Assembly: GCF_016908325.1 (NCBI RefSeq)
Contig: NZ_JAFBDR010000012.1
Coordinates: 56,589 to 120,588, forward strand
Direction of reading: 5' to 3'
Length of the DNA: 64,000 nucleotides
DNA from: Aquibacillus albus
GTDB taxonomy: Bacteria; Bacillota; Bacilli; Bacillales; Amphibacillaceae
This document shows, in pieces, positions 1 to 64,000 of the stretch (position 1 is its first letter; each line of letters starts with the position of its first letter). Below the pieces are notes generated by a model that did not search any database, was not told the DNA's origin, and saw nothing but the letters and a program-made list of their open reading frames with translations. A program made the translations under genes and the position numbers.

Positions 1-786
1 TTTACCACTGAGGATGTTAATTTAAAGGCAAAACGATTATTTACTGATAAATTTATTATAAATTTTCTTAAAAGTATGGCGAAAATGGGATTATCTACAT
101 ATTCTTTGGCATATTCTCTAACTACAAAATCTGAGTTAAGACCTATATTAAAAGAGTGGATTCAAACTACCATAATATTAGACGAAAAAGCCTATCAAGT
201 AATGAATAATAAAGGGTTATTAGAGAGACCACCTATTCTGCCTTATCCAAATGAGGCTCACTTTGTAAATAGTAAGATGTTTAAAAAGGGAATACTAGAA
301 AAAAAGCGGGCACTAATTTCTCAAGAAATTACACAACTCTTTGTAAATACAGATACTAATCTGTTAGGAAAAAACTTAATGATGGCATTTGCTCAAGTTG
401 CTAAATCACATTCGGTTAGAAAAATGATGAGGAAAGGAAAGAATATAGCAGAAAAACATGCTTTGACGTTTACTCAAAAATTACAAGAAGAAGATTTGCC
501 AAGTCCATCATCTCTAGATTTAGGTGTTACGGATTCACAAGAAGCACCTTTTTCTGACAAGTTAATGTTGTTTTTAACTGCATTTTTAAATGCTGCAGGG
601 ATTGGAAATTATGGGCTGGCAATGGCTTCAAGTGTGCGACAAGATTTGGCGCTAATGTATGTTAGGTTGACAACTGAAACGGCCTTGTTTGCAGATGATT
701 GTGCAGACCTTTTGATTAAAAATGGGTGGATGGAGGAACCTCCTGAAGCACCTGATCGTAAAGGGTTAATGGACACAAAGGAGTGA
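1..786 (+). CDS. DUF3231 family protein, 5' end cut by the window
   Basis: The frame is open from base 1 to a TGA at 784-786, so 261 residues of the C-terminal part are visible and the start lies outside the window. The first in-window ATG (76) is not the true start, because the residues before it continue the family pattern. The protein resembles the full 336-residue DUF3231 protein at 20023-21033; both end with the same KNGWMEEPP block and share the SDK-plus-helix pattern before it. DUF3231 proteins are about 330 residues, made of two tandem helical bundles found mostly in spore formers. Their function is not established. No signal peptide or membrane segment is apparent in the visible part. 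Confidence 0.85.
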   Translation, partial: FTTEDVNLKAKRLFTDKFIINFLKSMAKMGLSTYSLAYSLTTKSELRPILKEWIQTTIILDEKAYQVMNNKGLLERPPILPYPNEAHFVNSKMFKKGILEKKRALISQEITQLFVNTDTNLLGKNLMMAFAQVAKSHSVRKMMRKGKNIAEKHALTFTQKLQEEDLPSPSSLDLGVTDSQEAPFSDKLMLFLTAFLNAAGIGNYGLAMASSVRQDLALMYVRLTTETALFADDCADLLIKNGWMEEPPEAPDRKGLMDTKE

Positions 787-792
787 TGCGTT

Positions 793-969
793 TTGAGAAA
801 ATATATCTTTGGCATATTATTTGTTCTTATCTTGAGTGTGTTAGTCTCAGGAAAGAATAACAAGATAATGAACTGGTACTATTTTTTTAGGAAATCTCTC
901 TCTATTTACGTTAAGAAAAGTTTTCATGCTTTTAAAAAGAATTTTTTTCTTGATAGCCATGAATTTTGA
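793..969 (+). CDS. possible small membrane or secreted protein, 58 aa
   Basis: A TTG-started frame lies nine bases after an AAAGGAG that overlaps the stop of the DUF3231 gene. The product begins with a short basic stretch and a hydrophobic segment of about 16 residues (YIFGILFVLILSVLVSG), then a basic tail, like a signal anchor. No family is recognised. A competing ATG frame at 786 gives only 24 codons. The tight spacing suggests translation coupled to the DUF3231 gene, but the ORF is short and could be chance. Confidence 0.35.
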   Translation: MRKYIFGILFVLILSVLVSGKNNKIMNWYYFFRKSLSIYVKKSFHAFKKNFFLDSHEF

Positions 970-983
970 GAAGTTTTTACCTG

Positions 984-1033
984 AAGGGTCCGACTCTTGG
1001 ACAGCTGTGCACCTTAGTGGGCCAGACCCTTTT
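984..1033. repeat. degenerate copy of the GGGGTCTGACCCC-type repeat
   Basis: AAGGGTC and GACCCTT arms enclose a GGACAGCTGT stretch that corresponds to the GGACAGTTGTCC module of better copies at 22267 and 24494. Followed by TTTTTG, so it can also fold as a terminator. Confidence 0.5.
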
Positions 1034-1157
1034 TGCTAAAAATAGGCTTCCTCTGAGTGCCTGGCCATGATATGTTTGTACGTTTGTATCATTGTAAAAT
1101 CTCTGATTGTATAAATCGGTTCGACCTCGAACACCAATGCCAAAAATAAAAAACAAC

Positions 1158-1186
1158 GGATCTCAAATAAACTGAGATCCCTTTTT
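1158..1186. terminator. bidirectional rho-independent terminator
   Basis: GGATCTCA and TGAGATCC form an 8-bp perfect stem with a 7-base loop. CTTTTT follows on the plus strand and a T-rich run follows on the minus strand. It has no obvious large gene to serve; the tiny reverse ORF at 1205-1273 would end just before it. Confidence 0.6.
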
Positions 1187-1426
1187 ACTGTCTTTTCCAA
1201 CCGATTAAATGGTAATAATCGCCTTAAACACTCCCCAAAGTACCCCTCCACCTAAAGTCTGAGTTTTGTTCATTCCGCTGCCCGAAGTAATTTCCAGCAT
1301 AAAAGGATATGATTATAATCGACAAATCAATCGGTTGGGGAAATAGGTTATGAAGGTACATCGAATCTTGCGCCTTTTTATCCATTTACTTGACCCCTAG
1401 AGAGAAAGAGAAGAGGGGGAGTTATT

Positions 1427-2734
1427 ATGCGGTTTAGAGATTTTCATCCAAATATTAAATGGAGAATTATGGTTGGGTTTTTTAGTGAAATGATTGGCAG
1501 TATGATTTTTCCGTTTATGGCGATTTACTTTGCAGTTCATTTTGGAGCAAAAATAACTGGGATTCTCTTGATTGTTAATATTGTTGTTGGAGCGATTGTT
1601 GGGATGTATGGTGGCTATTTATCGGATAGTATGGGCCGAAAGAAGTTGATGGTCACAGCAGAAGTTATACGAGCTCTGTCATTAATCGTCATGACTTTGG
1701 CTAACTCTCCTTGGTTAGAATCACCTGCTTTAACATTTTTAATGTTTCTGGCTGTTAGTATTTGTTGGGGAATTGAGGGTCCAGCAACAGATGCCATGCT
1801 GATTGATGTCAGCAGGCCTGAAGAACGGAAGCTGATGTACGCGATCATGTATTGGTCAGGCAACTTATCGCTTGCCTTAGGAGGAGCGGTTGGAGCGTTC
1901 TTATTTAAGGAATATTTATTTTATTTATTTATCGGCATGACAGTCGTATCTAGCGTGGTTGCTTTCGTGTTAATTTTCTTTATTGAAGAAAGCTTTTTTC
2001 CGAATCAAACGAAAAAACAAACGAATGGGGGAAGGTTTCAGGTCTTTACAGATATCATTCAGAGCTATAAAACAGTAGCAAAGGATAAAGTTTTTATCTT
2101 GTTTGTTATTGCGGGGTTATTTATCCAATCGCTTGAATTTCAATTAACCAATTACATTGCGGTCAGGTTGCACGAACAGATGCCCGGTCAAAATTTGTTT
2201 CAATGGTCAATTGATGGATTGCAAATGACAGGGATTTTAAGAACAGAAAACACGGTGCTTGTTGTACTGTTCGCGGCACTAATTACTAAGTTGATCCATA
2301 AGTATAAAGATAAGCGTATCTTTTTAACGTCGATTGTATTGTTTACGATCGGCTATACGGCGATTAGTTATTTTGATAACATTTGGATTTTATTTGTGGC
2401 AATGGTGATTGCAACGTTAGGAGAACTTATGCGCGTTCCAGTTCAACAAGGCTATATGGCTGCGATTCCACCGGATGATAAAAGAAGCAGCTACATGGCC
2501 GTCAATGCCTTTACATTCCAAGGCTCAATGATTCTTGCTTCTCTATCTGTAACGTTAGGAGCGTATCTCTCCAAAGAATTGATGAGTATCTTTTTACTAA
2601 TTACGGGATTGATTGGTTTTCTCATGATCAATAAAATTATTCCTGGCTTAGAGCGAAGAGTTCAAAATCAGGGAGAAGATTTAGCATCTACTGAAAAGGA
2701 ACAAGACTTTGTTTTGAGGGAGCAAGTGGAGTGA
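1427..2734 (+). CDS. MFS transporter
   Basis: A 435-residue integral membrane protein of about 12 hydrophobic segments, which is the usual major facilitator length. The loop between segments 2 and 3 carries the family signature GGYLSDSMGRKK (about residues 62-73), the A-motif of proton-coupled carriers. The two six-helix halves are joined by a hydrophilic loop near residues 190-215. A strong AGAGGGGGAG precedes the ATG. The substrate cannot be told from sequence; relatives in Bacillaceae are annotated as drug or general efflux carriers. It stands alone, followed by a long hairpin shared with the convergent BCCT gene, so it is probably monocistronic. Confidence 0.85.
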   Translation: MRFRDFHPNIKWRIMVGFFSEMIGSMIFPFMAIYFAVHFGAKITGILLIVNIVVGAIVGMYGGYLSDSMGRKKLMVTAEVIRALSLIVMTLANSPWLESPALTFLMFLAVSICWGIEGPATDAMLIDVSRPEERKLMYAIMYWSGNLSLALGGAVGAFLFKEYLFYLFIGMTVVSSVVAFVLIFFIEESFFPNQTKKQTNGGRFQVFTDIIQSYKTVAKDKVFILFVIAGLFIQSLEFQLTNYIAVRLHEQMPGQNLFQWSIDGLQMTGILRTENTVLVVLFAALITKLIHKYKDKRIFLTSIVLFTIGYTAISYFDNIWILFVAMVIATLGELMRVPVQQGYMAAIPPDDKRSSYMAVNAFTFQGSMILASLSVTLGAYLSKELMSIFLLITGLIGFLMINKIIPGLERRVQNQGEDLASTEKEQDFVLREQVE

Positions 2735-2740
2735 AGGTAA

Positions 2741-2794
2741 CATCGTTAAAAAACCACCCTTAGCTCGAAAGCGTAAGGGTGGTTTTTAACGATG
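2741..2794. terminator. bidirectional terminator between MFS and BCCT genes
   Basis: A stem of about 21 bp is formed by 2741-2762 and 2774-2794, with GGGTGG/CCACCC in its middle and A- and T-runs within the arms. It sits exactly between two convergent stop codons, so it can end both transcripts. Confidence 0.85.
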
Positions 2795-2807
2795 TCGTCT
2801 TTTACAA

Positions 2808-4343
2808 TTAAGTTAATTCCCCGCGTTGTTCACGTTTTTGCCGCTTGCGGTCTTTCCTTTTTATTTTTACGATTTCATGATCAATTGCTTTATAGAAGGA
2901 GAATGCCATTAACATCATAATAACTGAAAATGGCAGTGCAGCAATGATTAACATATTTTGTAGACCTGGCGTACCGCCAAAGTAAACAATGATTGCTGCC
3001 AACGCTGACATCGTAAGTCCCCATGTGATTTTAACCGAATTAGCAGGATTGATAGAGCCACCTGTACTTAGCATTCCCAGCACAAACGTTGCTGAATCAG
3101 CTGAAGTGATAAAAAAGACGGCAATCACGATGATGGTAATTAATGACATCATTATGCCTAACGGATAGTGCTGTAACACGCCAAACGTAGTTGTTTCTAG
3201 TGTGTACTCAGAAATGAGATCAATTCCGTTTTGCTCAATATTCAATGCGGAAACACCAAATACGGCAAAAAAGATAAAGCACACAATGGCTGGTACAAAT
3301 AATACACCAAGCATAAATTCTTTAATGGTACGGCCTTTGGATATTCTAGCGATAAATATGCCTACAAATGGTGCCCATGAAATCCACCATGCCCAGTAGA
3401 AAATAGTCCAACTGTTTATCCATGTACGGCCTTGTTCATTAAGCGGCGATAGGTAAAAGCTCATATGAAAAAAATTAGCTATGTAGCCACCAAGTGTTGT
3501 TATAAACATGTTTAAAATGTATAACGTAGGTCCTACAATGAATAGAAGAAGCATTAGTATTAATCCGAGCACCATATTGGCGTTACTCAAGTGTTTAATA
3601 CCTTTACCAATTCCAGACCACGCGGAAATGATGAACAGCACGGTGGCAACAACAAGAATCGCTAATTGCATTCCAAAGTTATTTGGTGTGCCAAATAGAT
3701 AAGACAATCCGCCGTTAATTTGTGCGGATCCAAAACCTAGCGTAGAAGCTACCCCGACAATCGTTGCAAAAATAGCTAATATATCAATTAATGTTCCTGG
3801 CTTGCCTCGCATACTTTTTTCGCCAAATACAGGTATGAGTGTTGCACTAATTAGTCCTGGGTAATCCTTTCGAAATTTGAAATATGCTAAAACAAGTGCT
3901 ACAACGGCGTACACTGCCCAGGCATGTATCCCCCAATGGAAAAAGGAATATTGAAGCGACTCTTTAATTGCCTCGTTGGATCCGACCTCCGCACCTGGTG
4001 GGCTTTTAAATGCATGGGAAATTGGTTCTGCAGTTGTCCAAAAAACAAGTCCAATTCCCATCCCTGCACTAAATAGCATGGCAAACCATGTAGCTAATTT
4101 AAAGTCAGGTTTATCATCGTCTTTACCTAATTTAATTTTTCCAAACCGAGAAAAAATTAAATAGATACAGAAAGCTAATAACAACATAATAATTAATAGG
4201 TAGTACCAACCAAATGCTTTAGAAATAAATGCTGTTATGTTTGATGTTACGCTTTGTAAATGTCCGGGAGCAATCCCACCCCATAGTACTAACACAACGC
4301 AAATAAGTAATGCGTACCAAAAAACCGAGCTTATATTCTTCAC
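2808..4343 (-). CDS. opuD: BCCT family glycine betaine/carnitine/choline transporter
   Basis: A 511-residue, 12-segment secondary carrier of the betaine-choline-carnitine family. Family hallmarks are seen: GMGIGLVFWTTAEP (about residues 93-106) in the sodium and substrate region, and the aromatic segment FYWAWWISWAPFVGIF (about 312-327), whose tryptophans bind trimethylammonium compounds. The C-terminus is a basic cytoplasmic tail rich in Lys and Arg, typical of osmosensing members. OpuD of Bacillus subtilis is 512 residues, so the gene is full length. It would import glycine betaine by sodium symport under high osmolarity. Exact substrate (betaine, choline or ectoine) is inferred from the family. 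It is transcribed alone, convergent to the MFS gene. Confidence 0.85.
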   Translation of the reverse strand: MKNISSVFWYALLICVVLVLWGGIAPGHLQSVTSNITAFISKAFGWYYLLIIMLLLAFCIYLIFSRFGKIKLGKDDDKPDFKLATWFAMLFSAGMGIGLVFWTTAEPISHAFKSPPGAEVGSNEAIKESLQYSFFHWGIHAWAVYAVVALVLAYFKFRKDYPGLISATLIPVFGEKSMRGKPGTLIDILAIFATIVGVASTLGFGSAQINGGLSYLFGTPNNFGMQLAILVVATVLFIISAWSGIGKGIKHLSNANMVLGLILMLLLFIVGPTLYILNMFITTLGGYIANFFHMSFYLSPLNEQGRTWINSWTIFYWAWWISWAPFVGIFIARISKGRTIKEFMLGVLFVPAIVCFIFFAVFGVSALNIEQNGIDLISEYTLETTTFGVLQHYPLGIMMSLITIIVIAVFFITSADSATFVLGMLSTGGSINPANSVKITWGLTMSALAAIIVYFGGTPGLQNMLIIAALPFSVIMMLMAFSFYKAIDHEIVKIKRKDRKRQKREQRGELT

Positions 4344-4459
4344 AATCTCACCTCATGTATCATATTTTCAGTAACTTATTCAGTATCCCTTAATGTTCCA
4401 CACCTCCAAATTTTTATAACCGTAATCAGGGTGATGTTTTGTGCACCGCAGGAGTATAA

Positions 4460-4472
4460 GGGGTCTGACCCC
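4460..4472. repeat. GGGGTCTGACCCC repeat core
   Basis: A single isolated core lies in the divergent region between the opuD-like and dsbA-like genes. Unlike most copies it is not next to a stop codon. Confidence 0.6.
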
Positions 4473-4708
4473 AAAATGCGTATCGGTGACAATTTTTTAT
4501 GTCATGGAGAATATTTCCTTGGAAATAATTGCGGTGTTATGTCGAATCAATTCCTTCATAAGAGACAATTTAACAGAAAGTGACAAATCAAATGTGACAG
4601 GGCTTTTCGCAAAGTGTGTCGTTGATAGAATTTTGTTTTGTATCATCTATTAAAGATTGTACGTAGACACGGAGGCCTTAGTTAAACAAGCACTAACCAA
4701 GACTATTC

Positions 4709-4727
4709 GTATACCATTGCGGTATAC
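4709..4727 (+). promoter_or_regulatory. inverted-repeat operator candidate upstream of the dsbA-like gene
   Basis: GTATACC, a 5-base spacer ATTGC, then GGTATAC: a perfect 7+7 palindrome eight bases before a TATAAT. The half-sites ATACC/GGTAT match those of the three yrk operators 1 kb downstream, but the spacer is five rather than six bases. A related repressor or the same regulator could bind here; this is inferred. Confidence 0.45.
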
Positions 4728-4762
4728 TAATTCTTATAATAAGGTAAATGGAGGGATGAATG

Positions 4763-5398
4763 ATGCACATTGAAATGTGGACGGACTTTGCTTGACCGTT
4801 TTGCTATATTGGCAAAAGGCGTCTGGAGGGCGCTCTTCAACAGATTGACCATCCAATTGAAGTTACTTATAGATGCTTCGAATTGGATCCCACAATGGAA
4901 CGAGATGTAAAAGAAAATATCTATGAAAAATTATCGAAAAAATATGGAATGAGTATCGAGGAAGCGAAAGCAAATACCCAGAACATGGTGCAAATGGCGA
5001 AAGAGGCTGGCTTGGATTATCAGATGGATACACTCATTTTGACTAATACATTTGATGCCCATCGGTTGGCTGTTTTCGCTAAGAAACATGGTCTTATGAA
5101 AGAAATGACAGAAAGAATTTTACATGCTTATTTTTCTGAATCCAAGCACATTGGTAATCACGAAACATTAGCGGAACTTGCTGAGGAAGTTGGATTGAAT
5201 CGAGAAGCGGTAGTTCATATGCTTGAAAGCGATGAGATGGAGAAAGAAGTACGTGCTGATGAGCAACAAGCTAATGAGTATGCCATTAGTGGTGTGCCTT
5301 TCTTTCTCATTAACAAAAAGTACGCCCTCAATGGTGCACAGCCAACAGAGGTTTTTGTCCAAGCATTGGAAAAAGTGATAGCAGAAGATCAATCATAA
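4763..5398 (+). CDS. DsbA/FrnE-like thiol oxidoreductase with in-frame TGA at the first active-site Cys (candidate selenoprotein)
   Basis: Read through one TGA, this is a complete 211-residue FrnE-type DsbA protein: beta strand HIEMWTDFA, then TGA-P-F-C-Y-I-G-K-R-R where the family has CPFCYIGKRR, the inserted helical domain (about 45-165) and the cis-Pro strand ISGVPFFLINKKYALNGA near 170-187. The TGA (4793-4795, codon 11) falls exactly on the nucleophilic cysteine codon; Cys14 is kept. Everything after it is intact, so decay is limited to that codon or the codon means selenocysteine. A ribosome site GGAGGGATGA precedes ATG 4763. An internal ATG at 4883 would drop the redox motif and is unlikely to be the real start. 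A hairpin that could serve as SECIS follows at 4816-4837. Selenocysteine machinery is not in this window. A TGC/TGT to TGA nonsense mutation is the alternative. Family assignment is secure; decoding is not. Confidence 0.75.
4816..4837 (+). promoter_or_regulatory. candidate SECIS-like hairpin
   Basis: AAGGCG pairs with CGC-U-CUU, giving 6 bp with one bulged U (4834) and a nine-base G-rich loop (4822-4830). The loop starts 26 nt after the TGA, within the range usual for bacterial SECIS elements, and includes GG. A second hairpin, TTTTGC/GCAAAA (4799-4817), lies nearer the TGA and competes with it. Bacterial SECIS elements vary greatly, so this is only suggestive. Confidence 0.35.
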
Positions 5399-5401
5399 AT
5401 A

Positions 5402-5437
5402 GATGCTGGTTACTGGTTGAAAAGTAACCAGCATTTA
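5402..5437 (+). terminator. terminator after the dsbA-like gene
   Basis: ATGCTGGTTACT pairs with AGTAACCAGCAT just after the stop, followed by a short TTT run. It separates this gene from the yrk-type operon. Confidence 0.75.
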
Positions 5438-5649
5438 AACAACTGTATAGAAGATATCATTAAAGCAAGAGCCATGTTGCTGATTCTGAAGCGGGAGATT
5501 TCCACTCCAACAATTTAAACAAACGTTTGATCAAATAGAGAGAACAATGAAAACTTCAGCAGGGTACTGAGCAACGTTTGATTGAGTGTACCCACTAGCG
5601 TCTCGTATGGAATGAGAAGAGGATGGAAACAAGTTTATATCTCTTTCGG

Positions 5650-5678
5650 TTGACAATATACCATAACGGGTATAAAAT
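5650..5678 (+). promoter_or_regulatory. sulfur-operon promoter P1 with CsoR/CstR-type operator
   Basis: TTGACA (5650-5655), 17-base spacer, TAAAAT (5673-5678). The spacer contains ATACCATAACGGGTAT (5658-5673), the A/T-flanked CC-N6-GG dyad bound by CsoR-family repressors. A repressor there would block RNA polymerase. Confidence 0.7.
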
Positions 5679-5730
5679 ATGACTTGTCAACTGCTCCTAA
5701 AGCTAGTGAATAGGAGCGAAAAATTTTTAG

Positions 5731-5759
5731 TTGACAAAATACCTGTATGGGTATAATAT
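5731..5759 (+). promoter_or_regulatory. sulfur-operon promoter P2 with CsoR/CstR-type operator
   Basis: TTGACA (5731-5736), 17-base spacer, TAATAT (5754-5759), with the operator ATACCTGTATGGGTAT at 5739-5754. Best-placed promoter of the set relative to the yrkE start. Confidence 0.75.
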
Positions 5760-5832
5760 GAAAAGTGTTTTAACGGTTTGGACTAATTAACCGGACAGGA
5801 ATTTCTGGATTAAAAAGAAGGGCTAATTTTTT

Positions 5833-5861
5833 TTGAGACAAAATATACCCTATAGGGTAAT
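5833..5861 (+). promoter_or_regulatory. third CsoR/CstR-type operator, next to the yrkE ribosome site
   Basis: TACCCTATAGGGTA (5846-5859) is a perfect 14-bp palindrome. TTGAGA (5833-5838) and GGTAAT (5856-5861) mimic a promoter, but a start from it would fall inside the ribosome site GAGGAGG (5869-5875), so it more likely acts as an extra operator on P1/P2 transcripts' template. Confidence 0.65.
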
Positions 5862-5882
5862 TGAGAACGAGGAGGAATCACA

Positions 5883-6362
5883 ATGTCTGATAGAAAGAAA
5901 ACAACCATTGTCCTGTTCAGTGGTGATTACGATAAAACAATGGCAGCCTATATTATTGCAAACGGGGCGGCCGCTTATGATCATGAAGTTACTATTTTCC
6001 ACACTTTTTGGGGGTTAAATGCACTACGGAAAGACACACAAGTGCCAGTAAATAAAGGCTTCTTAGAAAAAATGTTTGGAAAAATGATGCCACGTGGCGC
6101 CGATAAAATGAGGCTTTCAAAAATGCATTTTGCAGGAATGGGTCCAAAAATGATTAAACAAGTGATGAAAAAGCATAATGCGCTGTCTTTACCACAACTA
6201 GTTGAAATGGCACAAGAACAAGAGGTGAAGCTAATTGCATGCACGATGACGATGGATCTTCTTGGTCTGCAAAAAGAAGAGTTGCTCGATGGGCTAGATT
6301 ATGCAGGAGTTGCTGCTTATATCGGTGACGCAGAAGAAGGAAACGTAAATCTGTTTATCTAG
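5883..6362 (+). CDS. yrkE: DsrE/DsrF family sulfur-relay protein (YrkE-like)
   Basis: A 159-residue DsrE-like protein, matching the size of Bacillus subtilis YrkE. It starts TTIVLFSGDYDKTMAAYIIA, the first strand and helix of the DsrE fold, and carries FHTFWGLNALR, a stretch conserved in the subfamily. A conserved cysteine near residue 120 (LIACTMTMDLLG) is the likely persulfide carrier. Members pass sulfane sulfur between rhodaneses and TusA proteins. It is the first gene of a co-directional set of five (DsrE, TusA-rhodanese, rhodanese-hydrolase, TusA, TauE) in the same order as yrkEFHIJ. GAGGAGG lies eight bases before the ATG. Expression should rise when sulfide or persulfide stress releases the CstR-type repressor; that is inferred from the operators. 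Confidence 0.85.
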   Translation: MSDRKKTTIVLFSGDYDKTMAAYIIANGAAAYDHEVTIFHTFWGLNALRKDTQVPVNKGFLEKMFGKMMPRGADKMRLSKMHFAGMGPKMIKQVMKKHNALSLPQLVEMAQEQEVKLIACTMTMDLLGLQKEELLDGLDYAGVAAYIGDAEEGNVNLFI

Positions 6363-6479
6363 TAACCGTAGAAAGGATAAGCAGGCATATCAAATGAAAA
6401 AATACACGTGTTATAAAAGAAAAATTTTAAAAGTGAAAAATACCATGACAGGTAATAAAAATAGGAGGTTGTATGTTAA

Positions 6480-7055
6480 ATGGAAATGATCAATACTGAT
6501 ATTGTTTTAGATGCCAAAGGGTTAGCTTGCCCTATGCCAATTGTAAAAACGAAGAAAGCAATGAATCACTTAGAGCCTGGGCAAGTGATAGAGGTTCAGG
6601 CAACGGATAAAGGGTCAAAAGCAGACTTGAAAGCATGGGCAGAAAGTTCAGGTCATCAATATTTAGGAACAGTAGAAGCTGGTAATGTGTTAAAGCATTA
6701 TCTTCGTAAAGCAAGTGGAGAAGAAAATATTCCAAAGAAGCATCCGCATGTCATGAAAAACGAGGAATTAGAGCAAAAACTTTCATCCAGTGAGGAATTG
6801 ACTGTGCTAGATGTAAGAGAACATGCCGAATACGTGTTTAGTCACATTCCAAAGGCTAAATCAATTCCGCTTGGGGAGTTAGAGAATCGTTTCCATGAAT
6901 TACATTCTGAAACTCCAATTTATGTCGTTTGTCGAACTGGAAATCGTAGTGATTTAGCAGCACAAAAGCTTGCGAATAAAGGATTTAAACACGTAGTAAA
7001 TGTTGTCCCAGGGATGAGCGAGTGGAAAGGTCAAACGGAAAAAACGGTAGATTAA
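6480..7055 (+). CDS. yrkF: TusA-rhodanese fusion sulfurtransferase (YrkF-like)
   Basis: A 191-residue fusion. The N-terminal TusA domain (about 1-80) has the signature GLACPMPIVKTKKA with the persulfide-forming Cys; the C-terminal rhodanese domain (about 95-190) has the active loop CRTGNRS with its catalytic cysteine. It would take sulfur from persulfides and hand it on between its own domains or to the neighbouring DsrE and TusA proteins. AGGAGG sits 11 bases before ATG 6480; ATG 6486 is an alternative. The TusA half is close to the stand-alone TusA at 8239, sharing the GLACPMPIVKTKKA block, which points to duplication within the operon. Confidence 0.9.
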   Translation: MEMINTDIVLDAKGLACPMPIVKTKKAMNHLEPGQVIEVQATDKGSKADLKAWAESSGHQYLGTVEAGNVLKHYLRKASGEENIPKKHPHVMKNEELEQKLSSSEELTVLDVREHAEYVFSHIPKAKSIPLGELENRFHELHSETPIYVVCRTGNRSDLAAQKLANKGFKHVVNVVPGMSEWKGQTEKTVD

Positions 7056-7094
7056 ATTTTTTTGAATAAAAATATACAGTGGGAGGTATTTCGG

Positions 7095-8218
7095 ATGACA
7101 ATAAGAGAAATGAGTGCAAAAGAAGTAACACAAAAAGTAATCAATAAAGATGAGTTATTTATTTTAGATGTTCGGAATGAAGATGCTTTTAGTGATTGGA
7201 AAATGGAAGGAGCGAACTTTGATTATTTAAATGTCCCTTACTTCGAGCTATTAGATGGGGTGGAGGGTATTTTGGGTAAACTTCCATCAGACAAAGAGAT
7301 TTTGGTTGTATGTGCAAAAGAAGGCTCATCTGTTTTGGTTGCTGATATGCTTTCTGACGAAGGGTTAGATGTTTCTTATTTAAAAGGCGGTATGAAAGCA
7401 TGGAGCGAACATTTAGAACCTGTAAAAGTAGGAGACTTAAAAGATGGTGGAGAAATTTATCAATTTGTCCGAATTGGAAAAGGCTGTTTATCCTACATGG
7501 TTATTTCCAATGGAGAGGCTGCCATAGTTGATGCAACGCGGATGGTGGATGTATTGATTTTGCCCGTGATATGGATGTGGAAATTACAAATGTTTTCGAT
7601 ACACATCTACACGCTGATCACATTTCCGGTGGTCGTGCCATTGCGGAAAGAACAAATGCAACGTACTGGCTGCCACCAAAAGATGCAGTGGAAGCTACCT
7701 TTGATTATCAGCCATTAGAAGGTGGCACAAATGTAACGATCGGCAACACAACATTAACGATTCACGCTTTATATTCACCAGGTCATACAATCGGATCAAC
7801 ATCTTTTGTTGTCGACGAGAAATTTTTACTTTCTGGTGACATTTTATTCATTGACTCTATAGGAAGACCTGATTTAGCAGGGAAGGCAGAAGATTGGGTA
7901 GACGATTTAAGAGAAAGTCTCTTCACCCGTTATCGCGAACTACCAGAGGAACTCCTTGTTCTTCCAGCACATTTCATGATCATCGATGAACTAAATGAAG
8001 ACGGGAGTGTCTCTGAAACATTGGGTACTCTATTTGAAAAAAACCATGGATTAAACATGAAAGACGATACGGCATTTAGAAAATTAGTAACGGAAAATTT
8101 GCCACCGCAACCAAATGCTTACGAAGAAATACGTGAAACAAATATGGGGAAAATCAGTCCAGATAATGAAAAACAACGTGAAATGGAAATCGGTCCAAAT
8201 CGTTGTGCAGTTCGATAA
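7095..8218 (+). pseudogene. yrkH: rhodanese-MBL hydrolase fusion (YrkH-like) with a one-base frameshift
   Basis: A GGGAGG (7081-7086) precedes ATG 7095. The first frame encodes an N-terminal rhodanese-like domain (about 1-110; loop VCAKEGSS with Cys) and the start of a metallo-beta-lactamase domain. At about 7551-7553 the reading continues in the frame one base back: [17 protein letters not shown] is followed by [16 protein letters not shown] in the other frame. The second part has the metal motif [11 protein letters not shown], then [14 protein letters not shown] and PAHF, as in persulfide dioxygenases. The intact protein would be about 374 residues and oxidise persulfides to sulfite for export by the TauE neighbour. 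Both parts look well preserved, so it is a recent mutation, a sequencing error, or rarely a programmed shift. No slippery heptamer is evident at the break. Confidence 0.8.
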
Positions 8219-8238
8219 CTATTAGGAGGAGATAAGCG

Positions 8239-8466
8239 ATGAACGTAACAAAAGTATTAAATGCAAAAGGTTTAGCATGTCCAATGCCAATTGTTAAAAC
8301 AAAAAAAGCCATCAATGAATTAGAAACAGGAGAAATTATAGAAATTCATGCAACAGACAAAGGCGCCAAAAGTGACCTTGCCGCATGGGCAAAGTCAGGC
8401 GGTCATGAATTGCTAAAAGATACAGAAGAAGACGGTGTTTTAAAGTTCTGGGTGAAAAAAGGGTAA
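8239..8466 (+). CDS. yrkI: TusA family sulfurtransferase (YrkI-like)
   Basis: A 75-residue single-domain TusA protein with the persulfide motif GLACPMPIVKTKKA (Cys14) and the conserved ATDKGAKSDLAAWA block of the second half. It accepts sulfane sulfur from rhodanese domains. AGGAGGAG precedes the ATG by eight bases. It follows the rhodanese-hydrolase gene by 20 bases. A terminator-like hairpin after it probably lowers expression of the exporter gene relative to the relay proteins. Confidence 0.9.
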   Translation: MNVTKVLNAKGLACPMPIVKTKKAINELETGEIIEIHATDKGAKSDLAAWAKSGGHELLKDTEEDGVLKFWVKKG

Positions 8467-8474
8467 ATAATGAA

Positions 8475-8502
8475 GGGAACCAGAAAACATGGTTCCCTTT
8501 TC
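8475..8502 (+). terminator. partial terminator inside the sulfur operon
   Basis: GGGAACC and GGTTCCC form a 7-bp stem followed by CTTTTC-type T-run. Located between the TusA and TauE genes, it is likely an attenuator rather than a full stop, since TauE has its own ribosome site only 12 bases further on. Confidence 0.65.
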
Positions 8503-8521
8503 TAGTTAGGAGGTAAGCTAT

Positions 8522-9301
8522 ATGGATTTTCTGTTTGTGATAACCATCTTTTTGATAGGGTTCATCGGTTCCTATATATCTGGTATGGTCGGGATCGGTG
8601 GATCAATCATAAAGTACCCTATGTTATTCTATGTTCCACCTCTATTTGGCTTGGCGGCATTTAGTGCACATGAGGTGTCAGGAATAAGTGCCATACAAGT
8701 TTTCTTTGCAACGATTGGAGGTGTATGGGCATATCGGAAAGGTGGATATTTAAATAAGACGCTCATTATTTATATGGGAGTAAGTATTTTAATTGGTAGT
8801 TTAATAGGAGGTTATGGTTCAAGGATGATGTCAGGAGAAGTTATCAATCTTGTCTATGGTATATTGGCGCTTCTAGCGGCGATTATGATGTTCCTCCCGA
8901 AAAAAGGAAAAGAGGATACCCCTACCGGTCAAGTAACCTTTAATAAATGGCTGGCAGCATTATTAGCATTCATTGTAGGTGTTGGGGCCGGTATTGTTGG
9001 GGCAGCAGGGGCATTTCTGTTGGTGCCAATTATGTTAGTTATTTTAAAATTACCAACACGTGTGACCATTGCATCTTCCTTAGCCATTACTTTTATTTCT
9101 TCCATAGGGGCTACCGTTGGAAAAATATCAACTGGTCAGGTAGCGTTTTTACCGGCATTTATCATGGTAATAGCCAGTTTGATAGCTTCTCCAATGGGAG
9201 CAAAAATGGGTCAGAAAGTAAATACAAAACTTCTACAATGGATACTGGCACTATTGATTTTGGGCACTTCAATGAAGATTTGGATAGATATTTTGATATA
9301 G
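8522..9301 (+). CDS. yrkJ: TauE/SafE family sulfite exporter (YrkJ-like)
   Basis: A 259-residue membrane protein with about eight hydrophobic segments and the two internally repeated TauE motifs: [12 protein letters not shown] near residue 25 and [12 protein letters not shown] near 160. Family members export sulfite or organosulfonates. In this operon the expected cargo is sulfite made by persulfide oxidation in the rhodanese-hydrolase. The ribosome site TAGGAGGTAAGC is strong. B. subtilis YrkJ is of similar length. If the YrkH-like gene is truly broken, sulfite production would be lost and the exporter would serve other sources. Confidence 0.88.
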
Positions 9302-9334
9302 GATGTTGAAAAGCATGACCTTTCACTCACTTAA

Positions 9335-9384
9335 AGAGGTGCTCGCTTCCTGAATTATACCAGGTATGGAGCATCTCTTTTTTT
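9335..9384 (+). terminator. terminator of the sulfur operon
   Basis: AGAGGTGCTC pairs with GAGCATCTCT (one G-T pair) across a 24-base loop, followed by seven T. Its T-run merges with the conserved block upstream of the malic enzyme gene. Confidence 0.8.
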
Positions 9385-9400
9385 AATTACAAAAAGAATT
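9378..9400 (+). promoter_or_regulatory. putative MalR operator upstream of the malic enzyme gene
   Basis: A 23-base block of seven T followed by AATTACAAAAAGAATT recurs without mismatch at 13477-13499 upstream of maeN. The two genes are linked functionally and flank the malKR pair, so the shared block is the best candidate binding site for the MalR response regulator. Part of the T-run also belongs to the preceding terminator. Confidence 0.55.
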
Positions 9401-9582
9401 TAATAGTTATAAAACCTACAATAAGCAGAAAATATTTATTATAAATAGGTGTATAAGACGATATTCAAAAATGATAGCGTTTTTTTATTTGAAAAAGTAT
9501 TCATCTTGCAACCAAGATGGATCAGGTCAAAGGAAATAATCTTATGATATCAATTTTAATGTGGGAAATGGAGAGGATAACG

Positions 9583-10776
9583 ATGGATACATTGCGGAAT
9601 CAATCATTGCAAATGCATAGAGACAATAAAGGGAAACTAGAAACAACTGCAAAAGTGGCAGTTCAAAACACGTATGATTTAAGTCTAGCATACTCACCTG
9701 GAGTAGCAGAGCCTTGCAAAGAAATCTATAATGATAAGAAGAAAGTATATGATTATACGATGAAAGGAAATACCGTTGCAAACGTTTCTGATGGATCCGC
9801 TGTTTTAGGCCTAGGTAACATTGGACCTGAAGCGGCTATGCCTGTAATGGAAGGAAAATCAGTTCTATTTAAAAGCTTTGCCGGTGTTGATGCGTTTCCG
9901 ATTTGTTTAAATACAAATGATGTGGATGAAATTGTTAACACGGTAAAGCTTCTTGAGCCAACGTTTGGCGGCGTTAATTTAGAAGATATTTCAGCACCGA
10001 GATGTTTCGAGATTGAAGAACGGTTGAAAAAGGAAACGAACATCCCAATATTTCATGATGACCAACATGGAACAGCAATTGTCACTGTTGCGGGCCTAGT
10101 AAATGCACTAAAGCTAGTTAATAAGAAAATGGGAGAGATCAAAGTAGTGATTAATGGTGCAGGTGCTGCTGGTATTGCCATTGTCCATTTATTAAATAAC
10201 TTTGGTGTTTCTGATGTTATCTTATGCGACTCTAAAGGTGCGATTTACGAAGGACGTCCATATGGAATGAATCCACTTAAAGAGACGATCGCGAAAAGTA
10301 CCAATCACAATAATGTAGAAGGTACACTAGAGGAAGCTGTAGTAGGTACGGATGTATTTATTGGAGTATCTGTTGCTGTTGCATTAACAAAAGAAATGGT
10401 TGCTACGATGAATAAGGACGCTATTATTTTTGCAATGGCAAATCCAATACCGGAGATCATGCCAGAAGATGCCCAGGCTGCTGGTGCAAGAGTGATCGGA
10501 ACCGGTCGTTCGGATTTTTCAAATCAGGTAAATAATGTACTAGCCTTTCCGGGAATTTTCAGAGGTGCATTAGATATACAAGCTACACATATCAATGAAG
10601 AGATGAAAAAAGCAGCTGTACTTGCGATCTCATCCCTTATTTCAGAACAGGAATTGTCTGCGGGATATGTTATTCCAGCACCATTTGATGAACGAGTAGC
10701 ACCTGCAGTGGCAGAGGCAGTTGCAAATGCTGCAATGGAAACGGGGGTAGCTAGAAAGGCTGTTGTTCTTAAATGA
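9583..10776 (+). CDS. NAD(P)-dependent malic enzyme
   Basis: A 397-residue malic enzyme of the short bacterial class (like B. subtilis YtsJ): decarboxylates malate to pyruvate, making NAD(P)H. Conserved blocks are SLAYSPGVAEPC (about 32-43), GNIGPEAAMPVMEGK, FHDDQHGTAIV (about 150-160, metal and substrate binding) and the nucleotide fold GAGAAGIAI (about 185-193). GGAGAGG (9570-9576) precedes ATG 9583; an upstream in-frame ATG at 9517 lacks a ribosome site and adds residues outside the family. The C-terminus is slightly shorter than YtsJ. Next to malate sensor and symporter genes, it is probably malate-induced. Whether it prefers NAD or NADP cannot be read here. Confidence 0.92.
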   Translation: MDTLRNQSLQMHRDNKGKLETTAKVAVQNTYDLSLAYSPGVAEPCKEIYNDKKKVYDYTMKGNTVANVSDGSAVLGLGNIGPEAAMPVMEGKSVLFKSFAGVDAFPICLNTNDVDEIVNTVKLLEPTFGGVNLEDISAPRCFEIEERLKKETNIPIFHDDQHGTAIVTVAGLVNALKLVNKKMGEIKVVINGAGAAGIAIVHLLNNFGVSDVILCDSKGAIYEGRPYGMNPLKETIAKSTNHNNVEGTLEEAVVGTDVFIGVSVAVALTKEMVATMNKDAIIFAMANPIPEIMPEDAQAAGARVIGTGRSDFSNQVNNVLAFPGIFRGALDIQATHINEEMKKAAVLAISSLISEQELSAGYVIPAPFDERVAPAVAEAVANAAMETGVARKAVVLK

Positions 10777-11114
10777 ATACTTGCTGCCTAGGCTAGTGCA
10801 GTTCATCAAATAAAAAGCAGATGAACTAAACGAAAATCTAAGATTAACACAAAAGCGAAAAAGCTAAGTGATATACGAATGTAAAATGATAGTATATGGC
10901 GCGTATATAATCGTTGTACTATCAACTAATCGGTCGACTGTCGTTCAAGCAGTCGATTTTTTTCGTTCTAACAGTAAAACAATTCATTTGATTTTACCTG
11001 ATAGATGTAAAAGTCTAACAATAAATAGGAGAAGCCTACTCACGAATAATAGAAAATACATAGATAAACTAGTTTTTGTTATAATCCTTTTTATAGGATA
11101 TGAGGTGATTGTTG
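10777..11114. other. intergenic region between malic enzyme and malK
   Basis: It holds an 8-bp hairpin (10800-10827, AGTTCATC/GATGAACT) and a terminator (10934-10963). An 86-codon frame at 10868-11128 runs through that terminator and is rejected. The remaining AT-rich part presumably carries the malKR promoter. Confidence 0.6.
10934..10963 (+). terminator. terminator upstream of malK
   Basis: TCGACTG and CAGTCGA form a 7-bp stem with a 9-base loop followed by a run of T. It probably ends the malic enzyme transcript. Confidence 0.75.
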
Positions 11115-12719
11115 ATGCGACATTTTAAACTAAGCACCATTATTGTGATCTTTGGCTGTATCGTTGTAGTAGTCTCCTTATTGGTTACAGATCTTCTCAT
11201 TAGTAATACAACAAGTGAGCGGATAAGAGCCAATCAGGAAGAGAAGGTACAGATTGTTTCTAGGACAGTTGCTGAATCTGAGATTGTAAAAGAAAGCCTA
11301 ATATTGCAAGAGAAATCAGAAGCTATTCAAGCATATACGCAAGAAGTCCAAACAATAACCGAAATGATGTTTGTTGTTGTAATGGATATGGATGGAATTC
11401 GATATACCCACCCCAATCCGGACATGATTGGGGAGTACTTTACCGGGGGAGATGAGCAAAGGGTTCTCCAAGGTGAAGAATATGTATCGGTGTCTGAAGG
11501 TACGCTTGGAGATTCTCTAAGAGCTTTTACACCGATCTACGATAACAGTGGAAACCAAATCGGTGCTGTTGCGGTTGGAATCTCTCTAGAGAATGTTGAG
11601 CTTGCCCTGTCACAAAGCCACCGCAATATTATCGAAGGAAGCTTGCTTGGTATTATCATTGGGGTAATTGGAGCAATTTTACTCGCTAAATATATAAAAA
11701 GAATACTATTTGGCCTGGAGCCTTATGAGATCTCAAAGCTTCTAGAAGAGCGGAGTACCATGCTACAGTCCGTTCATGAAGGAATCTTGGCGGTGGATGA
11801 TGATCTAAGAATTACATTAGTAAACAAATCTGCGCGTCAATTGTTTAAAAAAGCCGGCTTGCCTGATCAACCGATTGGTATGAAAATAACGGATTTTATG
11901 CCTAACACGAAACTAGACCGTGTCATTGAAACGGGAGAATCAGAGCGAGATGAGGAACAAACATTAAATGGCATATCTATTTTAACTAACCGTGAGCCAT
12001 TAGTTGTAAACAATAAGGTGGTAGGGGCAATCTCTACATTTAGAGATAAAACGGAAGTGAATCAGTTGGCAAAGCAATTAACAGGTGTCAGAACCTACGT
12101 GGAGGCGCTCCGTGCACAATCACATGAATTCATGAATCGACTTCATGTGATACTTGGTATGGTCCAAATGGAAGCCTATGATGAATTAGTACCGTTTATC
12201 CGAAAAATTATTGACCTTAATAACCAAGAAGCGGAATCGATTACAAAAAGTATCAAGGATCCTGTGCTAGCAGGTTTTCTGATGGGAAAAATGAGCTATG
12301 CAAGGGAGAGGAATGTAACGTTTACAATCACAAACGATACATGGATTGATAAGGCGCTTAGCTTAGAAATTAGTCAAGAGCTCATTACCATTATTGGTAA
12401 CCTAGTTGATAATGCAATTGAAGCACTTTCCACTAGTAATGAAAAGAAACTCACATTACAATTAAAGGAAAGTGACGGAAAGTTATCCATAGATGTATCC
12501 GATTCGGGACCTGGAATATCCAAAGAGTATCTCGAGAAAATTTTTGAAAAAGGATTTTCCACAAAAGGTTCAAACAGAGGCTTCGGGCTTTATCTAATGA
12601 AACAAAGTATTGAGAAATTAAAAGGGGAATTTAAGGTGTCCACCAGTGAAAAAGGTACGACGTTTAACGTAGTGGTTGACTATGCTTCAATGAGAGATGG
12701 GATTCAAAATGATGATTAA
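11115..12719 (+). CDS. malK: malate-sensing histidine kinase (MalK/DcuS/CitA type)
   Basis: A 534-residue sensor kinase. A membrane segment near 8-30, an extracytoplasmic sensor domain (about 35-170, DMDGIRYTHPNPDMIG typical of citrate/dicarboxylate PAS-like sensors), a second membrane segment (about 172-193), a cytoplasmic PAS (about 210-310), a phosphoacceptor helix AQSHEFMNRLHVILGM (His near 337) and an ATPase domain with GNLVDNAIEAL, DSGPGIS and KGFSTKGSNRGFGL. This is the CitA/DcuS family layout, in which dicarboxylates are sensed outside. GAGGTGAT precedes ATG 11115; two TTG codons just upstream are less likely. It overlaps the regulator gene, giving coupled translation, and sits between malic enzyme and maeN as in malate systems of Bacillus. 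Confidence 0.88.
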   Translation: MRHFKLSTIIVIFGCIVVVVSLLVTDLLISNTTSERIRANQEEKVQIVSRTVAESEIVKESLILQEKSEAIQAYTQEVQTITEMMFVVVMDMDGIRYTHPNPDMIGEYFTGGDEQRVLQGEEYVSVSEGTLGDSLRAFTPIYDNSGNQIGAVAVGISLENVELALSQSHRNIIEGSLLGIIIGVIGAILLAKYIKRILFGLEPYEISKLLEERSTMLQSVHEGILAVDDDLRITLVNKSARQLFKKAGLPDQPIGMKITDFMPNTKLDRVIETGESERDEEQTLNGISILTNREPLVVNNKVVGAISTFRDKTEVNQLAKQLTGVRTYVEALRAQSHEFMNRLHVILGMVQMEAYDELVPFIRKIIDLNNQEAESITKSIKDPVLAGFLMGKMSYARERNVTFTITNDTWIDKALSLEISQELITIIGNLVDNAIEALSTSNEKKLTLQLKESDGKLSIDVSDSGPGISKEYLEKIFEKGFSTKGSNRGFGLYLMKQSIEKLKGEFKVSTSEKGTTFNVVVDYASMRDGIQNDD

Positions 12720-13422
12720 TGTGTTAATAGTAGAAGACGATCCAATGGTAGCGGAATTTAATAAGCGCTATCTTAGTAAGGTTGAAGGATTTCAATTAGT
12801 TGACATTGCTGGTTCTGTAGAAGAGGCGACAAAACTAATGGAGGAAAAGGAAAATGGCATTGATTTAATCTTACTAGATGTTTATATGCCAGGGGAAAAT
12901 GGTCTCGACATGTTATCAACGATTCGAAAAAAAGGCTTACCAATTGATGTTATTTTAATTACCGCTGCTACCGATACGGAAAATATCCAATCCGCCTTAC
13001 ACTATGGGGCAATTGATTATTTAATCAAGCCCTTTGAATTTGCTCGGTTTAAACAAGCACTTATGCGGTATAAAGAAAAATTTGAAATATTGCATAAGCG
13101 AGAGCGACTAAATCAGAAGGAACTTGATCAAAAATTATTAAATTCAGAACGAGAAAAAATGATGGAAGATAAAGTATTGCCTAAGGGGTTAACGAAAAGT
13201 ACGCTATTGATAATTATCGACACGATAAAAAAAGTGAAATCTTTTTCAACAGATGACATCGCGGAATCGACAGGTATTTCTAGAGTTTCCGTGCGTAAGT
13301 ATCTCATGTTTTTAGTTGATATCGATGTATTGGAAGAAACGCTGACGTATGGGATTGGCAGGCCGGTTTATCAATACTCTTATAAAGGAAATAGCGACAT
13401 ACTCGATGCCTATTTAAAATGA
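12709..13422 (+). CDS. malR: malate response regulator (MalR/CitB family)
   Basis: A 237-residue CitB-type regulator. The receiver domain (1-120) has VLIVEDDPM, the phospho-acceptor Asp in LILLDVYMPGENG and the conserved Lys of YLIKPFE. A linker of about 30 charged residues leads to a C-terminal helix-turn-helix (about 175-215; DDIAESTGISRVSVRKYL). The gene overlaps malK by 11 bases; ATG 12712 is equally possible and an upstream GTG-like extension to 12697 is not needed. Phosphorylated MalR should activate maeN and the malic enzyme gene through the shared block seen at 9378 and 13477; that link is inferred. Confidence 0.88.
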   Translation: MMINVLIVEDDPMVAEFNKRYLSKVEGFQLVDIAGSVEEATKLMEEKENGIDLILLDVYMPGENGLDMLSTIRKKGLPIDVILITAATDTENIQSALHYGAIDYLIKPFEFARFKQALMRYKEKFEILHKRERLNQKELDQKLLNSEREKMMEDKVLPKGLTKSTLLIIIDTIKKVKSFSTDDIAESTGISRVSVRKYLMFLVDIDVLEETLTYGIGRPVYQYSYKGNSDILDAYLK

Positions 13423-13455
13423 CTCAAAAGCGACAAGTTTTTGAGTCATTTTTTT
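13421..13455 (+). terminator. terminator of malKR
   Basis: GACTCAAAA pairs with TTTTGAGTC, followed by ATTTTTTT. The stem begins at the malR stop codon. Confidence 0.85.
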
Positions 13456-13476
13456 AATGCCAAAGAAACCACTTAC

Positions 13477-13499
13477 TTTTTTTAATTACAAAAAGAATT
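13477..13499 (+). promoter_or_regulatory. putative MalR operator upstream of maeN
   Basis: Exact second copy of the block at 9378-9400. Here it is not part of a terminator, so the identity of its T-run with the first copy is unlikely to be due to terminator use alone. A short leader frame (ATG 13543, 17 codons, AAAGGAG site) lies between it and maeN. Confidence 0.55.
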
Positions 13500-13633
13500 C
13501 ATTAATTTTATAAACTTTTAAGTTTGTAAAAGGAGTATTAAGATGAGTTTAAGGTTGGAAACGATTACAACAGAAGAAGGAAGTTCGGTTTCCTAAAACT
13601 GGACTCCAAAGCAAAGGATGAGGAGGAAGTTTC

Positions 13634-14971
13634 ATGACACAATTAGCAAAAGACTATTCAAAAGATACAGCTATTAAAAATGCAAATCCTGCAAATGTGC
13701 AATATCTTTTTTCTAAATCTGAAATTTCAATTTTTAATGTTCCAGTAATTTGGTTTGCCATATTTGCGGCAGTTACTTTAACAAGTATGTATACCGGAAA
13801 TCTTCCAGGAGGCATGATCGGAAGCTTACTTGTAATGATAGTCTTGGGTGAGTTATTTGGATGGATAGGCGACCGATTACCAATCGTGAAAAGTTATCTT
13901 GGTGGAGGAGCTATACTCGCCATTTTTGGCTCCGCTTACATGGTGTATGGTGGACTACTGCCTGAAGCCGTCACAACTTCTATTACTGACTTTATGAGAT
14001 CTGGTGGTTTTCTAAATTTTTATATTGCAGCATTAATTACCGGTAGTATTTTAGGAATGAACTCAAAAATATTAGTGAAAGTTGGCTTGCGTTATTTTCT
14101 TCCAATTGGAGGAGCTGTTCTTGGTGCAATGGCACTCACTGGACTAATTGGCTCCATTGTTGGCTTCACACTTCAAGAGGCTGTCTTAGTCATTGCAATG
14201 CCGATTATGGGCGGAGGAATGGGTGCAGGCGCTGTTCCCATGAGTCAAGTTTATTCTGAGTTACTTGGAAATGATCCGAGTTACTACATTTCGATGCTCG
14301 TGCCAGCACTAGCACTTGGTAATGTGTTCGCCATTGTATTAGCTAGTCTATTAGATAAAATCGGTAAGATCTATCCTTCGCTAACTGGTAATGGACAATT
14401 AGTTAAAGGCTTCACATATGAAAAACCAGAACTAAAATACGATATTCAGAAAATGGGTGCCGGCCTGCTTGCAGCATTAACATTTTTTGTAGCTGGATCG
14501 CTATTAGGCGCTGTGATTCCATTACACCCATATGCAATCATGATTATTCTTGTAGCTATTACTAAGATTGCCAATGTAATTCCTACACAGGTTGTTGAAG
14601 GTGCCAGTCAATGGTACCAGTTCGTAGCAAAAAATTGGACGTTTGCCTTACTATTTGGTATTGGCGTTGCTTATACCGATTTAGGTACCGTATTAGAGGC
14701 ATTGACTTTGCAATATGTCTTAACCGTATTTGGCGTTGTACTAGGTGGGATTATTGGAGCAGCGTTATTAGGTAAACTTGTTGGTTTCTATCCAATTGAA
14801 GCAGCGATTACGGCTGGTCTTTGTATGGCAAACATGGGAGGTACAGGTGATGTAGCGGTACTTTCCGCAGCAAAACGGATGGAATTAATGCCATTTGCAC
14901 AAATCTCTTCACGTTTAGGTGGAGCAATTATTTTATTATTAGCCGGTCTAATCGTTCCTTTATTTATATAG
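13634..14971 (+). CDS. maeN: Na+/malate symporter, 2-hydroxycarboxylate transporter family
   Basis: A 445-residue membrane protein of about 11 hydrophobic segments. The two family signature loops are present: GGGMGAGAVPMSQ near residues 194-206 and MANMGGTGDVAVLSAAKRM near 397-415, which are the paired GGxG re-entrant loops of the 2HCT family (CitS, CimH, MaeN). It takes up malate with sodium. GAGGAGGAAG precedes the ATG. Position right after malKR and behind the shared regulatory block supports malate rather than citrate as substrate. Confidence 0.9.
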   Translation: MTQLAKDYSKDTAIKNANPANVQYLFSKSEISIFNVPVIWFAIFAAVTLTSMYTGNLPGGMIGSLLVMIVLGELFGWIGDRLPIVKSYLGGGAILAIFGSAYMVYGGLLPEAVTTSITDFMRSGGFLNFYIAALITGSILGMNSKILVKVGLRYFLPIGGAVLGAMALTGLIGSIVGFTLQEAVLVIAMPIMGGGMGAGAVPMSQVYSELLGNDPSYYISMLVPALALGNVFAIVLASLLDKIGKIYPSLTGNGQLVKGFTYEKPELKYDIQKMGAGLLAALTFFVAGSLLGAVIPLHPYAIMIILVAITKIANVIPTQVVEGASQWYQFVAKNWTFALLFGIGVAYTDLGTVLEALTLQYVLTVFGVVLGGIIGAALLGKLVGFYPIEAAITAGLCMANMGGTGDVAVLSAAKRMELMPFAQISSRLGGAIILLLAGLIVPLFI

Positions 14972-14996
14972 AGTTTGAATGTCCTATAAAAAATCT

Positions 14997-15025
14997 GTCC
15001 CAAGTAAATAGCTCTCACTTGGGAC
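14997..15025 (+). terminator. hairpin after maeN
   Basis: GTCCCAAGT and ACTTGGGAC form a perfect 9-bp stem with an 11-base loop. No T-run follows, so termination there is uncertain. Confidence 0.5.
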
Positions 15026-15174
15026 GTGATTTGGTTGCTGCGAGCATGTAGTTAAGGAATAAAGCAGTTCGTTTCAGGGTAATTCGTGTATATTAATCTA
15101 TTATTTATATGGTCGTATGATTGATTTCTATATTTATTGATATAATGTACACTTTATTGTAAAAAACAACATAT

Positions 15175-15185
15175 AGTATAACATA
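15175..15185 (+). promoter_or_regulatory. possible CcpN operator upstream of gapB
   Basis: AGTATAACATA matches, in reverse orientation, the CcpN consensus TRTGHYATAYW as I remember it. It lies about 45 bases before the gapB start. CcpN represses gapB and pckA on glucose in B. subtilis. One match in an AT-rich region is weak evidence. Confidence 0.3.
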
Positions 15186-15231
15186 TTTAATTATTTATAT
15201 TATTCTATATCCTGGTTAAGGAGGAGATGAA

Positions 15232-16269
15232 GTGGAATTAGGTATTGGGGTAAGTGGTATGGGGAGAATTGGACGATTGTTAATCAGAAAGATGATATCT
15301 GAAAAGGGTATGAGGACTTCCTTGAAGGCTATTAACAGTATTTATCCAGCAGAAACAATCGCACATTTACTCAAGTATGATTCCGTACATGGAATATGGG
15401 ATGCCGATATTTCTGCTTCAACTAATGAACTTCGCATCAATGGAAACCTCATTCACGTTGTATATTGTCGAGAGCCTGCTAATATCCCATGGAAAGACCT
15501 AGGTGTCAACCTGGTTATTGATGCAACTGGGAAATTCAAGGAACGGCAAAGTGTAGATGGGCATATTCATGCAGGGGCATCCTCCGTAATCGTGACGGCA
15601 CCAGGTAAAGACCTCGATTTAACCGTAGTTATGGGAGTAAACGAGCAATTATACAATCCAGTAAAACATACGTTTGTTTCTGCGGCATCCTGTACAACAA
15701 ATTGCGTTGCTCCTGTATTAAAGGTTCTAGATGACAGGTTTCATGTAAAAAAAGGTTGGTTAACTAGTATTCATGCGATAACATCCGACCAAAAGTCTTT
15801 GGACAATCCGCACAAAGATTTGCGTAGAGCACGTGCAAGTACACAATCAATTGTTCCGACAACTACAGGAGTTGGAAAAGCGTTGAAAGATGTGCTGCCG
15901 CATTTAGCCACTAGCATGGAAGGTACCGCTGTTCGGGTGCCAACACAAGATGTATCTTTAGCTGATTTGACTGTACAGGTAGCTGGCGAATATAGCGTTG
16001 ATGAAGTGAGAGCAGCATTTGATTCAGCATCCCGGGGAGATATGAATAAAATAGTCGGTATTGTAAAGGAGCCACTTGTTTCTGTTGATTATATCGGCAG
16101 TTCACAATCAGCGGTTGTTGATAGTCCATCGCTTGCAGTAATGGGAGACCAGATTAAAGTATTAGCCTGGTATGACAACGAATGGGCTTACACGTGTCGA
16201 GTAGCTGAGCTTTCTTATTATATGAAGGAGAGGATGATTGAAAGTGGAAAATTACAAAGATCTTCCTGA
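15232..16269 (+). CDS. gapB: gluconeogenic glyceraldehyde-3-phosphate dehydrogenase GapB
   Basis: A 345-residue GAPDH. The nucleotide fold GMGRIGRLLIRKM begins near residue 9, the catalytic cysteine is in ASCTTNC (about residue 152), the catalytic His is in SIHAIT, and the C-terminal strand KVLAWYDNEWAYTCRV is kept. INSIYPAETIAHLLKYDSVHG resembles the matching region of B. subtilis GapB (NADP-preferring, gluconeogenic) better than GapA. The first strand reads GVSGMGRIGR in place of the usual NGFGRIGR, a small divergence. It starts with GTG after AAGGAGGAGATGA. Its 3' end overlaps the SR1P-like gene and pckA follows, so this is a gluconeogenic transcription unit. Confidence 0.9.
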   Translation: MELGIGVSGMGRIGRLLIRKMISEKGMRTSLKAINSIYPAETIAHLLKYDSVHGIWDADISASTNELRINGNLIHVVYCREPANIPWKDLGVNLVIDATGKFKERQSVDGHIHAGASSVIVTAPGKDLDLTVVMGVNEQLYNPVKHTFVSAASCTTNCVAPVLKVLDDRFHVKKGWLTSIHAITSDQKSLDNPHKDLRRARASTQSIVPTTTGVGKALKDVLPHLATSMEGTAVRVPTQDVSLADLTVQVAGEYSVDEVRAAFDSASRGDMNKIVGIVKEPLVSVDYIGSSQSAVVDSPSLAVMGDQIKVLAWYDNEWAYTCRVAELSYYMKERMIESGKLQRSS

Positions 16270-16411
16270 GATGGGTGTTGTAGTTTGTAGACATTGTGAA
16301 CGTGTAGTAGAAACGTTTCCTTCGTTTAAAGTTACCACTTTTTATGCTATTTGTAGCTCGGATTGCTTAGAACAAGAGAGTGGAAGGAATGAGAAAAGTG
16401 AAAGTGCTTAA
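16244..16411 (+). CDS. sr1P: SR1P-like GapA-binding peptide
   Basis: A small frame of 55 codons from GTG 16244 (AAGGAGAGG ten bases upstream), or 46 codons from ATG 16271. The ATG version reads [17 protein letters not shown], then [13 protein letters not shown], which matches the layout of SR1P peptides (MG-x-IVC-x2-C start, then KVTTLY-x-x-C). The paired cysteines suggest a small metal knuckle. In B. subtilis SR1P is made from the dual-function RNA SR1, binds GapA and links it to RNase J1. Here the gene overlaps the gapB 3' end by 26 bases and the pckA 5' end, so it is translated from the gluconeogenic mRNA. The RBS favours GTG; the homology favours ATG. Confidence 0.72.
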
Positions 16412-17969
16412 TACAATGGATACGCTTAATCTAAAAAACGTATACAAAAATTTGTCAGTATCTCAGCTTATTGAAAAGGCCATAACACGGAAGGAAGCTA
16501 AACTTACAGAGCGTGGAGCGATAGATGCCTTCACCGGACAATTTACCGGTAGATCACCAAAGGACAAATATATTGTTGTAGATTCCTATACAAAGGATAA
16601 GGTAAAGTGGGGAAATGTCAACCAACAGATGTCCCAACAAACGTTTGATTCGCTCTACCAAAGAGCATTAGCATATATGTCTGAACGAGAGCTTTTTACG
16701 TTTGAAGGAGCAGCCGGTGCTGATCCAAAGCACCGACTCTCTATACGGGTTATCAATGAATTTGCTTGGCATAATTTGTTTGTAAAACAATTATTTATTG
16801 ATGAAGAGCCCCTAGATTCTGAAAAGCAGGAGCCCGATTTTACGGTTATGTGCTTACCTGGATTAAAAGCAGATCCAACCGAGGATAACCTTAATTCAGA
16901 AACATTTATTGCTATTTCATTTGAAAGAAGAATGGTGTTAATTGGCGGTACAGCTTATGCAGGTGAAATGAAAAAGTCTGTGTTTAGCGTTCTTAATTAT
17001 TTATTACCATTGGAAGGCATTTTTCCAATGCATTGTTCCGCTAATATGGGGGAGCGTTCGGATGATGTGGCATTGTTTTTTGGCTTATCTGGAACAGGTA
17101 AAACAACATTATCGGCAGACCCCGAACGGAAGCTGATTGGAGATGATGAGCACGGCTGGTCAGATAACGGTGTCTTTAATTTTGAAGGCGGCTGTTATGC
17201 TAAATGTATCGGACTATCACAGGAAAAAGAACCACAAATTTGGAAGGCAATCCAATATGGTTCAGTATTAGAAAACGTAGCAATGGATGAAGAAACACGT
17301 ACGTTAAATTTTGATGATAATACACATACAGAAAACACCCGTGCAGCTTATTCGATTGAAAAAATTCCGGGAGCAGTTACACCGAGTATGGCTGGTCATC
17401 CGAAAGTCATTATTTTTCTTACAGCGGATGCATTTGGCGTACTTCCACCGATATCAAAGCTGACGAAAGAACAGGCCATGTATCATTTTCTATCCGGTTA
17501 CACATCAAAGCTTGCAGGTACCGAGCGAGGGGTTACCAAACCGGAAGCTACTTTTTCTGCCTGCTTCGGTGAGCCGTTCCTGCCGCTTGATCCAAGTGTA
17601 TATGCTGAATTACTTGGTGAAAAAATTGATGACCATGATGTACGTGTTTATCTTGTCAATACAGGCTGGTCAGGAGGTCCGTATGGAGTCGGAGAAAGGG
17701 TCAAATTAGCATACACCCGTGCCATGGTTCGGGCAGCAATTAATGGTGATTTGGAAAACGTAAACTACCAACAAGAGTCTATCTTTGGTTTATTTATTCC
17801 AGAAGCGATAGCTGGGGTTCCAACAGACCTATTAACCCCAAGTCATACATGGGAAAACCCAAAGGCTTATGACAAAAAAGCACGAGAGTTAGCAGAAAGG
17901 TTTCATGCAAATTTTGACCGCTTTTCAAATGTTTCACAAGACATCCAGCAGGCAGGACCAAAAATTTGA
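16380..17969 (+). CDS. pckA: phosphoenolpyruvate carboxykinase (ATP)
   Basis: A 529-residue ATP-dependent PEPCK, close to the 527 of B. subtilis. It converts oxaloacetate and ATP to PEP, the entry step of gluconeogenesis. The kinase P-loop [11 protein letters not shown] is near residue 240, with IGDDEHGW following (metal binding), and [10 protein letters not shown] is near residue 54. Three starts are possible: GTG 16380, ATG 16389 and ATG 16416. The GGAAGG at 16382-16387 is too close for 16389 and too far for 16416, so the exact start is open; overlap with the SR1P-like frame implies translational coupling. Malate taken up by MaeN can feed this step via oxaloacetate. Confidence 0.93.
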
Positions 17970-17987
17970 TCGAAATGTAGGGCTAAA

Positions 17988-18000
17988 GGGGTCAGACCCC
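17988..18000. repeat. GGGGTCAGACCCC repeat core after pckA
   Basis: A single core 19 bases after the pckA stop, extended by more C. It lies between convergent pckA and merF and could act as a weak terminator. Confidence 0.6.
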
Positions 18001-18030
18001 CCCTTCCTTTTTTTACTCCACTCCACCATA

Positions 18031-18273
18031 TTATGAAGAACAACATTTACATTTGCCTGTTTTGCATAAGGACTTGGACTTTTTCTGTTTCCATTTATAA
18101 AAGATTATTCCTATTAATATTGCAATGATAGGGAGGATCACATAATTTAAATAACCTGTTAGAAAACCAAGTCCTATTGCCCCTAAACCAATCGCCAAAA
18201 ATGGAGCAACACAACATAACACACACAAACTAAAAGCACCAATACCAGTTGCAAATAACTTATTATCTTTCAT
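18031..18273 (-). CDS. merF: MerF-like mercury transporter
   Basis: An 80-residue protein with two membrane segments. The first carries the vicinal pair Cys20-Cys21 followed by Pro (LCVLCCVAP), and the second starts GYLNYVILPIIAILIGIIFY, the hallmark of MerF. The tail holds four more cysteines (C70, C75, C77, C78), likely passing metal on. MerF carries Hg(II) into the cell for reduction by MerA; no merA is present here, so the role may be sensing, low-level uptake, or transport of another soft metal. It is downstream of merR on the same strand behind the MerR-type operator. Confidence 0.75.
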   Translation of the reverse strand: MKDNKLFATGIGAFSLCVLCCVAPFLAIGLGAIGLGFLTGYLNYVILPIIAILIGIIFYKWKQKKSKSLCKTGKCKCCSS

Positions 18274-18294
18274 TTTTTCTCTCCTGTCTGAAAA

Positions 18295-18444
18295 TTATTT
18301 ACCCTTTTTTCTATCCATAAAAATTCCAAAAATAAGTCCATAGACTAAATGCAGGACCGAAGTGTAGGCTTTCCCTACATGAGGACCGGAAAAACGAGCC
18401 AACGAACAGATGCACCGCTTATCATTTGGTGACTTTTTGAACAT
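18295..18444 (-). CDS. possible small membrane protein between merR and merF, 49 aa
   Basis: The frame starts 15 bases after the merR stop and ends 21 bases before the merF start. It has a basic N-terminus with two Cys (KRCICSLARF) and one hydrophobic segment (TSVLHLVYGLIFGIF) ending MDRKKGK. The AGAGG before its ATG is very close. No family is recognised. It may be a third gene of the metal operon or the remnant of a larger membrane protein whose C-terminus survives. Confidence 0.4.
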   Translation of the reverse strand: MFKKSPNDKRCICSLARFSGPHVGKAYTSVLHLVYGLIFGIFMDRKKGK

Positions 18445-18459
18445 TCCTCTTAAAGTGCT

Positions 18460-18885
18460 TTATTTTGTATCACAATTCGACTTACCTTTTAACGTTGTTT
18501 CAATAATCTCGCATTCATATATCCCTGTTTCGTTTGGTGAACCACAACAGGTTTGTAAGTCCATCAACATCTTTTCAACGTTTTGTAAATCTCTGATTTT
18601 GTCTTGAACATCGATTAATTTTTCTTTGGAGAACTCAATCACATCACTGCATTTCGCTTGATCTTTATCTACCACTCCTAAAAGTTTGTCAATTTCTTTT
18701 AAAGTAAAGCCAAGCTCTTTCATTCTTTTAATAAAACTTAGACGTTCCACGATCTCTTCTGCATAGGTTCTATACCCAGCATCTGTCCTTGTTGGTTCAG
18801 GGATTAGACCTAAGCGTTCATAGTATCGAATAGTGTCTTTAGTAACTTGACTTCTTTTTGCTACTTCTCCAATTTGTAGTGTCAT
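18460..18885 (-). CDS. merR: MerR family metal-responsive regulator
   Basis: A 141-residue MerR protein: N-terminal winged HTH (about 3-70: IGEVAKRSQVTKDTIRYYERLGLIP), dimer helix, then a metal loop. Cysteines at 79, 113-114 and 125 correspond in spacing to the Hg-binding cysteines of MerR (82, 117, 126). It should bind the 14-bp palindrome just upstream (18914-18927) and autoregulate the unit merR-small ORF-merF, twisting the overlong promoter when metal binds. Hg(II) is the likeliest ligand given the cysteine pattern and merF, but Cd/Pb/Zn cannot be excluded. Confidence 0.82.
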   Translation of the reverse strand: MTLQIGEVAKRSQVTKDTIRYYERLGLIPEPTRTDAGYRTYAEEIVERLSFIKRMKELGFTLKEIDKLLGVVDKDQAKCSDVIEFSKEKLIDVQDKIRDLQNVEKMLMDLQTCCGSPNETGIYECEIIETTLKGKSNCDTK

Positions 18886-18902
18886 TTTTTCACCTCAAGT
18901 TT

Positions 18903-18934
18903 ATTTTAAACCCTGAAGTATACTTCAAGGTCAA
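18903..18934 (-). promoter_or_regulatory. MerR-type promoter and operator
   Basis: On the minus strand TTGACC (18929-18934) and TAAAAT (18903-18908) are 20 bases apart, longer than a normal promoter, as MerR promoters are. The spacer contains the perfect palindrome TGAAGTATACTTCA (18914-18927). Confidence 0.78.
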
Positions 18935-19297
18935 GGGGTTTATCTTGGAGATTCAATGTTTGCTTGCGTTTATGAGCATCATCTTCAGTTTGTGGAAGAT
19001 GATGAAATTCAATCCTTTAATATAAAGTAACAAAGACTTCCTAAATGAAGGGTAAAAAATAGGCTAAGGAGTTGTAAATGTGGCAACCCCGATTCTAATG
19101 ATGGAAGCAGTAATATAGAATAATTAGGGGGATACATTAAGAGGTGAGGTAGTGAAAGGTGTTTTTGATTTCTTATGTTTGGTTTTGTTTTGATAAGTTT
19201 ATCTTTTATTTAGGGATAGGTACGTTACGATCGTGGCTGGAAATCATCGAAAATACGCAAAAACATGTGCGTTGGTCGAAGAAGGCTTAACGCTCAA

Positions 19298-19322
19298 AAA
19301 ATCCCCACAAGTGTGGGGATTT
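19298..19322. terminator. bidirectional terminator after cwlJ
   Basis: AAATCCCCACA and TGTGGGGATTT form an 11-bp perfect stem, A-flanked and T-flanked. It is three bases from the cwlJ stop codon. Confidence 0.85.
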
Positions 19323-19324
19323 GT

Positions 19325-19765
19325 TTACCATCTATAAGCACTTTCGCATGTATTAGCTACTGGTTCATAATAACAATGCTGTTTATATGGTCCTGTAAAT
19401 GGTTGGCCGTACCATGTAGGTGGACATTCACCATACGGGTTAAAATACCAAAGCGCGTACTTGGAAGGGTGTTGTCTCCAATATTTTAAGGTTTGTTCGG
19501 CTAATTTTTTTTCCGCACTTCTTGCTCTATTATAAAAAACATTCCCTTTTTGCACTGCTTCAAAAGAATAATTTCCTCCTTGGACTTGATAAATCACATC
19601 ATTTATTGTCCTTACATCCTTAAAATCTAAACAATCAGCCTTTGCCCGATTTACAATTACATTGCCAACCATAAGCATCCCGAGCCGACCTTCACCTTCA
19701 GCTTCAGCTCTCATCATCCTTGCCATTAAAGCAACGTCATTGTCTGTATATTTTATTCTTGTCAC
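19325..19765 (-). CDS. cwlJ: spore cortex-lytic enzyme CwlJ
   Basis: A 146-residue Hydrolase_2 (SleB/CwlJ) protein with no signal peptide, as expected for CwlJ, which is deposited in the coat during sporulation. Conserved stretches include LMARMMRAEAEGEG (catalytic glutamate region, about 13-26), MLMVGNVIVNRAKADC and the C-terminal ALWYFNPYGECPPTWYGQPF. The length matches B. subtilis CwlJ (142). It degrades cortex peptidoglycan in Ca-DPA-triggered germination and normally works with GerQ, which is not nearby. It shows that the organism forms spores. The reverse-strand GTGATG site AGGTGATG precedes the ATG. Confidence 0.92.
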   Translation of the reverse strand: MTRIKYTDNDVALMARMMRAEAEGEGRLGMLMVGNVIVNRAKADCLDFKDVRTINDVIYQVQGGNYSFEAVQKGNVFYNRARSAEKKLAEQTLKYWRQHPSKYALWYFNPYGECPPTWYGQPFTGPYKQHCYYEPVANTCESAYRW

Positions 19766-20022
19766 TTTTCATCACCTCTAGAAGCATTGTATGAAAAAAG
19801 ACTACAAAAATGCATTTATAAATAAACAATATACAAGTAACAGCTTAGATTAAAATGGTTGTGAAAGGGTGCAAGAGTAAAAGAATGGATTGCAACGTCG
19901 CTTAATTTTTTTGCTATTAAGTTAAATATAAATAAATGGAATATCTAACTTTAAAATTACTGAATTGTTTTACCCTTTTATGTTCAACCTAAAATTAGAA
20001 AGTTTTAGGGAGGACTGCTAAT

Positions 20023-21033
20023 ATGCCTGAAAAACCTGCAATAACGTCATCTGAACTTGGCACGTTGTGGATTACGTACCAACAAAAAACAATGATTTTA
20101 CGAATGTTAGAATATTTTATAGAAAAAGCCGATGACGAAGATGCTAAAAAAATTATGACAAATTTATATGATGAAATTACCCCTTATGTTGAAAAAATAA
20201 CGAAAATTTTCCAAGAAGAAGGTGCAGTAATCCCCGTCGGATTTACTTCCAAAGATGTTAACAAAGGTGTACCGAAGCTATATGATAATGGTTTCGATAT
20301 TATGTTTGTTCGTTTGGTCAAAGAAATAAGTATGGCTATGCATACGCTAAATATAACCATGTCCTATCGCGAAGATATTGTCATGCTTTTTAAAGAACTT
20401 ACTGCTATTACCCAAAAGTATTACAATGACTGCACCCAGTATTTGATTGAAAGAGGTATGATTGCTCGACCACCTTATGTTTCCATGCCGGATGCAGTTG
20501 AGTTTGTGAAAGATACAAATTATTTAGGTGGACTTGCAATGAATCCTTTTAGTAAAAAACGTCCATTAAATACAGTTGAAGTTGCTAATACTTATCATGC
20601 TATTGAAACAAATATTACTGGCATGCAGATGATTACAGGGTTTGCTCAATGTGCAAATGAAGCAGAGGTAACAAAATATTTCTCTAAAGGAGCAGAAATT
20701 GCCAAAAGCATTACGAAAGAGTTGAGTGAAGTTTTTCTTCAAAATGGTATTCAGGTGCCTGGAACAGCGGGTGGTCATGCCACGCGTTCAACTGTCGCTC
20801 CATTTTCTGATAAAATCATGATGTACTGCACCAGTCTTTTTTGTAGTTTTTCTTTGGGAGGGAATTCCTTAGGAACTGCTTTTAGTTTACGGAATGATTT
20901 GCCGGCAAAAATGACTATTTTTATGAAAGATATCTTTGAATATGCTCATGAAGGTGCAAAAATTATGATTAAGAACGGGTGGATGGAGGAACCGCCTCAG
21001 ATGGAAGAACGTCAACAAATTATTAAAAAATAA
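20023..21033 (+). CDS. DUF3231 family protein
   Basis: A complete 336-residue DUF3231 protein with two tandem helical bundles (about 1-165 and 175-330). The N-half carries ELGTLWITYQQKTMILRMLEYFIEKADD, the C-half ELSEVFLQNGI and the terminal KNGWMEEPPQ. It is a paralogue of the truncated protein at 1-786. GGGAGGACTG precedes the ATG by eight bases. The family is abundant in Bacillaceae and has been linked with spores by distribution only; no reaction is known. It sits alone, after cwlJ on the opposite strand. Confidence 0.85.
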   Translation: MPEKPAITSSELGTLWITYQQKTMILRMLEYFIEKADDEDAKKIMTNLYDEITPYVEKITKIFQEEGAVIPVGFTSKDVNKGVPKLYDNGFDIMFVRLVKEISMAMHTLNITMSYREDIVMLFKELTAITQKYYNDCTQYLIERGMIARPPYVSMPDAVEFVKDTNYLGGLAMNPFSKKRPLNTVEVANTYHAIETNITGMQMITGFAQCANEAEVTKYFSKGAEIAKSITKELSEVFLQNGIQVPGTAGGHATRSTVAPFSDKIMMYCTSLFCSFSLGGNSLGTAFSLRNDLPAKMTIFMKDIFEYAHEGAKIMIKNGWMEEPPQMEERQQIIKK

Positions 21034-21241
21034 GGTCTTAATCACTTTGCAAGCTGTTGTATATTAGTGAAGTTTGTCAGTCTAATGTTTCCGTTTTTTC
21101 ATTTGTTCTGCATCACTCACGATTATGGCGTTATCCCTTGGGTAGCGCCTAATCGCTATTAGCCTATCTACTGCAGTGGAAAAAAACGAGTGGTATTCGC
21201 AACCGCGTGACGGAGCATTTTATGTGTTCCTGTTTATATAT

Positions 21242-22183
21242 CTATTTATTAATCAATAATAATAGCTGAGTGATGACTGCAAGAATTGGTAGCTCCAATA
21301 ATGGACCTATTACTAATGTTAAAGCTATTAAAGGTTGGTCTGGAAATGCTGTCATAGCGATTGCTAAAGCGATTGGTGAATTCCGGGCTAATGTAGTTAA
21401 GCTTAAGCTAATTCTATCAGAGATAGGAAATTTCATGACCTTACCAACTTTTTGACCAACGATAACATTTACTACAAAAAATAAAAGGATAGGAATTGTT
21501 ATTTGCCACATTAAATTTAAATGATCAAGCAGTAATTGTCCTTGTGAAGCAAACATCGCAACAATTGCAAGACTAAGAAAAATAATTGGTAACACGCTAA
21601 GCTTCGCCATCATTTTTTCTCTTAGCTGCTGCTTATTTTTCAAGAAGAACTTTGTTAGAAAAGCTAAAATTAATGGGATGAATAAAACAGTCAGAATACT
21701 TTCCGCGAGAAATGCGAGTTCTATAACCCCTGTCTGACCAGCAAAAATGAGAAGATAGATAGGTAATAAAATGATTTGCAGAATTAAATTTAAAGGTAAG
21801 ATCGCTGTAGATAAAGCAACATTTCCTTTTGCTATCCCGGTGAATATTAAATACCAGTCTGTACATGGGGTAACCATTAGCATAATAAATCCAATATATA
21901 AGGCTGGAGTGTCTCCTAAGAATAATAATGCTAGGAGCCATGCTAAAATAGGTGTCCAAACAAAGTTCATCGTCGTTGATATGTATGTGAACATACTATT
22001 TTTGAACGCTTTTTTTATTTCGTTCATAGGAATTTGCAAAAAAGTAATAAACAACATAGCTACTAATAAAGGCACAATAAAGCTTTCTGAGTTCTTTTGT
22101 ATTCCTTCGAATTGTCCTATACTGATTCCAACAATAACTGCTAATAAAATGATAAATGAATACAACTTCTCGATTACATTCAT
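21242..22183 (-). CDS. Acr3/bile-acid-symporter-like arsenic resistance carrier
   Basis: A 313-residue membrane protein with about ten hydrophobic segments. The segment MLMVTPCTDWYLIFTGIAKGN (first 20 residues near 103) matches the Acr3 signature in which a cysteine in the fourth membrane helix is essential for arsenite export. It belongs to the BASS superfamily. The gene is divergent from arsR-arsB-arsC, so it shares the regulatory region and probably ArsR control. Acr3 proteins are usually 340-400 residues; this shorter type is annotated simply as arsenic resistance protein in Bacillaceae, and another anion substrate is possible. Confidence 0.75.
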   Translation of the reverse strand: MNVIEKLYSFIILLAVIVGISIGQFEGIQKNSESFIVPLLVAMLFITFLQIPMNEIKKAFKNSMFTYISTTMNFVWTPILAWLLALLFLGDTPALYIGFIMLMVTPCTDWYLIFTGIAKGNVALSTAILPLNLILQIILLPIYLLIFAGQTGVIELAFLAESILTVLFIPLILAFLTKFFLKNKQQLREKMMAKLSVLPIIFLSLAIVAMFASQGQLLLDHLNLMWQITIPILLFFVVNVIVGQKVGKVMKFPISDRISLSLTTLARNSPIALAIAMTAFPDQPLIALTLVIGPLLELPILAVITQLLLLINK

Positions 22184-22266
22184 ATCCCACTCACATCCAA
22201 AAATAAAAGTATAATCCCACTAAACACTTTAATTATAGTAGAAACAGGTGACGATAGCCAAAAAAA

Positions 22267-22316
22267 GGGGTCTGACCCCTCTTGTGGACAGTTGTCCTCT
22301 GTGGGAGGACAGTTGG
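22267..22316 (+). repeat. 50-bp modular repeat, left flank of the arsRBC cassette
   Basis: GGGGTCTGACCCC followed by GTGGACAGTTGTCC, CTCTGTGGGAGG and ACAGTTGG. It matches 24494-24543 in the same orientation with two mismatches. It lies between the Acr3-like gene and arsR. Confidence 0.8.
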
Positions 22317-22389
22317 ACGATTTTTTAACTTGCTTATATAAACAAATCATTATATGATAATATTCGAATGAAGAAGGAGGTGTTTTGTT

Positions 22390-22734
22390 ATGGAAAAAAC
22401 GTTGATTGAGATGGAAAAGGCGGCGATGATTTTAAAGTTGCTGGGGGATAGAACGCGTTTAACAATGATTAAGTTATTGGAGAATAATGATTGTTGTGTT
22501 TGCGAATTTGTTGAGATTTTTCAAGTAAGTCAACCGTCAATTAGTCAACACCTTCGAAAATTAAGGGATGTTGGATTAGTGAAAGAAGAAAGAAGAGGTC
22601 AGTGGATCTTTTATTCCTTAAACAAAAATAATGAGCATTACTCTTTCGTAGTACAGCTTCTTCAACAACTACCTGATCAAGATTATAAATTAAAAGAACT
22701 AGAAGAAAAAGGAACACGGATTACGTGTTGCTAA
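22390..22734 (+). CDS. arsR: ArsR family repressor
   Basis: A 114-residue winged-helix repressor. The first DNA-binding helix region carries NDCCVCEF (C35, C36, C38), equivalent to the ELCVCDL As(III) site of classic ArsR. The recognition helix is [19 protein letters not shown], followed by the wing [15 protein letters not shown]-terminal RITCC tail adds two cysteines. It is the first gene of the arsR-arsB-arsC operon with AGAAGGAGG upstream, and should derepress the operon and perhaps the divergent Acr3-like gene on arsenite binding. Confidence 0.9.
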
Positions 22735-22744
22735 TTGGGGGGAA

Positions 22745-24049
22745 ATGGATTTGTCATCTTCGGTTATACTAGCATCGCTTATCTTCTTGGTTACCTTAGT
22801 ATTAGTGATTTGGCAGCCAAAAGGATTATCGATTGGTTGGTCTGCATGTGGTGGGGCAATCCTTGCTTTAATAGTAGGAGTAGTAGGTTTTAATGATGTC
22901 ATTGAAGTAACGGGAATTGTTTGGAACGCAACGCTTGCATTTGTTGCAATTATTCTTATTTCATTGATTTTAGACGAGATTGGATTTTTTGAATGGGCTG
23001 CATTGCACATGGCGAGAGCTGCAAATGGTAACGGTATAAAAATGTTCGTCTACGTTAGTTTACTAGGCGCAATTGTTGCAGCCTTTTTTGCCAATGATGG
23101 TGCAGCATTGATACTTACTCCGATTGTACTAGCCATGGTTCGCAACTTGAATTTTCAAGAAAAAATGGTGTTTCCATTCATCATGGCGAGTGGATTTATT
23201 GCTGATACAACTTCCTTGCCATTGGTCGTAAGTAACTTAGTGAATATTGTATCAGCCGACTTTTTTGGGATTGGGTTTGTCGAATATGCATCTCGAATGA
23301 TTATTCCGAACTTCTTTTCGCTTGGTGCAACGATCGTAGTCTTATTGATTTATTTTAGAAAAAGTATTCCTAGAAATTACGATTTGGGACAACTGAAGCA
23401 ACCGGTAGAAGCAATTAGAGATACGAAGATGTTTCGTCTTTCCTGGTATGTACTCGGTGTACTCTTAATTGGTTATTTTATTAGTGAGTTTATCAACTTG
23501 CCTGTTTCGATTGTGGCTGGTGTGATTGCGATATTCTTTATTTTGATGGCAAGAAATAGTAAGGCTGTTGATACAAAGGCGGTCATCAAAGGCGCGCCAT
23601 GGGAAATCGTATTTTTCTCGATTGGTATGTATGTCGTTGTTTTTGGTTTGAGAAATGCTGGACTCACAGATGTATTAGCTAGTGTGATTCAGGCAAGTGC
23701 AGAGCAAGGATTATTTGTTGGTACGGTTGCGATGGGATTTATTGCAGCGATTCTCTCTTCCATCATGAACAATATGCCAACCGTAATGATTGACGCAATC
23801 GCGATTGCCGAAACGAATACTTCTGGTGTGATGAGAGAAGCACTGATTTACGCTAATGTCATTGGATCTGACTTAGGTCCGAAAATTACACCAATCGGTT
23901 CCCTAGCAACGTTATTATGGCTCCATGTGTTATCGCAAAAAGGAGTTAAAATCTCTTGGGGAACTTACTTTAAGACAGGAATTGTTTTAACGATTCCGAT
24001 TCTATTTATTACTTTAGTGGGACTATATCTAACATTATTAATTCTTTAA
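22745..24049 (+). CDS. arsB: arsenite efflux permease ArsB
   Basis: A 434-residue carrier with about 12 hydrophobic segments. It shows ArsB-typical [20 protein letters not shown] near residues 119-138 and [13 protein letters not shown] near 343. GGGGGGAA lies just before the ATG, ten bases after arsR ends, so the two are co-transcribed. It expels As(III)/Sb(III) by proton antiport. Two arsenite carriers of different families in one locus (this and the Acr3-like protein) is unusual but known. Confidence 0.9.
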
Positions 24050-24067
24050 AAAAGGAGATTTTTAATT

Positions 24068-24487
24068 ATGTCTAAAAAAATAATCTATTTTTTATGTACA
24101 GGAAATTCATGTCGAAGCCAAATGGCTGAAGGCTGGGCGAAAAAACATCTTGGAGATGATTGGGAAGTTTATAGTGCAGGAATCGAGGCACATGGATTAA
24201 ATCCGAATGCAGTAAAAGCAATGAAGGAAGTTGACATTGATATTTCTGATCAAGAGTCTGAAATTATTAATTCTGAGATTCTAAACAATGCAACATTAGC
24301 CGTTACCCTTTGCGGGGATGCTGCAGATAAGTGTCCGGTTACCCCACCAAGCGTAAAGCGTGAACACTGGGGCTTTGATGACCCTGCAAAAGCAGAAGGA
24401 ACAGACGAAGAAAAATGGCAAGTATTCCAGCGCGTACGTGATCAAATCGGAGAGAGAATTAAACGATTTGCAGAAACCGGTGAATAA
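24068..24487 (+). CDS. arsC: thioredoxin-coupled arsenate reductase ArsC
   Basis: A 139-residue protein of the low-molecular-weight phosphatase fold. The P-loop is CTGNSCRS with the nucleophile Cys10 and Cys15; the relay pair Cys82 and Cys89 is in [10 protein letters not shown], the same positions as S. aureus pI258 and B. subtilis ArsC. It reduces As(V) to As(III), using thioredoxin, for export by ArsB. AAAGGAG precedes the start. It is the last gene of the ars operon and is followed by a repeat copy. Confidence 0.93.
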
Positions 24488-24493
24488 CTATTA

Positions 24494-24569
24494 GGGGTCT
24501 GACCCCTCTCGTGGACAGTTGTCCTCTGTGGAAGGACAGTTGGGGCGGTGGATCTGTCCCTCTGTCCCT
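24494..24569 (+). repeat. modular repeat, right flank of the arsRBC cassette
   Basis: Starts six bases after the arsC stop. The first 50 bases match 22267-22316 with two substitutions; a GATCTGTCCCTCTGTCCC module is appended. Confidence 0.8.
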
Positions 24570-24617
24570 TAAACATAGAAGCAGACCATAAAATGATCTG
24601 CTCCATGAAAAGATTAA

Positions 24618-24719
24618 TTAATATACGCCGCCAACGTAAGACGTTCCGACGATGATAAGAAGGATAAACAACACAACAATCAATGCAAATCCTGCACCAT
24701 AACCGTATCCTCCACTCAC
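24618..24719 (-). CDS. yjcZ: YjcZ family sporulation protein
   Basis: A 33-residue protein started by GTG after a strong GGAGGTG. It has a Gly/Tyr-rich head ([10 protein letters not shown]) and one hydrophobic segment ([14 protein letters not shown]) ending in TSYVGGVY, the standard YjcZ pattern. These tiny proteins are made during sporulation; their role is unknown. The gene is alone and points back towards arsC. Confidence 0.85.
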
Positions 24720-25256
24720 GATTCAGCACCTCCTTTTTTTCGAGGTTACTAAAGTATATGAAAATAAACAGAAAGTGATTGGACATGTGAAATGGATGAG
24801 GAGCCTTATTTTACAAATAAAGAGCACTCGATGGGAGTGCTCAATAAGGGTGTACTATATGGGTGCAATTGAAATACTTTAGTTTATGTAAAGATAATTC
24901 TTTTTGAAACGGACAATAGTTGATATTTAATAATCGACAATCAACCTGGTATTGCAAAGATGTGAGTAAATACACTTAAACTCTGGAGTGCGTTGATCCA
25001 AGAAGGATTATCGCACTTTTTGTTATATAAAAACATAGTTACGAAGAAGTGTCCATTTATTTTATTTTTTTGTTAAACTTTGGAAGGTGCGTTAGTTATT
25101 TAAAAAGGGAGAGAAAACAGTCTTTCAATCACTCATTTTTGATATGGATGGAGGATGGAACGCGCTTTCAAAATTTGCACGAGAAGGTGAACTTTGTCAG
25201 GCTGACATCGTAATGAATAACTTAATGGAGTTACAAACCATATTATCGAAATTAAA
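24720..25256. other. intergenic stretch between yjcZ and a small reverse gene
   Basis: Contains a perfect hairpin GAGCACTC/GGAGTGCTC (24822-24842) and a terminator-like element (24987-25021). A 38-codon plus frame from ATG 25144 to 25260 (MDGGWNALSKFAREG at its start) has the feel of a protein C-terminus and may be a gene remnant, but it overlaps the small reverse CDS end and is not called. Confidence 0.5.
24987..25021 (+). terminator. terminator-like hairpin
   Basis: AGTGCG and CGCACT enclose a 19-base loop with an inner CC/GG pair, followed by TTTTTG. The gene it serves is not evident. Confidence 0.5.
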
Positions 25257-25400
25257 TTAACCATGGGTATGGGCTAATAGAGATTCCATTTCCTCATCCG
25301 TTACGGACTTCCATTTAATATCTTTTAAGCAGTCCTTGTCAATGGATTCAAGGAGTTTATCGATTTCGTCATAGCTTAACTTCGTTGTACGCTCATTCAT
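25257..25400 (-). CDS. small hypothetical protein, 47 aa
   Basis: An ATG frame with a strong GGAAGGTGAG eight bases upstream. The product is acidic and helical with no membrane segment (MNERTTKLSYDEIDKLLESI at the start, one Cys in DKDCLKDIKW). No family is recognised. The clean ribosome site and soluble composition make it likely real. It lies between yjcZ and sppA on the reverse strand. Confidence 0.6.
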   Translation of the reverse strand: MNERTTKLSYDEIDKLLESIDKDCLKDIKWKSVTDEEMESLLAHTHG

Positions 25401-25460
25401 ATAGCGCTCACCTTCCTTTCACTTACACTATTCGATGACGTTCCTTTCTATATGAGGGTC

Positions 25461-25500
25461 GTGGGCAGAGGAGGGACAGAGGACCTGTCCCCGTGTCCCA
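25461..25500. repeat. GGGACAGAGGACCTGTCCC-type repeat before sppA
   Basis: GGGACAG with GACCTGTCCC and GTGTCCC modules. It lies between the small reverse gene and sppA, about 65 bases before the sppA start. Confidence 0.6.
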
Positions 25501-25567
25501 CTCGAAATCAATTTTTATATAATGTATGATTTATTAGGGTAGGTTAAGAAGAAATGGAGGAATGCAT

Positions 25568-26569
25568 ATGAATAAAAAACGTTGGATCGCTCTTGCTGTT
25601 GCTGTAGCACTATTTTTTGCTTCGTTAGGTTTTCAGTTCTTAACAAGCTTGGTAACTACAAACTATGAAGCAATGTTTAGTTTGGAAGATTTAGATGATG
25701 ACTTTAATGAAAAAGTGATAGAGGAAGGCTCTGGAATGAGTAAAATTGCAGTGCTTCGCTTGAATGGGGTGATACAAAACACAACGGCAAACACATTGAT
25801 TAATACGAGTTCCTATAACCATAAAAGATTTTTAGATATGCTGGATAAAGCAGCAGAGGACCCTCGTGTCAACGGAATTATTTTACGCGTCAATACACCA
25901 GGCGGGGGAGTGGTGGAAAGTGCAGAAATTCACGCTAAAATCGTAGAAATCCAAGAAGAGTACGAAAAGCCGATCTATGTGTCGATGGGAAATACAGCAG
26001 CGTCAGGGGGATATTATATTTCTGCTCCAGCGGATAAAATTGTTGCGCATAACGCCACACTTACCGGTTCCATCGGCGTAATTATGGAAAGCTTTAATTT
26101 TGCAGAATTTGCCGATGAACATGGAATCGATTTTAACACGATCAAAAGTGGTGAATATAAAGATATCATGTCAATGTCACGTGAGATGACGGAGGATGAA
26201 CGGGAAATATTACAGACGATGATTGATGATATGTATGATGACTTTGTACAGGTAATCGTAGAAGGTAGAGACATGTCTGAGGATCGTGTCCGTGAATTAG
26301 GAGATGGTCGAGTATACACTGGAGCACAGGCGCAGGAGGCAGATCTTGTCGACCGTCTTGGTTCGTTAAACGATACGATAACGATGATGAAGGAAGATCA
26401 AGAATTAGGCAATGCGCAAGTGGTCGAATATGAACAAGGCTTGACTATTAACCAGTTTCTTGGTGGAACGATGAGAAGCATGTTTGGCGCGGAATCGGAT
26501 TTAATTGGCATCAAGGATCTATTGCGAGAAAATAATGCACCACGTGCGATGTATTTATATTCTAAATAA
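25568..26569 (+). CDS. sppA: signal peptide peptidase SppA
   Basis: A 333-residue S49 protease. A membrane anchor lies near 6-26 (WIALAVAVALFFASLGF), then the ClpP-like catalytic domain. The nucleophile Ser is in NTAASGGYY and the general-base Lys in IKSGEYKD, the Ser-Lys dyad of gram-positive SppA. B. subtilis SppA is 335 residues. GGAGG at 25556-25560 gives seven bases to ATG 25568, so this start is preferred over ATG 25562, which would be one base away. It cleaves leftover signal peptides in the membrane and has been tied to lantibiotic resistance. The yteJ-like gene follows by 12 bases as in B. subtilis. Confidence 0.92.
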   Translation: MNKKRWIALAVAVALFFASLGFQFLTSLVTTNYEAMFSLEDLDDDFNEKVIEEGSGMSKIAVLRLNGVIQNTTANTLINTSSYNHKRFLDMLDKAAEDPRVNGIILRVNTPGGGVVESAEIHAKIVEIQEEYEKPIYVSMGNTAASGGYYISAPADKIVAHNATLTGSIGVIMESFNFAEFADEHGIDFNTIKSGEYKDIMSMSREMTEDEREILQTMIDDMYDDFVQVIVEGRDMSEDRVRELGDGRVYTGAQAQEADLVDRLGSLNDTITMMKEDQELGNAQVVEYEQGLTINQFLGGTMRSMFGAESDLIGIKDLLRENNAPRAMYLYSK

Positions 26570-26581
26570 GGGGGTGTCGTT

Positions 26582-27046
26582 ATGAGTGAAGAGCATGTTA
26601 ATTATGATTCAACACCAACTACGGGTAGAAGATATGCGGGGTTTTGGATGCGTTTTTGGGCATATTTGGCTGATTTAATAATAGTTTTCAGTATTAACGG
26701 CATTCTACTTATTCCATTTCGATTTATCAATGATGGTGCGAGTTTAGATATTGGATTCTGGACAGTCACGGGAATTCTAGGATCTATTATGTTTTATCTG
26801 TATTTTTTGTTCATGACAAAAGCCTTTAACCAGACGTTAGGAAAAATGATATTTGGTTTAAAAGTAATTCGGGAAGATGCAAAACCACTACAATGGAGTG
26901 ATTTACTCTTTAGAGAAGTAGTCGGAAGATTCATTCACCGCGCGTTTTTTATTACTGTATTTCTATATATTGTTGTCGGATTTACAGCAGAAAAACAAGG
27001 AGTTCATGATATCATCGGCAGCACCCGTGTTGTGTTTGATGAATAG
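26582..27046 (+). CDS. yteJ: RDD family membrane protein (YteJ-like)
   Basis: A 154-residue RDD protein. It has the family Arg in RYAGFWMRFWAYLADLI (about 18-34) and the Asp of the first membrane segment, a second hydrophobic segment (about 55-80), and NQTLGKMIFGLKVI near 89-102, the conserved loop. In B. subtilis YteJ modulates SppA. The spacing (12 bases) and order support an sppA-yteJ operon. GGGGGTG precedes the ATG. Confidence 0.88.
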   Translation: MSEEHVNYDSTPTTGRRYAGFWMRFWAYLADLIIVFSINGILLIPFRFINDGASLDIGFWTVTGILGSIMFYLYFLFMTKAFNQTLGKMIFGLKVIREDAKPLQWSDLLFREVVGRFIHRAFFITVFLYIVVGFTAEKQGVHDIIGSTRVVFDE

Positions 27047-27047
27047 A

Positions 27048-27113
27048 GACAAAGGATTTGCCCCCTGTTTCTTCGTCGACAAAATATGACAAAATTCGGG
27101 TGGTGTCAGGCAA
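27048..27113. repeat. repeat with GTCAGGCA core after yteJ
   Basis: Begins two bases after the yteJ stop. Modules: TTGCCCCCTGT, TCGACAAAATATGACAAAATTCGGGTGGTGTCAGGCA as a contiguous stretch (27076-27111). The same TCGACAAAA-type module occurs at 56341 and, altered, at 61822. Confidence 0.7.
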
Positions 27114-27135
27114 TCATATGAGAAAGGTGAATAAA

Positions 27136-28191
27136 ATGGAAAAGTATCGTATTAATCAGAGTAAGGGAATGGAGTTTGGGATTTATACATTAGGTGACCA
27201 CTTACCCAATCCTGCAACTGGAGAAAGAATTTCAGCTGAAGAACGGATTCATGAAATCATTGAATACGCGAAGCTTGCGGATCAGGCTGGTATTGATTTT
27301 TTTAGTGTCGGGGAAAGTCACCAGGAGTATTTCGCAACACAAGCGCATTCTGTTGTTCTCGCTGCGATTGCTCAGGCAACTGAAAACATTAAAATTTCAA
27401 GCTCTTCTACAATTATCAGCACATCAGACCCCGTACGAGTCTACGAGGATTTTGCAACGGTTGATTTAATATCTAATGGTCGTGCCGAGATCATTGCAGG
27501 TCGAGCATCAAGAGTAGGGTTGTTTGATTTATTAGGGTATGACCTTCGTGATTATGAAGCGTTGTATGAAGAAAAGTTTGACTTATTGCGTCAAATCAAT
27601 GAAGAAGAAGTGATCAACTGGAGTGGAGAGTATCGTGCTTCCTTAAAAAATGCGAAGGTGCTTCCACGTCCACAAAATGGTTCGCTGCCAATTTGGCGTG
27701 CAGTAGGTGGTTCACCTGCAAGTGCGGTAAAAGCGGGATATGCCGGAGTTCCAATGATGATGGCCCATTTAGGCGGCCCAGTATCTACATTTAAACGAAC
27801 AGTGGATGCGTATCGTGATGCAGCGGAACGTGGAGGCTTTGATCCAGCGAAACTCCCGGTTGCAACAGCTGGATTTTTCTATGCGGCTGAAACATCCCAG
27901 CAGGCGTTAAGAGATATGTATCCGCACATTAATGAAGGAATGAAGAAAACGAACGGACAAGGCTTTCCGAAGCAGCACTTTGCCCAAGGTGTCGATCCGC
28001 ATAATGTCATGAATATCGGAAGTCCACAAGAGATTATTGAAAAAATACTTTATCAGCATGAAGTATTCGGTCATCAACGTTATATTGCACAAATCGATTT
28101 CGGTGGCGTCCCATTTGAACGGTTACAAAAAAATATCGAGCTGATTGGCACAGAAATTTTGCCAGCCATAAAAAAATACACAGCGAAATAG
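27136..28191 (+). CDS. LLM class flavin-dependent oxidoreductase
   Basis: A 351-residue luciferase-like monooxygenase (TIM barrel, FMN- or F420-type). Conserved features are EYAKLADQAGIDFFSVGESH (about 37-56), SSTIISTSDPVRVYEDFATV (about 96-115) and GRAEIIAGRAS. AGAAAGGTGAA precedes ATG 27136; a longer frame to 27058 only adds translated repeat sequence. The substrate is unknown; Bacillaceae relatives are annotated as alkane or generic FMN-dependent monooxygenases. Alone in its transcript, ended by the hairpin at 28233. Confidence 0.82.
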   Translation: MEKYRINQSKGMEFGIYTLGDHLPNPATGERISAEERIHEIIEYAKLADQAGIDFFSVGESHQEYFATQAHSVVLAAIAQATENIKISSSSTIISTSDPVRVYEDFATVDLISNGRAEIIAGRASRVGLFDLLGYDLRDYEALYEEKFDLLRQINEEEVINWSGEYRASLKNAKVLPRPQNGSLPIWRAVGGSPASAVKAGYAGVPMMMAHLGGPVSTFKRTVDAYRDAAERGGFDPAKLPVATAGFFYAAETSQQALRDMYPHINEGMKKTNGQGFPKQHFAQGVDPHNVMNIGSPQEIIEKILYQHEVFGHQRYIAQIDFGGVPFERLQKNIELIGTEILPAIKKYTAK

Positions 28192-28221
28192 TGGGACAGT
28201 GGACCTGTCCCTGTGTCCTGG
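28191..28221. repeat. GGGACAGTGGACCTGTCCC repeat after the LLM gene
   Basis: Starts at the stop codon's last base region; GGGACAG, GACCTGTCCC and GTGTCC modules. Confidence 0.65.
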
Positions 28222-28232
28222 AAATAAATATA

Positions 28233-28270
28233 AAAAATGACTCTTTGTTGGAAGAAAAGAGTCATTTTTG
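28233..28270 (+). terminator. terminator after the LLM gene
   Basis: AAAAATGACTCTTT pairs with AAAGAGTCATTTTT around a short loop; T-run built into the arm. Confidence 0.85.
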
Positions 28271-28386
28271 TTTTAAAATTGGGTGGTCAACTTTATGTAG
28301 GTGTTCCTTTTCATCAAAAGATAGATAGTAGAATTAAATTGCAACAGTTAAAACGATTTACAAATGAAGCAAGGTAGGTGATTGGT

Positions 28387-28575
28387 ATGAAATTAGCGAT
28401 AACGCTTATTATTATCGTAGGAATTATTGCTTTAGTTTCAACCATATTATTATTTGGTAAGAGTGATCAAGGATATAATGATGCTGCTAAAAAAAATGTA
28501 ACACATTTAACATTAATTTATGTGATTGCAATACTAGGTTCCTTGATTGCATTAGTAGCATTTGTTGCTTTATGA
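28387..28575 (+). CDS. small two-segment membrane protein, 62 aa
   Basis: Two hydrophobic segments (about 5-24 and 42-62) separated by a hydrophilic loop GKSDQGYNDAAKKNVTHL. AGGTAGGTG precedes ATG 28387; the GTG nine bases upstream is part of that site. No characterised family is recognised, but similar two-helix proteins are common in Bacillaceae. It is 69 bases before the serine hydrolase gene with its own ribosome site. Confidence 0.65.
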   Translation: MKLAITLIIIVGIIALVSTILLFGKSDQGYNDAAKKNVTHLTLIYVIAILGSLIALVAFVAL

Positions 28576-28644
28576 TGATTAATCCTAATTTAAGCTAGGA
28601 AAAACACAAATGTAATTAGTAGTTTTAAAGGAGGGAAAAGGAAT

Positions 28645-29733
28645 ATGGAAAGTCGAGTAAATACTGTAATAGAGGAGTATTTTAGAAAAAAGGTACAGAA
28701 CGACCCTAAGATCCACAATGCTAATTTGCTAGTTTATTCGGAAAAGCACAACCTACATTTGCATTTGGCAGAGGGATCTACTGGAGAGATATCTGCACAC
28801 GCACAACAACCTTATTATATTGCAAGTGTTAGCAAACTGTTTACATCTGTACTTATTGCTATGCTTGTTGAAAAAAGCATGTGTTCTTTTGACGACTACA
28901 TTTCAACCTATTTAGACAATGACCTACTGCACAAATTACATGTGTATAAAGGTGTGGATTTTACTAGTGAAATTAAAATAAAGCATTTATTGAATCACAC
29001 CTCGGGATTATATGATTTTATGGAGGACAAACCAAAGAAAGGTATAACTATCGTAGATTCGATCGTTAATGAACCATCACGTAGTTGGACACCTAGAGAT
29101 GTACTTAATTGGGCGAAGCAGCATTTAGAACCTTTGTCGCCGCCGGAAAAAAAGTTCCATTATTCGGATACAGGTTATCATTTATTAGGTTTGACGATAG
29201 AAAGTATCATGAACAAGCCACTAGATGAAGTATTTCACGAATATATTTTTGAGCCGCTTGAGATGAAACACTCATTCCTTCATGGCTCTGAGTCTATTGA
29301 AAAGAGCGATCACCCTGTGGCAGATTTGTATATTCAAAATATCAATATAATTGACTATCAAAGCTTAAGTGTCGTATACGCTGGGGGTGGCATTGTTTCG
29401 ACAAATGAAGACCTGCTAAAATTTATGAAGGCATTGGTGAATTATAAGATAATTAGGAAAGAAACCCTTCTAAAAATGAAAGCAGATTACGGAAGGTTTT
29501 TTCTTGGTATTGATTATGGGTATGGTCTAATGAATATAAAAACAATTCCAATCTTAATGCCAGCGAAGTTTAATGCTTGGGGAAATGCAGGGTCAACAGG
29601 GAGCTTTATGTTTTATCACCCTGGTTCAGATGCTTACCTTATCGGGAGTTTTAACCACTTTGGCTATGGGCAAAAGGGTATTCGGTTTATGCTTCAACTT
29701 ATAAATAAAATTCAAAAAAACACCAATGATTAA
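28645..29733 (+). CDS. serine hydrolase, beta-lactamase/class C family
   Basis: A 362-residue PBP4*/esterase-type serine hydrolase without a signal peptide. The active motif SVSK (in ASVSKLFT, about residue 62) provides Ser and Lys. The second motif reads YSDTGYHLLG (about 172) where YSN is usual; the third is GNAGSTGSF (about 313). HTSGLYDF is the conserved loop. Members include D-aminopeptidases, esterases and penicillin-binding-like proteins, so the substrate is unknown. AAGGAGGGAAAAG precedes the ATG. Confidence 0.85.
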   Translation: MESRVNTVIEEYFRKKVQNDPKIHNANLLVYSEKHNLHLHLAEGSTGEISAHAQQPYYIASVSKLFTSVLIAMLVEKSMCSFDDYISTYLDNDLLHKLHVYKGVDFTSEIKIKHLLNHTSGLYDFMEDKPKKGITIVDSIVNEPSRSWTPRDVLNWAKQHLEPLSPPEKKFHYSDTGYHLLGLTIESIMNKPLDEVFHEYIFEPLEMKHSFLHGSESIEKSDHPVADLYIQNINIIDYQSLSVVYAGGGIVSTNEDLLKFMKALVNYKIIRKETLLKMKADYGRFFLGIDYGYGLMNIKTIPILMPAKFNAWGNAGSTGSFMFYHPGSDAYLIGSFNHFGYGQKGIRFMLQLINKIQKNTND

Positions 29734-29746
29734 CATGAAGGTAACC

Positions 29747-29778
29747 GAACTCGGCATTGTATCGGGTTCATTTTTTTT
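29747..29778 (+). terminator. terminator after the serine hydrolase gene
   Basis: GAACTCG and CGGGTTC (one T-G pair) form the stem, followed by ATTTTTTTT. Confidence 0.8.
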
Positions 29779-29955
29779 GGAGTAAAATTCCAGTTCCTCT
29801 TTCTTTTTTATCGTAAGTTTATTATTATATATAAGATTAGTTTTTAATGTAAGCCTTAACACAAATCCATTGAATAACGTAAAGAATAAGAGTGGGCTTA
29901 TTCAGCTCTCTCTCTTTCTTTTTGTAATAAAACGTCAAGTTCGAAGGGGATTCTT

Positions 29956-31329
29956 ATGACAAAATCATCTCATGTAAAAAAATTATCGATCATTGCTGTC
30001 ACTTGGCCTATTTTTATTGAATCACTCTTACATTTTTCATTAAGAGCAGCCGATGTATTTATGTTAAGTAAGGTTTCTGATGAAGCGGTTGCATCAGTAG
30101 GAGTGGCCAATCAATTAATTATGTTTGTGTTTTTCTTGTTTCAATTTATTGCAATAGGTTCATCGGTTGTTATTGCTCAATATCTTGGTGCAAAGAAATT
30201 CGATGAAATCAAGAAGTACACAGGGAATGGAATTTTCATCAATTTTCTATTCGGACTCATTGTATCAACGATCTTAATTATCTTTAGTAAACAATTGTTA
30301 GGTTTATTTGAATTAGAGCCAGAACTTTTTTCGCAAGCTAGAACGTTTCTTATGATTGTTGGAGGGGCTCTTGTTATGCAAGCGATGAGCATTACAATGT
30401 CGATGATTATTCAAACCCATGGATTTACTAGAGAAACAATGTTTGTTAGTGGTGGAATGAACATTATAAATATAATCGGTAATTATTTGTTTATTTATGG
30501 TGCTTTAGGTTTCCCACAATGGGGAGTTCCTGGAGTAGCCATCTCTACTGCTTTTAGTCAGTTTTTAGCGCTTATAGCCTTTGCGCTAGTTCTATATTAT
30601 CGCGTAAACCTTAAATTAACTTGGCATGACTTGATAGATTTACAAAAGGAACGTCTAAAAAAAGTATTAAGTATCGGCATTCCTTCGTCCATGTCGATTA
30701 TCTCTTATTCTAGTAGCCAAATTGTTACCACCGCCTTCATTACTTTGCTCGGCGCGCAAATGCTTGCAACAAGAATATATACATTAAATGTTCTCTTCTT
30801 TGTAATGGTTTTAGGAATTTCCCTTGGTAGAGGATCACAAATTATTGTCGGGCATTTGATCGGAGCTGGAAAAATGGAGGAAGCGTTCAGACAAGGAGTG
30901 CGTAATGTTCGCTGGAGTATCCTGATGGCATTGGCTATGACGTGTATTATTGTTTTATTTAGAAATCCGTTACTCGGCTTATTTACGAATGATCCAGAGA
31001 TAATTCAAATGGGTGCTACTTTATTAGTCATGGGGTTTCTCCTGGAACCGGGAAGGTGTTTTAATCTTGTTTATGGTGCTACACTACAGGCAGCAGGTGA
31101 CGCTCGGTATATGATGATTGTTTCTGTTACTGTTATTTGGGGACTAAGTGTTCCCCTGTACTACATTTTAGGAATCCATTTTGGGTGGGGCTTAATTGGT
31201 ATATGGCTCGCTTTTATCGCAGATGAGTGGGTTCGTGGAATCGCTTTATGGGTGAGATGGAAAAGTAGGAAATGGGAAAATAAGGCGCTTGTTAAGCACG
31301 AGAAATCAGAGAGTCCAGAGTCAGCTTAG
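29956..31329 (+). CDS. MATE family efflux transporter
   Basis: A 457-residue multidrug/toxin extrusion protein of about 12 hydrophobic segments in two homologous halves. Family traits are TWPIFIESLLHFSLRAADVF at the start of the first half, ASVGVANQLIMFVF, and EPGRCFNLVYGATLQAAGDA in the second half. Proton- or sodium-coupled drug export is expected from the family; the substrate is unknown. The C-terminus is a short charged tail. Confidence 0.87.
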   Translation: MTKSSHVKKLSIIAVTWPIFIESLLHFSLRAADVFMLSKVSDEAVASVGVANQLIMFVFFLFQFIAIGSSVVIAQYLGAKKFDEIKKYTGNGIFINFLFGLIVSTILIIFSKQLLGLFELEPELFSQARTFLMIVGGALVMQAMSITMSMIIQTHGFTRETMFVSGGMNIINIIGNYLFIYGALGFPQWGVPGVAISTAFSQFLALIAFALVLYYRVNLKLTWHDLIDLQKERLKKVLSIGIPSSMSIISYSSSQIVTTAFITLLGAQMLATRIYTLNVLFFVMVLGISLGRGSQIIVGHLIGAGKMEEAFRQGVRNVRWSILMALAMTCIIVLFRNPLLGLFTNDPEIIQMGATLLVMGFLLEPGRCFNLVYGATLQAAGDARYMMIVSVTVIWGLSVPLYYILGIHFGWGLIGIWLAFIADEWVRGIALWVRWKSRKWENKALVKHEKSESPESA

Positions 31330-31539
31330 CTAAAAAAATTTTACAGTTTTGGAAACGGATTTGATTGAGTTCATGGAGAAAAATTGAGCTAAATCAATTT
31401 ACAACGGAGGATGGGAATGATGGAACTATGTTTCTTGAAACCATCCATCAATACTCCTGCATGTGTCATCGTTGTAAGACGATGAGCTATGAGGCCAGGT
31501 AGAGTTGACTTTATATGAAAATTAGAAAAGAGATGATGT

Positions 31540-33072
31540 ATGCTTAACTTTGAACGATTAAATATAATAACAGATATGCAAAATTGGAAAAAAGCGTATA
31601 GCGAGGAAATTGAGAAGCTTGATCACCTTTATCAAGAAGAAGAGCGTTTATATTATGAAATGTATACAGAAGGCATACGATCTAAAAGAATCGACGAAAT
31701 TACAACGATTAAGCATAAATTAATGACAAACGAAAGTCTTCGTGAAACTTTTTTATCGTGGAGAAATACGTTTAGTAATAATGAAGTTTGGAAGCGGCGA
31801 CTAGGTGTATTTTTATTTAAAATGAAACAAGAAGCACTTGATAGTGATCCAGATGTTACAGAGATACAAAAAAAATTACAAACAACTTTAATGGAAAGCA
31901 GGTTTACATTAAACGAAAAAGAATATAATCTTGGAACGGCCCATTCTAATATTATGGAAAATCCAGACAGAGAACTTCGGAAGCAGCTTTTCTTAGAAAC
32001 GAAAAAAATCGGTAGAGATAATGAAGAGTTATTTAGAAAGTTGATCCAAAAAAGAAACAAACTAGCCAAAGAGCAAGGGTTCAATAACTACTATCAATTT
32101 AGATGTAGTCTCAAGGAAATTAACATGAGTTCATATATGGAAGAAATGAAAGCTTTGATAGAGCAATCAGAAGAAGCCTCGGACTATTGGGATGATAGGA
32201 TAATAGATAAGTTTGGTTGGGAAAAGATACATCTTTATGACCAATATTTTTCAATGTTTAATTTCAATCGTATTCAAAGCAATGCTTTTACATCCAATCG
32301 CATGAAAGAGGTGTTAAGCGATATAGTTAATAGTCTAGGAATACCTATGCACCAATTACCTATGAAGATAGAGAGTATGGAGATACCTTATGGTGGATTC
32401 TGCATTAACATCAATCCAAACGATCTCCGATTAGTTGTGAACAAAAGAGATTCCTATTCGGTGTTTTTGTCCGGCATACATGAGATGGGACATGCTCTTG
32501 ATGGTCATTTCAGTTCTTATAAATATCCAGAGCTATATCGTTTCTATTCAAGCATAGCAGCCGAAGCAATAGCTGAGTTATTTCAAACAATTATAACGGA
32601 ACGAGATTTTCTAAAAAATAATTTTAACATTCCAGATGAAGTTTATTCTCAAATTATAGAAATCAATCATTTAACAGATATAAAAATGTTTAAAATGAAT
32701 TACTATTACAGCATAGTGGAATTTGAATTATATAATCATCCAGAACGTTCATTTCAAGAAATCGCAAATGAGTGTTATCTACATGTATTTGGGTATGAGG
32801 GAGAAGCGTTCCACCCTGCAAGTGAGATGTTTTACATTGAAAATCCAGCATTTTTCCAAGACTATAATTATGCTTTGGCTATTCGAGACATGATTCGGGA
32901 GAAATTTGCAGTAACAAGTCTCTATAAAAAAACAAACTTATTTCAAGAACTTATTAAAAAGTTTATTGGACCAAACCAGCTATACTCTTGGAATCAACGT
33001 GTAGAGCGACTTTGTGGTGAACCTCATACCTTTACATACCTGGCAAAAAAATTGGCGAAGGGAAAATTTTAA
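31540..33072 (+). CDS. M3 family metallopeptidase (oligoendopeptidase F-like)
   Basis: A 510-residue thimet-type zinc peptidase. The zinc motif HEMGH is in SGIHEMGHALDGH (about residue 310), followed by the third ligand Glu in SIAAEAIAELFQ (about residue 340). The N-terminal helical domain has NKLAKEQGFNNYYQFRCSLK, conserved in the family. PepF proteins are about 600 residues, so this is a short subtype. Cytoplasmic; it would cut short peptides. Between MATE and this gene, a 22-to-25-codon frame with GGAGG (31406) precedes a small hairpin, of unknown meaning. Confidence 0.85.
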   Translation: MLNFERLNIITDMQNWKKAYSEEIEKLDHLYQEEERLYYEMYTEGIRSKRIDEITTIKHKLMTNESLRETFLSWRNTFSNNEVWKRRLGVFLFKMKQEALDSDPDVTEIQKKLQTTLMESRFTLNEKEYNLGTAHSNIMENPDRELRKQLFLETKKIGRDNEELFRKLIQKRNKLAKEQGFNNYYQFRCSLKEINMSSYMEEMKALIEQSEEASDYWDDRIIDKFGWEKIHLYDQYFSMFNFNRIQSNAFTSNRMKEVLSDIVNSLGIPMHQLPMKIESMEIPYGGFCININPNDLRLVVNKRDSYSVFLSGIHEMGHALDGHFSSYKYPELYRFYSSIAAEAIAELFQTIITERDFLKNNFNIPDEVYSQIIEINHLTDIKMFKMNYYYSIVEFELYNHPERSFQEIANECYLHVFGYEGEAFHPASEMFYIENPAFFQDYNYALAIRDMIREKFAVTSLYKKTNLFQELIKKFIGPNQLYSWNQRVERLCGEPHTFTYLAKKLAKGKF

Positions 33073-33076
33073 ACTA

Positions 33077-33424
33077 ATGAATAAAATTCTTTTACACATA
33101 GAAGGGTTTGCCGTTTTGGTTTTAAGTGTATATTTTTACGGACAAAGTCAATTTAGTTGGTTATTGTTTTTTATTTTGCTATTTGCACCAGATATTTCCA
33201 TGATTGGATATTTGCTTAATAATAAGGTTGGGGCTATCATTTATAATTTATTTCATACGTACAGTTTATCGATTAGTGTTGTTATCTGTGGACTAATAGT
33301 CCCAAATGAAACGCTCCTAGCCATTGGTTTGATATGGTCAGCCCATATTGGAATGGACAGGATGATTGGATACGGGTTAAAGTATCCAACAGAATTTAAA
33401 GCTACTCATTTGAACCGTGTTTAA
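33077..33424 (+). CDS. DUF4260 family membrane protein
   Basis: A 115-residue protein with about four hydrophobic segments and the DUF4260 features: LLFAPDISMIGYLLN near 32-46, GAIIYNLFHTYS near 51-62 and IWSAHIGMDRMIGYGLKYP near 86-104. Function unknown. ATG 33077 follows the peptidase stop by four bases with GAAGGG 13 bases upstream; the longer frame to 33014 overlaps the peptidase and is unnecessary. It may be co-transcribed with the peptidase. Confidence 0.82.
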   Translation: MNKILLHIEGFAVLVLSVYFYGQSQFSWLLFFILLFAPDISMIGYLLNNKVGAIIYNLFHTYSLSISVVICGLIVPNETLLAIGLIWSAHIGMDRMIGYGLKYPTEFKATHLNRV

Positions 33425-33498
33425 TCTACTATTTATATTAGCGGGTACTGAAAAGTTTTATCCATTCAAAATAATAATGCAATTAAATGAGAAGTTAC

Positions 33499-33528
33499 GC
33501 TCGTATCAATATACGGGCTTTTTATTTT
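33499..33528 (+). terminator. terminator after DUF4260 gene
   Basis: GCTCGTAT and ATACGGGC pair around CAAT (one T-G), followed by TTTTTATTTT. Confidence 0.8.
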
Positions 33529-33549
33529 GGGTAACAAAAATAATATAAG

Positions 33550-33575
33550 GTGTAACTTTTTCACCTTCCATCCGT
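33550..33575 (+). promoter_or_regulatory. ECF-type promoter
   Basis: TGTAAC (33550-33555), 16-base spacer, CGTT (33572-33575). This resembles the TGAAAC/CGTC class recognised by Bacillus ECF factors and lies just before the sigma gene, as expected for autoregulation. Confidence 0.6.
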
Positions 33576-33612
33576 TAGTAGGGTGTACACCAAAAAGAAA
33601 GGAGCTGAGATA

Positions 33613-34137
33613 TTGGATAAGGATTTAATCAAGCAAAACATTAATGTTTTGTATCAAAAGTATAGTAACGATGTATATCAATATATCTTTTTTATGATTG
33701 GTGAACATGATCAAGCAAAGGATATATTGCAGGACACATTCCTGCGAGCATACAACAAATATGAATCCTTCAATGGTGACAATGCGAAAAGCTGGCTATT
33801 TAAAATTGCTAGAAATTTAACCATTGATTACATAAGAAAGAGAAAACCTATTTTTTATATTATCGATTCTATAACCTCTATAAACGCAACAGATAGAACC
33901 CCGGAACAAATGTTGGTACTAAATGAAACAGAGCATCAATTGTATAAGGCATTGAGTAAAATTAAACGATCCTATCGAGATGTCATTGTATTAAGAAAAA
34001 TGAAAGAATTCTCTATAAGTGAGTCTTCTCATATTCTGGGGTGGACTGAAAGTAAAGTGAAGGTTACTTTATTTAGAGGAATGAAAGCATTGAAAAAAGA
34101 ATTGGAAAAGGAGGGGTATAGTCATGACAAATTTTGA
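33613..34137 (+). CDS. ECF RNA polymerase sigma factor
   Basis: A 175-residue group 4 sigma factor. Region 2 (about 20-80) includes MIGEHDQAKDILQDTFLRAY and SWLFKIARNLTIDYIRK; region 4 (about 115-165) includes SYRDVIVLRKMKEFSISESS and the HTH SHILGWTESKVKVTLFRGMK. The TTG start at 33613 sits eight bases after AAAGGAGCTGAG; the longer frame to GTG 33583 has that ribosome site inside it. Its stop overlaps the next gene by 14 bases, which is the usual sigma/anti-sigma coupling. The stress it answers to is unknown; relatives include SigV/SigX-like factors for envelope stress. Confidence 0.87.
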   Translation: MDKDLIKQNINVLYQKYSNDVYQYIFFMIGEHDQAKDILQDTFLRAYNKYESFNGDNAKSWLFKIARNLTIDYIRKRKPIFYIIDSITSINATDRTPEQMLVLNETEHQLYKALSKIKRSYRDVIVLRKMKEFSISESSHILGWTESKVKVTLFRGMKALKKELEKEGYSHDKF

Positions 34138-35302
34138 AGAGATGGATAGTTATGATGATAGCTTTAAATCGATGAAAAATAAGGTTTATCTTTCTGAAAC
34201 GGAAAAAAGAGAGGTTTTCCATAAAATAAATATGAAAATAGAGAGGAAACCATCCATTCGGAAACAGTTATCTATAAAATGGAAGTATCGTCTTGCTTTA
34301 TCATCTGCCTCCTTTATATTAATGATTTTGATAATGCCTTTCTTAATTAATATTATTCAAGATTCAACAGGAAATTTAAGTAAAGATGAAAGCATTAGAC
34401 AAATAGTAAATGAGTTGGACTATGATACAATCCTTCATCAAGAAGAAGTAAATAATGGAGTGGTCGTATTTTATATTCCGAATATAGAAACGGATGATGA
34501 TGATACTAATTTATCGGAACTAAGTGCTATTTTTATAAAAAAGACTTTGTTGGGTTGGGAAGGAACCAATGATAGAGGGGGATACTCTTCAAATATTGGA
34601 GAGGATATTACCAGTCAATACCTCCCTAAATCGAATAGGCAGTCACCGTTTCCTATGCTTTATGGAGAAATTAATAACCAGGAAGTTGATCGAATCAAGG
34701 TAATAAACTTAGAAAATAATGCTGAATATCATGCTGAAACAGTAATAATGGAAAACCATCACATCTGGTTTGTTTTCTTGGATGAAATGGAAGAGGGAAA
34801 ATATGAAATACAAGGCTTATCCGAAACAAATGAAATGATAACCTCAATTACAGTAGATAGAGGACTAGCGGATGCGACTATAAATGACGATAAAGAAATT
34901 AATGTCACTCCCAATTTTGTAAATGAAAAGGATTTTGAAACGATTGATTGGGAAAGAAAGGCAAATGAGTTTGGTGATAACAGAATGACAGGAAATAAAA
35001 ATAAGTCAGGTGTCATTGGTGCTGATATGCCTAGTTTAAGTAATCAAAAGTGGATGTGGCATCTTTGGGGAATTGAAAATCCTCAGAATAAAAGCTTAAC
35101 GGTTGTTGGTTTTCATAAAGAATCAGAAACAGTCCATCAAATTCTGACAAATGGTTGGACAATAGGACTTTCTGGACCTAATAATGGTGCAGATGCACAC
35201 ACACCATCAACAGTAAAAATCCCAGATCCAGGAGAGTGGGCAATATTACTTTATATCAATGAAGAATTATTTGACGTATTAGTTTATGAAATTAATGAAT
35301 AG
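34124..35302 (+). CDS. membrane anti-sigma factor with C-terminal DUF4871-like domain
   Basis: A 392-residue protein. The N-terminal 50 residues are charged and cytoplasmic, then one membrane segment (about 50-75, LALSSASFILMILIMPFLIN), then an extracytoplasmic part of over 300 residues. The last 80 residues (WMWHLWGIE ... NNGADAHTPSTVKIPDPGEW ... LFDVLVYEINE) resemble DUF4871 secreted lipoproteins such as YhfM. The position overlapping an ECF sigma gene and the topology make it an anti-sigma. The fusion suggests that the outer domain senses the signal. No zinc-binding HxxxCxxC motif is apparent in the N-terminus. Confidence 0.72.
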   Translation: MTNFEEMDSYDDSFKSMKNKVYLSETEKREVFHKINMKIERKPSIRKQLSIKWKYRLALSSASFILMILIMPFLINIIQDSTGNLSKDESIRQIVNELDYDTILHQEEVNNGVVVFYIPNIETDDDDTNLSELSAIFIKKTLLGWEGTNDRGGYSSNIGEDITSQYLPKSNRQSPFPMLYGEINNQEVDRIKVINLENNAEYHAETVIMENHHIWFVFLDEMEEGKYEIQGLSETNEMITSITVDRGLADATINDDKEINVTPNFVNEKDFETIDWERKANEFGDNRMTGNKNKSGVIGADMPSLSNQKWMWHLWGIENPQNKSLTVVGFHKESETVHQILTNGWTIGLSGPNNGADAHTPSTVKIPDPGEWAILLYINEELFDVLVYEINE

Positions 35303-35304
35303 AT

Positions 35305-35353
35305 GAACTGTCCTCCCACAGAGGACAAATGTCCACAAGCGGGGTCAGACCCC
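35305..35353 (-). repeat. modular repeat, inverted relative to the ars copies
   Basis: Its reverse complement reads GGGGTCTGACCCC, then TGTGGACATTTGTCC and TCTGTGGGAGGACAGTT, close to the copies at 22267 and 24494. It starts two bases after the anti-sigma stop. Confidence 0.75.
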
Positions 35354-35529
35354 TTTAAAACTTCTTCCACTTTTCTCAGCTTTTAAATAACTTATAAATA
35401 TCATATAATAGTAGGTGGTTTAATTTATAAATAATTGTAATGTATTTTGATAGGGGTAAAAGTGAGACAGAAAAGGTGTGTGACATAGCTTGTACTTTCA
35501 GAGTTTAAATTGGAGCGGTTGAAAGTATA

Positions 35530-35605
35530 AGAAAAAATTCGACATTCGTTATAAGATGAGAGGAATTGTCGTGTTTTTCTAGGTGTGACGCCTCATCTTT
35601 TCTGC
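35530..35605. repeat. AT-rich GTATAAGAAAA repeat, copy 1
   Basis: GTATAAGAAAAAATTCGACATTCGTTATA as a stretch (35527 on), then GAGAGGAATTGTCG and TTTTTCTA. Related sequence is found at 37286-37380 and 41274-41392. Confidence 0.6.
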
Positions 35606-35632
35606 AAATTTTAGGGGAAAAGGTTGGTATAA

Positions 35633-37174
35633 ATGAGCAACAGAGAAACGAAAGACGTCATTTTAATTGGCGCTGGAATCATGAGTGCCACTTTAGGGAC
35701 AATCTTGAAAGAATTAGTACCGGAATGGGAAATTACGGTTTTTGAGAAGCTCGCAAACTCAGGAGAGGAAAGCTCTAACGAATGGAATAATGCGGGAACA
35801 GGACATGCGGCACTGTGTGAGCTTAACTACACACCCGAAAAAGCAGACGGGTCTATAGATATTAGCAAAGCTATTAAAGTTAATGAACAGTTTCGGGTTT
35901 CAACGCAGTTTTGGTCTTATCTTGTAAACAACAAGCTGATGCATAATCCACAGGACTTTATCATGCCATTGCCTCATATGAGTTTAGTAAGAGGGGAAGA
36001 AAATGTAAACTTTTTAAGGAAACGTTTTGAAGCGCTGTCAAACAATCCCTTATTTCAAGGGATGGAATTTTCCGATGATCCGGAAAAACTGATGGAATGG
36101 CTTCCGCTTATTATGAAAGACCGCGCATCAAGTGAACCTATAGCGGCAACAAAAATTGACTCTGGAACAGATGTCAACTTTGGCGCATTAACGCGTAAGT
36201 TGTTTAACCACTTAGAAAGTAAAAATGTCAATATAAATTACAAGCATAGTGTTAAAAATATGAAACGGACAAACAACGGCAGGTGGGAAGTGAAAGTACA
36301 GAATCTCGATAGCGGTACTGTCGAACGCCATACTGCAAAATTCGTCTTTGTTGGAGGCGGCGGAGGAAGCATACATTTACTGCAAAAATCCGGAATTCCT
36401 GAAGGGAAACATATTGGAGGATTCCCGGTAAGCGGAATATTTATGGTGTGTAATAACCCGGATGTTGTTACGCAGCATCATGCAAAAGTATACGGAAAAG
36501 CTAAGGTTGGTGCTCCTCCAATGTCTGTTCCGCATCTGGACACACGATTTATCGACAATAAAAAATCATTGCTATTTGGACCATTTGCCGGATTTTCACC
36601 AAAGTTTCTAAAGACCGGCTCTATGTTTGATTTGTTAACTTCTATAAAACCGGATAATCTCGTAACCATGTTGGCGGCAGGCGCAAAAAATATGTCATTG
36701 ACAAAATACTTGATTCAGCAAGTCATGTTATCGAAAGAGCAACGCATGGAAGAGTTACGTGAGTTTATCCCGAACGCCAAAAGCGAGGATTGGGATTTAG
36801 TAGTAGCGGGCCAACGTGTACAAGTTATTAAAGATACAGAAGATGGTGGTAAAGGGACGCTTCAATTTGGTACAGAAGTTGTTAGTGCAGCTGATGGTTC
36901 AATCGCAGCATTGCTGGGCGCATCTCCAGGTGCTTCTACGGCCGTTAACGTCATGCTAGAAGTAATAACAAAATGCTTCCCTGATCACATAAAGGAGTGG
37001 GAACCGAAAATCAAAGAAATGATTCCTTCTTATGGTGTATCACTAATGGAAAACCCAGATCTGCTGCAAGAAATTCATGCTTCAACAGCAGAGACGCTTG
37101 GTCTAAGCGAAAAAGAGTCGGGATTTAGTAATTCCTTGGATGCAGAAAACGATGTATTGAATGAAAAAGCTTAA
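35633..37174 (+). CDS. mqo: malate:quinone oxidoreductase
   Basis: A 513-residue FAD enzyme, the usual Mqo length (about 500). The FAD fold is [17 protein letters not shown] at residues 9-25; [19 protein letters not shown] (about 50-68) and the C-terminal [16 protein letters not shown] are family blocks. It oxidises malate to oxaloacetate at the membrane and passes electrons to quinone. With MaeN, malic enzyme and PckA in the window, it closes a route from malate to PEP. Monocistronic, ended by the hairpin at 37245. Confidence 0.93.
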
Positions 37175-37244
37175 CCAATATTGGACAAGTGTTTCTATGA
37201 GGAAGAGAATGAAAACAGAGATTATATCATCAAATGTAAAACGT

Positions 37245-37282
37245 AGAACCTTTGATCTATTTGGATTGAGGGTTCTTTTTTT
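37245..37282 (+). terminator. terminator after mqo
   Basis: AGAACC and GGTTCT with partial inner pairing (GATC/GGATT), followed by seven T. Confidence 0.8.
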
Positions 37283-37285
37283 GCA

Positions 37286-37380
37286 CGTTAAGAAAGCATA
37301 AAATATAAGCAGAAAAGTAATTCGACGTCGTAAAATTTCAAGGAATGAAGTATAAGAAAAACTTCGATTGTTCTCTTATT
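37286..37380. repeat. AT-rich GTATAAGAAAA repeat, copy 2
   Basis: Shares AGTAATTCG, AAATTT-CA and GGAATGAAGTATAAGAAAA with 41274-41392 over about 90 bases. The right arm with the hairpin is missing, so it looks truncated. Confidence 0.6.
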
Positions 37381-37919
37381 TATTAAAAGCTGAAAAGTTG
37401 TTTTTTCTTTTCTCGCATAGACTGTTGAAATGCTTGAACATACTTTTCTAATAAATGCCTAACCCTAGGTAAGCCCCTGTATTTTTTAAGATTTTGAGAT
37501 TTTCCTACTGTGGTTCATCATTAGTTTGAAATTTTTACCATTAATTTAGGGTTTATTTACACGCATTTTGCATTTATGATGAAGAACAAGAGGAACTTAA
37601 TTTAGAAGAATTTTTTAACATTGATTCAGCAAAGAAACGGATTTATTCGTGAATAATGTGTTATTAACAAATGTTTTTCAAAAGATATTAACTTCTACGA
37701 AAAAGTTAGACAAATTACTAGATTTTGAAAATACTGTTTAACTGAATTAGTAGTTGTGAAGACATTACTCTGCCAGAAATCTTATCCAGTGCACAAGGTG
37801 AATGAATCAGTATGAGACAATTTTGGGAACAGGCCACCTTAGTAAAATGTTGTCATTGATTGGTCAGTCATCTTCAAAATATTCGTTGGCCTTCACATGT
37901 GAAAAAAAGGAGGGACAAT

Positions 37920-39449
37920 ATGAATGAATCATGGAAAGTATTAATTGTTGATGATGAGATGCTTATTAGACAGGGTTTTATTAATTACATCAACTGGGAG
38001 GAAGAAGGTTTTCAAATTATTGGAGAAGCGGGAAACGGAGATGAAGCACTCCAATTAATTGAACAAGATCAACCTCACATTATTATTACCGACGTTGTTA
38101 TGCCGGGCATGGATGGTATTGAACTAGTGAAAGAGGTTAAAGCGAAGTACCCTGCGATTGAAATCGTGGTGCTAAGCAGCTTTGAAGATTTCGATTATGT
38201 TCGCTCTACTTTTCAGAGTGGTGTTGCGGATTATATATTAAAGCCAAAGCTTAATGGAGAAGAGCTAATTAAAACGTTGCGCAAAATTGTACCTAACGAG
38301 TTAGATAATAGCGGAACAAAATATAGTCAAATTTCCGTAGAAGAACTATTGCAAAAAAGTATTAATGGTTATTCGTTAATGAACAGCGAAAGCACACTTA
38401 TCGAAGCTTTTCCATTTAGCCATTATAGTTTAGTAGCAGTTTATTGTCCCGAGGATAATCAAAATGTCTTAACTTATAAAGAAATACATGATCAAATGAA
38501 ACAACGTGTAGGACAAATCGAGAGCTATTTGATTCCAATGAATGCAAACGATATCATATTTGTGCTTAATTATGAGCTCAACCAATTACCTTCTATTAAA
38601 GAGGTAGTTAATGAATTAGCAAATCAATACAACGATTCAAACCAAGTTAGCGTATGGATTATGAGTAATCCTTTTACTTCCATTCTCGAAGTAAAAAAAA
38701 TATATGAAGAAGATCTAGTAAGAATGAAAAATTATATCTTCTATTTACAAGATAGAAAAATATTAATGTACGATAACTTGCCAGAAGTAGTGGAAAATAA
38801 TAACCAGTTTGATTTAAACCAGTTTATTCATTTTTTAAAACATAAGCAATTTAGTGTTGCAATTCATTATTTAACGGAGCATTTAGATGCTTTAGCGAGT
38901 AACTATACAAAAGATATACATGAATTTAAGTCATGGCTGTCGAACATTATCTTTAATATCGTTGTATTATTAGGGAATATGAAATATGATATGACGGAAC
39001 TCGAGTCCAAAAAATATGATTATTTTACTAGTGTTAATGAAGCAAAGTATGCAAGTGACGCACTTGACCATTTCTATGATTTCTTATCCGAGGTAAAAGA
39101 AATTGTTTCAACAGATAAAGAGGATCGCCCAAGGAACATGCAGTTGTTATTACAATATATTGAGGATCATTTTTCAGAGCCACTATCCTTAAAAACGTTA
39201 GCAAACCATTTTCATTTTAATCCATCTTATTTATCTAGTTATTTTAGTACCCATCATAAAGAAGGTTTCAGTGATTATTTGAATCAAGTAAGAATTAATA
39301 AAGCGAAGCTCATCTTGAATTCCGGAACAATGCCAATTGCGACTGTTAGTGAAATGGTCGGCTATTCAGAGCCAAGTTATTTTTGTAAAGTGTTTAAGCG
39401 GATCGAAGGCATGTCTCCTAGTAGTTATCGAAAAAAATTTCAGCAATGA
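37920..39449 (+). CDS. AraC-type response regulator (YesN-like)
   Basis: A 509-residue regulator. The receiver (1-120) has VLIVDDEMLIR, the phospho-acceptor Asp in ITDVVMPGMDG and the Lys in YILKPK; a middle domain of about 250 residues follows; the AraC/XylS domain (about 405-508) has LKTLANHFHFNPSYLSSYFS and the second helix pair ending EGMSPSSYRKKF. AAAAGGAGGG lies before ATG 37920; the longer frame to 37860 has no ribosome site. The sensor gene follows by 15 bases. Such pairs in Bacillaceae and Paenibacillaceae typically switch on the adjacent sugar ABC importer, here the galactoside cluster. Confidence 0.88.
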   Translation: MNESWKVLIVDDEMLIRQGFINYINWEEEGFQIIGEAGNGDEALQLIEQDQPHIIITDVVMPGMDGIELVKEVKAKYPAIEIVVLSSFEDFDYVRSTFQSGVADYILKPKLNGEELIKTLRKIVPNELDNSGTKYSQISVEELLQKSINGYSLMNSESTLIEAFPFSHYSLVAVYCPEDNQNVLTYKEIHDQMKQRVGQIESYLIPMNANDIIFVLNYELNQLPSIKEVVNELANQYNDSNQVSVWIMSNPFTSILEVKKIYEEDLVRMKNYIFYLQDRKILMYDNLPEVVENNNQFDLNQFIHFLKHKQFSVAIHYLTEHLDALASNYTKDIHEFKSWLSNIIFNIVVLLGNMKYDMTELESKKYDYFTSVNEAKYASDALDHFYDFLSEVKEIVSTDKEDRPRNMQLLLQYIEDHFSEPLSLKTLANHFHFNPSYLSSYFSTHHKEGFSDYLNQVRINKAKLILNSGTMPIATVSEMVGYSEPSYFCKVFKRIEGMSPSSYRKKFQQ

Positions 39450-39464
39450 TCTGAGGAAAATCTT

Positions 39465-41225
39465 ATGAAGAATTTACTAAAAATTATTCAAAACAACAAC
39501 CTATTTGTGAAAATGTTTCTAGTGATGGTCATAAGTATCGTGTCTGTATCTGTCTTAATTACTTTTAGCACAATCCGGATGTCAAGTAACCTTTTTATGG
39601 AAACATTTAGTATTACCAATACGAAGGTTCTTAACCAGATTAAACAACGGCTCGAAGCCTTTAATTACTCAGTTGTTGTTACAGCAATTGATGTACAAAA
39701 TAACGGAACGGTTAAAGAAGTTCTGACACAAAAAGATGGCAGTTCCTTGCAGATGAATACTTCATTCTATTCGATTAAAGAGGAAATGGAACGCATTTAT
39801 AATGATAATTCTACCGATGCAAATATGATTTTATTAGGAGTTAATTATCATTTATTTAACATGAAATATTCCAACTGGCCTGTTACAGCGGATACGTTAG
39901 TCAATCATCCGATGACGGTTAAGACAAGGGAAAATCCCAATAAAATTCTGTATCAGTTTGATTGGTCTGAAGCGACAAATGGAGTACCGATGATTGTGGC
40001 AACAAAGGTTCTTACTGAAAGATCAACGGGAAACATCTATGGGTATTTATATGTTCCAATCCGTGAACAAAATTTTAGAGAATTTTATGAAGGCTATACA
40101 AGTCAGGGCAACAATGTGTTAGTAATGAATAGTGATGGGAGAATAATATCTAGTAATCAACTAGAGATGATTGGGGAAAATGCGCTTAATCTATTATCTT
40201 ATACGAGCGAAATTGAAGACAATAATCTAGATCATAAAGAAGTAAACGTATTTGAAAAAGACTATTTAATGTTATCGGAGTATTTACCAACCCTCGATTT
40301 ATACATTGTTAATTTGATTAATAAGGATTTAGTAATAGACAACCTAGTAGATACGAAAGAAATAGTTCTTATAAGTATCGGAATAGTACTCTTAGCTGTA
40401 TTAGTGGTATTTATTATTTCAAGAAGAATGACAGTGTCGTTAAGTAAATTAATCAATCAAATTTCTAATATGGCACGATACAACTTTAGTAAACCTGTTC
40501 AAGTGACTGGTGGGTATGAAGCAAGAAAAATGGCAAGTGCATTCAACTATATGCTCAATGAGCTACACGAATATGTCAATATATTAATGAAAACGCAGCA
40601 AAAGCAACGGAAAGCGGAATTAGAAGCATTGCAACATCAAATCAATCCGCATTTTCTTTACAATACGTTGACTTCGATTAAGTTTTTAGTAAAAGAAGGA
40701 AAAAAAGAATCAGCCTTTGATACGATAGATGCCCTGATTTCTTTATTGCAAAATGCTTTAGGAAATGTAGATGAGACTATTTCTGTTGAACAAGAGATTG
40801 TTAATATGAAAAATTATGTCTTAATAAATCAAACGAGGTATGGAGATCGGATAAAAGTAAACTACCTCATCTCTCCAGATTGCTTGCAGTATCACTTACC
40901 AAAGCTTGTCATTCAACCATTTATCGAGAATGCTTTTTTCCATGCGTTTACCCATAAAAAGCATGGCTATATTCAAATATTGATTGCTCAGAGAGAGAAT
41001 AACCTTGTTTGTGAAGTAATCGATACTGGTGATGGGATCGCAGTGGACAAGACAGAAAAGAAATTGCCTTATTTAAAAGAGAAGCGTCAATTATTTAGTG
41101 GCATCGGTGTGCGAAACGTAAATGAACGAATTCAGTTATTGTATGGTAAAGATTATGGTGTAGAAATAACAAGTGAACTAGGAAAAGGAACGAAAGTGAA
41201 AATCACCTTACCTCTAATGAAGTAA
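39465..41225 (+). CDS. sensor histidine kinase (YesM-like)
   Basis: A 586-residue kinase. Membrane segments at about 17-37 and 300-320 enclose a large outer dCache-like sensor; a HAMP region follows (about 320-375); the His_kinase domain has ALQHQINPHFLYNTL (His near 397, of LytS/YesM type) and the ATPase has VIQPFIENAFFHAF and DTGDGIA. YesM-type kinases sense sugars or their binding proteins at the cell surface. It forms an operon with the YesN-like gene and a strong terminator ends it. Confidence 0.88.
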   Translation: MKNLLKIIQNNNLFVKMFLVMVISIVSVSVLITFSTIRMSSNLFMETFSITNTKVLNQIKQRLEAFNYSVVVTAIDVQNNGTVKEVLTQKDGSSLQMNTSFYSIKEEMERIYNDNSTDANMILLGVNYHLFNMKYSNWPVTADTLVNHPMTVKTRENPNKILYQFDWSEATNGVPMIVATKVLTERSTGNIYGYLYVPIREQNFREFYEGYTSQGNNVLVMNSDGRIISSNQLEMIGENALNLLSYTSEIEDNNLDHKEVNVFEKDYLMLSEYLPTLDLYIVNLINKDLVIDNLVDTKEIVLISIGIVLLAVLVVFIISRRMTVSLSKLINQISNMARYNFSKPVQVTGGYEARKMASAFNYMLNELHEYVNILMKTQQKQRKAELEALQHQINPHFLYNTLTSIKFLVKEGKKESAFDTIDALISLLQNALGNVDETISVEQEIVNMKNYVLINQTRYGDRIKVNYLISPDCLQYHLPKLVIQPFIENAFFHAFTHKKHGYIQILIAQRENNLVCEVIDTGDGIAVDKTEKKLPYLKEKRQLFSGIGVRNVNERIQLLYGKDYGVEITSELGKGTKVKITLPLMK

Positions 41226-41226
41226 A

Positions 41227-41269
41227 ACTACCACTCGGTGAGATGGTCTCGCTGAGTGGCAGTTTTTTT
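41227..41269 (+). terminator. terminator of the YesN/YesM-like operon
   Basis: ACTACCACTC and GAGTGGCAGT, with an inner GTGAGA/TCTCGC-type pairing, followed by seven T. Confidence 0.85.
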
Positions 41270-41273
41270 ACGT

Positions 41274-41392
41274 TAAGAAAATTTTAGCGGAGAAGTAATT
41301 CGGCGTAGTACAAATTTTCAGGAATGAAGTATAAGAAAATATTCGACACTCGTTATAGTACGAGACGAATGTCGAGTTCTTCTAAAGACTAT
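41274..41392. repeat. AT-rich GTATAAGAAAA repeat, copy 3 (longest)
   Basis: Contains the left part shared with 37286-37380 and the right part shared with 35530-35605, including TCGACACTCGT and ACGAGACGAATGTCGA, which can pair. This appears to be the full-length unit of about 120 bp. Confidence 0.65.
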
Positions 41393-41510
41393 GTAAAGCG
41401 CGCTATAGTTAAATTTTTGTTATAGGAAAAGTAACTACACGGGCTAGTGTGGTCTAGAGTATATAAAAATCTAAACATATTACAATTTCTAAAAAAATTA
41501 CAATTAATAA

Positions 41511-41524
41511 TGATACCGCTTTCA
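41511..41524 (+). promoter_or_regulatory. cre-like site 1 upstream of the sugar importer
   Basis: TGATACCGCTTTCA fits the CcpA operator pattern TGWNANCGNTNWCA. About 130 bases before the binding-protein start, so it could act at the promoter. Confidence 0.55.
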
Positions 41525-41610
41525 AAAATATCTAAAATTATTCAAATTATTATCTAAATATCGTTCTACCAGTCTTTTTTTATTCAATGTTATGATTAAT
41601 TCAGGCGGTG

Positions 41611-41624
41611 TGATAACGCTTCCA
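41611..41624 (+). promoter_or_regulatory. cre-like site 2 upstream of the sugar importer
   Basis: TGATAACGCTTCCA fits the pattern with one weaker position. Located about 30 bases before the start codon, where CcpA would block transcription. A LacI-family operator is an alternative reading of both sites. Confidence 0.5.
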
Positions 41625-41656
41625 AAAACACAAAAATAAGAGGGGGTTTTTTCATC

Positions 41657-42964
41657 ATGAAAAAACTATGGTTTTTAGCAATAACTGTATTATCAATCCT
41701 TTTCTTAGCTGCTTGTGGCGGTGAAGAATCAGGAACTTCAGGAGACAACGGTTCTGGCTCGGGTGATGCTGGTTCAGGTGATGAAACGACAACAATCAAA
41801 GCTTGGGCATGGGATCCAAACTTTAACATCGCTGCACTTAATATTGCTGAAGAACAATACGATGGTGATGTAGAATTAGAAATCGTTGAAAATGCACAAG
41901 ATGATATCGTTCAAAAATTAAACACTGGTCTTAGCTCAGGTACAATGAAAGGTATGCCAAATATTGTACTAATTGAAGACCAACGTGCTCAAAGCTTTTT
42001 GCAAGCGTATCCAGATGCGTTCTTCCCAATTGATGAATATTTCAACAAAGACGATTTTGCAGCATACAAATTGGAGCCAACTAGCTTAGACGGTGTTCAA
42101 TTTGGTCTTCCATTTGACACAGGTGTAACTGGTTTATTCTATCGTACGGACTACCTTGAAGAAGCTGGATACACTCATGATGACTTAGTTAACATTACGT
42201 GGGAAAGATATGTTGAAATTGGTAAAGATGTAAAAGCAAAAACAGGTCATGATTTCATATCTTTAGATCCAAACGACTTAGGTATTCTTCGTGTTATGAT
42301 GCAAACAGCTGGTGCTTGGTATGTAGAAGGTGATGGTACTACTGTAAATCTAGTAGACAATGAACCATTGAAACAAGCTATGGAAAACTATAAAGCAATT
42401 ATGGAAGCGGACTTGGTAAAAGCTAACTCTGACTGGAGCCAATTCCTTGCAGCATTTAACAGTGGTGACGTTGCAACTGTTCCTGTAGGTAACTGGATTG
42501 CAGCAAGTATCGAAGCGGAAGAGTCTCAAGCTGGTAAATGGGCAGTAGCTCCAACTCCACGCTTGGACATCGATGGTGCAAAAAATGCATCTAACCAAGG
42601 TGGTAGCTCATGGTATGTTCTTAACGTTGATGGCAAAGAAAAAGCTGCTGAATTCTTAGGTCAAACTTTTGGTTCAAGCACTCCATTCTATGAGCAGTTA
42701 GTTACTGAAGTAGGTGCGATTGGGACGTATAAGCCAGCATCTGAAAGCGATGCTTATGCTACTCCGAATGAATACTTTGGTGGCCAAGCAATTGTTCAAG
42801 ATTTCTCTGAATGGATGGCAGATGTTCCTCCTGTAAACATGGGATTACACACTTATGCTATTGAGGATATCATATCTGCTGAAATGCAAAATTACCTAAA
42901 AGGTAAGCCGTTAGAAGATGTACTTGCAGACGCACAAGCTCAGGCAGAATCACAATTGAGATAA
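41657..42964 (+). CDS. sugar ABC transporter substrate-binding lipoprotein
   Basis: A 435-residue extracellular binding protein. The signal ends in a lipobox LFLAACGG (Cys20), followed by a Ser/Gly-rich linker, then a cluster B (MalE-like) binding fold starting TIKAWAWDPNFNIA. It would capture an oligosaccharide and pass it to the two permeases that follow. Given downstream beta- and alpha-galactosidases, the ligand is likely a galactoside (galactooligosaccharide, lactose or raffinose type); that is inferred. AGAGGGGG precedes the ATG. A large hairpin follows, favouring excess of this protein over the permeases. Confidence 0.88.
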   Translation: MKKLWFLAITVLSILFLAACGGEESGTSGDNGSGSGDAGSGDETTTIKAWAWDPNFNIAALNIAEEQYDGDVELEIVENAQDDIVQKLNTGLSSGTMKGMPNIVLIEDQRAQSFLQAYPDAFFPIDEYFNKDDFAAYKLEPTSLDGVQFGLPFDTGVTGLFYRTDYLEEAGYTHDDLVNITWERYVEIGKDVKAKTGHDFISLDPNDLGILRVMMQTAGAWYVEGDGTTVNLVDNEPLKQAMENYKAIMEADLVKANSDWSQFLAAFNSGDVATVPVGNWIAASIEAEESQAGKWAVAPTPRLDIDGAKNASNQGGSSWYVLNVDGKEKAAEFLGQTFGSSTPFYEQLVTEVGAIGTYKPASESDAYATPNEYFGGQAIVQDFSEWMADVPPVNMGLHTYAIEDIISAEMQNYLKGKPLEDVLADAQAQAESQLR

Positions 42965-42971
42965 GTAGTAA

Positions 42972-43056
42972 GTAAATAAGCCTAAGGGAAAGCCTGAACT
43001 GGATAAAGTAGATAAAGTACTATGCCAATACAGAGCTAACCTTAGGCTTTATTTAC
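42972..43056 (+). terminator. long-range hairpin between binding protein and permease genes
   Basis: A 16-bp stem with one bulge, formed by 42972-42987 and 43040-43056 (GCCTAAGG/CCTTAGGC core), closes a loop of about 52 bases. It probably acts as an RNA-stabilising or attenuating element downstream of the binding-protein gene. Confidence 0.6.
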
Positions 43057-43203
43057 TAAAAAACAAGTCTAGTTTATGACCTATTAGAGAAGCATCGCAA
43101 GCTTGAAAAAGCATGTAAGGGTAATGGGGATTCTACGAAAGCAACATACTTTCAAAAGAATCATTTTCTTTTAAAGGCCGCATGAGTAAGGAGGAGTTGG
43201 AAC

Positions 43204-44130
43204 ATGAGTGAACTAACGAAAAGTACGAATGTACAATCATCTTTGAATAAAAAGACATTCGTCCAACGTTTTAAAAAGAATTATATTGGTTGGTTGTTTA
43301 TTGCGTTATCAGTAGTCGGAATTGGTTTATTTTATTTTTACCCAATGGTACAAGCATTTCTACTTTCATTAAAATCTGGTATGGGTGCTAACCTTGAATT
43401 TGTTGGCTTAGAAAATTATGCAAGATTATTTAATGATCCTACATTTATTTCAGCACTAACCAATACGATAATCTATCTATTGGTTCAGGTACCAATTATG
43501 ATCGTGTTAGCATTATTCTTTTCTGTTTTATTAAACGATGCGACTTTAAAATTTAAAGGATTTTTTAGAACAGCTATCTTTTTACCGTGTGTAACTTCAT
43601 TAGTTGCTTACGCAGTAATTTTTAAATATTTATTTGGTGTAGATGGTCTAGTGAACAAGTTATTATTGAATTTACACCTTATTTCAGAGCCTTTAAATTG
43701 GTTATCTGATCCTGTCTTAGCTAAAATCACAATTATTGCAGCCATCACATGGAGATGGACTGGTTATAACATGATTTTCTATTTATCAGCACTTCAAAAC
43801 GTAGACAAGCAAATGTATGAAGCGGCAAGAATTGACGGAGCTTCTGCTATCCAACAATTCTTTTATATTACAGTTCCTATGTTAAAGCCAATTATTTTAT
43901 TTACTTCAATTATTTCTACTATTGGTACATTGCAATTGTTTGATGAGGTTATGAACATCACGGCTGGTGGGCCAGGAAATGCGACACTTTCCATTTCCAT
44001 GTACATTTACAACCTATCGTTTGAATATACGCCAGACTTTGGATATGCAGCGACCGTATCTTACGTCATTGTTATCTTAGTTGTTATCCTATCCATGATT
44101 CAATTCAGAGTGGCAGGTGATAAAAGATGA
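43204..44130 (+). CDS. sugar ABC transporter permease (MalF-like)
   Basis: A 308-residue inner-membrane permease with about six hydrophobic segments. The ATPase-docking EAA loop reads EAARIDGASAIQQFFYITVP near residue 217. It pairs with the next permease. The start follows AAGGAGGAG. The ATPase (MsmK/MsmX type) is not in the cluster and is usually shared and encoded elsewhere in Bacillaceae. Confidence 0.9.
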   Translation: MSELTKSTNVQSSLNKKTFVQRFKKNYIGWLFIALSVVGIGLFYFYPMVQAFLLSLKSGMGANLEFVGLENYARLFNDPTFISALTNTIIYLLVQVPIMIVLALFFSVLLNDATLKFKGFFRTAIFLPCVTSLVAYAVIFKYLFGVDGLVNKLLLNLHLISEPLNWLSDPVLAKITIIAAITWRWTGYNMIFYLSALQNVDKQMYEAARIDGASAIQQFFYITVPMLKPIILFTSIISTIGTLQLFDEVMNITAGGPGNATLSISMYIYNLSFEYTPDFGYAATVSYVIVILVVILSMIQFRVAGDKR

Positions 44131-44954
44131 AGAAGTTAAAAAGAGTAGCTACTTATCTATTTTTAAGTATTGCAGCTTTGGTATCGATATTTCCATTTTT
44201 ATGGATGCTAGTAAGTATGACAAATAAATCCGTGGATGTTACCGCTGGTCGGTTGTTACCTGGTACGCATTTATTTGAAAACTTGAAAGTATTATTTGGG
44301 CAAGTAGATATTGCAAGTGCTATGTGGAATTCAACCATTATAGCGGTAATCACAACGTTCTTGACACTGTTAATCGGCTCCTTAGCAGGTTATGGTTTTG
44401 AAATTTATCGTACGCGTGGGAAAGACATGATTTTTAATATTCTACTGTTATCGATGATGATTCCATTTGCGGCTATTATGATTCCGTTGTACCGCTTGTT
44501 TGGTCGAATCTCAGGAACTGCTCCGTTTATAGGTATTGATACGTTAGCGGCGGCACTATTGCCTACTGTTATTACCGCCTTCTTCATCTTCTTCTTCCGT
44601 CAAAACACAAAGATGTTTGCGAAGGAATTGGTGGAAGCTGGTAGAATTGATGGTTTAAGTGAACTGGGAATCTTTTTCCGTATTTATGTTCCAACAATGA
44701 AAACAACATATGCAGCAGCAGCAATAATTGCGTTTATGAATAGCTGGAACAACTATCTATGGCCATTAGTTGTTTTACAGTCACCAGAAAAATTGACGAT
44801 TCCATTGTTAATTTCCAATCTTGGTGCTGGTTACTCACCAGACTATGGTGTAATAATGACTGCAATTGTAATTGCAACATTACCAACAGCGCTTGTTTTC
44901 TTCTTCATGCAGAAGCACTTCGTTGCAGGTATGATGGGGTCAGTAAAAGGATAA
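44127..44954 (+). CDS. sugar ABC transporter permease (MalG-like)
   Basis: A 275-residue permease with about six hydrophobic segments and an EAA loop EAGRIDGLSELGIFFRIYVP near residue 171. It overlaps the preceding permease by four bases (ATGA), so the two are translationally coupled. It ends with the MalG-type PTALVFFFMQKHFVAGMMGS. A compound hairpin follows it. Confidence 0.9.
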   Translation: MKKLKRVATYLFLSIAALVSIFPFLWMLVSMTNKSVDVTAGRLLPGTHLFENLKVLFGQVDIASAMWNSTIIAVITTFLTLLIGSLAGYGFEIYRTRGKDMIFNILLLSMMIPFAAIMIPLYRLFGRISGTAPFIGIDTLAAALLPTVITAFFIFFFRQNTKMFAKELVEAGRIDGLSELGIFFRIYVPTMKTTYAAAAIIAFMNSWNNYLWPLVVLQSPEKLTIPLLISNLGAGYSPDYGVIMTAIVIATLPTALVFFFMQKHFVAGMMGSVKG

Positions 44955-45065
44955 TTTGGGGACAGGCATCTTGTCCCACTTTGGTGGGCAAGGATGCCTG
45001 TTTTATGTTTAAAGTTAACAAAGGGACGATTCCCTTGTCCCAACTGAATGGGTCAAGAGATCCGT
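44954..45065. repeat. two GGGACA-type repeat units between permease and GH2 genes
   Basis: First unit GGGGACAGGCATCTTGTCCC at 44958, second GGGACGATTCCCTTGTCCC at 45023. Degenerate relatives of the GGGACAGGTCCC module; the first doubles as a terminator. Confidence 0.5.
44962..45005 (+). terminator. terminator after the permease genes
   Basis: ACAGGCATC/GATGCCTGT outer stem and TTG-CCCAC/GTGGG-CAA inner stem, followed by TTTT. GH genes beyond it may need their own promoter or read-through. Confidence 0.75.
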
Positions 45066-45088
45066 CCTTAAATTGCATGGAGGGATAG

Positions 45089-48214
<3,126 letters not shown>

Positions 48215-48270
48215 GTGATAGGAGGAATCTTTGCGCAATAATGTTTAGATAAAGTGCTATAGGGAAAATG

Positions 48271-48317
48271 GGAATCTTGCATGGATTAGGTCAAAAGTCC
48301 TAGTTTTGCAAGGTTCC
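48271..48317 (+). terminator. hairpin between the two GH2 genes
   Basis: GGAATCTTGCA pairs with TGCAAGGTTCC with one mismatch around a 25-base loop. The T-run is poor, so it may only attenuate. Confidence 0.5.
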
Positions 48318-48391
48318 ATTCTGATGGGAATAATTGTTACTAACGCCACTCTATTTTAAAAAGTAGATGAACATTTAAATAGAAAGGAATT

Positions 48392-51300
48392 GTGAGTAGA
48401 TTGAAAACAAACTATAGAACAGAAACTCAGCCAAATATTAATTGGCTTTCAGATGTAAATGTATTTGCAGTTAATCGAATTTCTTCACACTCAGACCATG
48501 TGTATTATGAAACAATGACTGAGGCAAGTTCGAATGCTCCTATGAAAATGAGACATAGTTTAAATGGGAATTGGAAATTTAATTATGAAGTCAATCCGCA
48601 AAGTCGACCTGAAGATTTTTATAAAATTGATTTTGATTACTCAGCGTGGGGAGATATAACTGTTCCAGGCCATATTCAGCTACAAGGTTATGGTAAGGCC
48701 CAATACGTCAATACTATGTATCCGTGGGATGGGCATAACGATATCCGTCCACCAGAAATCCCGAATGATTACAATCCGGTTGGTAGTTACATAAAGTCTT
48801 TTCATGTGCCATTTAATATGAAAAATAATCCGGTTTACATATCTTTTCAGGGGGTAGAGTCAGCTTTTTATGTTTGGTTAAATGGTGAGTTTGTGGGGTA
48901 CAGTGAAGATTCATTTACTCCGGCTGAATTTGAATTGACTCCCTTTTTAACTGTTGGAGAGAATAAGTTAGCGGTAGAGGTTTATCAGCGAAGCACAGGA
49001 AGCTGGTTGGAAGATCAGGATTTTTGGAGATTCTCTGGTATATTCCGAGATGTGTACCTTTATACTGTGCCTAAAATCCATGTGAATGATTTGAAAGTTC
49101 GTACGGAGTTAGATTCCACTTATAAAATGGGCACACTTAACATTGATTTAAGCTTCTTATCAGAAGTACCAAGCGGCACAAAAGTAGTAGCAATATTAAC
49201 CGATAAAAGTGGAGATTCAGTAGTATCCCATACGATTGAGCCTGAGCAACTAATAGGCAACATTTCTCTTGAGGTTAATACTCCTCACTTGTGGAGTGCT
49301 GAAGACCCATATTTATATAAATTGTATATTCAAACCTTTAATAAGTCTGATCATCTAGTCGAGGTTATCCCACAAAAGGTTGGTTTTAGAAGGTTTGAAA
49401 TGATTGATAAAATTATGCATATCAATGGAAAGCGAATTGTTTTTAAGGGTGTTAACCGCCATGAATTTAATTGCTATAGTGGACGAACAATTACGAAAGA
49501 GGACATGTTATGGGATGTTAAGACATTAAAAAGAAATAACATCAATGCTGTTCGAACATCCCATTACCCAAACCAAACATATTGGTATGAACTATGTGAT
49601 GAATATGGGTTGTATGTGATTGATGAAATGAATCTGGAAACGCATGGTTCATGGCAAAAGATGGGTGCTGTTGAACCTTCTTGGAATATACCAGGCAATA
49701 AAAAAGAATGGGAAAACATTGTCATGGACCGGGCGATTTCCATGTATGAACGAGATAAAAATCACCCATCTATCCTTATTTGGTCTTGTGGTAACGAATC
49801 CTATGCTGGAGAAGTGATTCTAAACGTTTCTAAATATTTTAAATCGGTTGATCCAAGTCGTCTTGTTCACTATGAAGGAGTTTTCTACAATAGAGATTAT
49901 AATGATACGAGTGATATGGAAAGTCGTATGTATGCAAAACCTGCTGATATAGAGCAATATCTTAAAGAAAACCCTCAAAAGCCATATATTAGTTGTGAGT
50001 ATATGCATGCGATGGGCAATTCACTAGGTGGTATGTATAAATATACTGACCTTGAACATAAATACCCAATGTATCAAGGTGGGTTTATCTGGGATTATAT
50101 GGATCAGTCTATCACGAAAAAAGATCGATATGGCAATGAATTTTTAGCATACGGCGGAGATTTTGGTGATCGCCCAACTGACTATGAATTTTGTGGAAAC
50201 GGTATTGTTTATGCTAATCGAGAAGAATCACCCAAAATACAAGAGGTGAAGTTTTTATATCAAAACGTCAAGCTCATTCCTGATCGAACTGGAGTTACGA
50301 TTATTAACGATAATCTCTTTACGAATGTGAATGAGTATGATCTGGAATATATCCTATATTTAGAAGGAAAAGAAATATATCGAAGCAAACTTTCGGTTGA
50401 TGTGGAAGCACAGAGTAAAGGACGGAGTGATTTTGATTGGCCAAATCATTTACAAACGGAGTCTGGGGAGTATTGTATCCATACTTCACTTAAGTTGAAA
50501 GAGAAGACTTTGTGGGAAGATGTTGGATATGAAGTTGCTTTTGGTCAGTTTGTGTTTACAGAAAAACAAACCGAACTAAGTGAAAAAGAAAGTTTAAAAG
50601 ATAGTTTTCGAGTTGTAGAAGGCGATGTGAACATCGGAGTTCATGGCAATGACTTTAAAATTATGTTCTCTAAACAAGTAGGCAGCTTAATATCAGTTAA
50701 TTATGCAGGAAAAGAAATGATTGAATCTCCACCTGCCCCATTATTTTGGAGAGCAACAACAGACAATGATCGAGGATATGCACAAAGTTTTCAATCAGGA
50801 TGCTGGTTAACAGCCAGTCTTGCTAGAAAATGTACGGAGGTTACATTTAAAGAAGAGAAAAACAGAGTGAAAGTAGCATTTACCTATAAATTTTCCATAA
50901 ATGATGAAATTGAGACAAAGGTAATATACACAGTTTATGCGGATGGAAGTATCCGGGTGAAATCTGCATATCAAGGTGCTAATGGTTTACCAATAATGCC
51001 AATCTTTGCAGTTTCATTCAAAATACCAGCAGACTACCACAATTTAGAATGGTATGCGCAGGGTCCAGAAGAAAATTATTCCGACCGAGCAATGGGAACT
51101 AAGTTAGGCATATTTAAAAATCAAGTAACTAATAATTTATCAAAATATTTAATGCCGCAAGAATCAGGAAATCGAACTGGTGTGCGCTGGGTAAATGTAA
51201 CAGACCAAAAAGGACAAGGGATAAAAATATCATCGTTTAACAAAGCGCTTGAATGTAATTTTTCCCCATATACCGCTTTTGAACTTGAGAATGCACAACA

Positions 51301-51460
51301 TCATTATGAATTACCGAATGTTCATTACACAGTTGTAACGGTTGCAGGTAAACAAATGGGAGTTGGTGGAGACGATAGCTGGGGTGCACCGGTCCATGAT
51401 GAGCATCTTATTAAATCAAATGAGGATATGGAGTTTGAGTTTTTTGTAAGTAGAATCTAG
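48392..51460 (+). CDS. second glycoside hydrolase family 2 beta-galactosidase
   Basis: A 1022-residue LacZ-like protein with the same domain order. The active sites are IWSCGNESYAGE (acid/base Glu near 470) and ISCEYMHAMGNS (nucleophile near 537). AAAGGAATT precedes GTG 48392. Compared with the first GH2 it has the [18 protein letters not shown] variant of the sugar-domain signature, like EbgA/Clostridium-type enzymes, so it may prefer a different linkage or oligosaccharide. It has no signal peptide. Confidence 0.9.
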   Translation: MSRLKTNYRTETQPNINWLSDVNVFAVNRISSHSDHVYYETMTEASSNAPMKMRHSLNGNWKFNYEVNPQSRPEDFYKIDFDYSAWGDITVPGHIQLQGYGKAQYVNTMYPWDGHNDIRPPEIPNDYNPVGSYIKSFHVPFNMKNNPVYISFQGVESAFYVWLNGEFVGYSEDSFTPAEFELTPFLTVGENKLAVEVYQRSTGSWLEDQDFWRFSGIFRDVYLYTVPKIHVNDLKVRTELDSTYKMGTLNIDLSFLSEVPSGTKVVAILTDKSGDSVVSHTIEPEQLIGNISLEVNTPHLWSAEDPYLYKLYIQTFNKSDHLVEVIPQKVGFRRFEMIDKIMHINGKRIVFKGVNRHEFNCYSGRTITKEDMLWDVKTLKRNNINAVRTSHYPNQTYWYELCDEYGLYVIDEMNLETHGSWQKMGAVEPSWNIPGNKKEWENIVMDRAISMYERDKNHPSILIWSCGNESYAGEVILNVSKYFKSVDPSRLVHYEGVFYNRDYNDTSDMESRMYAKPADIEQYLKENPQKPYISCEYMHAMGNSLGGMYKYTDLEHKYPMYQGGFIWDYMDQSITKKDRYGNEFLAYGGDFGDRPTDYEFCGNGIVYANREESPKIQEVKFLYQNVKLIPDRTGVTIINDNLFTNVNEYDLEYILYLEGKEIYRSKLSVDVEAQSKGRSDFDWPNHLQTESGEYCIHTSLKLKEKTLWEDVGYEVAFGQFVFTEKQTELSEKESLKDSFRVVEGDVNIGVHGNDFKIMFSKQVGSLISVNYAGKEMIESPPAPLFWRATTDNDRGYAQSFQSGCWLTASLARKCTEVTFKEEKNRVKVAFTYKFSINDEIETKVIYTVYADGSIRVKSAYQGANGLPIMPIFAVSFKIPADYHNLEWYAQGPEENYSDRAMGTKLGIFKNQVTNNLSKYLMPQESGNRTGVRWVNVTDQKGQGIKISSFNKALECNFSPYTAFELENAQHHYELPNVHYTVVTVAGKQMGVGGDDSWGAPVHDEHLIKSNEDMEFEFFVSRI

Positions 51461-51519
51461 TTAATTTCATAATTCATTATTAACCATATCTCAACAGTGT
51501 TGTATCTTAGATTGTTGAT

Positions 51520-51606
51520 TGAAGCGGAAGGAAGTTGACTCCAACGGGAAAAGCAACAGCTAAAGAATCCAAAGGTGCGCCTTTGAAAGACAACAGTATC
51601 GACGAG
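51520..51606. repeat. degenerate copy of a Bacillaceae GACTCC-type intergenic element
   Basis: GAAGCGGAAG, GTTGACTCC, GGGAAAAGC and a palindromic middle CAAAGGTGCGCCTTTG match the general layout of a roughly 120-150 bp element seen in many Bacillaceae between genes (GGAGCGGAAG...GCGACTCC...GGGA). Recognition is from memory, so it is tentative. Confidence 0.4.
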
Positions 51607-51674
51607 GGGTAAGGAATGGAGAATGTGATACAAAGAGTTTTTTAGACCAACTAATACGAAAGAGGGCGAAAACT

Positions 51675-53735
51675 ATGGCAAAACGTGAGAAGACATATGT
51701 AACAAAAGCTAAGAATATGCTCCACGGTGGTGATTACAATCCAGACCAATGGCTGGACCGTCCCGAAATATTATCTGATGACATAAAATTAATGAAGCTT
51801 TCTCATACGAATACCTTCTCAGTAGGTATTTTTGCTTGGAGTACACTGGAGCCAGAAGAAGGAAATTATCAATTTGAGTGGCTCGATGAAATCTTTGAAA
51901 ACATCCATGGCATAGGAGGAAACGTTATTTTGGCAACTCCAAGTGGTGCTCGTCCAGCTTGGATGTCACAAAAATACCCAGAAGTATTGCGTGTAAACAG
52001 CAGCCGCGATAAGCAATTACACGGTGGACGCCACAATCATTGCTTTTCTTCGGAAGTGTACCGTGAAAAGACAAAACAGCTGAATCGTCTACTTGCAGAG
52101 AGATATGGTGACCATCCAGCGTTGTTAATGTGGCACATATCGAATGAATATGGTGGGGAGTGTCATTGTGACCAGTGTCAGGCAGCGTTTCGAAGTTGGC
52201 TCAAAGAAAAATACAACAATGATCTTAAAGCATTAAATGATGCGTGGTGGGGACCGTTCTGGAGTCACACTTTCTCTGACTGGTCTCAAATTGAGTCACC
52301 ATCACCACTCGGGGAAAGTGCGGTTCATGGCTTAAACTTAGATTGGCGTCGGTTTGTTACTGACCAAACCATATCATTCTATGAAAATGAAATTGTACCG
52401 ATAAGAGAAATTACGCCGGACATCCCAATCACTACAAACTTTATGGCAGATACGTTTGATTTAATTCCTTTTCAATCATTGGACTACAGCAAATTTGCCA
52501 AACATGTCGATGTCATCAGCTGGGATGCTTATCCTGCTTGGCATAATGATTGGGAGTCAACCGCAAATCTCGCAATGAAAGTAGGCTTTATTGATGACCT
52601 TTACAGAAGCCTAAAACAGCAACCATTTTTATTAATGGAATCAACTCCAAGTCTAGTAAACTGGCATGAAGTAAATAAGGCAAAACGCCCTGGGATGCAT
52701 TTATTGTCTTCAATGCAAATGGTTGCCCACGGTTCGGACAGTGTAATGTATTTTCAATGGCGGAAATCAAGGGGTTCTTCAGAAAAATTCCATGGTGCTG
52801 TTGTAGACCATGATAATAGCTCAAACAATCGTGTATTTAAAGAAGTTGCTCAAGTGGGTGAGACGTTAGAAAAATTAACAACCATTGTTGGAACGAATCG
52901 TCCTGCTGATGTAGCAATTCTTTACGATTGGGAAAGTAACTGGGCGTTAAATGATGCACAAGGTTATGGCCGGAAAACAAAACAATATCCACAAACGTTG
53001 CAGCAGCATTATCGTCCGTTCTGGGAAAAAGATATTCCTGTCGATGTCATTACAAAAGAACAAGATTTCTCAGAATATAAGCTATTAATCGTACCGATGC
53101 TTTATTTAATGAGTGAAGATACCATTGCACGCTTGAAAGCATTCGTGGCAGATGGAGGACGATTAGTTATGACATATATAAGCGGTATTGTAAATGAACA
53201 TGACTTAACTTACCAAGGTGGGTGGCATAAAGAATTACAAGAAATCTTCGGTATGCAGCCTGTAGAGACAGATACGTTTTATCCAAATGACCGCAACTAT
53301 GTAACCTTCCGCAATAAGCAATACGAATTGAGAGATTATGCAACTGTGCTAGAACTAAACACAGCTAATACGGAAGGTACGTATGTAGAAGATTTTTATG
53401 CAAACACACCAGCGGTTATTAGCCATGATTTTGGTAAAGGCAAAACTTACTATATTGGTGGGCGTATGGAAGCAGAATTCCATACTGATTTTTATGAAGA
53501 GTTAATGCAAGAACTAGTGTTGGAGCCTGTAGTTCGCGTTAAACATGAAAAAGGTGTATCCGTGCAAACGAGACACGATAACGATAGTAAGTACGCATTT
53601 ATCATGAACTTCACTGAAGAAGCCCAACCAGTTGTATTTGAATCAACGGTAAAAGATATAATTAGCGGAGAAGAACTCACCGGTGAAGTAACTCTTAAAA
53701 AATATGAAGTTAGAATTGTCGAAGAAAAGAAATAG
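51675..53735 (+). CDS. beta-galactosidase, glycoside hydrolase family 42
   Basis: A 686-residue GH42 enzyme: TIM barrel (about 15-390), trimerisation domain (about 400-610) and a C-terminal beta domain. The acid/base Glu is in WHISNEYGG (near 155) and the nucleophile Glu in FLLMESTPS (near 318). The zinc cluster is visible as C in NHCF plus CHCDQC. B. subtilis GanA, active on galactan-derived oligosaccharides, is of the same type and length (687). No signal peptide. GAGGGCGAAA precedes the ATG. Confidence 0.92.
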   Translation: MAKREKTYVTKAKNMLHGGDYNPDQWLDRPEILSDDIKLMKLSHTNTFSVGIFAWSTLEPEEGNYQFEWLDEIFENIHGIGGNVILATPSGARPAWMSQKYPEVLRVNSSRDKQLHGGRHNHCFSSEVYREKTKQLNRLLAERYGDHPALLMWHISNEYGGECHCDQCQAAFRSWLKEKYNNDLKALNDAWWGPFWSHTFSDWSQIESPSPLGESAVHGLNLDWRRFVTDQTISFYENEIVPIREITPDIPITTNFMADTFDLIPFQSLDYSKFAKHVDVISWDAYPAWHNDWESTANLAMKVGFIDDLYRSLKQQPFLLMESTPSLVNWHEVNKAKRPGMHLLSSMQMVAHGSDSVMYFQWRKSRGSSEKFHGAVVDHDNSSNNRVFKEVAQVGETLEKLTTIVGTNRPADVAILYDWESNWALNDAQGYGRKTKQYPQTLQQHYRPFWEKDIPVDVITKEQDFSEYKLLIVPMLYLMSEDTIARLKAFVADGGRLVMTYISGIVNEHDLTYQGGWHKELQEIFGMQPVETDTFYPNDRNYVTFRNKQYELRDYATVLELNTANTEGTYVEDFYANTPAVISHDFGKGKTYYIGGRMEAEFHTDFYEELMQELVLEPVVRVKHEKGVSVQTRHDNDSKYAFIMNFTEEAQPVVFESTVKDIISGEELTGEVTLKKYEVRIVEEKK

Positions 53736-53789
53736 GGTGTTTTCCTTCGTAACATAAGAGTAACCCCATAAGTTTAATGAACTAAAATT

Positions 53790-53837
53790 AAAGACATCCA
53801 TTCTTAAGAAAATAAAGACAAGAGTGGATGTCTTTCC
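53790..53837 (+). terminator. terminator after the GH42 gene
   Basis: AAGACATCCA pairs with TGGATGTCTT around a 24-base loop, followed by TCCC rather than a long T-run; the 10-bp stem is perfect. Confidence 0.65.
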
Positions 53838-53880
53838 CATGCAAAGTCTATAAAAATACTAATTTGCAAGGAGAGTTGTT

Positions 53881-56106
53881 ATGCCAATCCTATTTAATGA
53901 TCAAACAAGAGAGTTTCACCTTCAAGCAAGAAACACTAGTTATATTTTTAAATTACTAGAAAATAATCATCTCGGTCATATTTATTATGGCAAAAGACTA
54001 ACACACCGCAATTCATTCGAGCGATTGTATTACGTTAGTCATCGTCCGAATACCAATTATGAATATGAAGGCAATAGCGAATTTTCATTAGATATAATTA
54101 AGCAGGAATACCCGGCATTTGGTACGACTGATTTTAGAGAACCTGCTTACCAAATTTCACAAGAAAGTGGAAGTAATACAAGTAATTTTGAATACAAGGA
54201 ACATAACATTTACAAAGGGAAAAAGAAGTTAGAAGGTTTACCTGCTACGTATGTGGAATCAGAAACTGAGGCCACTACATTAGAAGTTTGTTTATACGAT
54301 TCCGTAATAGATGCAGAAATTAAACTAACCTATACAGTCTTTGAAGAGTTGGATGCAATCACGAGAACAACGAAATTCATTAATCATGGGAATCAGAACC
54401 TAAATCTTACAAGGGTAATGAGTGCCAGTATTGATTTCTTTGACTCAGATTTTGAAATGATCCAGCTTTCTGGTTCATGGGCAAGGGAAAGACACATAAT
54501 AACGAGAAAGCTAGTCCCGGGCATCCAACGCATTAGTAGTGCACGAGGAGCAAGCAGTGCCCAACAAAATCCATTTATTGCGTTAAAAAGACCTACTGCT
54601 GATGAACATCAAGGTGAAGTGTTTGGTGTTAGCTTAGTGTATAGCGGCAATTTTTCAGCCCAAGTAGAAGTCGATCACTATGATGTTAGTCGTTTAATGA
54701 TTGGAATAAACCCGTTTAACTTTAATTGGTTGCTAGAAGGTGGCGAAAGCTTTCAAACGCCGGAAGTGGTGATGGTATATTCTGACCAAGGGTTGAACGG
54801 TATGAGTCAAACCTTTCACGAATTATATCGAACCAGACTAGCTCGTGGCACGTGGCGTGATCAAGAAAGACCTGTATTGATTAACAATTGGGAAGCAACT
54901 TACTTTGATTTCGATGAACAAAAGATTGTTGATATCGCTAAAGAGTCGAAACAGCTGGGTGTTGAGTTGTTTGTACTTGATGATGGCTGGTTTGGAAAAA
55001 GGGATGATGACACAACATCACTAGGTGATTGGTTTGTGGATGAAGCTAAATTACCGAACGGTATAACTGGTTTAGCTAAGAAAATAACAGATTTAGGATT
55101 AGATTTTGGTTTGTGGTTTGAACCGGAAATGGTATCAAAAGTCAGTGAACTATATAAAGCTCATCCGGATTGGGTGATACATAGACCAGAACGTAAAATT
55201 AGCCATGGTAGAAATCAGTATGTCCTAGATTTTTCCCGTCAGGAAGTAATTGACTATATTTACGGATTGATGGCAGATATTTTACGTGAAGCACCAATCT
55301 CTTATGTGAAGTGGGATATGAATCGTTACATGTCTGAAATAGGTTCTGTAAACCTTCCAGCTAATCGTCAAAGAGAAGTTGCTCATCGATATATTCTCGG
55401 TGTTTATGAGTTATATGAAAGATTGACTAGTGAATTTCCAGGTGTTTTGTTTGAATCATGTGCAAGCGGTGGCTGTCGCTTTGACCCAGGATTGCTTTAC
55501 TATGCCCCACAAACGTGGACAAGTGATGATACAGATGCTGTTGAACGGTTAAGGATTCAATATGGTACATCGATGGTATATCCAATCAGTACGATGGGTG
55601 CTCATGTTTCGGCGATTCCTAATCACCAAGTAGGTCGAATTACTAAATTAGCTACTCGTGCGAACGTTGCATATTTTGGTGCATTCGGATATGAACTAGA
55701 TGTAACTAAAATGAACGAAAAAGAAAAAGACCAAGTGAAACAGCAAATTCAGTTTTATAAAGCAAATCGGAGTTTAATTCAAAAAGGAATATTTTACAGG
55801 TTGGAAAGCCCTTTTAACGAAGAGACAAACTATACTAGTTGGATGGTCGTCTCCGAAGACAAGACTGAAGCAATTGTAGGTTATTTTCAAATATTAGCAT
55901 CCCCGAATCCTGGTTTTAAACGCCTAATTCTTCAAGGGTTGGAAGCAGATGTCGAGTACCGCATGGATGGGACTGAAGAAACATTTTACGGCGATGAATT
56001 AATGCAGGCAGGATTACAACTTGAGAAGTACTTTGCTGATCGTCTAACAGGGGACTTTACATCCGTGATTTTTAAGTTAACTAGCGTTGAAAAATGCTTT
56101 CAGTAG
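53881..56106 (+). CDS. alpha-galactosidase, glycoside hydrolase family 36
   Basis: A 741-residue GH36 enzyme, the usual length for the bacterial tetrameric group. N-terminal beta domain, then TIM barrel with VLDDGWFGKRDDD (about 363-375), nucleophile Asp in YVKWDMNRYMSEIGS (near 480) and acid/base Asp in WTSDDTDAVERLR (near 550); FESCASGGCRFDPG supplies the substrate loop. It removes alpha-1,6-galactose from raffinose-type sugars. AAGGAGAG precedes the ATG. Together with three beta-galactosidases it lets the cell use both alpha- and beta-galactosides from one locus. Confidence 0.92.
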   Translation: MPILFNDQTREFHLQARNTSYIFKLLENNHLGHIYYGKRLTHRNSFERLYYVSHRPNTNYEYEGNSEFSLDIIKQEYPAFGTTDFREPAYQISQESGSNTSNFEYKEHNIYKGKKKLEGLPATYVESETEATTLEVCLYDSVIDAEIKLTYTVFEELDAITRTTKFINHGNQNLNLTRVMSASIDFFDSDFEMIQLSGSWARERHIITRKLVPGIQRISSARGASSAQQNPFIALKRPTADEHQGEVFGVSLVYSGNFSAQVEVDHYDVSRLMIGINPFNFNWLLEGGESFQTPEVVMVYSDQGLNGMSQTFHELYRTRLARGTWRDQERPVLINNWEATYFDFDEQKIVDIAKESKQLGVELFVLDDGWFGKRDDDTTSLGDWFVDEAKLPNGITGLAKKITDLGLDFGLWFEPEMVSKVSELYKAHPDWVIHRPERKISHGRNQYVLDFSRQEVIDYIYGLMADILREAPISYVKWDMNRYMSEIGSVNLPANRQREVAHRYILGVYELYERLTSEFPGVLFESCASGGCRFDPGLLYYAPQTWTSDDTDAVERLRIQYGTSMVYPISTMGAHVSAIPNHQVGRITKLATRANVAYFGAFGYELDVTKMNEKEKDQVKQQIQFYKANRSLIQKGIFYRLESPFNEETNYTSWMVVSEDKTEAIVGYFQILASPNPGFKRLILQGLEADVEYRMDGTEETFYGDELMQAGLQLEKYFADRLTGDFTSVIFKLTSVEKCFQ

Positions 56107-56276
56107 AAAATGAAATACTAACAGCGAAAGAGGGTTAATTTTACTTAGATATTGGACTCGTCTAAATACTAAACAACTAGCTAAAAGATATCCATATCAT
56201 ATGGAAGCCTATATTATTGGTAAAGAAAAACTGGTAAAAGAAATTGAAAAACAGGCGCTAAATTGGTACTGATTTA

Positions 56277-56308
56277 GGACAAGGGGACATCAATCTCCTT
56301 GTCCTTTT
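56277..56308 (+). terminator. terminator of the galactoside cluster
   Basis: GGACAAGG and CCTTGTCC form an 8-bp perfect stem followed by TTTTG. Confidence 0.85.
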
Positions 56309-56319
56309 GCATTTTGTGC

Positions 56320-56379
56320 AACAGAGGAACAGGTTCTCCTTCGACAAAACATGACAAATTCCGGGTGGTTCCAGGCACC
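56320..56379. repeat. repeat with TCGACAAAA and CCAGGCACC modules
   Basis: AACAGAGGAACAGGTTCTCC then TTCGACAAAACATGACAAA and GGGTGGTTCCAGGCACC. Closest relative of the copy at 27048. Confidence 0.65.
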
Positions 56380-56532
56380 AAAGAATAACAGTTTAAAAAT
56401 GAGAAACAATAAGTTTGTCATTAATCGTACGACAAAGTTAGTTTTCATTATCGTTGAATGAACAGCTATTACTAAACTATGCTAAATAAGGACATCATTA
56501 GAGATAATTTTCTACATGAAAGGAAGAGTGAA

Positions 56533-58458
56533 ATGGCTCAATCAAATATTAAAGTTGCAGTACAGAAGTTCGGTAACTTTTTGAGTTCGATGGTTTTACC
56601 GAATATCGGTGCTTTTATAGCCTGGGGATTAATTACCGCATTATTCATACCAACTGGGTTTATCCCAAATGAAAACCTTGCCTCATTAGTTGGTCCAATG
56701 GTTACTTATCTGTTGCCTCTACTTATTGGTTACACAGGTGGTAAGCTTGTCCATGATCAGCGTGGTGGGGTTGTCGGTGCAATCGCTACGATGGGGGTTA
56801 TTGTTGGTGCGCCTGATACTCCGATGTTTTTAGGTGCGATGGTTATGGGACCACTCGGTGCATATGTTATTAAGAAATTTGATCAAGCGATTGAAGGAAA
56901 AGTAAGAGCTGGGTTTGAAATGCTCGTTAACAACTTCTCGGCAGGTATCCTTGGTGGTTTGCTTGCAATCCTTGCTTTCTTAGGTATAGGTCCAGCTGTC
57001 GACGCTTTTACAAAAGTACTTGTTGCAGGTGTTGACTGGTTAATTGATGCTGGATTATTACCATTAACAAGTATTTTAATTGAACCTGCAAAAATTTTGT
57101 TCTTAAATAATGCAGTTAACCATGGTGTGCTGTCACCAATCGGGTTAGAACAGGTTCAGGAGGGTGGACGATCGATTCTATTCCTTCTTGAAGCAAACCC
57201 GGGACCAGGTCTTGGTGTGTTATTAGCTTTCATGCTATTTGGGAGAGGGACTGCAAAGCAATCAGCTCCGGGAGCAACGATCATTCATTTCCTTGGTGGT
57301 ATTCACGAGATTTACTTCCCGTATGTGCTGATGAAACCAATGTTAATTGTCTCTGTAATCCTTGGTGGAATGAGTGGCGTCTTTACGCTTGTACTTTTAG
57401 GTGGAGGTCTCGTTGCACCGGCATCGCCTGGTAGTATTTTAGCGATTACAGCTGTTACCCCTCCACAGGGTATGGTATATGTAGCAAATTTCGCAGCAGT
57501 AATTGTAGCAGCGACCGTTTCCTTCTTGGTATCTGCTGTAGTGATTAAATCAGGAAAACAAACAGATGAAGATATTGAAGAAGCGACAAAGAAAATGGAA
57601 CAAATGAAAGGGAAGAAAAGTTCAGTGGCTGGAAAAGCAGCTGAAAAAGCAACAGAAACGAAAGGAACTTTGCCTGAAGAAGTAAATAAAATTGTGTTTG
57701 CATGTGATGCAGGAATGGGATCAAGTGCGATGGGGGCTTCCCTTCTTCGCAAGAAAGTAAAAGAAGCAGGCCTTGATATAACGGTTACAAATACATCAAT
57801 CACTGATATTCCAAGTGATGCCCAAGTTATCATCACACAGGAAGAATTGACACCTCGGGCACAGAACAAGCTTCCAAGTGCTTATCATATATCAGTGGAT
57901 AATTTCTTATCAAGCCCTGAATACGACAAGCTTATTTCCAGTTTGCAAAATAAAATAACAAGCGAGCAGGCAGAGCTTGTAGAAGAATCTGAGGAAGATG
58001 CAGTAGACGTAGAACCGAATATGGATAAAGATGATGATTTATTACTTGAAGAAAACATCTTTATCGGCAAGGAATTCTCTTCAAAAGAAGAAGCAATCCG
58101 CTTTGCTGGAGAAGTGTTAGTCAAAGCCGGATATGTGGAAGATAGCTATGTGGATGCGATGATTGAACGAGAAGAGATCACATCTACTTATATGGGCAAT
58201 AACGTGGCTATTCCACATGGTACAGAAGATGCGAAGAAAGCTGTGATTAAATCTGGCTTTACGGTTATCCAAGTACCTAACGGCGTTGACTTTAACGGGG
58301 AACAAGCGAAAATGATTTTCGGAATTGCTGGAAAAGATGGTACACACCTAGAAATCCTTTCCGATATTGCAGTCATTTGTTCAGAACAGGAAAGTGTCGA
58401 TCAAATGGTACAAGCAAAAACGGCAGAGGAGTTAAAGGGTATTATCAACAGTAAATAA
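56533..58458 (+). CDS. mtlA: PTS mannitol transporter EIICBA
   Basis: A 641-residue three-domain permease. EIIC (about 1-350) is membrane-bound, with NNAVNHGVLSPIG and GGIHEIYFPYVLMKP typical of the mannitol class; EIIB (about 385-480) has the phospho-Cys in FACDAGMGSSAMG; EIIA (about 500-641) has the phospho-His in NVAIPHGTEDAKK. Many Bacillaceae encode EIIA separately as MtlF; here it is fused and no mtlF exists. AAAGGAAGAG precedes ATG 56533; the frame start at 56479 lacks a site. It brings in mannitol as mannitol-1-phosphate. Confidence 0.93.
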   Translation: MAQSNIKVAVQKFGNFLSSMVLPNIGAFIAWGLITALFIPTGFIPNENLASLVGPMVTYLLPLLIGYTGGKLVHDQRGGVVGAIATMGVIVGAPDTPMFLGAMVMGPLGAYVIKKFDQAIEGKVRAGFEMLVNNFSAGILGGLLAILAFLGIGPAVDAFTKVLVAGVDWLIDAGLLPLTSILIEPAKILFLNNAVNHGVLSPIGLEQVQEGGRSILFLLEANPGPGLGVLLAFMLFGRGTAKQSAPGATIIHFLGGIHEIYFPYVLMKPMLIVSVILGGMSGVFTLVLLGGGLVAPASPGSILAITAVTPPQGMVYVANFAAVIVAATVSFLVSAVVIKSGKQTDEDIEEATKKMEQMKGKKSSVAGKAAEKATETKGTLPEEVNKIVFACDAGMGSSAMGASLLRKKVKEAGLDITVTNTSITDIPSDAQVIITQEELTPRAQNKLPSAYHISVDNFLSSPEYDKLISSLQNKITSEQAELVEESEEDAVDVEPNMDKDDDLLLEENIFIGKEFSSKEEAIRFAGEVLVKAGYVEDSYVDAMIEREEITSTYMGNNVAIPHGTEDAKKAVIKSGFTVIQVPNGVDFNGEQAKMIFGIAGKDGTHLEILSDIAVICSEQESVDQMVQAKTAEELKGIINSK

Positions 58459-58471
58459 AATAAAAAGAATG

Positions 58472-58498
58472 AGAAAGGTGGGGGTTTCCTACCTTTCT
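58472..58498 (+). terminator. hairpin between mtlA and mtlR
   Basis: AGAAAGGT and ACCTTTCT pair around an 11-base loop. Poor T-run; possibly an attenuator that lowers mtlR and mtlD expression. Confidence 0.5.
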
Positions 58499-58552
58499 GT
58501 TCTACTTTGGATGCTTTTTTCTCTTGAAAAAGGATTTATTTCATTGAAATGA

Positions 58553-60649
58553 GTGAGAACAATGTTTATTACATCAAGGGAAAAGTCCATCGTTGACTTA
58601 ATCGTAAAGACAAAAGGAAAGCATACTGTACATTCTCTATCTACGTTCTTAAACGTTAGTGTAAGAACGGTACAAAGAGATTTAAAATCAGTAGAAAAGA
58701 TTTTAAAACAATTTGATTTAGAGCTAAAACGTACTTCAAATGATGGTCTTTTTATAAAGGGGAAAAATGAACAGATTTACAGACTTGTACAGAACTTAAC
58801 AAGTGTCAACCCAACCGATGAAACGCCTGAAGAAAGAAAGCTCAGTTTACTTGTTATACTGCTGCATGAAGGTCCCTCTTTTAAAATACAGGTGCTCGCA
58901 AACCAACTTGGAATCAGCACTGCTACGTTAACGGCCTATCTAGATGATGTAGCAGAATGGTTGACGAAGTTTTCAATTACCGTTACGAGAAAAAGGGGAG
59001 TTGGGGTGGAACTGTTCGCGGAGGAAGCGAACAAGCGACATGCGCTTACGAGCTACTTTTTAATTTATTTTTATGAAGAATTAATTGAAAATCTATATCT
59101 GCTGCAACGGGGAATTAAGCAAAATGAAGCAATTCTAGGTTATTTTTCACCCCGGTATTTGTTAGTGATCGACCAGTTGGTGAATCAAAAAATAAATAAA
59201 GCTCAAACAAGATTAGCGGACAGTGATTATATCGGACTGATTGTTCATATTTGCGTTACCATTCAGCGAACGGAAAATAACTTTTTGCTGGAACAAGAGG
59301 GTGAAGCAATACATAAATATACGAGTGAATTTCAATTGATGGAGAAGGTATGCCGGGAGTTAAAGGATAAACTTTCGATTCCCATCACAAATCATGATGT
59401 TAATTTTTTAACGGTAATTTTACGAGGTTCTAAAGTTCAAGCAGCAGATGTTGTTTATTATGACAGTGTTTTGCTGGGAAAGCTGATCAAAAATATCATT
59501 CAAAATGTATCTTCTACGCTACATGTGGATCTATCCGATGATTTTTCGTTGTTTCAAGGATTGCTGGCACATATGGAGCCTTCGATTTTCCGTTTGAAGC
59601 AGCAGTTGGAACTATTTAACCCTTTAACAGAGGAAATAAGAAAAAAATATCCGGTTTTATTCAAGACAATTAAGAAAAGCCTAAAAAATGAATTTAAAGA
59701 TATCGACTTTCCAGATGATGAGGTTGCCTTTATCGTTCTACACTTTGGTTCGGCGTTGCTGATGAATGAAGAAAAGGTAAGAATCAAGGCCGTTGTCGTT
59801 TGTCCGACAGGCATTGGAGCTTCTAAGATGTTGGCAAGTCGTATGAAAAAAGAGCTTGCAGAGATTCATACTGTAGAAATTTTATCGATTAACGATTTTC
59901 AAACAGCAAACCTTCATGAATATGATATCGTTATTTCTACTGTCAGGCTTCCTTTTACAGATTTTGATTATATATTGGTAAGTCCACTATTAAGCGATAA
60001 AGATATTAGGTTCATCGAAAACTACTTGCAGCATAACTTGGGGAAGTTAACAAGAAACAAGCAGTATTTGAACCCGGAAAACCAGAAAGATGACTTGACT
60101 AACAACAAACAACCAAATGTGAAGAGACTGTTACAGGGAATAAAAGATGTCCATTCCAGTATGGATTCAATTCTGAATAATCTAAGGGTGTTTCGAAACC
60201 ATCATATCGACGACCATTGGAAGGTTTTAAAAGAAATGGTAGAACAGGCCGAACAAGACGGGTTGATTACAAATTCCAATAGCGTTTTAAAGCATCTGGA
60301 GGAACGAGAGAAGAAAGGCGGTCTTGGGATACCGAACACAAATATGGGGCTTTTTCATTGCCGTGAAGAAAGTGTACAGGAACTCATATTCCAGGTATCA
60401 CATTTAGATTATCCTTGTACAGTCAAAGGGATGAATGGACAGGAAATGCAAATGAAAAATCTGCTTCTCATGCTGGCACCAGAAAATATGAGTAAAAGGG
60501 AGCAGGAAATACTAAGTATCATTAGTACTAGCTTAATCGAAAGTGAAGTAGCAATGATGATTTTTTCATCTTCAAATGAAGCGATGATTCGAAATAAACT
60601 AGAAGATTTATTTTTAGATTATCTACAAAATAATTTGATAAAGGAATGA
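58553..60649 (+). CDS. mtlR: mannitol operon activator MtlR (PRD/BglG-type)
   Basis: A 698-residue multidomain activator: N-terminal HTH (about 20-65, HSLSTFLNVSVRTVQRDLKS), second HTH (about 95-140), PRD1 and PRD2 (about 190-410, with NHDVNFLTVILRGSK), EIIB-like domain with Cys in VVCPTGIGASKM (about 420) and C-terminal EIIA-like domain with GIPNTNMGLFHCR (His near 605). Phosphorylation of PRD2 by HPr and of the EIIB/EIIA-like domains by the PTS would set its activity. The start is unclear: GTG 58553 or ATG 58562, both with weak sites. Confidence 0.9.
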   Translation: MRTMFITSREKSIVDLIVKTKGKHTVHSLSTFLNVSVRTVQRDLKSVEKILKQFDLELKRTSNDGLFIKGKNEQIYRLVQNLTSVNPTDETPEERKLSLLVILLHEGPSFKIQVLANQLGISTATLTAYLDDVAEWLTKFSITVTRKRGVGVELFAEEANKRHALTSYFLIYFYEELIENLYLLQRGIKQNEAILGYFSPRYLLVIDQLVNQKINKAQTRLADSDYIGLIVHICVTIQRTENNFLLEQEGEAIHKYTSEFQLMEKVCRELKDKLSIPITNHDVNFLTVILRGSKVQAADVVYYDSVLLGKLIKNIIQNVSSTLHVDLSDDFSLFQGLLAHMEPSIFRLKQQLELFNPLTEEIRKKYPVLFKTIKKSLKNEFKDIDFPDDEVAFIVLHFGSALLMNEEKVRIKAVVVCPTGIGASKMLASRMKKELAEIHTVEILSINDFQTANLHEYDIVISTVRLPFTDFDYILVSPLLSDKDIRFIENYLQHNLGKLTRNKQYLNPENQKDDLTNNKQPNVKRLLQGIKDVHSSMDSILNNLRVFRNHHIDDHWKVLKEMVEQAEQDGLITNSNSVLKHLEEREKKGGLGIPNTNMGLFHCREESVQELIFQVSHLDYPCTVKGMNGQEMQMKNLLLMLAPENMSKREQEILSIISTSLIESEVAMMIFSSSNEAMIRNKLEDLFLDYLQNNLIKE

Positions 60650-60651
60650 TG

Positions 60652-61797
60652 ATGTTGAAGCAAACCGTTCATTTTGGAGCAGGAAACATTGGCAGAGGCT
60701 TTATAGGAGCATTATTTTCCCAGTCTGGCTATCATGTTACATTCGTAGATATTGCGGAACAAATCATTAATAAGTTAAATGAAGAGAAAAGTTATCAAGT
60801 GAAGTTAGCGATGGAAGATGAAGAAACAATGACAATTGAAAATGTTTCTGGTTTGAATAACATAAATCAGGAAGACGAAGTGGTAACAGCGATCCAGAAT
60901 GCAACCTATCTGACTACAGCGATTGGCCCGAATATTTTACCAAGAATCGCACCATTAATTGCTCGTGGAATATCTGAACGTTTAGCTGGAACGAGTGAAA
61001 AGCTTTATGTGATTGCATGCGAGAATCAAATCGGAGCGACTGACATTTTAAAGAAGCATGTCGTAGAGAACCTTGACGAAGAAACGAAAGGAAAACTAGA
61101 AGGACGGGTCTACTTCTTTAACTCTGCTGTTGACCGTATCGTTCCAATTCAGGACCAGGACTCACTTGATGTGCTGGTTGAACCGTACTATGAATGGGTC
61201 GTAGAAACAAAAGATGATATTCCACCGGTAACAGGAATGAAAATGGTAGAGGATCTTGCACCGTTTATTGAACGGAAATTATTTACGGTGAACACAGGAC
61301 ATGCAGTTATTGCTTATCTTGGTTACCTTGAAGGGAAGTCAACCATCGATCAGACATTAGCGGATGAAGAGGTTGCAAATCAAGTCAGGGAGACATTAAA
61401 GGAGACAGGGGCCTATCTAGTTAAGGAATATGGCCTTGATAAAGAAGAGCATTTAACCTATATCAATAAGAACATCGAACGCTTCAAAAACCCATATTTG
61501 AACGATAGTGTAACTAGAGTAGGAAGGGCGCCAATCCGCAAACTGGGTCCTGAGGACAGATTAGTTCGCCCAGCAACACAGGCACAAAGAGCAGGATTGT
61601 CTTATACAAACCTGGCGAAGGCGATTGCTGCTGCGTTATTGTTTGATGACCCAGAAGACGAACAAGCAATGGAAATCCAAGAAATGATTCAAGGAAACGG
61701 TCCTGCTTATGTATTGAAAAACGTAAGCGAACTGGATGAAGATAGTGAAATCACAAAAGAAGTAATTCGCCATTACGAGACATTAAAAATTAAATAG
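60652..61797 (+). CDS. mtlD: mannitol-1-phosphate 5-dehydrogenase
   Basis: A 381-residue long-chain dehydrogenase that turns mannitol-1-phosphate into fructose-6-phosphate with NAD. The NAD fold is VHFGAGNIGRGFIGALF at residues 5-21, and the catalytic helix region includes ENLDEETKGK and RKLFTVNTGHAVIAYLG near 210. Three consecutive ATG codons (60646, 60649, 60652) follow AAGGA; 60652 gives the best spacing. The gene overlaps or abuts the mtlR stop, so mtlR-mtlD are coupled. Confidence 0.93.
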   Translation: MLKQTVHFGAGNIGRGFIGALFSQSGYHVTFVDIAEQIINKLNEEKSYQVKLAMEDEETMTIENVSGLNNINQEDEVVTAIQNATYLTTAIGPNILPRIAPLIARGISERLAGTSEKLYVIACENQIGATDILKKHVVENLDEETKGKLEGRVYFFNSAVDRIVPIQDQDSLDVLVEPYYEWVVETKDDIPPVTGMKMVEDLAPFIERKLFTVNTGHAVIAYLGYLEGKSTIDQTLADEEVANQVRETLKETGAYLVKEYGLDKEEHLTYINKNIERFKNPYLNDSVTRVGRAPIRKLGPEDRLVRPATQAQRAGLSYTNLAKAIAAALLFDDPEDEQAMEIQEMIQGNGPAYVLKNVSELDEDSEITKEVIRHYETLKIK

Positions 61798-61800
61798 GAT

Positions 61801-61862
61801 AGGACAGGGGACAGACCCCTTTCGGCAAAATGCGACAAAATCCAGGTGGTGTCAGGCACCGC
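61801..61862. repeat. composite repeat between mtlD and the UPF0316 gene
   Basis: GGACAGGGGACAGACCCC, then TTCGGCAAAATGCGACAAAA and GGTGGTGTCAGGCACC. It fills the whole gap between two convergent stop codons, so it may serve as the bidirectional terminator. Confidence 0.75.
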
Positions 61863-62399
61863 CTAAGGATTTTCTTTTCGTTTTCTTGCCTTTTTCATCG
61901 CCTTTAATAGATAGCCGCCTTTAAATTTTCGGGGTTCATACGAAATAATGAAGGCGTGTGGTTCATATTGGTCAATCATGTTCATTACTTTTTCTTCCAT
62001 ACTTCTTTTTGTCAAGATTTGAAGCTGATAACGGACGCTGTCTCTTCCCATTCCTTCAAATACGGTAACTCCAAACCCATTGTCCCGAAGAGTTGAAACA
62101 AGATCAGAGTTCATAGTCGTTAAGTTAACAGTAAGGGCTGTATATCCTAAAGCCATTTTATTTTCAATATAACCCCCTAAAAAAATACCAGCTGCAAAAC
62201 CCAAGGCATAAACAAGCATTTCAGCAATACTTTGCTCACCGCTGAGGACAATCGATAAACCAAACACATAAATCAATGCTTCCAGAAACCCAAAAATAGA
62301 AGCAAGAATACTCATATTCTTGACAACAAATATAATTCGAAGAGATAAAGTAGGTACTAATATGATTTGTAGTAAAAAGATCAAAAGAATGCTAGACAT
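61863..62399 (-). CDS. UPF0316 (DUF2179/DUF5698) membrane protein
   Basis: A 178-residue protein with three N-terminal hydrophobic segments (about 1-80), including TLSLRIIFVVKNMSILASIF and EALIYVFGLSIVLSG, and a C-terminal DUF2179 soluble domain (about 95-170; VFEGMGRDSVRYQLQILTKR). This matches YebE-type UPF0316 proteins of Bacillus. AGAGAGGAATTACT precedes the ATG at 62399; the longer frame to 62465 lacks a ribosome site. DUF2179 domains occur in small-molecule sensing membrane proteins; no precise function is known. Confidence 0.85.
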   Translation of the reverse strand: MSSILLIFLLQIILVPTLSLRIIFVVKNMSILASIFGFLEALIYVFGLSIVLSGEQSIAEMLVYALGFAAGIFLGGYIENKMALGYTALTVNLTTMNSDLVSTLRDNGFGVTVFEGMGRDSVRYQLQILTKRSMEEKVMNMIDQYEPHAFIISYEPRKFKGGYLLKAMKKARKRKENP

Positions 62400-62560
62400 A
62401 GTAATTCCTCTCTTACTATAAGGATTTTTCCGTAAAAATTCATAAGTTACTTCTAGCATTACCAAAAACTGAGAAATAATGTATAGGTTCCTAATCCCGA
62501 TCCCTGTAATGTGTTAAGAATGGGGTTCCTCAAAACGGAACAATAATAAAGGGGAAGGAC

Positions 62561-62977
62561 TTATTTAATTTTTCTTAAGCCCTTCCCTTCAATCATCTCT
62601 TGAATACCTTCTTCACAAACCCCATAAGAACGCCAGGAACAAGATTTACACACAATTTGAATATCGGAGGGGACGACATAGTTTCTGATACGGGACTCAA
62701 TATCTTCCCACTTCAGAATTTGTCCGGTTTGAAGACACAATTTTTCTAAAATAGCGGTATCTCTTTCATAGATAGTGTTGTCTCGGCAGTGGTATTTACC
62801 TGAGTTGGGGTATTTTTCACACAATTGATCTGGTCCTTTGACAAGCTGAATACCCGTCTTGGGGTTGTTTCTTAAAGTTTGATGCAAACGTGTCATGTTT
62901 TCTACGTATTCCTGTGAATAGCCCATTCCCCGATAACCAAGAAGGCAAAAAAGGTGATGACCACGTAGCTTATACAT
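62561..62977 (-). CDS. DUF1284 family cysteine-rich protein
   Basis: A 138-residue protein that begins YKLRGHHLFCLLGYRGMGYS, the DUF1284 signature. It has six or more cysteines, including the CKSCSW and GVCEEG stretches in the C-terminal third, consistent with an iron-sulfur cluster, as proposed for this family. AACTGGAGGAAAAC precedes the ATG. No partner gene nearby gives a hint of role. Confidence 0.83.
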   Translation of the reverse strand: MYKLRGHHLFCLLGYRGMGYSQEYVENMTRLHQTLRNNPKTGIQLVKGPDQLCEKYPNSGKYHCRDNTIYERDTAILEKLCLQTGQILKWEDIESRIRNYVVPSDIQIVCKSCSWRSYGVCEEGIQEMIEGKGLRKIK

Positions 62978-63110
62978 AGTTTTCCTCCAGTTTAACAGGT
63001 TAGAACAAATATAAATGTAAACTAAAATTGTTGATTAGTTAACATATATTGATTCAATCTTAACACATCGCATCAGATCATGGGAATTTATTTAACCAAA
63101 TGGTTTCTTA

Positions 63111-63142
63111 GGGACTAGGAACCTGTCCCTCCGTCCCTCCCT
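63111..63142. repeat. GGGACTAGGAACCTGTCCC repeat before the SGNH gene
   Basis: GGGACTAGGAACCTGTCCC plus CCGTCCC. The following CCCTGTAATGTGT also appears at 62503, so this locus has an extra local duplication. Confidence 0.55.
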
Positions 63143-63218
63143 GTAATGTGTCATGTTGGGTTTTTTTTGTAATTGGTTGTAAAATAAGAGTGATGTTAAA
63201 AGATTGGGAGGATGTTAA

Positions 63219-63875
63219 ATGGAATTTAAAAAAGACCAAAAGTTGTTATTTATTGGTGACTCTATTACGGATTGCGATCGAGCCAAACCTGAAGGAGAAG
63301 GATTGTTTGGTGCATTAGGAAATGGTTATGTTTCTTTTGTAAACGCATTCTTAACTTCTACATATTCTGAATTGGGTATTAGAGTAGTAAATAAGGGGAT
63401 ATCAGGGAACAAAGTTCGAGACTTAAAGGAGAGATGGCAGGAAGACGTAATTGATCAACAGCCAGATTGGTTATCGATTATGATCGGGATTAATGACGTA
63501 TGGAGACAGTATGACGTGCCATTTATTAAAGATAAACATGTGTACATAGATGAATATGAGGAAACGCTTCGAAATCTAGTTGAAAAAACGAAGCCAATGG
63601 TAGAGGGATTGGTGCTCATGACACCTTACTATTTGGAATCAAACAAAGAAGATAGAATGCGGCAAACGATGGATCAGTATGGTTCTGTCGTTAAAAAAAT
63701 AGCCGAAGAAACAGATTGTATTTTCATAGATACGCAAGCTGTTTTTCATAATGTATTAGAAAAGATTTACCCAGCGGCATTAGCATGGGACCGTGTCCAT
63801 CCAAATGATGCAGGGCACCTTTTACTAGCACGAGCTTTCCTCAATAAAGTTGGATTTGATTGGAATAAGGAATAA
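63219..63875 (+). CDS. SGNH/GDSL-type esterase or lipase
   Basis: A 218-residue SGNH hydrolase without a signal peptide. Block I FIGDSITDCDR (Ser near 15), block II with NKGISGNKVRDL (Gly), block III IMIGINDVWR (Asn near 92) and block V WDRVHPNDAGH (Asp and His near 195) are all present. Related Bacillaceae enzymes deacetylate xylo-oligosaccharides or act as rhamnogalacturonan acetylesterase-like proteins; the substrate here is unknown. The start follows TTGGGAGGATG. Confidence 0.87.
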   Translation: MEFKKDQKLLFIGDSITDCDRAKPEGEGLFGALGNGYVSFVNAFLTSTYSELGIRVVNKGISGNKVRDLKERWQEDVIDQQPDWLSIMIGINDVWRQYDVPFIKDKHVYIDEYEETLRNLVEKTKPMVEGLVLMTPYYLESNKEDRMRQTMDQYGSVVKKIAEETDCIFIDTQAVFHNVLEKIYPAALAWDRVHPNDAGHLLLARAFLNKVGFDWNKE

Positions 63876-63917
63876 GTGGGACAGAGGGACAGGTCCCGTG
63901 TCCCTAAGGGGTCTGTG
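63876..63917. repeat. GGGACAGAGGGACAGGTCCC repeat after the SGNH gene
   Basis: GGGACAG, GGACAGGTCCC, GTGTCCC, then AAGGGGTCTG, half of the GGGGTCTGACCCC core. The missing half is replaced by TGATATTATCCCC, possibly the end of an inserted element. Confidence 0.6.
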
Positions 63918-63985
63918 ATATTATCCCCTTATAGTAGACACAGCACTAGTGGGGTGTTACGTTGTCGCTATAAGGGGAGATTTTT

Positions 63986-64000
63986 GTGAGTAATAAAAGA
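63986..64000 (+). CDS. first codons of a gene cut by the window end, possibly a transposase
   Basis: GTG AGT AAT AAA AGA follows AAGGGGAG at a good distance. Only MSNKR is visible. IS3-family transposases often start this way, and TTATAGTAGACAC with CCCCTTATAG/CTATAAGGGG complementarity upstream could be an element end. Identity is speculative. Confidence 0.3.

Follow-up and report, generated by a model that had tools for sequence, protein, structure and literature searches.

Selenoproteins of the DsbA family with selenocysteine (Sec) in a UxxC motif have been on record since 2006–2008 (PMC1794560, PMC2398784). In the accessible parts of the literature, the count of DsbA-like selenoproteins stood in 2016 at 45 proteins in 41 organisms (PMC5029168), and that for the Bacillales stood in 2006 at 3 selenoproteins from 3 families (PMC1794560). 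The closest described groups, DsbA 1 of the GOS survey (PMC2398784) and DsbA-like form 1 (PMC13188914), have in their accessible descriptions the DSBA domain PF01323, a predicted Sec in the first position of CxxC and a need for the Sec machinery. FrnE is, in the available sections of PMC8945050, a cytoplasmic thiol oxidoreductase and disulfide reductase of the DsbA family, and the mutant of Deinococcus radiodurans shows higher sensitivity to cadmium and diamide; a C-terminal CxxxxC tail is considered to assist in regenerating the enzyme, and some FrnE proteins are without it, so that the tail does not define the subfamily (PMC8945050). Lmo1059 of Listeria, which we liken by its partial description only, carries CPFC and is reported to reduce GSSG (PMC10715225). 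Within a partial coverage of the literature we found no mention of a FrnE-type or Bacillales DsbA selenoprotein, and an earlier notice is possible; by title, no bacterial study pairs FrnE with selenocysteine, the one study that turned up on selenoproteins in connection with Bacillaceae deals with tick flora, none was found for selenoprotein with Neobacillus, and the main text of a 2026 review (PMC13188914) holds no word starting with Bacill.

The locus studied here lies on the forward strand of a 64,000-nucleotide stretch of Aquibacillus albus DNA, which we call the window. From the ATG at 4763 (ATG 4760 is an alternative possible start), preceded by a Shine-Dalgarno-like GGAGGG at 4750–4755, the frame reads MHIEMWTDFA-TGA-PFCYIGKRR, with the TGA as codon 11 (4793–4795), and beyond it runs uninterrupted up to the TAA at 5396–5398, for a total of 211 codons (4763–5398). 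A previous reading from sequence alone (hereafter, the sequence-only reading) had described this frame in the same way, and had placed the TGA at the nucleophilic Cys of a DsbA/FrnE oxidoreductase. In agreement with this, the protein, with the TGA read as Cys, matches the DSBA family domain PF01323 with 154.5 bits over residues 3–202, and its best solved relatives are the FrnE entries of D. radiodurans (DR_0659; 5cnw, 5cp1; 157.4 bits, E 4e-45, residues 2–209), whose CPWC aligns on the UPFC motif of the window protein. None of the NCBIfam models exceeded its own cut-off for this protein. By its domain and its kinship with FrnE, it belongs to the FrnE subfamily of the DsbA family. It differs from D. 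radiodurans FrnE in the predicted Sec in place of Cys, and it does not have the C-terminal CxxxxC, which is likewise absent from 18 others and present in 68 of the 87 genes compared (the window's set included). The fourth position of the motif, Cys14 (4802–4804), is retained as the sequence-only reading had noted: it is TGC in all 80 aligned stretches (see below) and Cys in 86 of 86 TGA genes. Pro179 of GVPFF (5297–5299) is presumably the cis-Pro of the thioredoxin fold, and an [VI]P[FC][FYW] motif is found past residue 150 in 82 of the 86 TGA genes.

We consider it very probable, from sequence comparisons, that 4763–5398 encodes a selenoprotein, a FrnE-type DsbA oxidoreductase in which the UGA at codon 11, at the position of the first Cys in CPFC, is predicted to specify Sec. 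One alternative is that the TGA, a single base away from TGC and TGT, arose from a Cys codon by nonsense mutation or is an error in base calling, so that only a shortened protein is made; a neighbouring gene at 7062–8218 also seems frameshifted, and most database forms start behind the TGA (see below). A scan of genome contigs found 98 relatives, of which 80 loci were kept, and codon 11 is TGA in 79 of these 80 (78 by pattern and L097 by direct reading), not the Cys codon that the sequence-only reading had named as a possible outcome of such an alignment. The sole exception is the TGT of L032, which comes from a metagenome-assembled genome. Record names among the TGA-scan loci include Neobacillus, Mesobacillus, Cytobacillus, Fictibacillus, Peribacillus and Niallia, as well as Planomicrobium, Aquibacillus, Salinibacillus, Halalkalibacter and Ammoniphilus. 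Records titled Pseudomonas ISL-84 and Chryseobacterium ISL-80 fall among Bacillaceae in the tree described below, and these titles are probably misnamed or contaminated. Since the same TGA recurs in different genera, neither a sequencing error nor an isolated nonsense mutation can account for it. Codons 3–10, upstream of the TGA, encode conserved residues (in 86 of 86 genes at positions 3–8, in 85 of 86 at 9 and 10) and vary in their third bases (for Thr7: ACT 46, ACA 29, ACG 7, ACC 4): the segment before the TGA is under selection as protein. With this and the conservation of the stretch behind the TGA, mutation or error is an extremely unlikely explanation.

Surveys at two further taxonomic levels gave the same picture. 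Some match is present in 146 of the 159 genomes of the taxonomic family to which the window belongs; among the matches listed, seven genomes have the TGA form (identity 72–100%), and every other match is at most 56% identical and without internal stop. The window's genome has a single match, which is the TGA form, and two matches each occur in G010, G012, G014 and G109. The only further genome of the window's genus has the TGA as well. Among 398 genomes drawn evenly from the class, 11 match at E <= 1e-80, a limit chosen to pick the orthologue group after the family survey had been run, and all 11 contain one TGA. Thus, an in-frame UGA at the catalytic Cys is conserved in the loci and in the class-level orthologues.

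Published rules for bacterial SECIS elements, in the accessible text of PMC13188914, include a loop of 3–9 nt, a stem of 4–16 bp, a G within the first two loop positions, 16–37 nt from the UGA and a minimum free energy of at most -7.5 kcal/mol. The predicted hairpin of the window (4818–4834) agrees with all of them: 4818–4824 pairs with 4828–4834 in a 7-bp stem, whose last pair is U-G, closing a GGA loop (4825–4827); it is placed 29 nt after the TGA, the hairpin itself beginning 22 bases behind the UGA, and its fold energy is -8.3 kcal/mol for a 23-nt stretch picked by hand. It lies inside the 4816–4837 hairpin for which the sequence-only reading had claimed a fitting SECIS distance. The energy threshold is also reached by L022 (-11.4), L041 (-10.0) and L100 (-7.6); the Cys locus L032 misses it (-1.8) and has lost the stem. 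Folded as a single sequence, the TGA region does not stand out from shuffles (z -1.30, -1.25 and -1.55), and an Rfam scan of 4500–5500 at a loose threshold returned no SECIS family; three microRNA matches in that scan (E 4.4–8.2) were discarded. The case for a hairpin beyond chance thus comes from conservation across loci, not from the window's own fold.

For this, we aligned without gaps 80 stretches of 60 nt starting at the TGA (the window and 79 loci). RNAalifold recovered the stem (columns 26–32 with 36–42) and, upstream of it, a small conserved hairpin (columns 10–13 with 19–22), which in the window spans 4802–4814 and pairs UGC 4802–4804 with GCA 4812–4814; in this small hairpin 99.5% of cells are paired and no pair is changed on both sides. 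Over the 68 distinct sequences, 98.5% of the 612 cells of a chosen nine-pair structure can pair, versus 23–66% when the partners are slid. Changes on both sides of a pair affect 20 cells in two pairs (e.g. G-C to A-U in columns 29/39), versus a shuffle mean of 7.2; the number of pairs with such double changes (2) and that of further pair types (5) do not exceed shuffles, of which 460 and 463 of 500, respectively, reach them. Columns 32–36 read TGGAG in 61, TGGAA in 14 and TGGAT in 11 of the 86 TGA genes. Synonymous codon choice points the same way: across codons 12–26 of 83 TGA genes, codon sameness is 0.338 above expectation, versus 0.079 after codon 30; none of 161 other stretches of 15 codons exceeds 0.122, and a value of 0.338 was not attained in any of 20,000 random 15-codon draws. 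Sameness is 1.00 at Cys14, Gly17, Arg20 and Leu21 where the residue is kept. In the stretch with the hairpin, the nucleotides are more conserved than the protein sequence requires.

The machinery for Sec insertion is present in the window's genome (4.41 Mb, 61 contigs). The sequence-only reading had suggested looking there for selA, selB, selC (tRNA-Sec) and selD, whose absence it took as counting against a selenoprotein, and all four were found. The gene for tRNA-Sec (C28:53596–53688) scores 64.4 bits against a cut-off of 47 and has the anticodon tca; it shares its contig with selB (C28:51196–53049) and selA (C28:49280–50656). The other 27 of the 28 matches to this tRNA model fell below the cut-off and were discounted, being presumably ordinary tRNAs. 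The selD gene (C40:4989–5915, locus L017) contains one in-frame TGA, in KGG-TGA-GCK, and is itself predicted to be a selenoprotein gene. Among the 159 genomes of the family, selA exceeds the cut-off in 32, including all seven with the TGA form (Fisher p 7.5e-6), and in the class draw (n = 398) it is found in 11 of 11 genomes with a TGA orthologue versus 75 of 387 others (Fisher p 2.8e-8), both tests ignoring shared ancestry. Of the genomes behind the loci, 50 of 80 were tested for tRNA-Sec, and 49 of these 50 have it over the cut-off: 48 of 49 TGA genomes, together with the Cys genome of L032. The TGA genome where it was not found is the metagenome-assembled genome of L025.

How databases present these proteins bears on the remaining alternatives. 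We examined 120 listed relatives out of 7,297, named mostly, where a name is given, as DsbA family oxidoreductase. By pattern, 97 of the 120 are without the start that bears the motif, two of them the window's own, and 93 of these 97 begin with MGK[RK][RH]L, directly behind the motif; 16 of the 120 have Trp at the place of the TGA (P0002–P0005, P0007–P0009, P0011, P0012, P0014, P0015, P0019, P0020, P0034, P0070 and P0088) and seven have Cys. The Trp entries probably result from gene calling with a code in which TGA is Trp, and the seven Cys entries, known here from protein records alone, are apparently Cys-coded forms. The expectation of the sequence-only reading that gene finders would annotate a truncated frame from an internal ATG thus held for the shortening itself, and failed in its details: the codon at 4883, where it had placed that ATG, is TTG, the internal ATG, from which the 167-residue P0013 begins, lies at 4895, and the 196-residue P0001 starts at the ATT of codon 16.

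The Trp entries could be taken to mean that the TGA is decoded as Trp without any role for selenium, through either an altered genetic code or near-cognate read-through. However, TGA terminates nine of the 37 frames of at least 200 codons in the window (mechanical frames, not all of them genes), the database Cys forms place Cys, not Trp, at that position, and neither the agreement of the hairpin with SECIS rules nor the co-occurrence with selA fits such decoding; we therefore give it hardly any credence. The UGA and its hairpin might instead serve mainly as a regulatory switch, in which translation without selenium would stop, or restart internally to give a short product with a role of its own. 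Internal starts are available at 4808 (ATT), 4883 (TTG) and 4895 (ATG), and some are used by database entries; this alternative is also compatible with Sec insertion, rather than exclusive of it. Nevertheless, the short forms are without the entire UPFC motif, and Cys14 is invariant in the TGA genes; a switch is therefore very unlikely as the chief function. The machinery, the TGA in 79 loci and the conserved hairpin all support the claim of the sequence-only reading that the gene is a real selenoprotein rather than a nonsense mutant, with Sec insertion as the predicted outcome.

We also built a quick maximum-likelihood tree of 99 proteins with position 11 masked. Eight paralogues of the family without internal stop are set apart (SH-aLRT 99); such paralogues have the domain in common with the window protein, and CPFCYIGKRR in 14 of 23 loci caught by pattern, but differ from it in their identity, in having no internal stop and in their separate branch. 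The database Cys forms P0006 and P0010 group with the Niallia TGA form (95 and 97), and P0079/P0081 are basal. Mapping the Sec label on the tree needs seven changes, two of which are forced by well-supported branches. We read this as suggesting an early Sec form followed by several Sec-to-Cys switches, in a tree with many weak branches and an ambiguous root state. L032 has its TGT at 3031–3033, and its genome (G169) retains tRNA-Sec and an Fdh-alpha gene with one TGA; this locus has probably changed from Sec to Cys, losing its SECIS stem, in a genome that continues to use Sec.

CxxC enzymes use the first residue for attack and the second for resolution; with Sec as the first, the reaction is expected to be faster and to take place at lower pH. 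In the mechanism that we propose, SelB and tRNA-Sec, helped by the hairpin behind the UGA, would insert Sec at codon 11; the protein would then act as a thiol-disulfide oxidoreductase in defence against thiol stress, a role modelled on FrnE, and probably in the cytosol, as FrnE is described as cytoplasmic and the residues ahead of the motif do not resemble a signal peptide. Sec11 would attack a disulfide as nucleophile, Cys14, the predicted resolving residue, would resolve the selenyl-sulfide, and a thioredoxin-like donor may renew the enzyme. Because the window protein does not have the CxxxxC tail, its renewal may run otherwise than in D. radiodurans FrnE, and, since only part of the genes have the tail, the redox partner may vary within the family. 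The putative enzymatic role is taken from relatives only.

The adjoining sulfur operon was rejected as an indication of function, because seven neighbours of the gene in the window are almost without match in the flanks (up to 3 kb per side) of the 80 loci: BCCT, DsrE, TusA-rhodanese, rhodanese and TauE have none there, and MFS and MBL have one each, at less than 30% identity. Nearby, a rhodanese frame (7062–7718) and a metallo-beta-lactamase frame (7571–8218) overlap out of frame with each other, as if a single rhodanese-MBL gene had been split by a frameshift or an assembly error. Three ATACC...GGGTA(T) boxes at 5658–5859 precede the DsrE / TusA-rhodanese / rhodanese-MBL / TauE run (5883–9301) and, in our view, recall CstR-type operators of persulfide-responsive operons. 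Upstream of the selenoprotein gene, a perfect inverted repeat, GTATACC-N5-GGTATAC (4709–4727), overlaps a possible -10 box. The upstream stretches listed for relatives do not show this repeat, and many of them share CGTGTAAAA and a TATACTA box instead.

In comparison with GOS DsbA 1 and form 1, judged by their descriptions only and in the accessible text, where neither the FrnE subfamily nor Bacillales members are named, the present group differs in having a conserved hairpin of its own and database entries that mostly do not show the Sec residue. By sequence, the Sec form of FrnE is likely a widespread, mis-annotated Bacillales addition to the known DsbA-like UxxC selenoproteins. As mostly annotated, the protein lacks the catalytic residue, and studies built on the annotation would likely handle an inactive protein; the conserved predicted SECIS is an aid for finding more Bacillales selenoproteins, and the gene family probably offers natural Sec/Cys pairs of one enzyme. 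The search for selenoproteins in the window's genome covered SelD and Fdh-alpha, and its five Fdh-alpha-like genes are all without internal stop, so this genome uses Sec without a selenoprotein formate dehydrogenase among the Fdh-alpha-like genes found. Elsewhere, an Fdh-alpha gene with one TGA occurs in at least 27 of 53 distinct genomes (56 genome handles, duplicates being judged by identical match coordinates); as this is only part of the genomes listed, the Sec form of FrnE is not simply the companion of a selenoprotein formate dehydrogenase. A bolder possibility, which we advance tentatively and regard as rather doubtful, is that this protein is the main client sustaining the Sec machinery in Bacillales without selenoprotein formate dehydrogenase, with repeated later switches from Sec to Cys. 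If true, Sec would be kept in these bacteria for a thiol-stress enzyme, and not for a formate enzyme.
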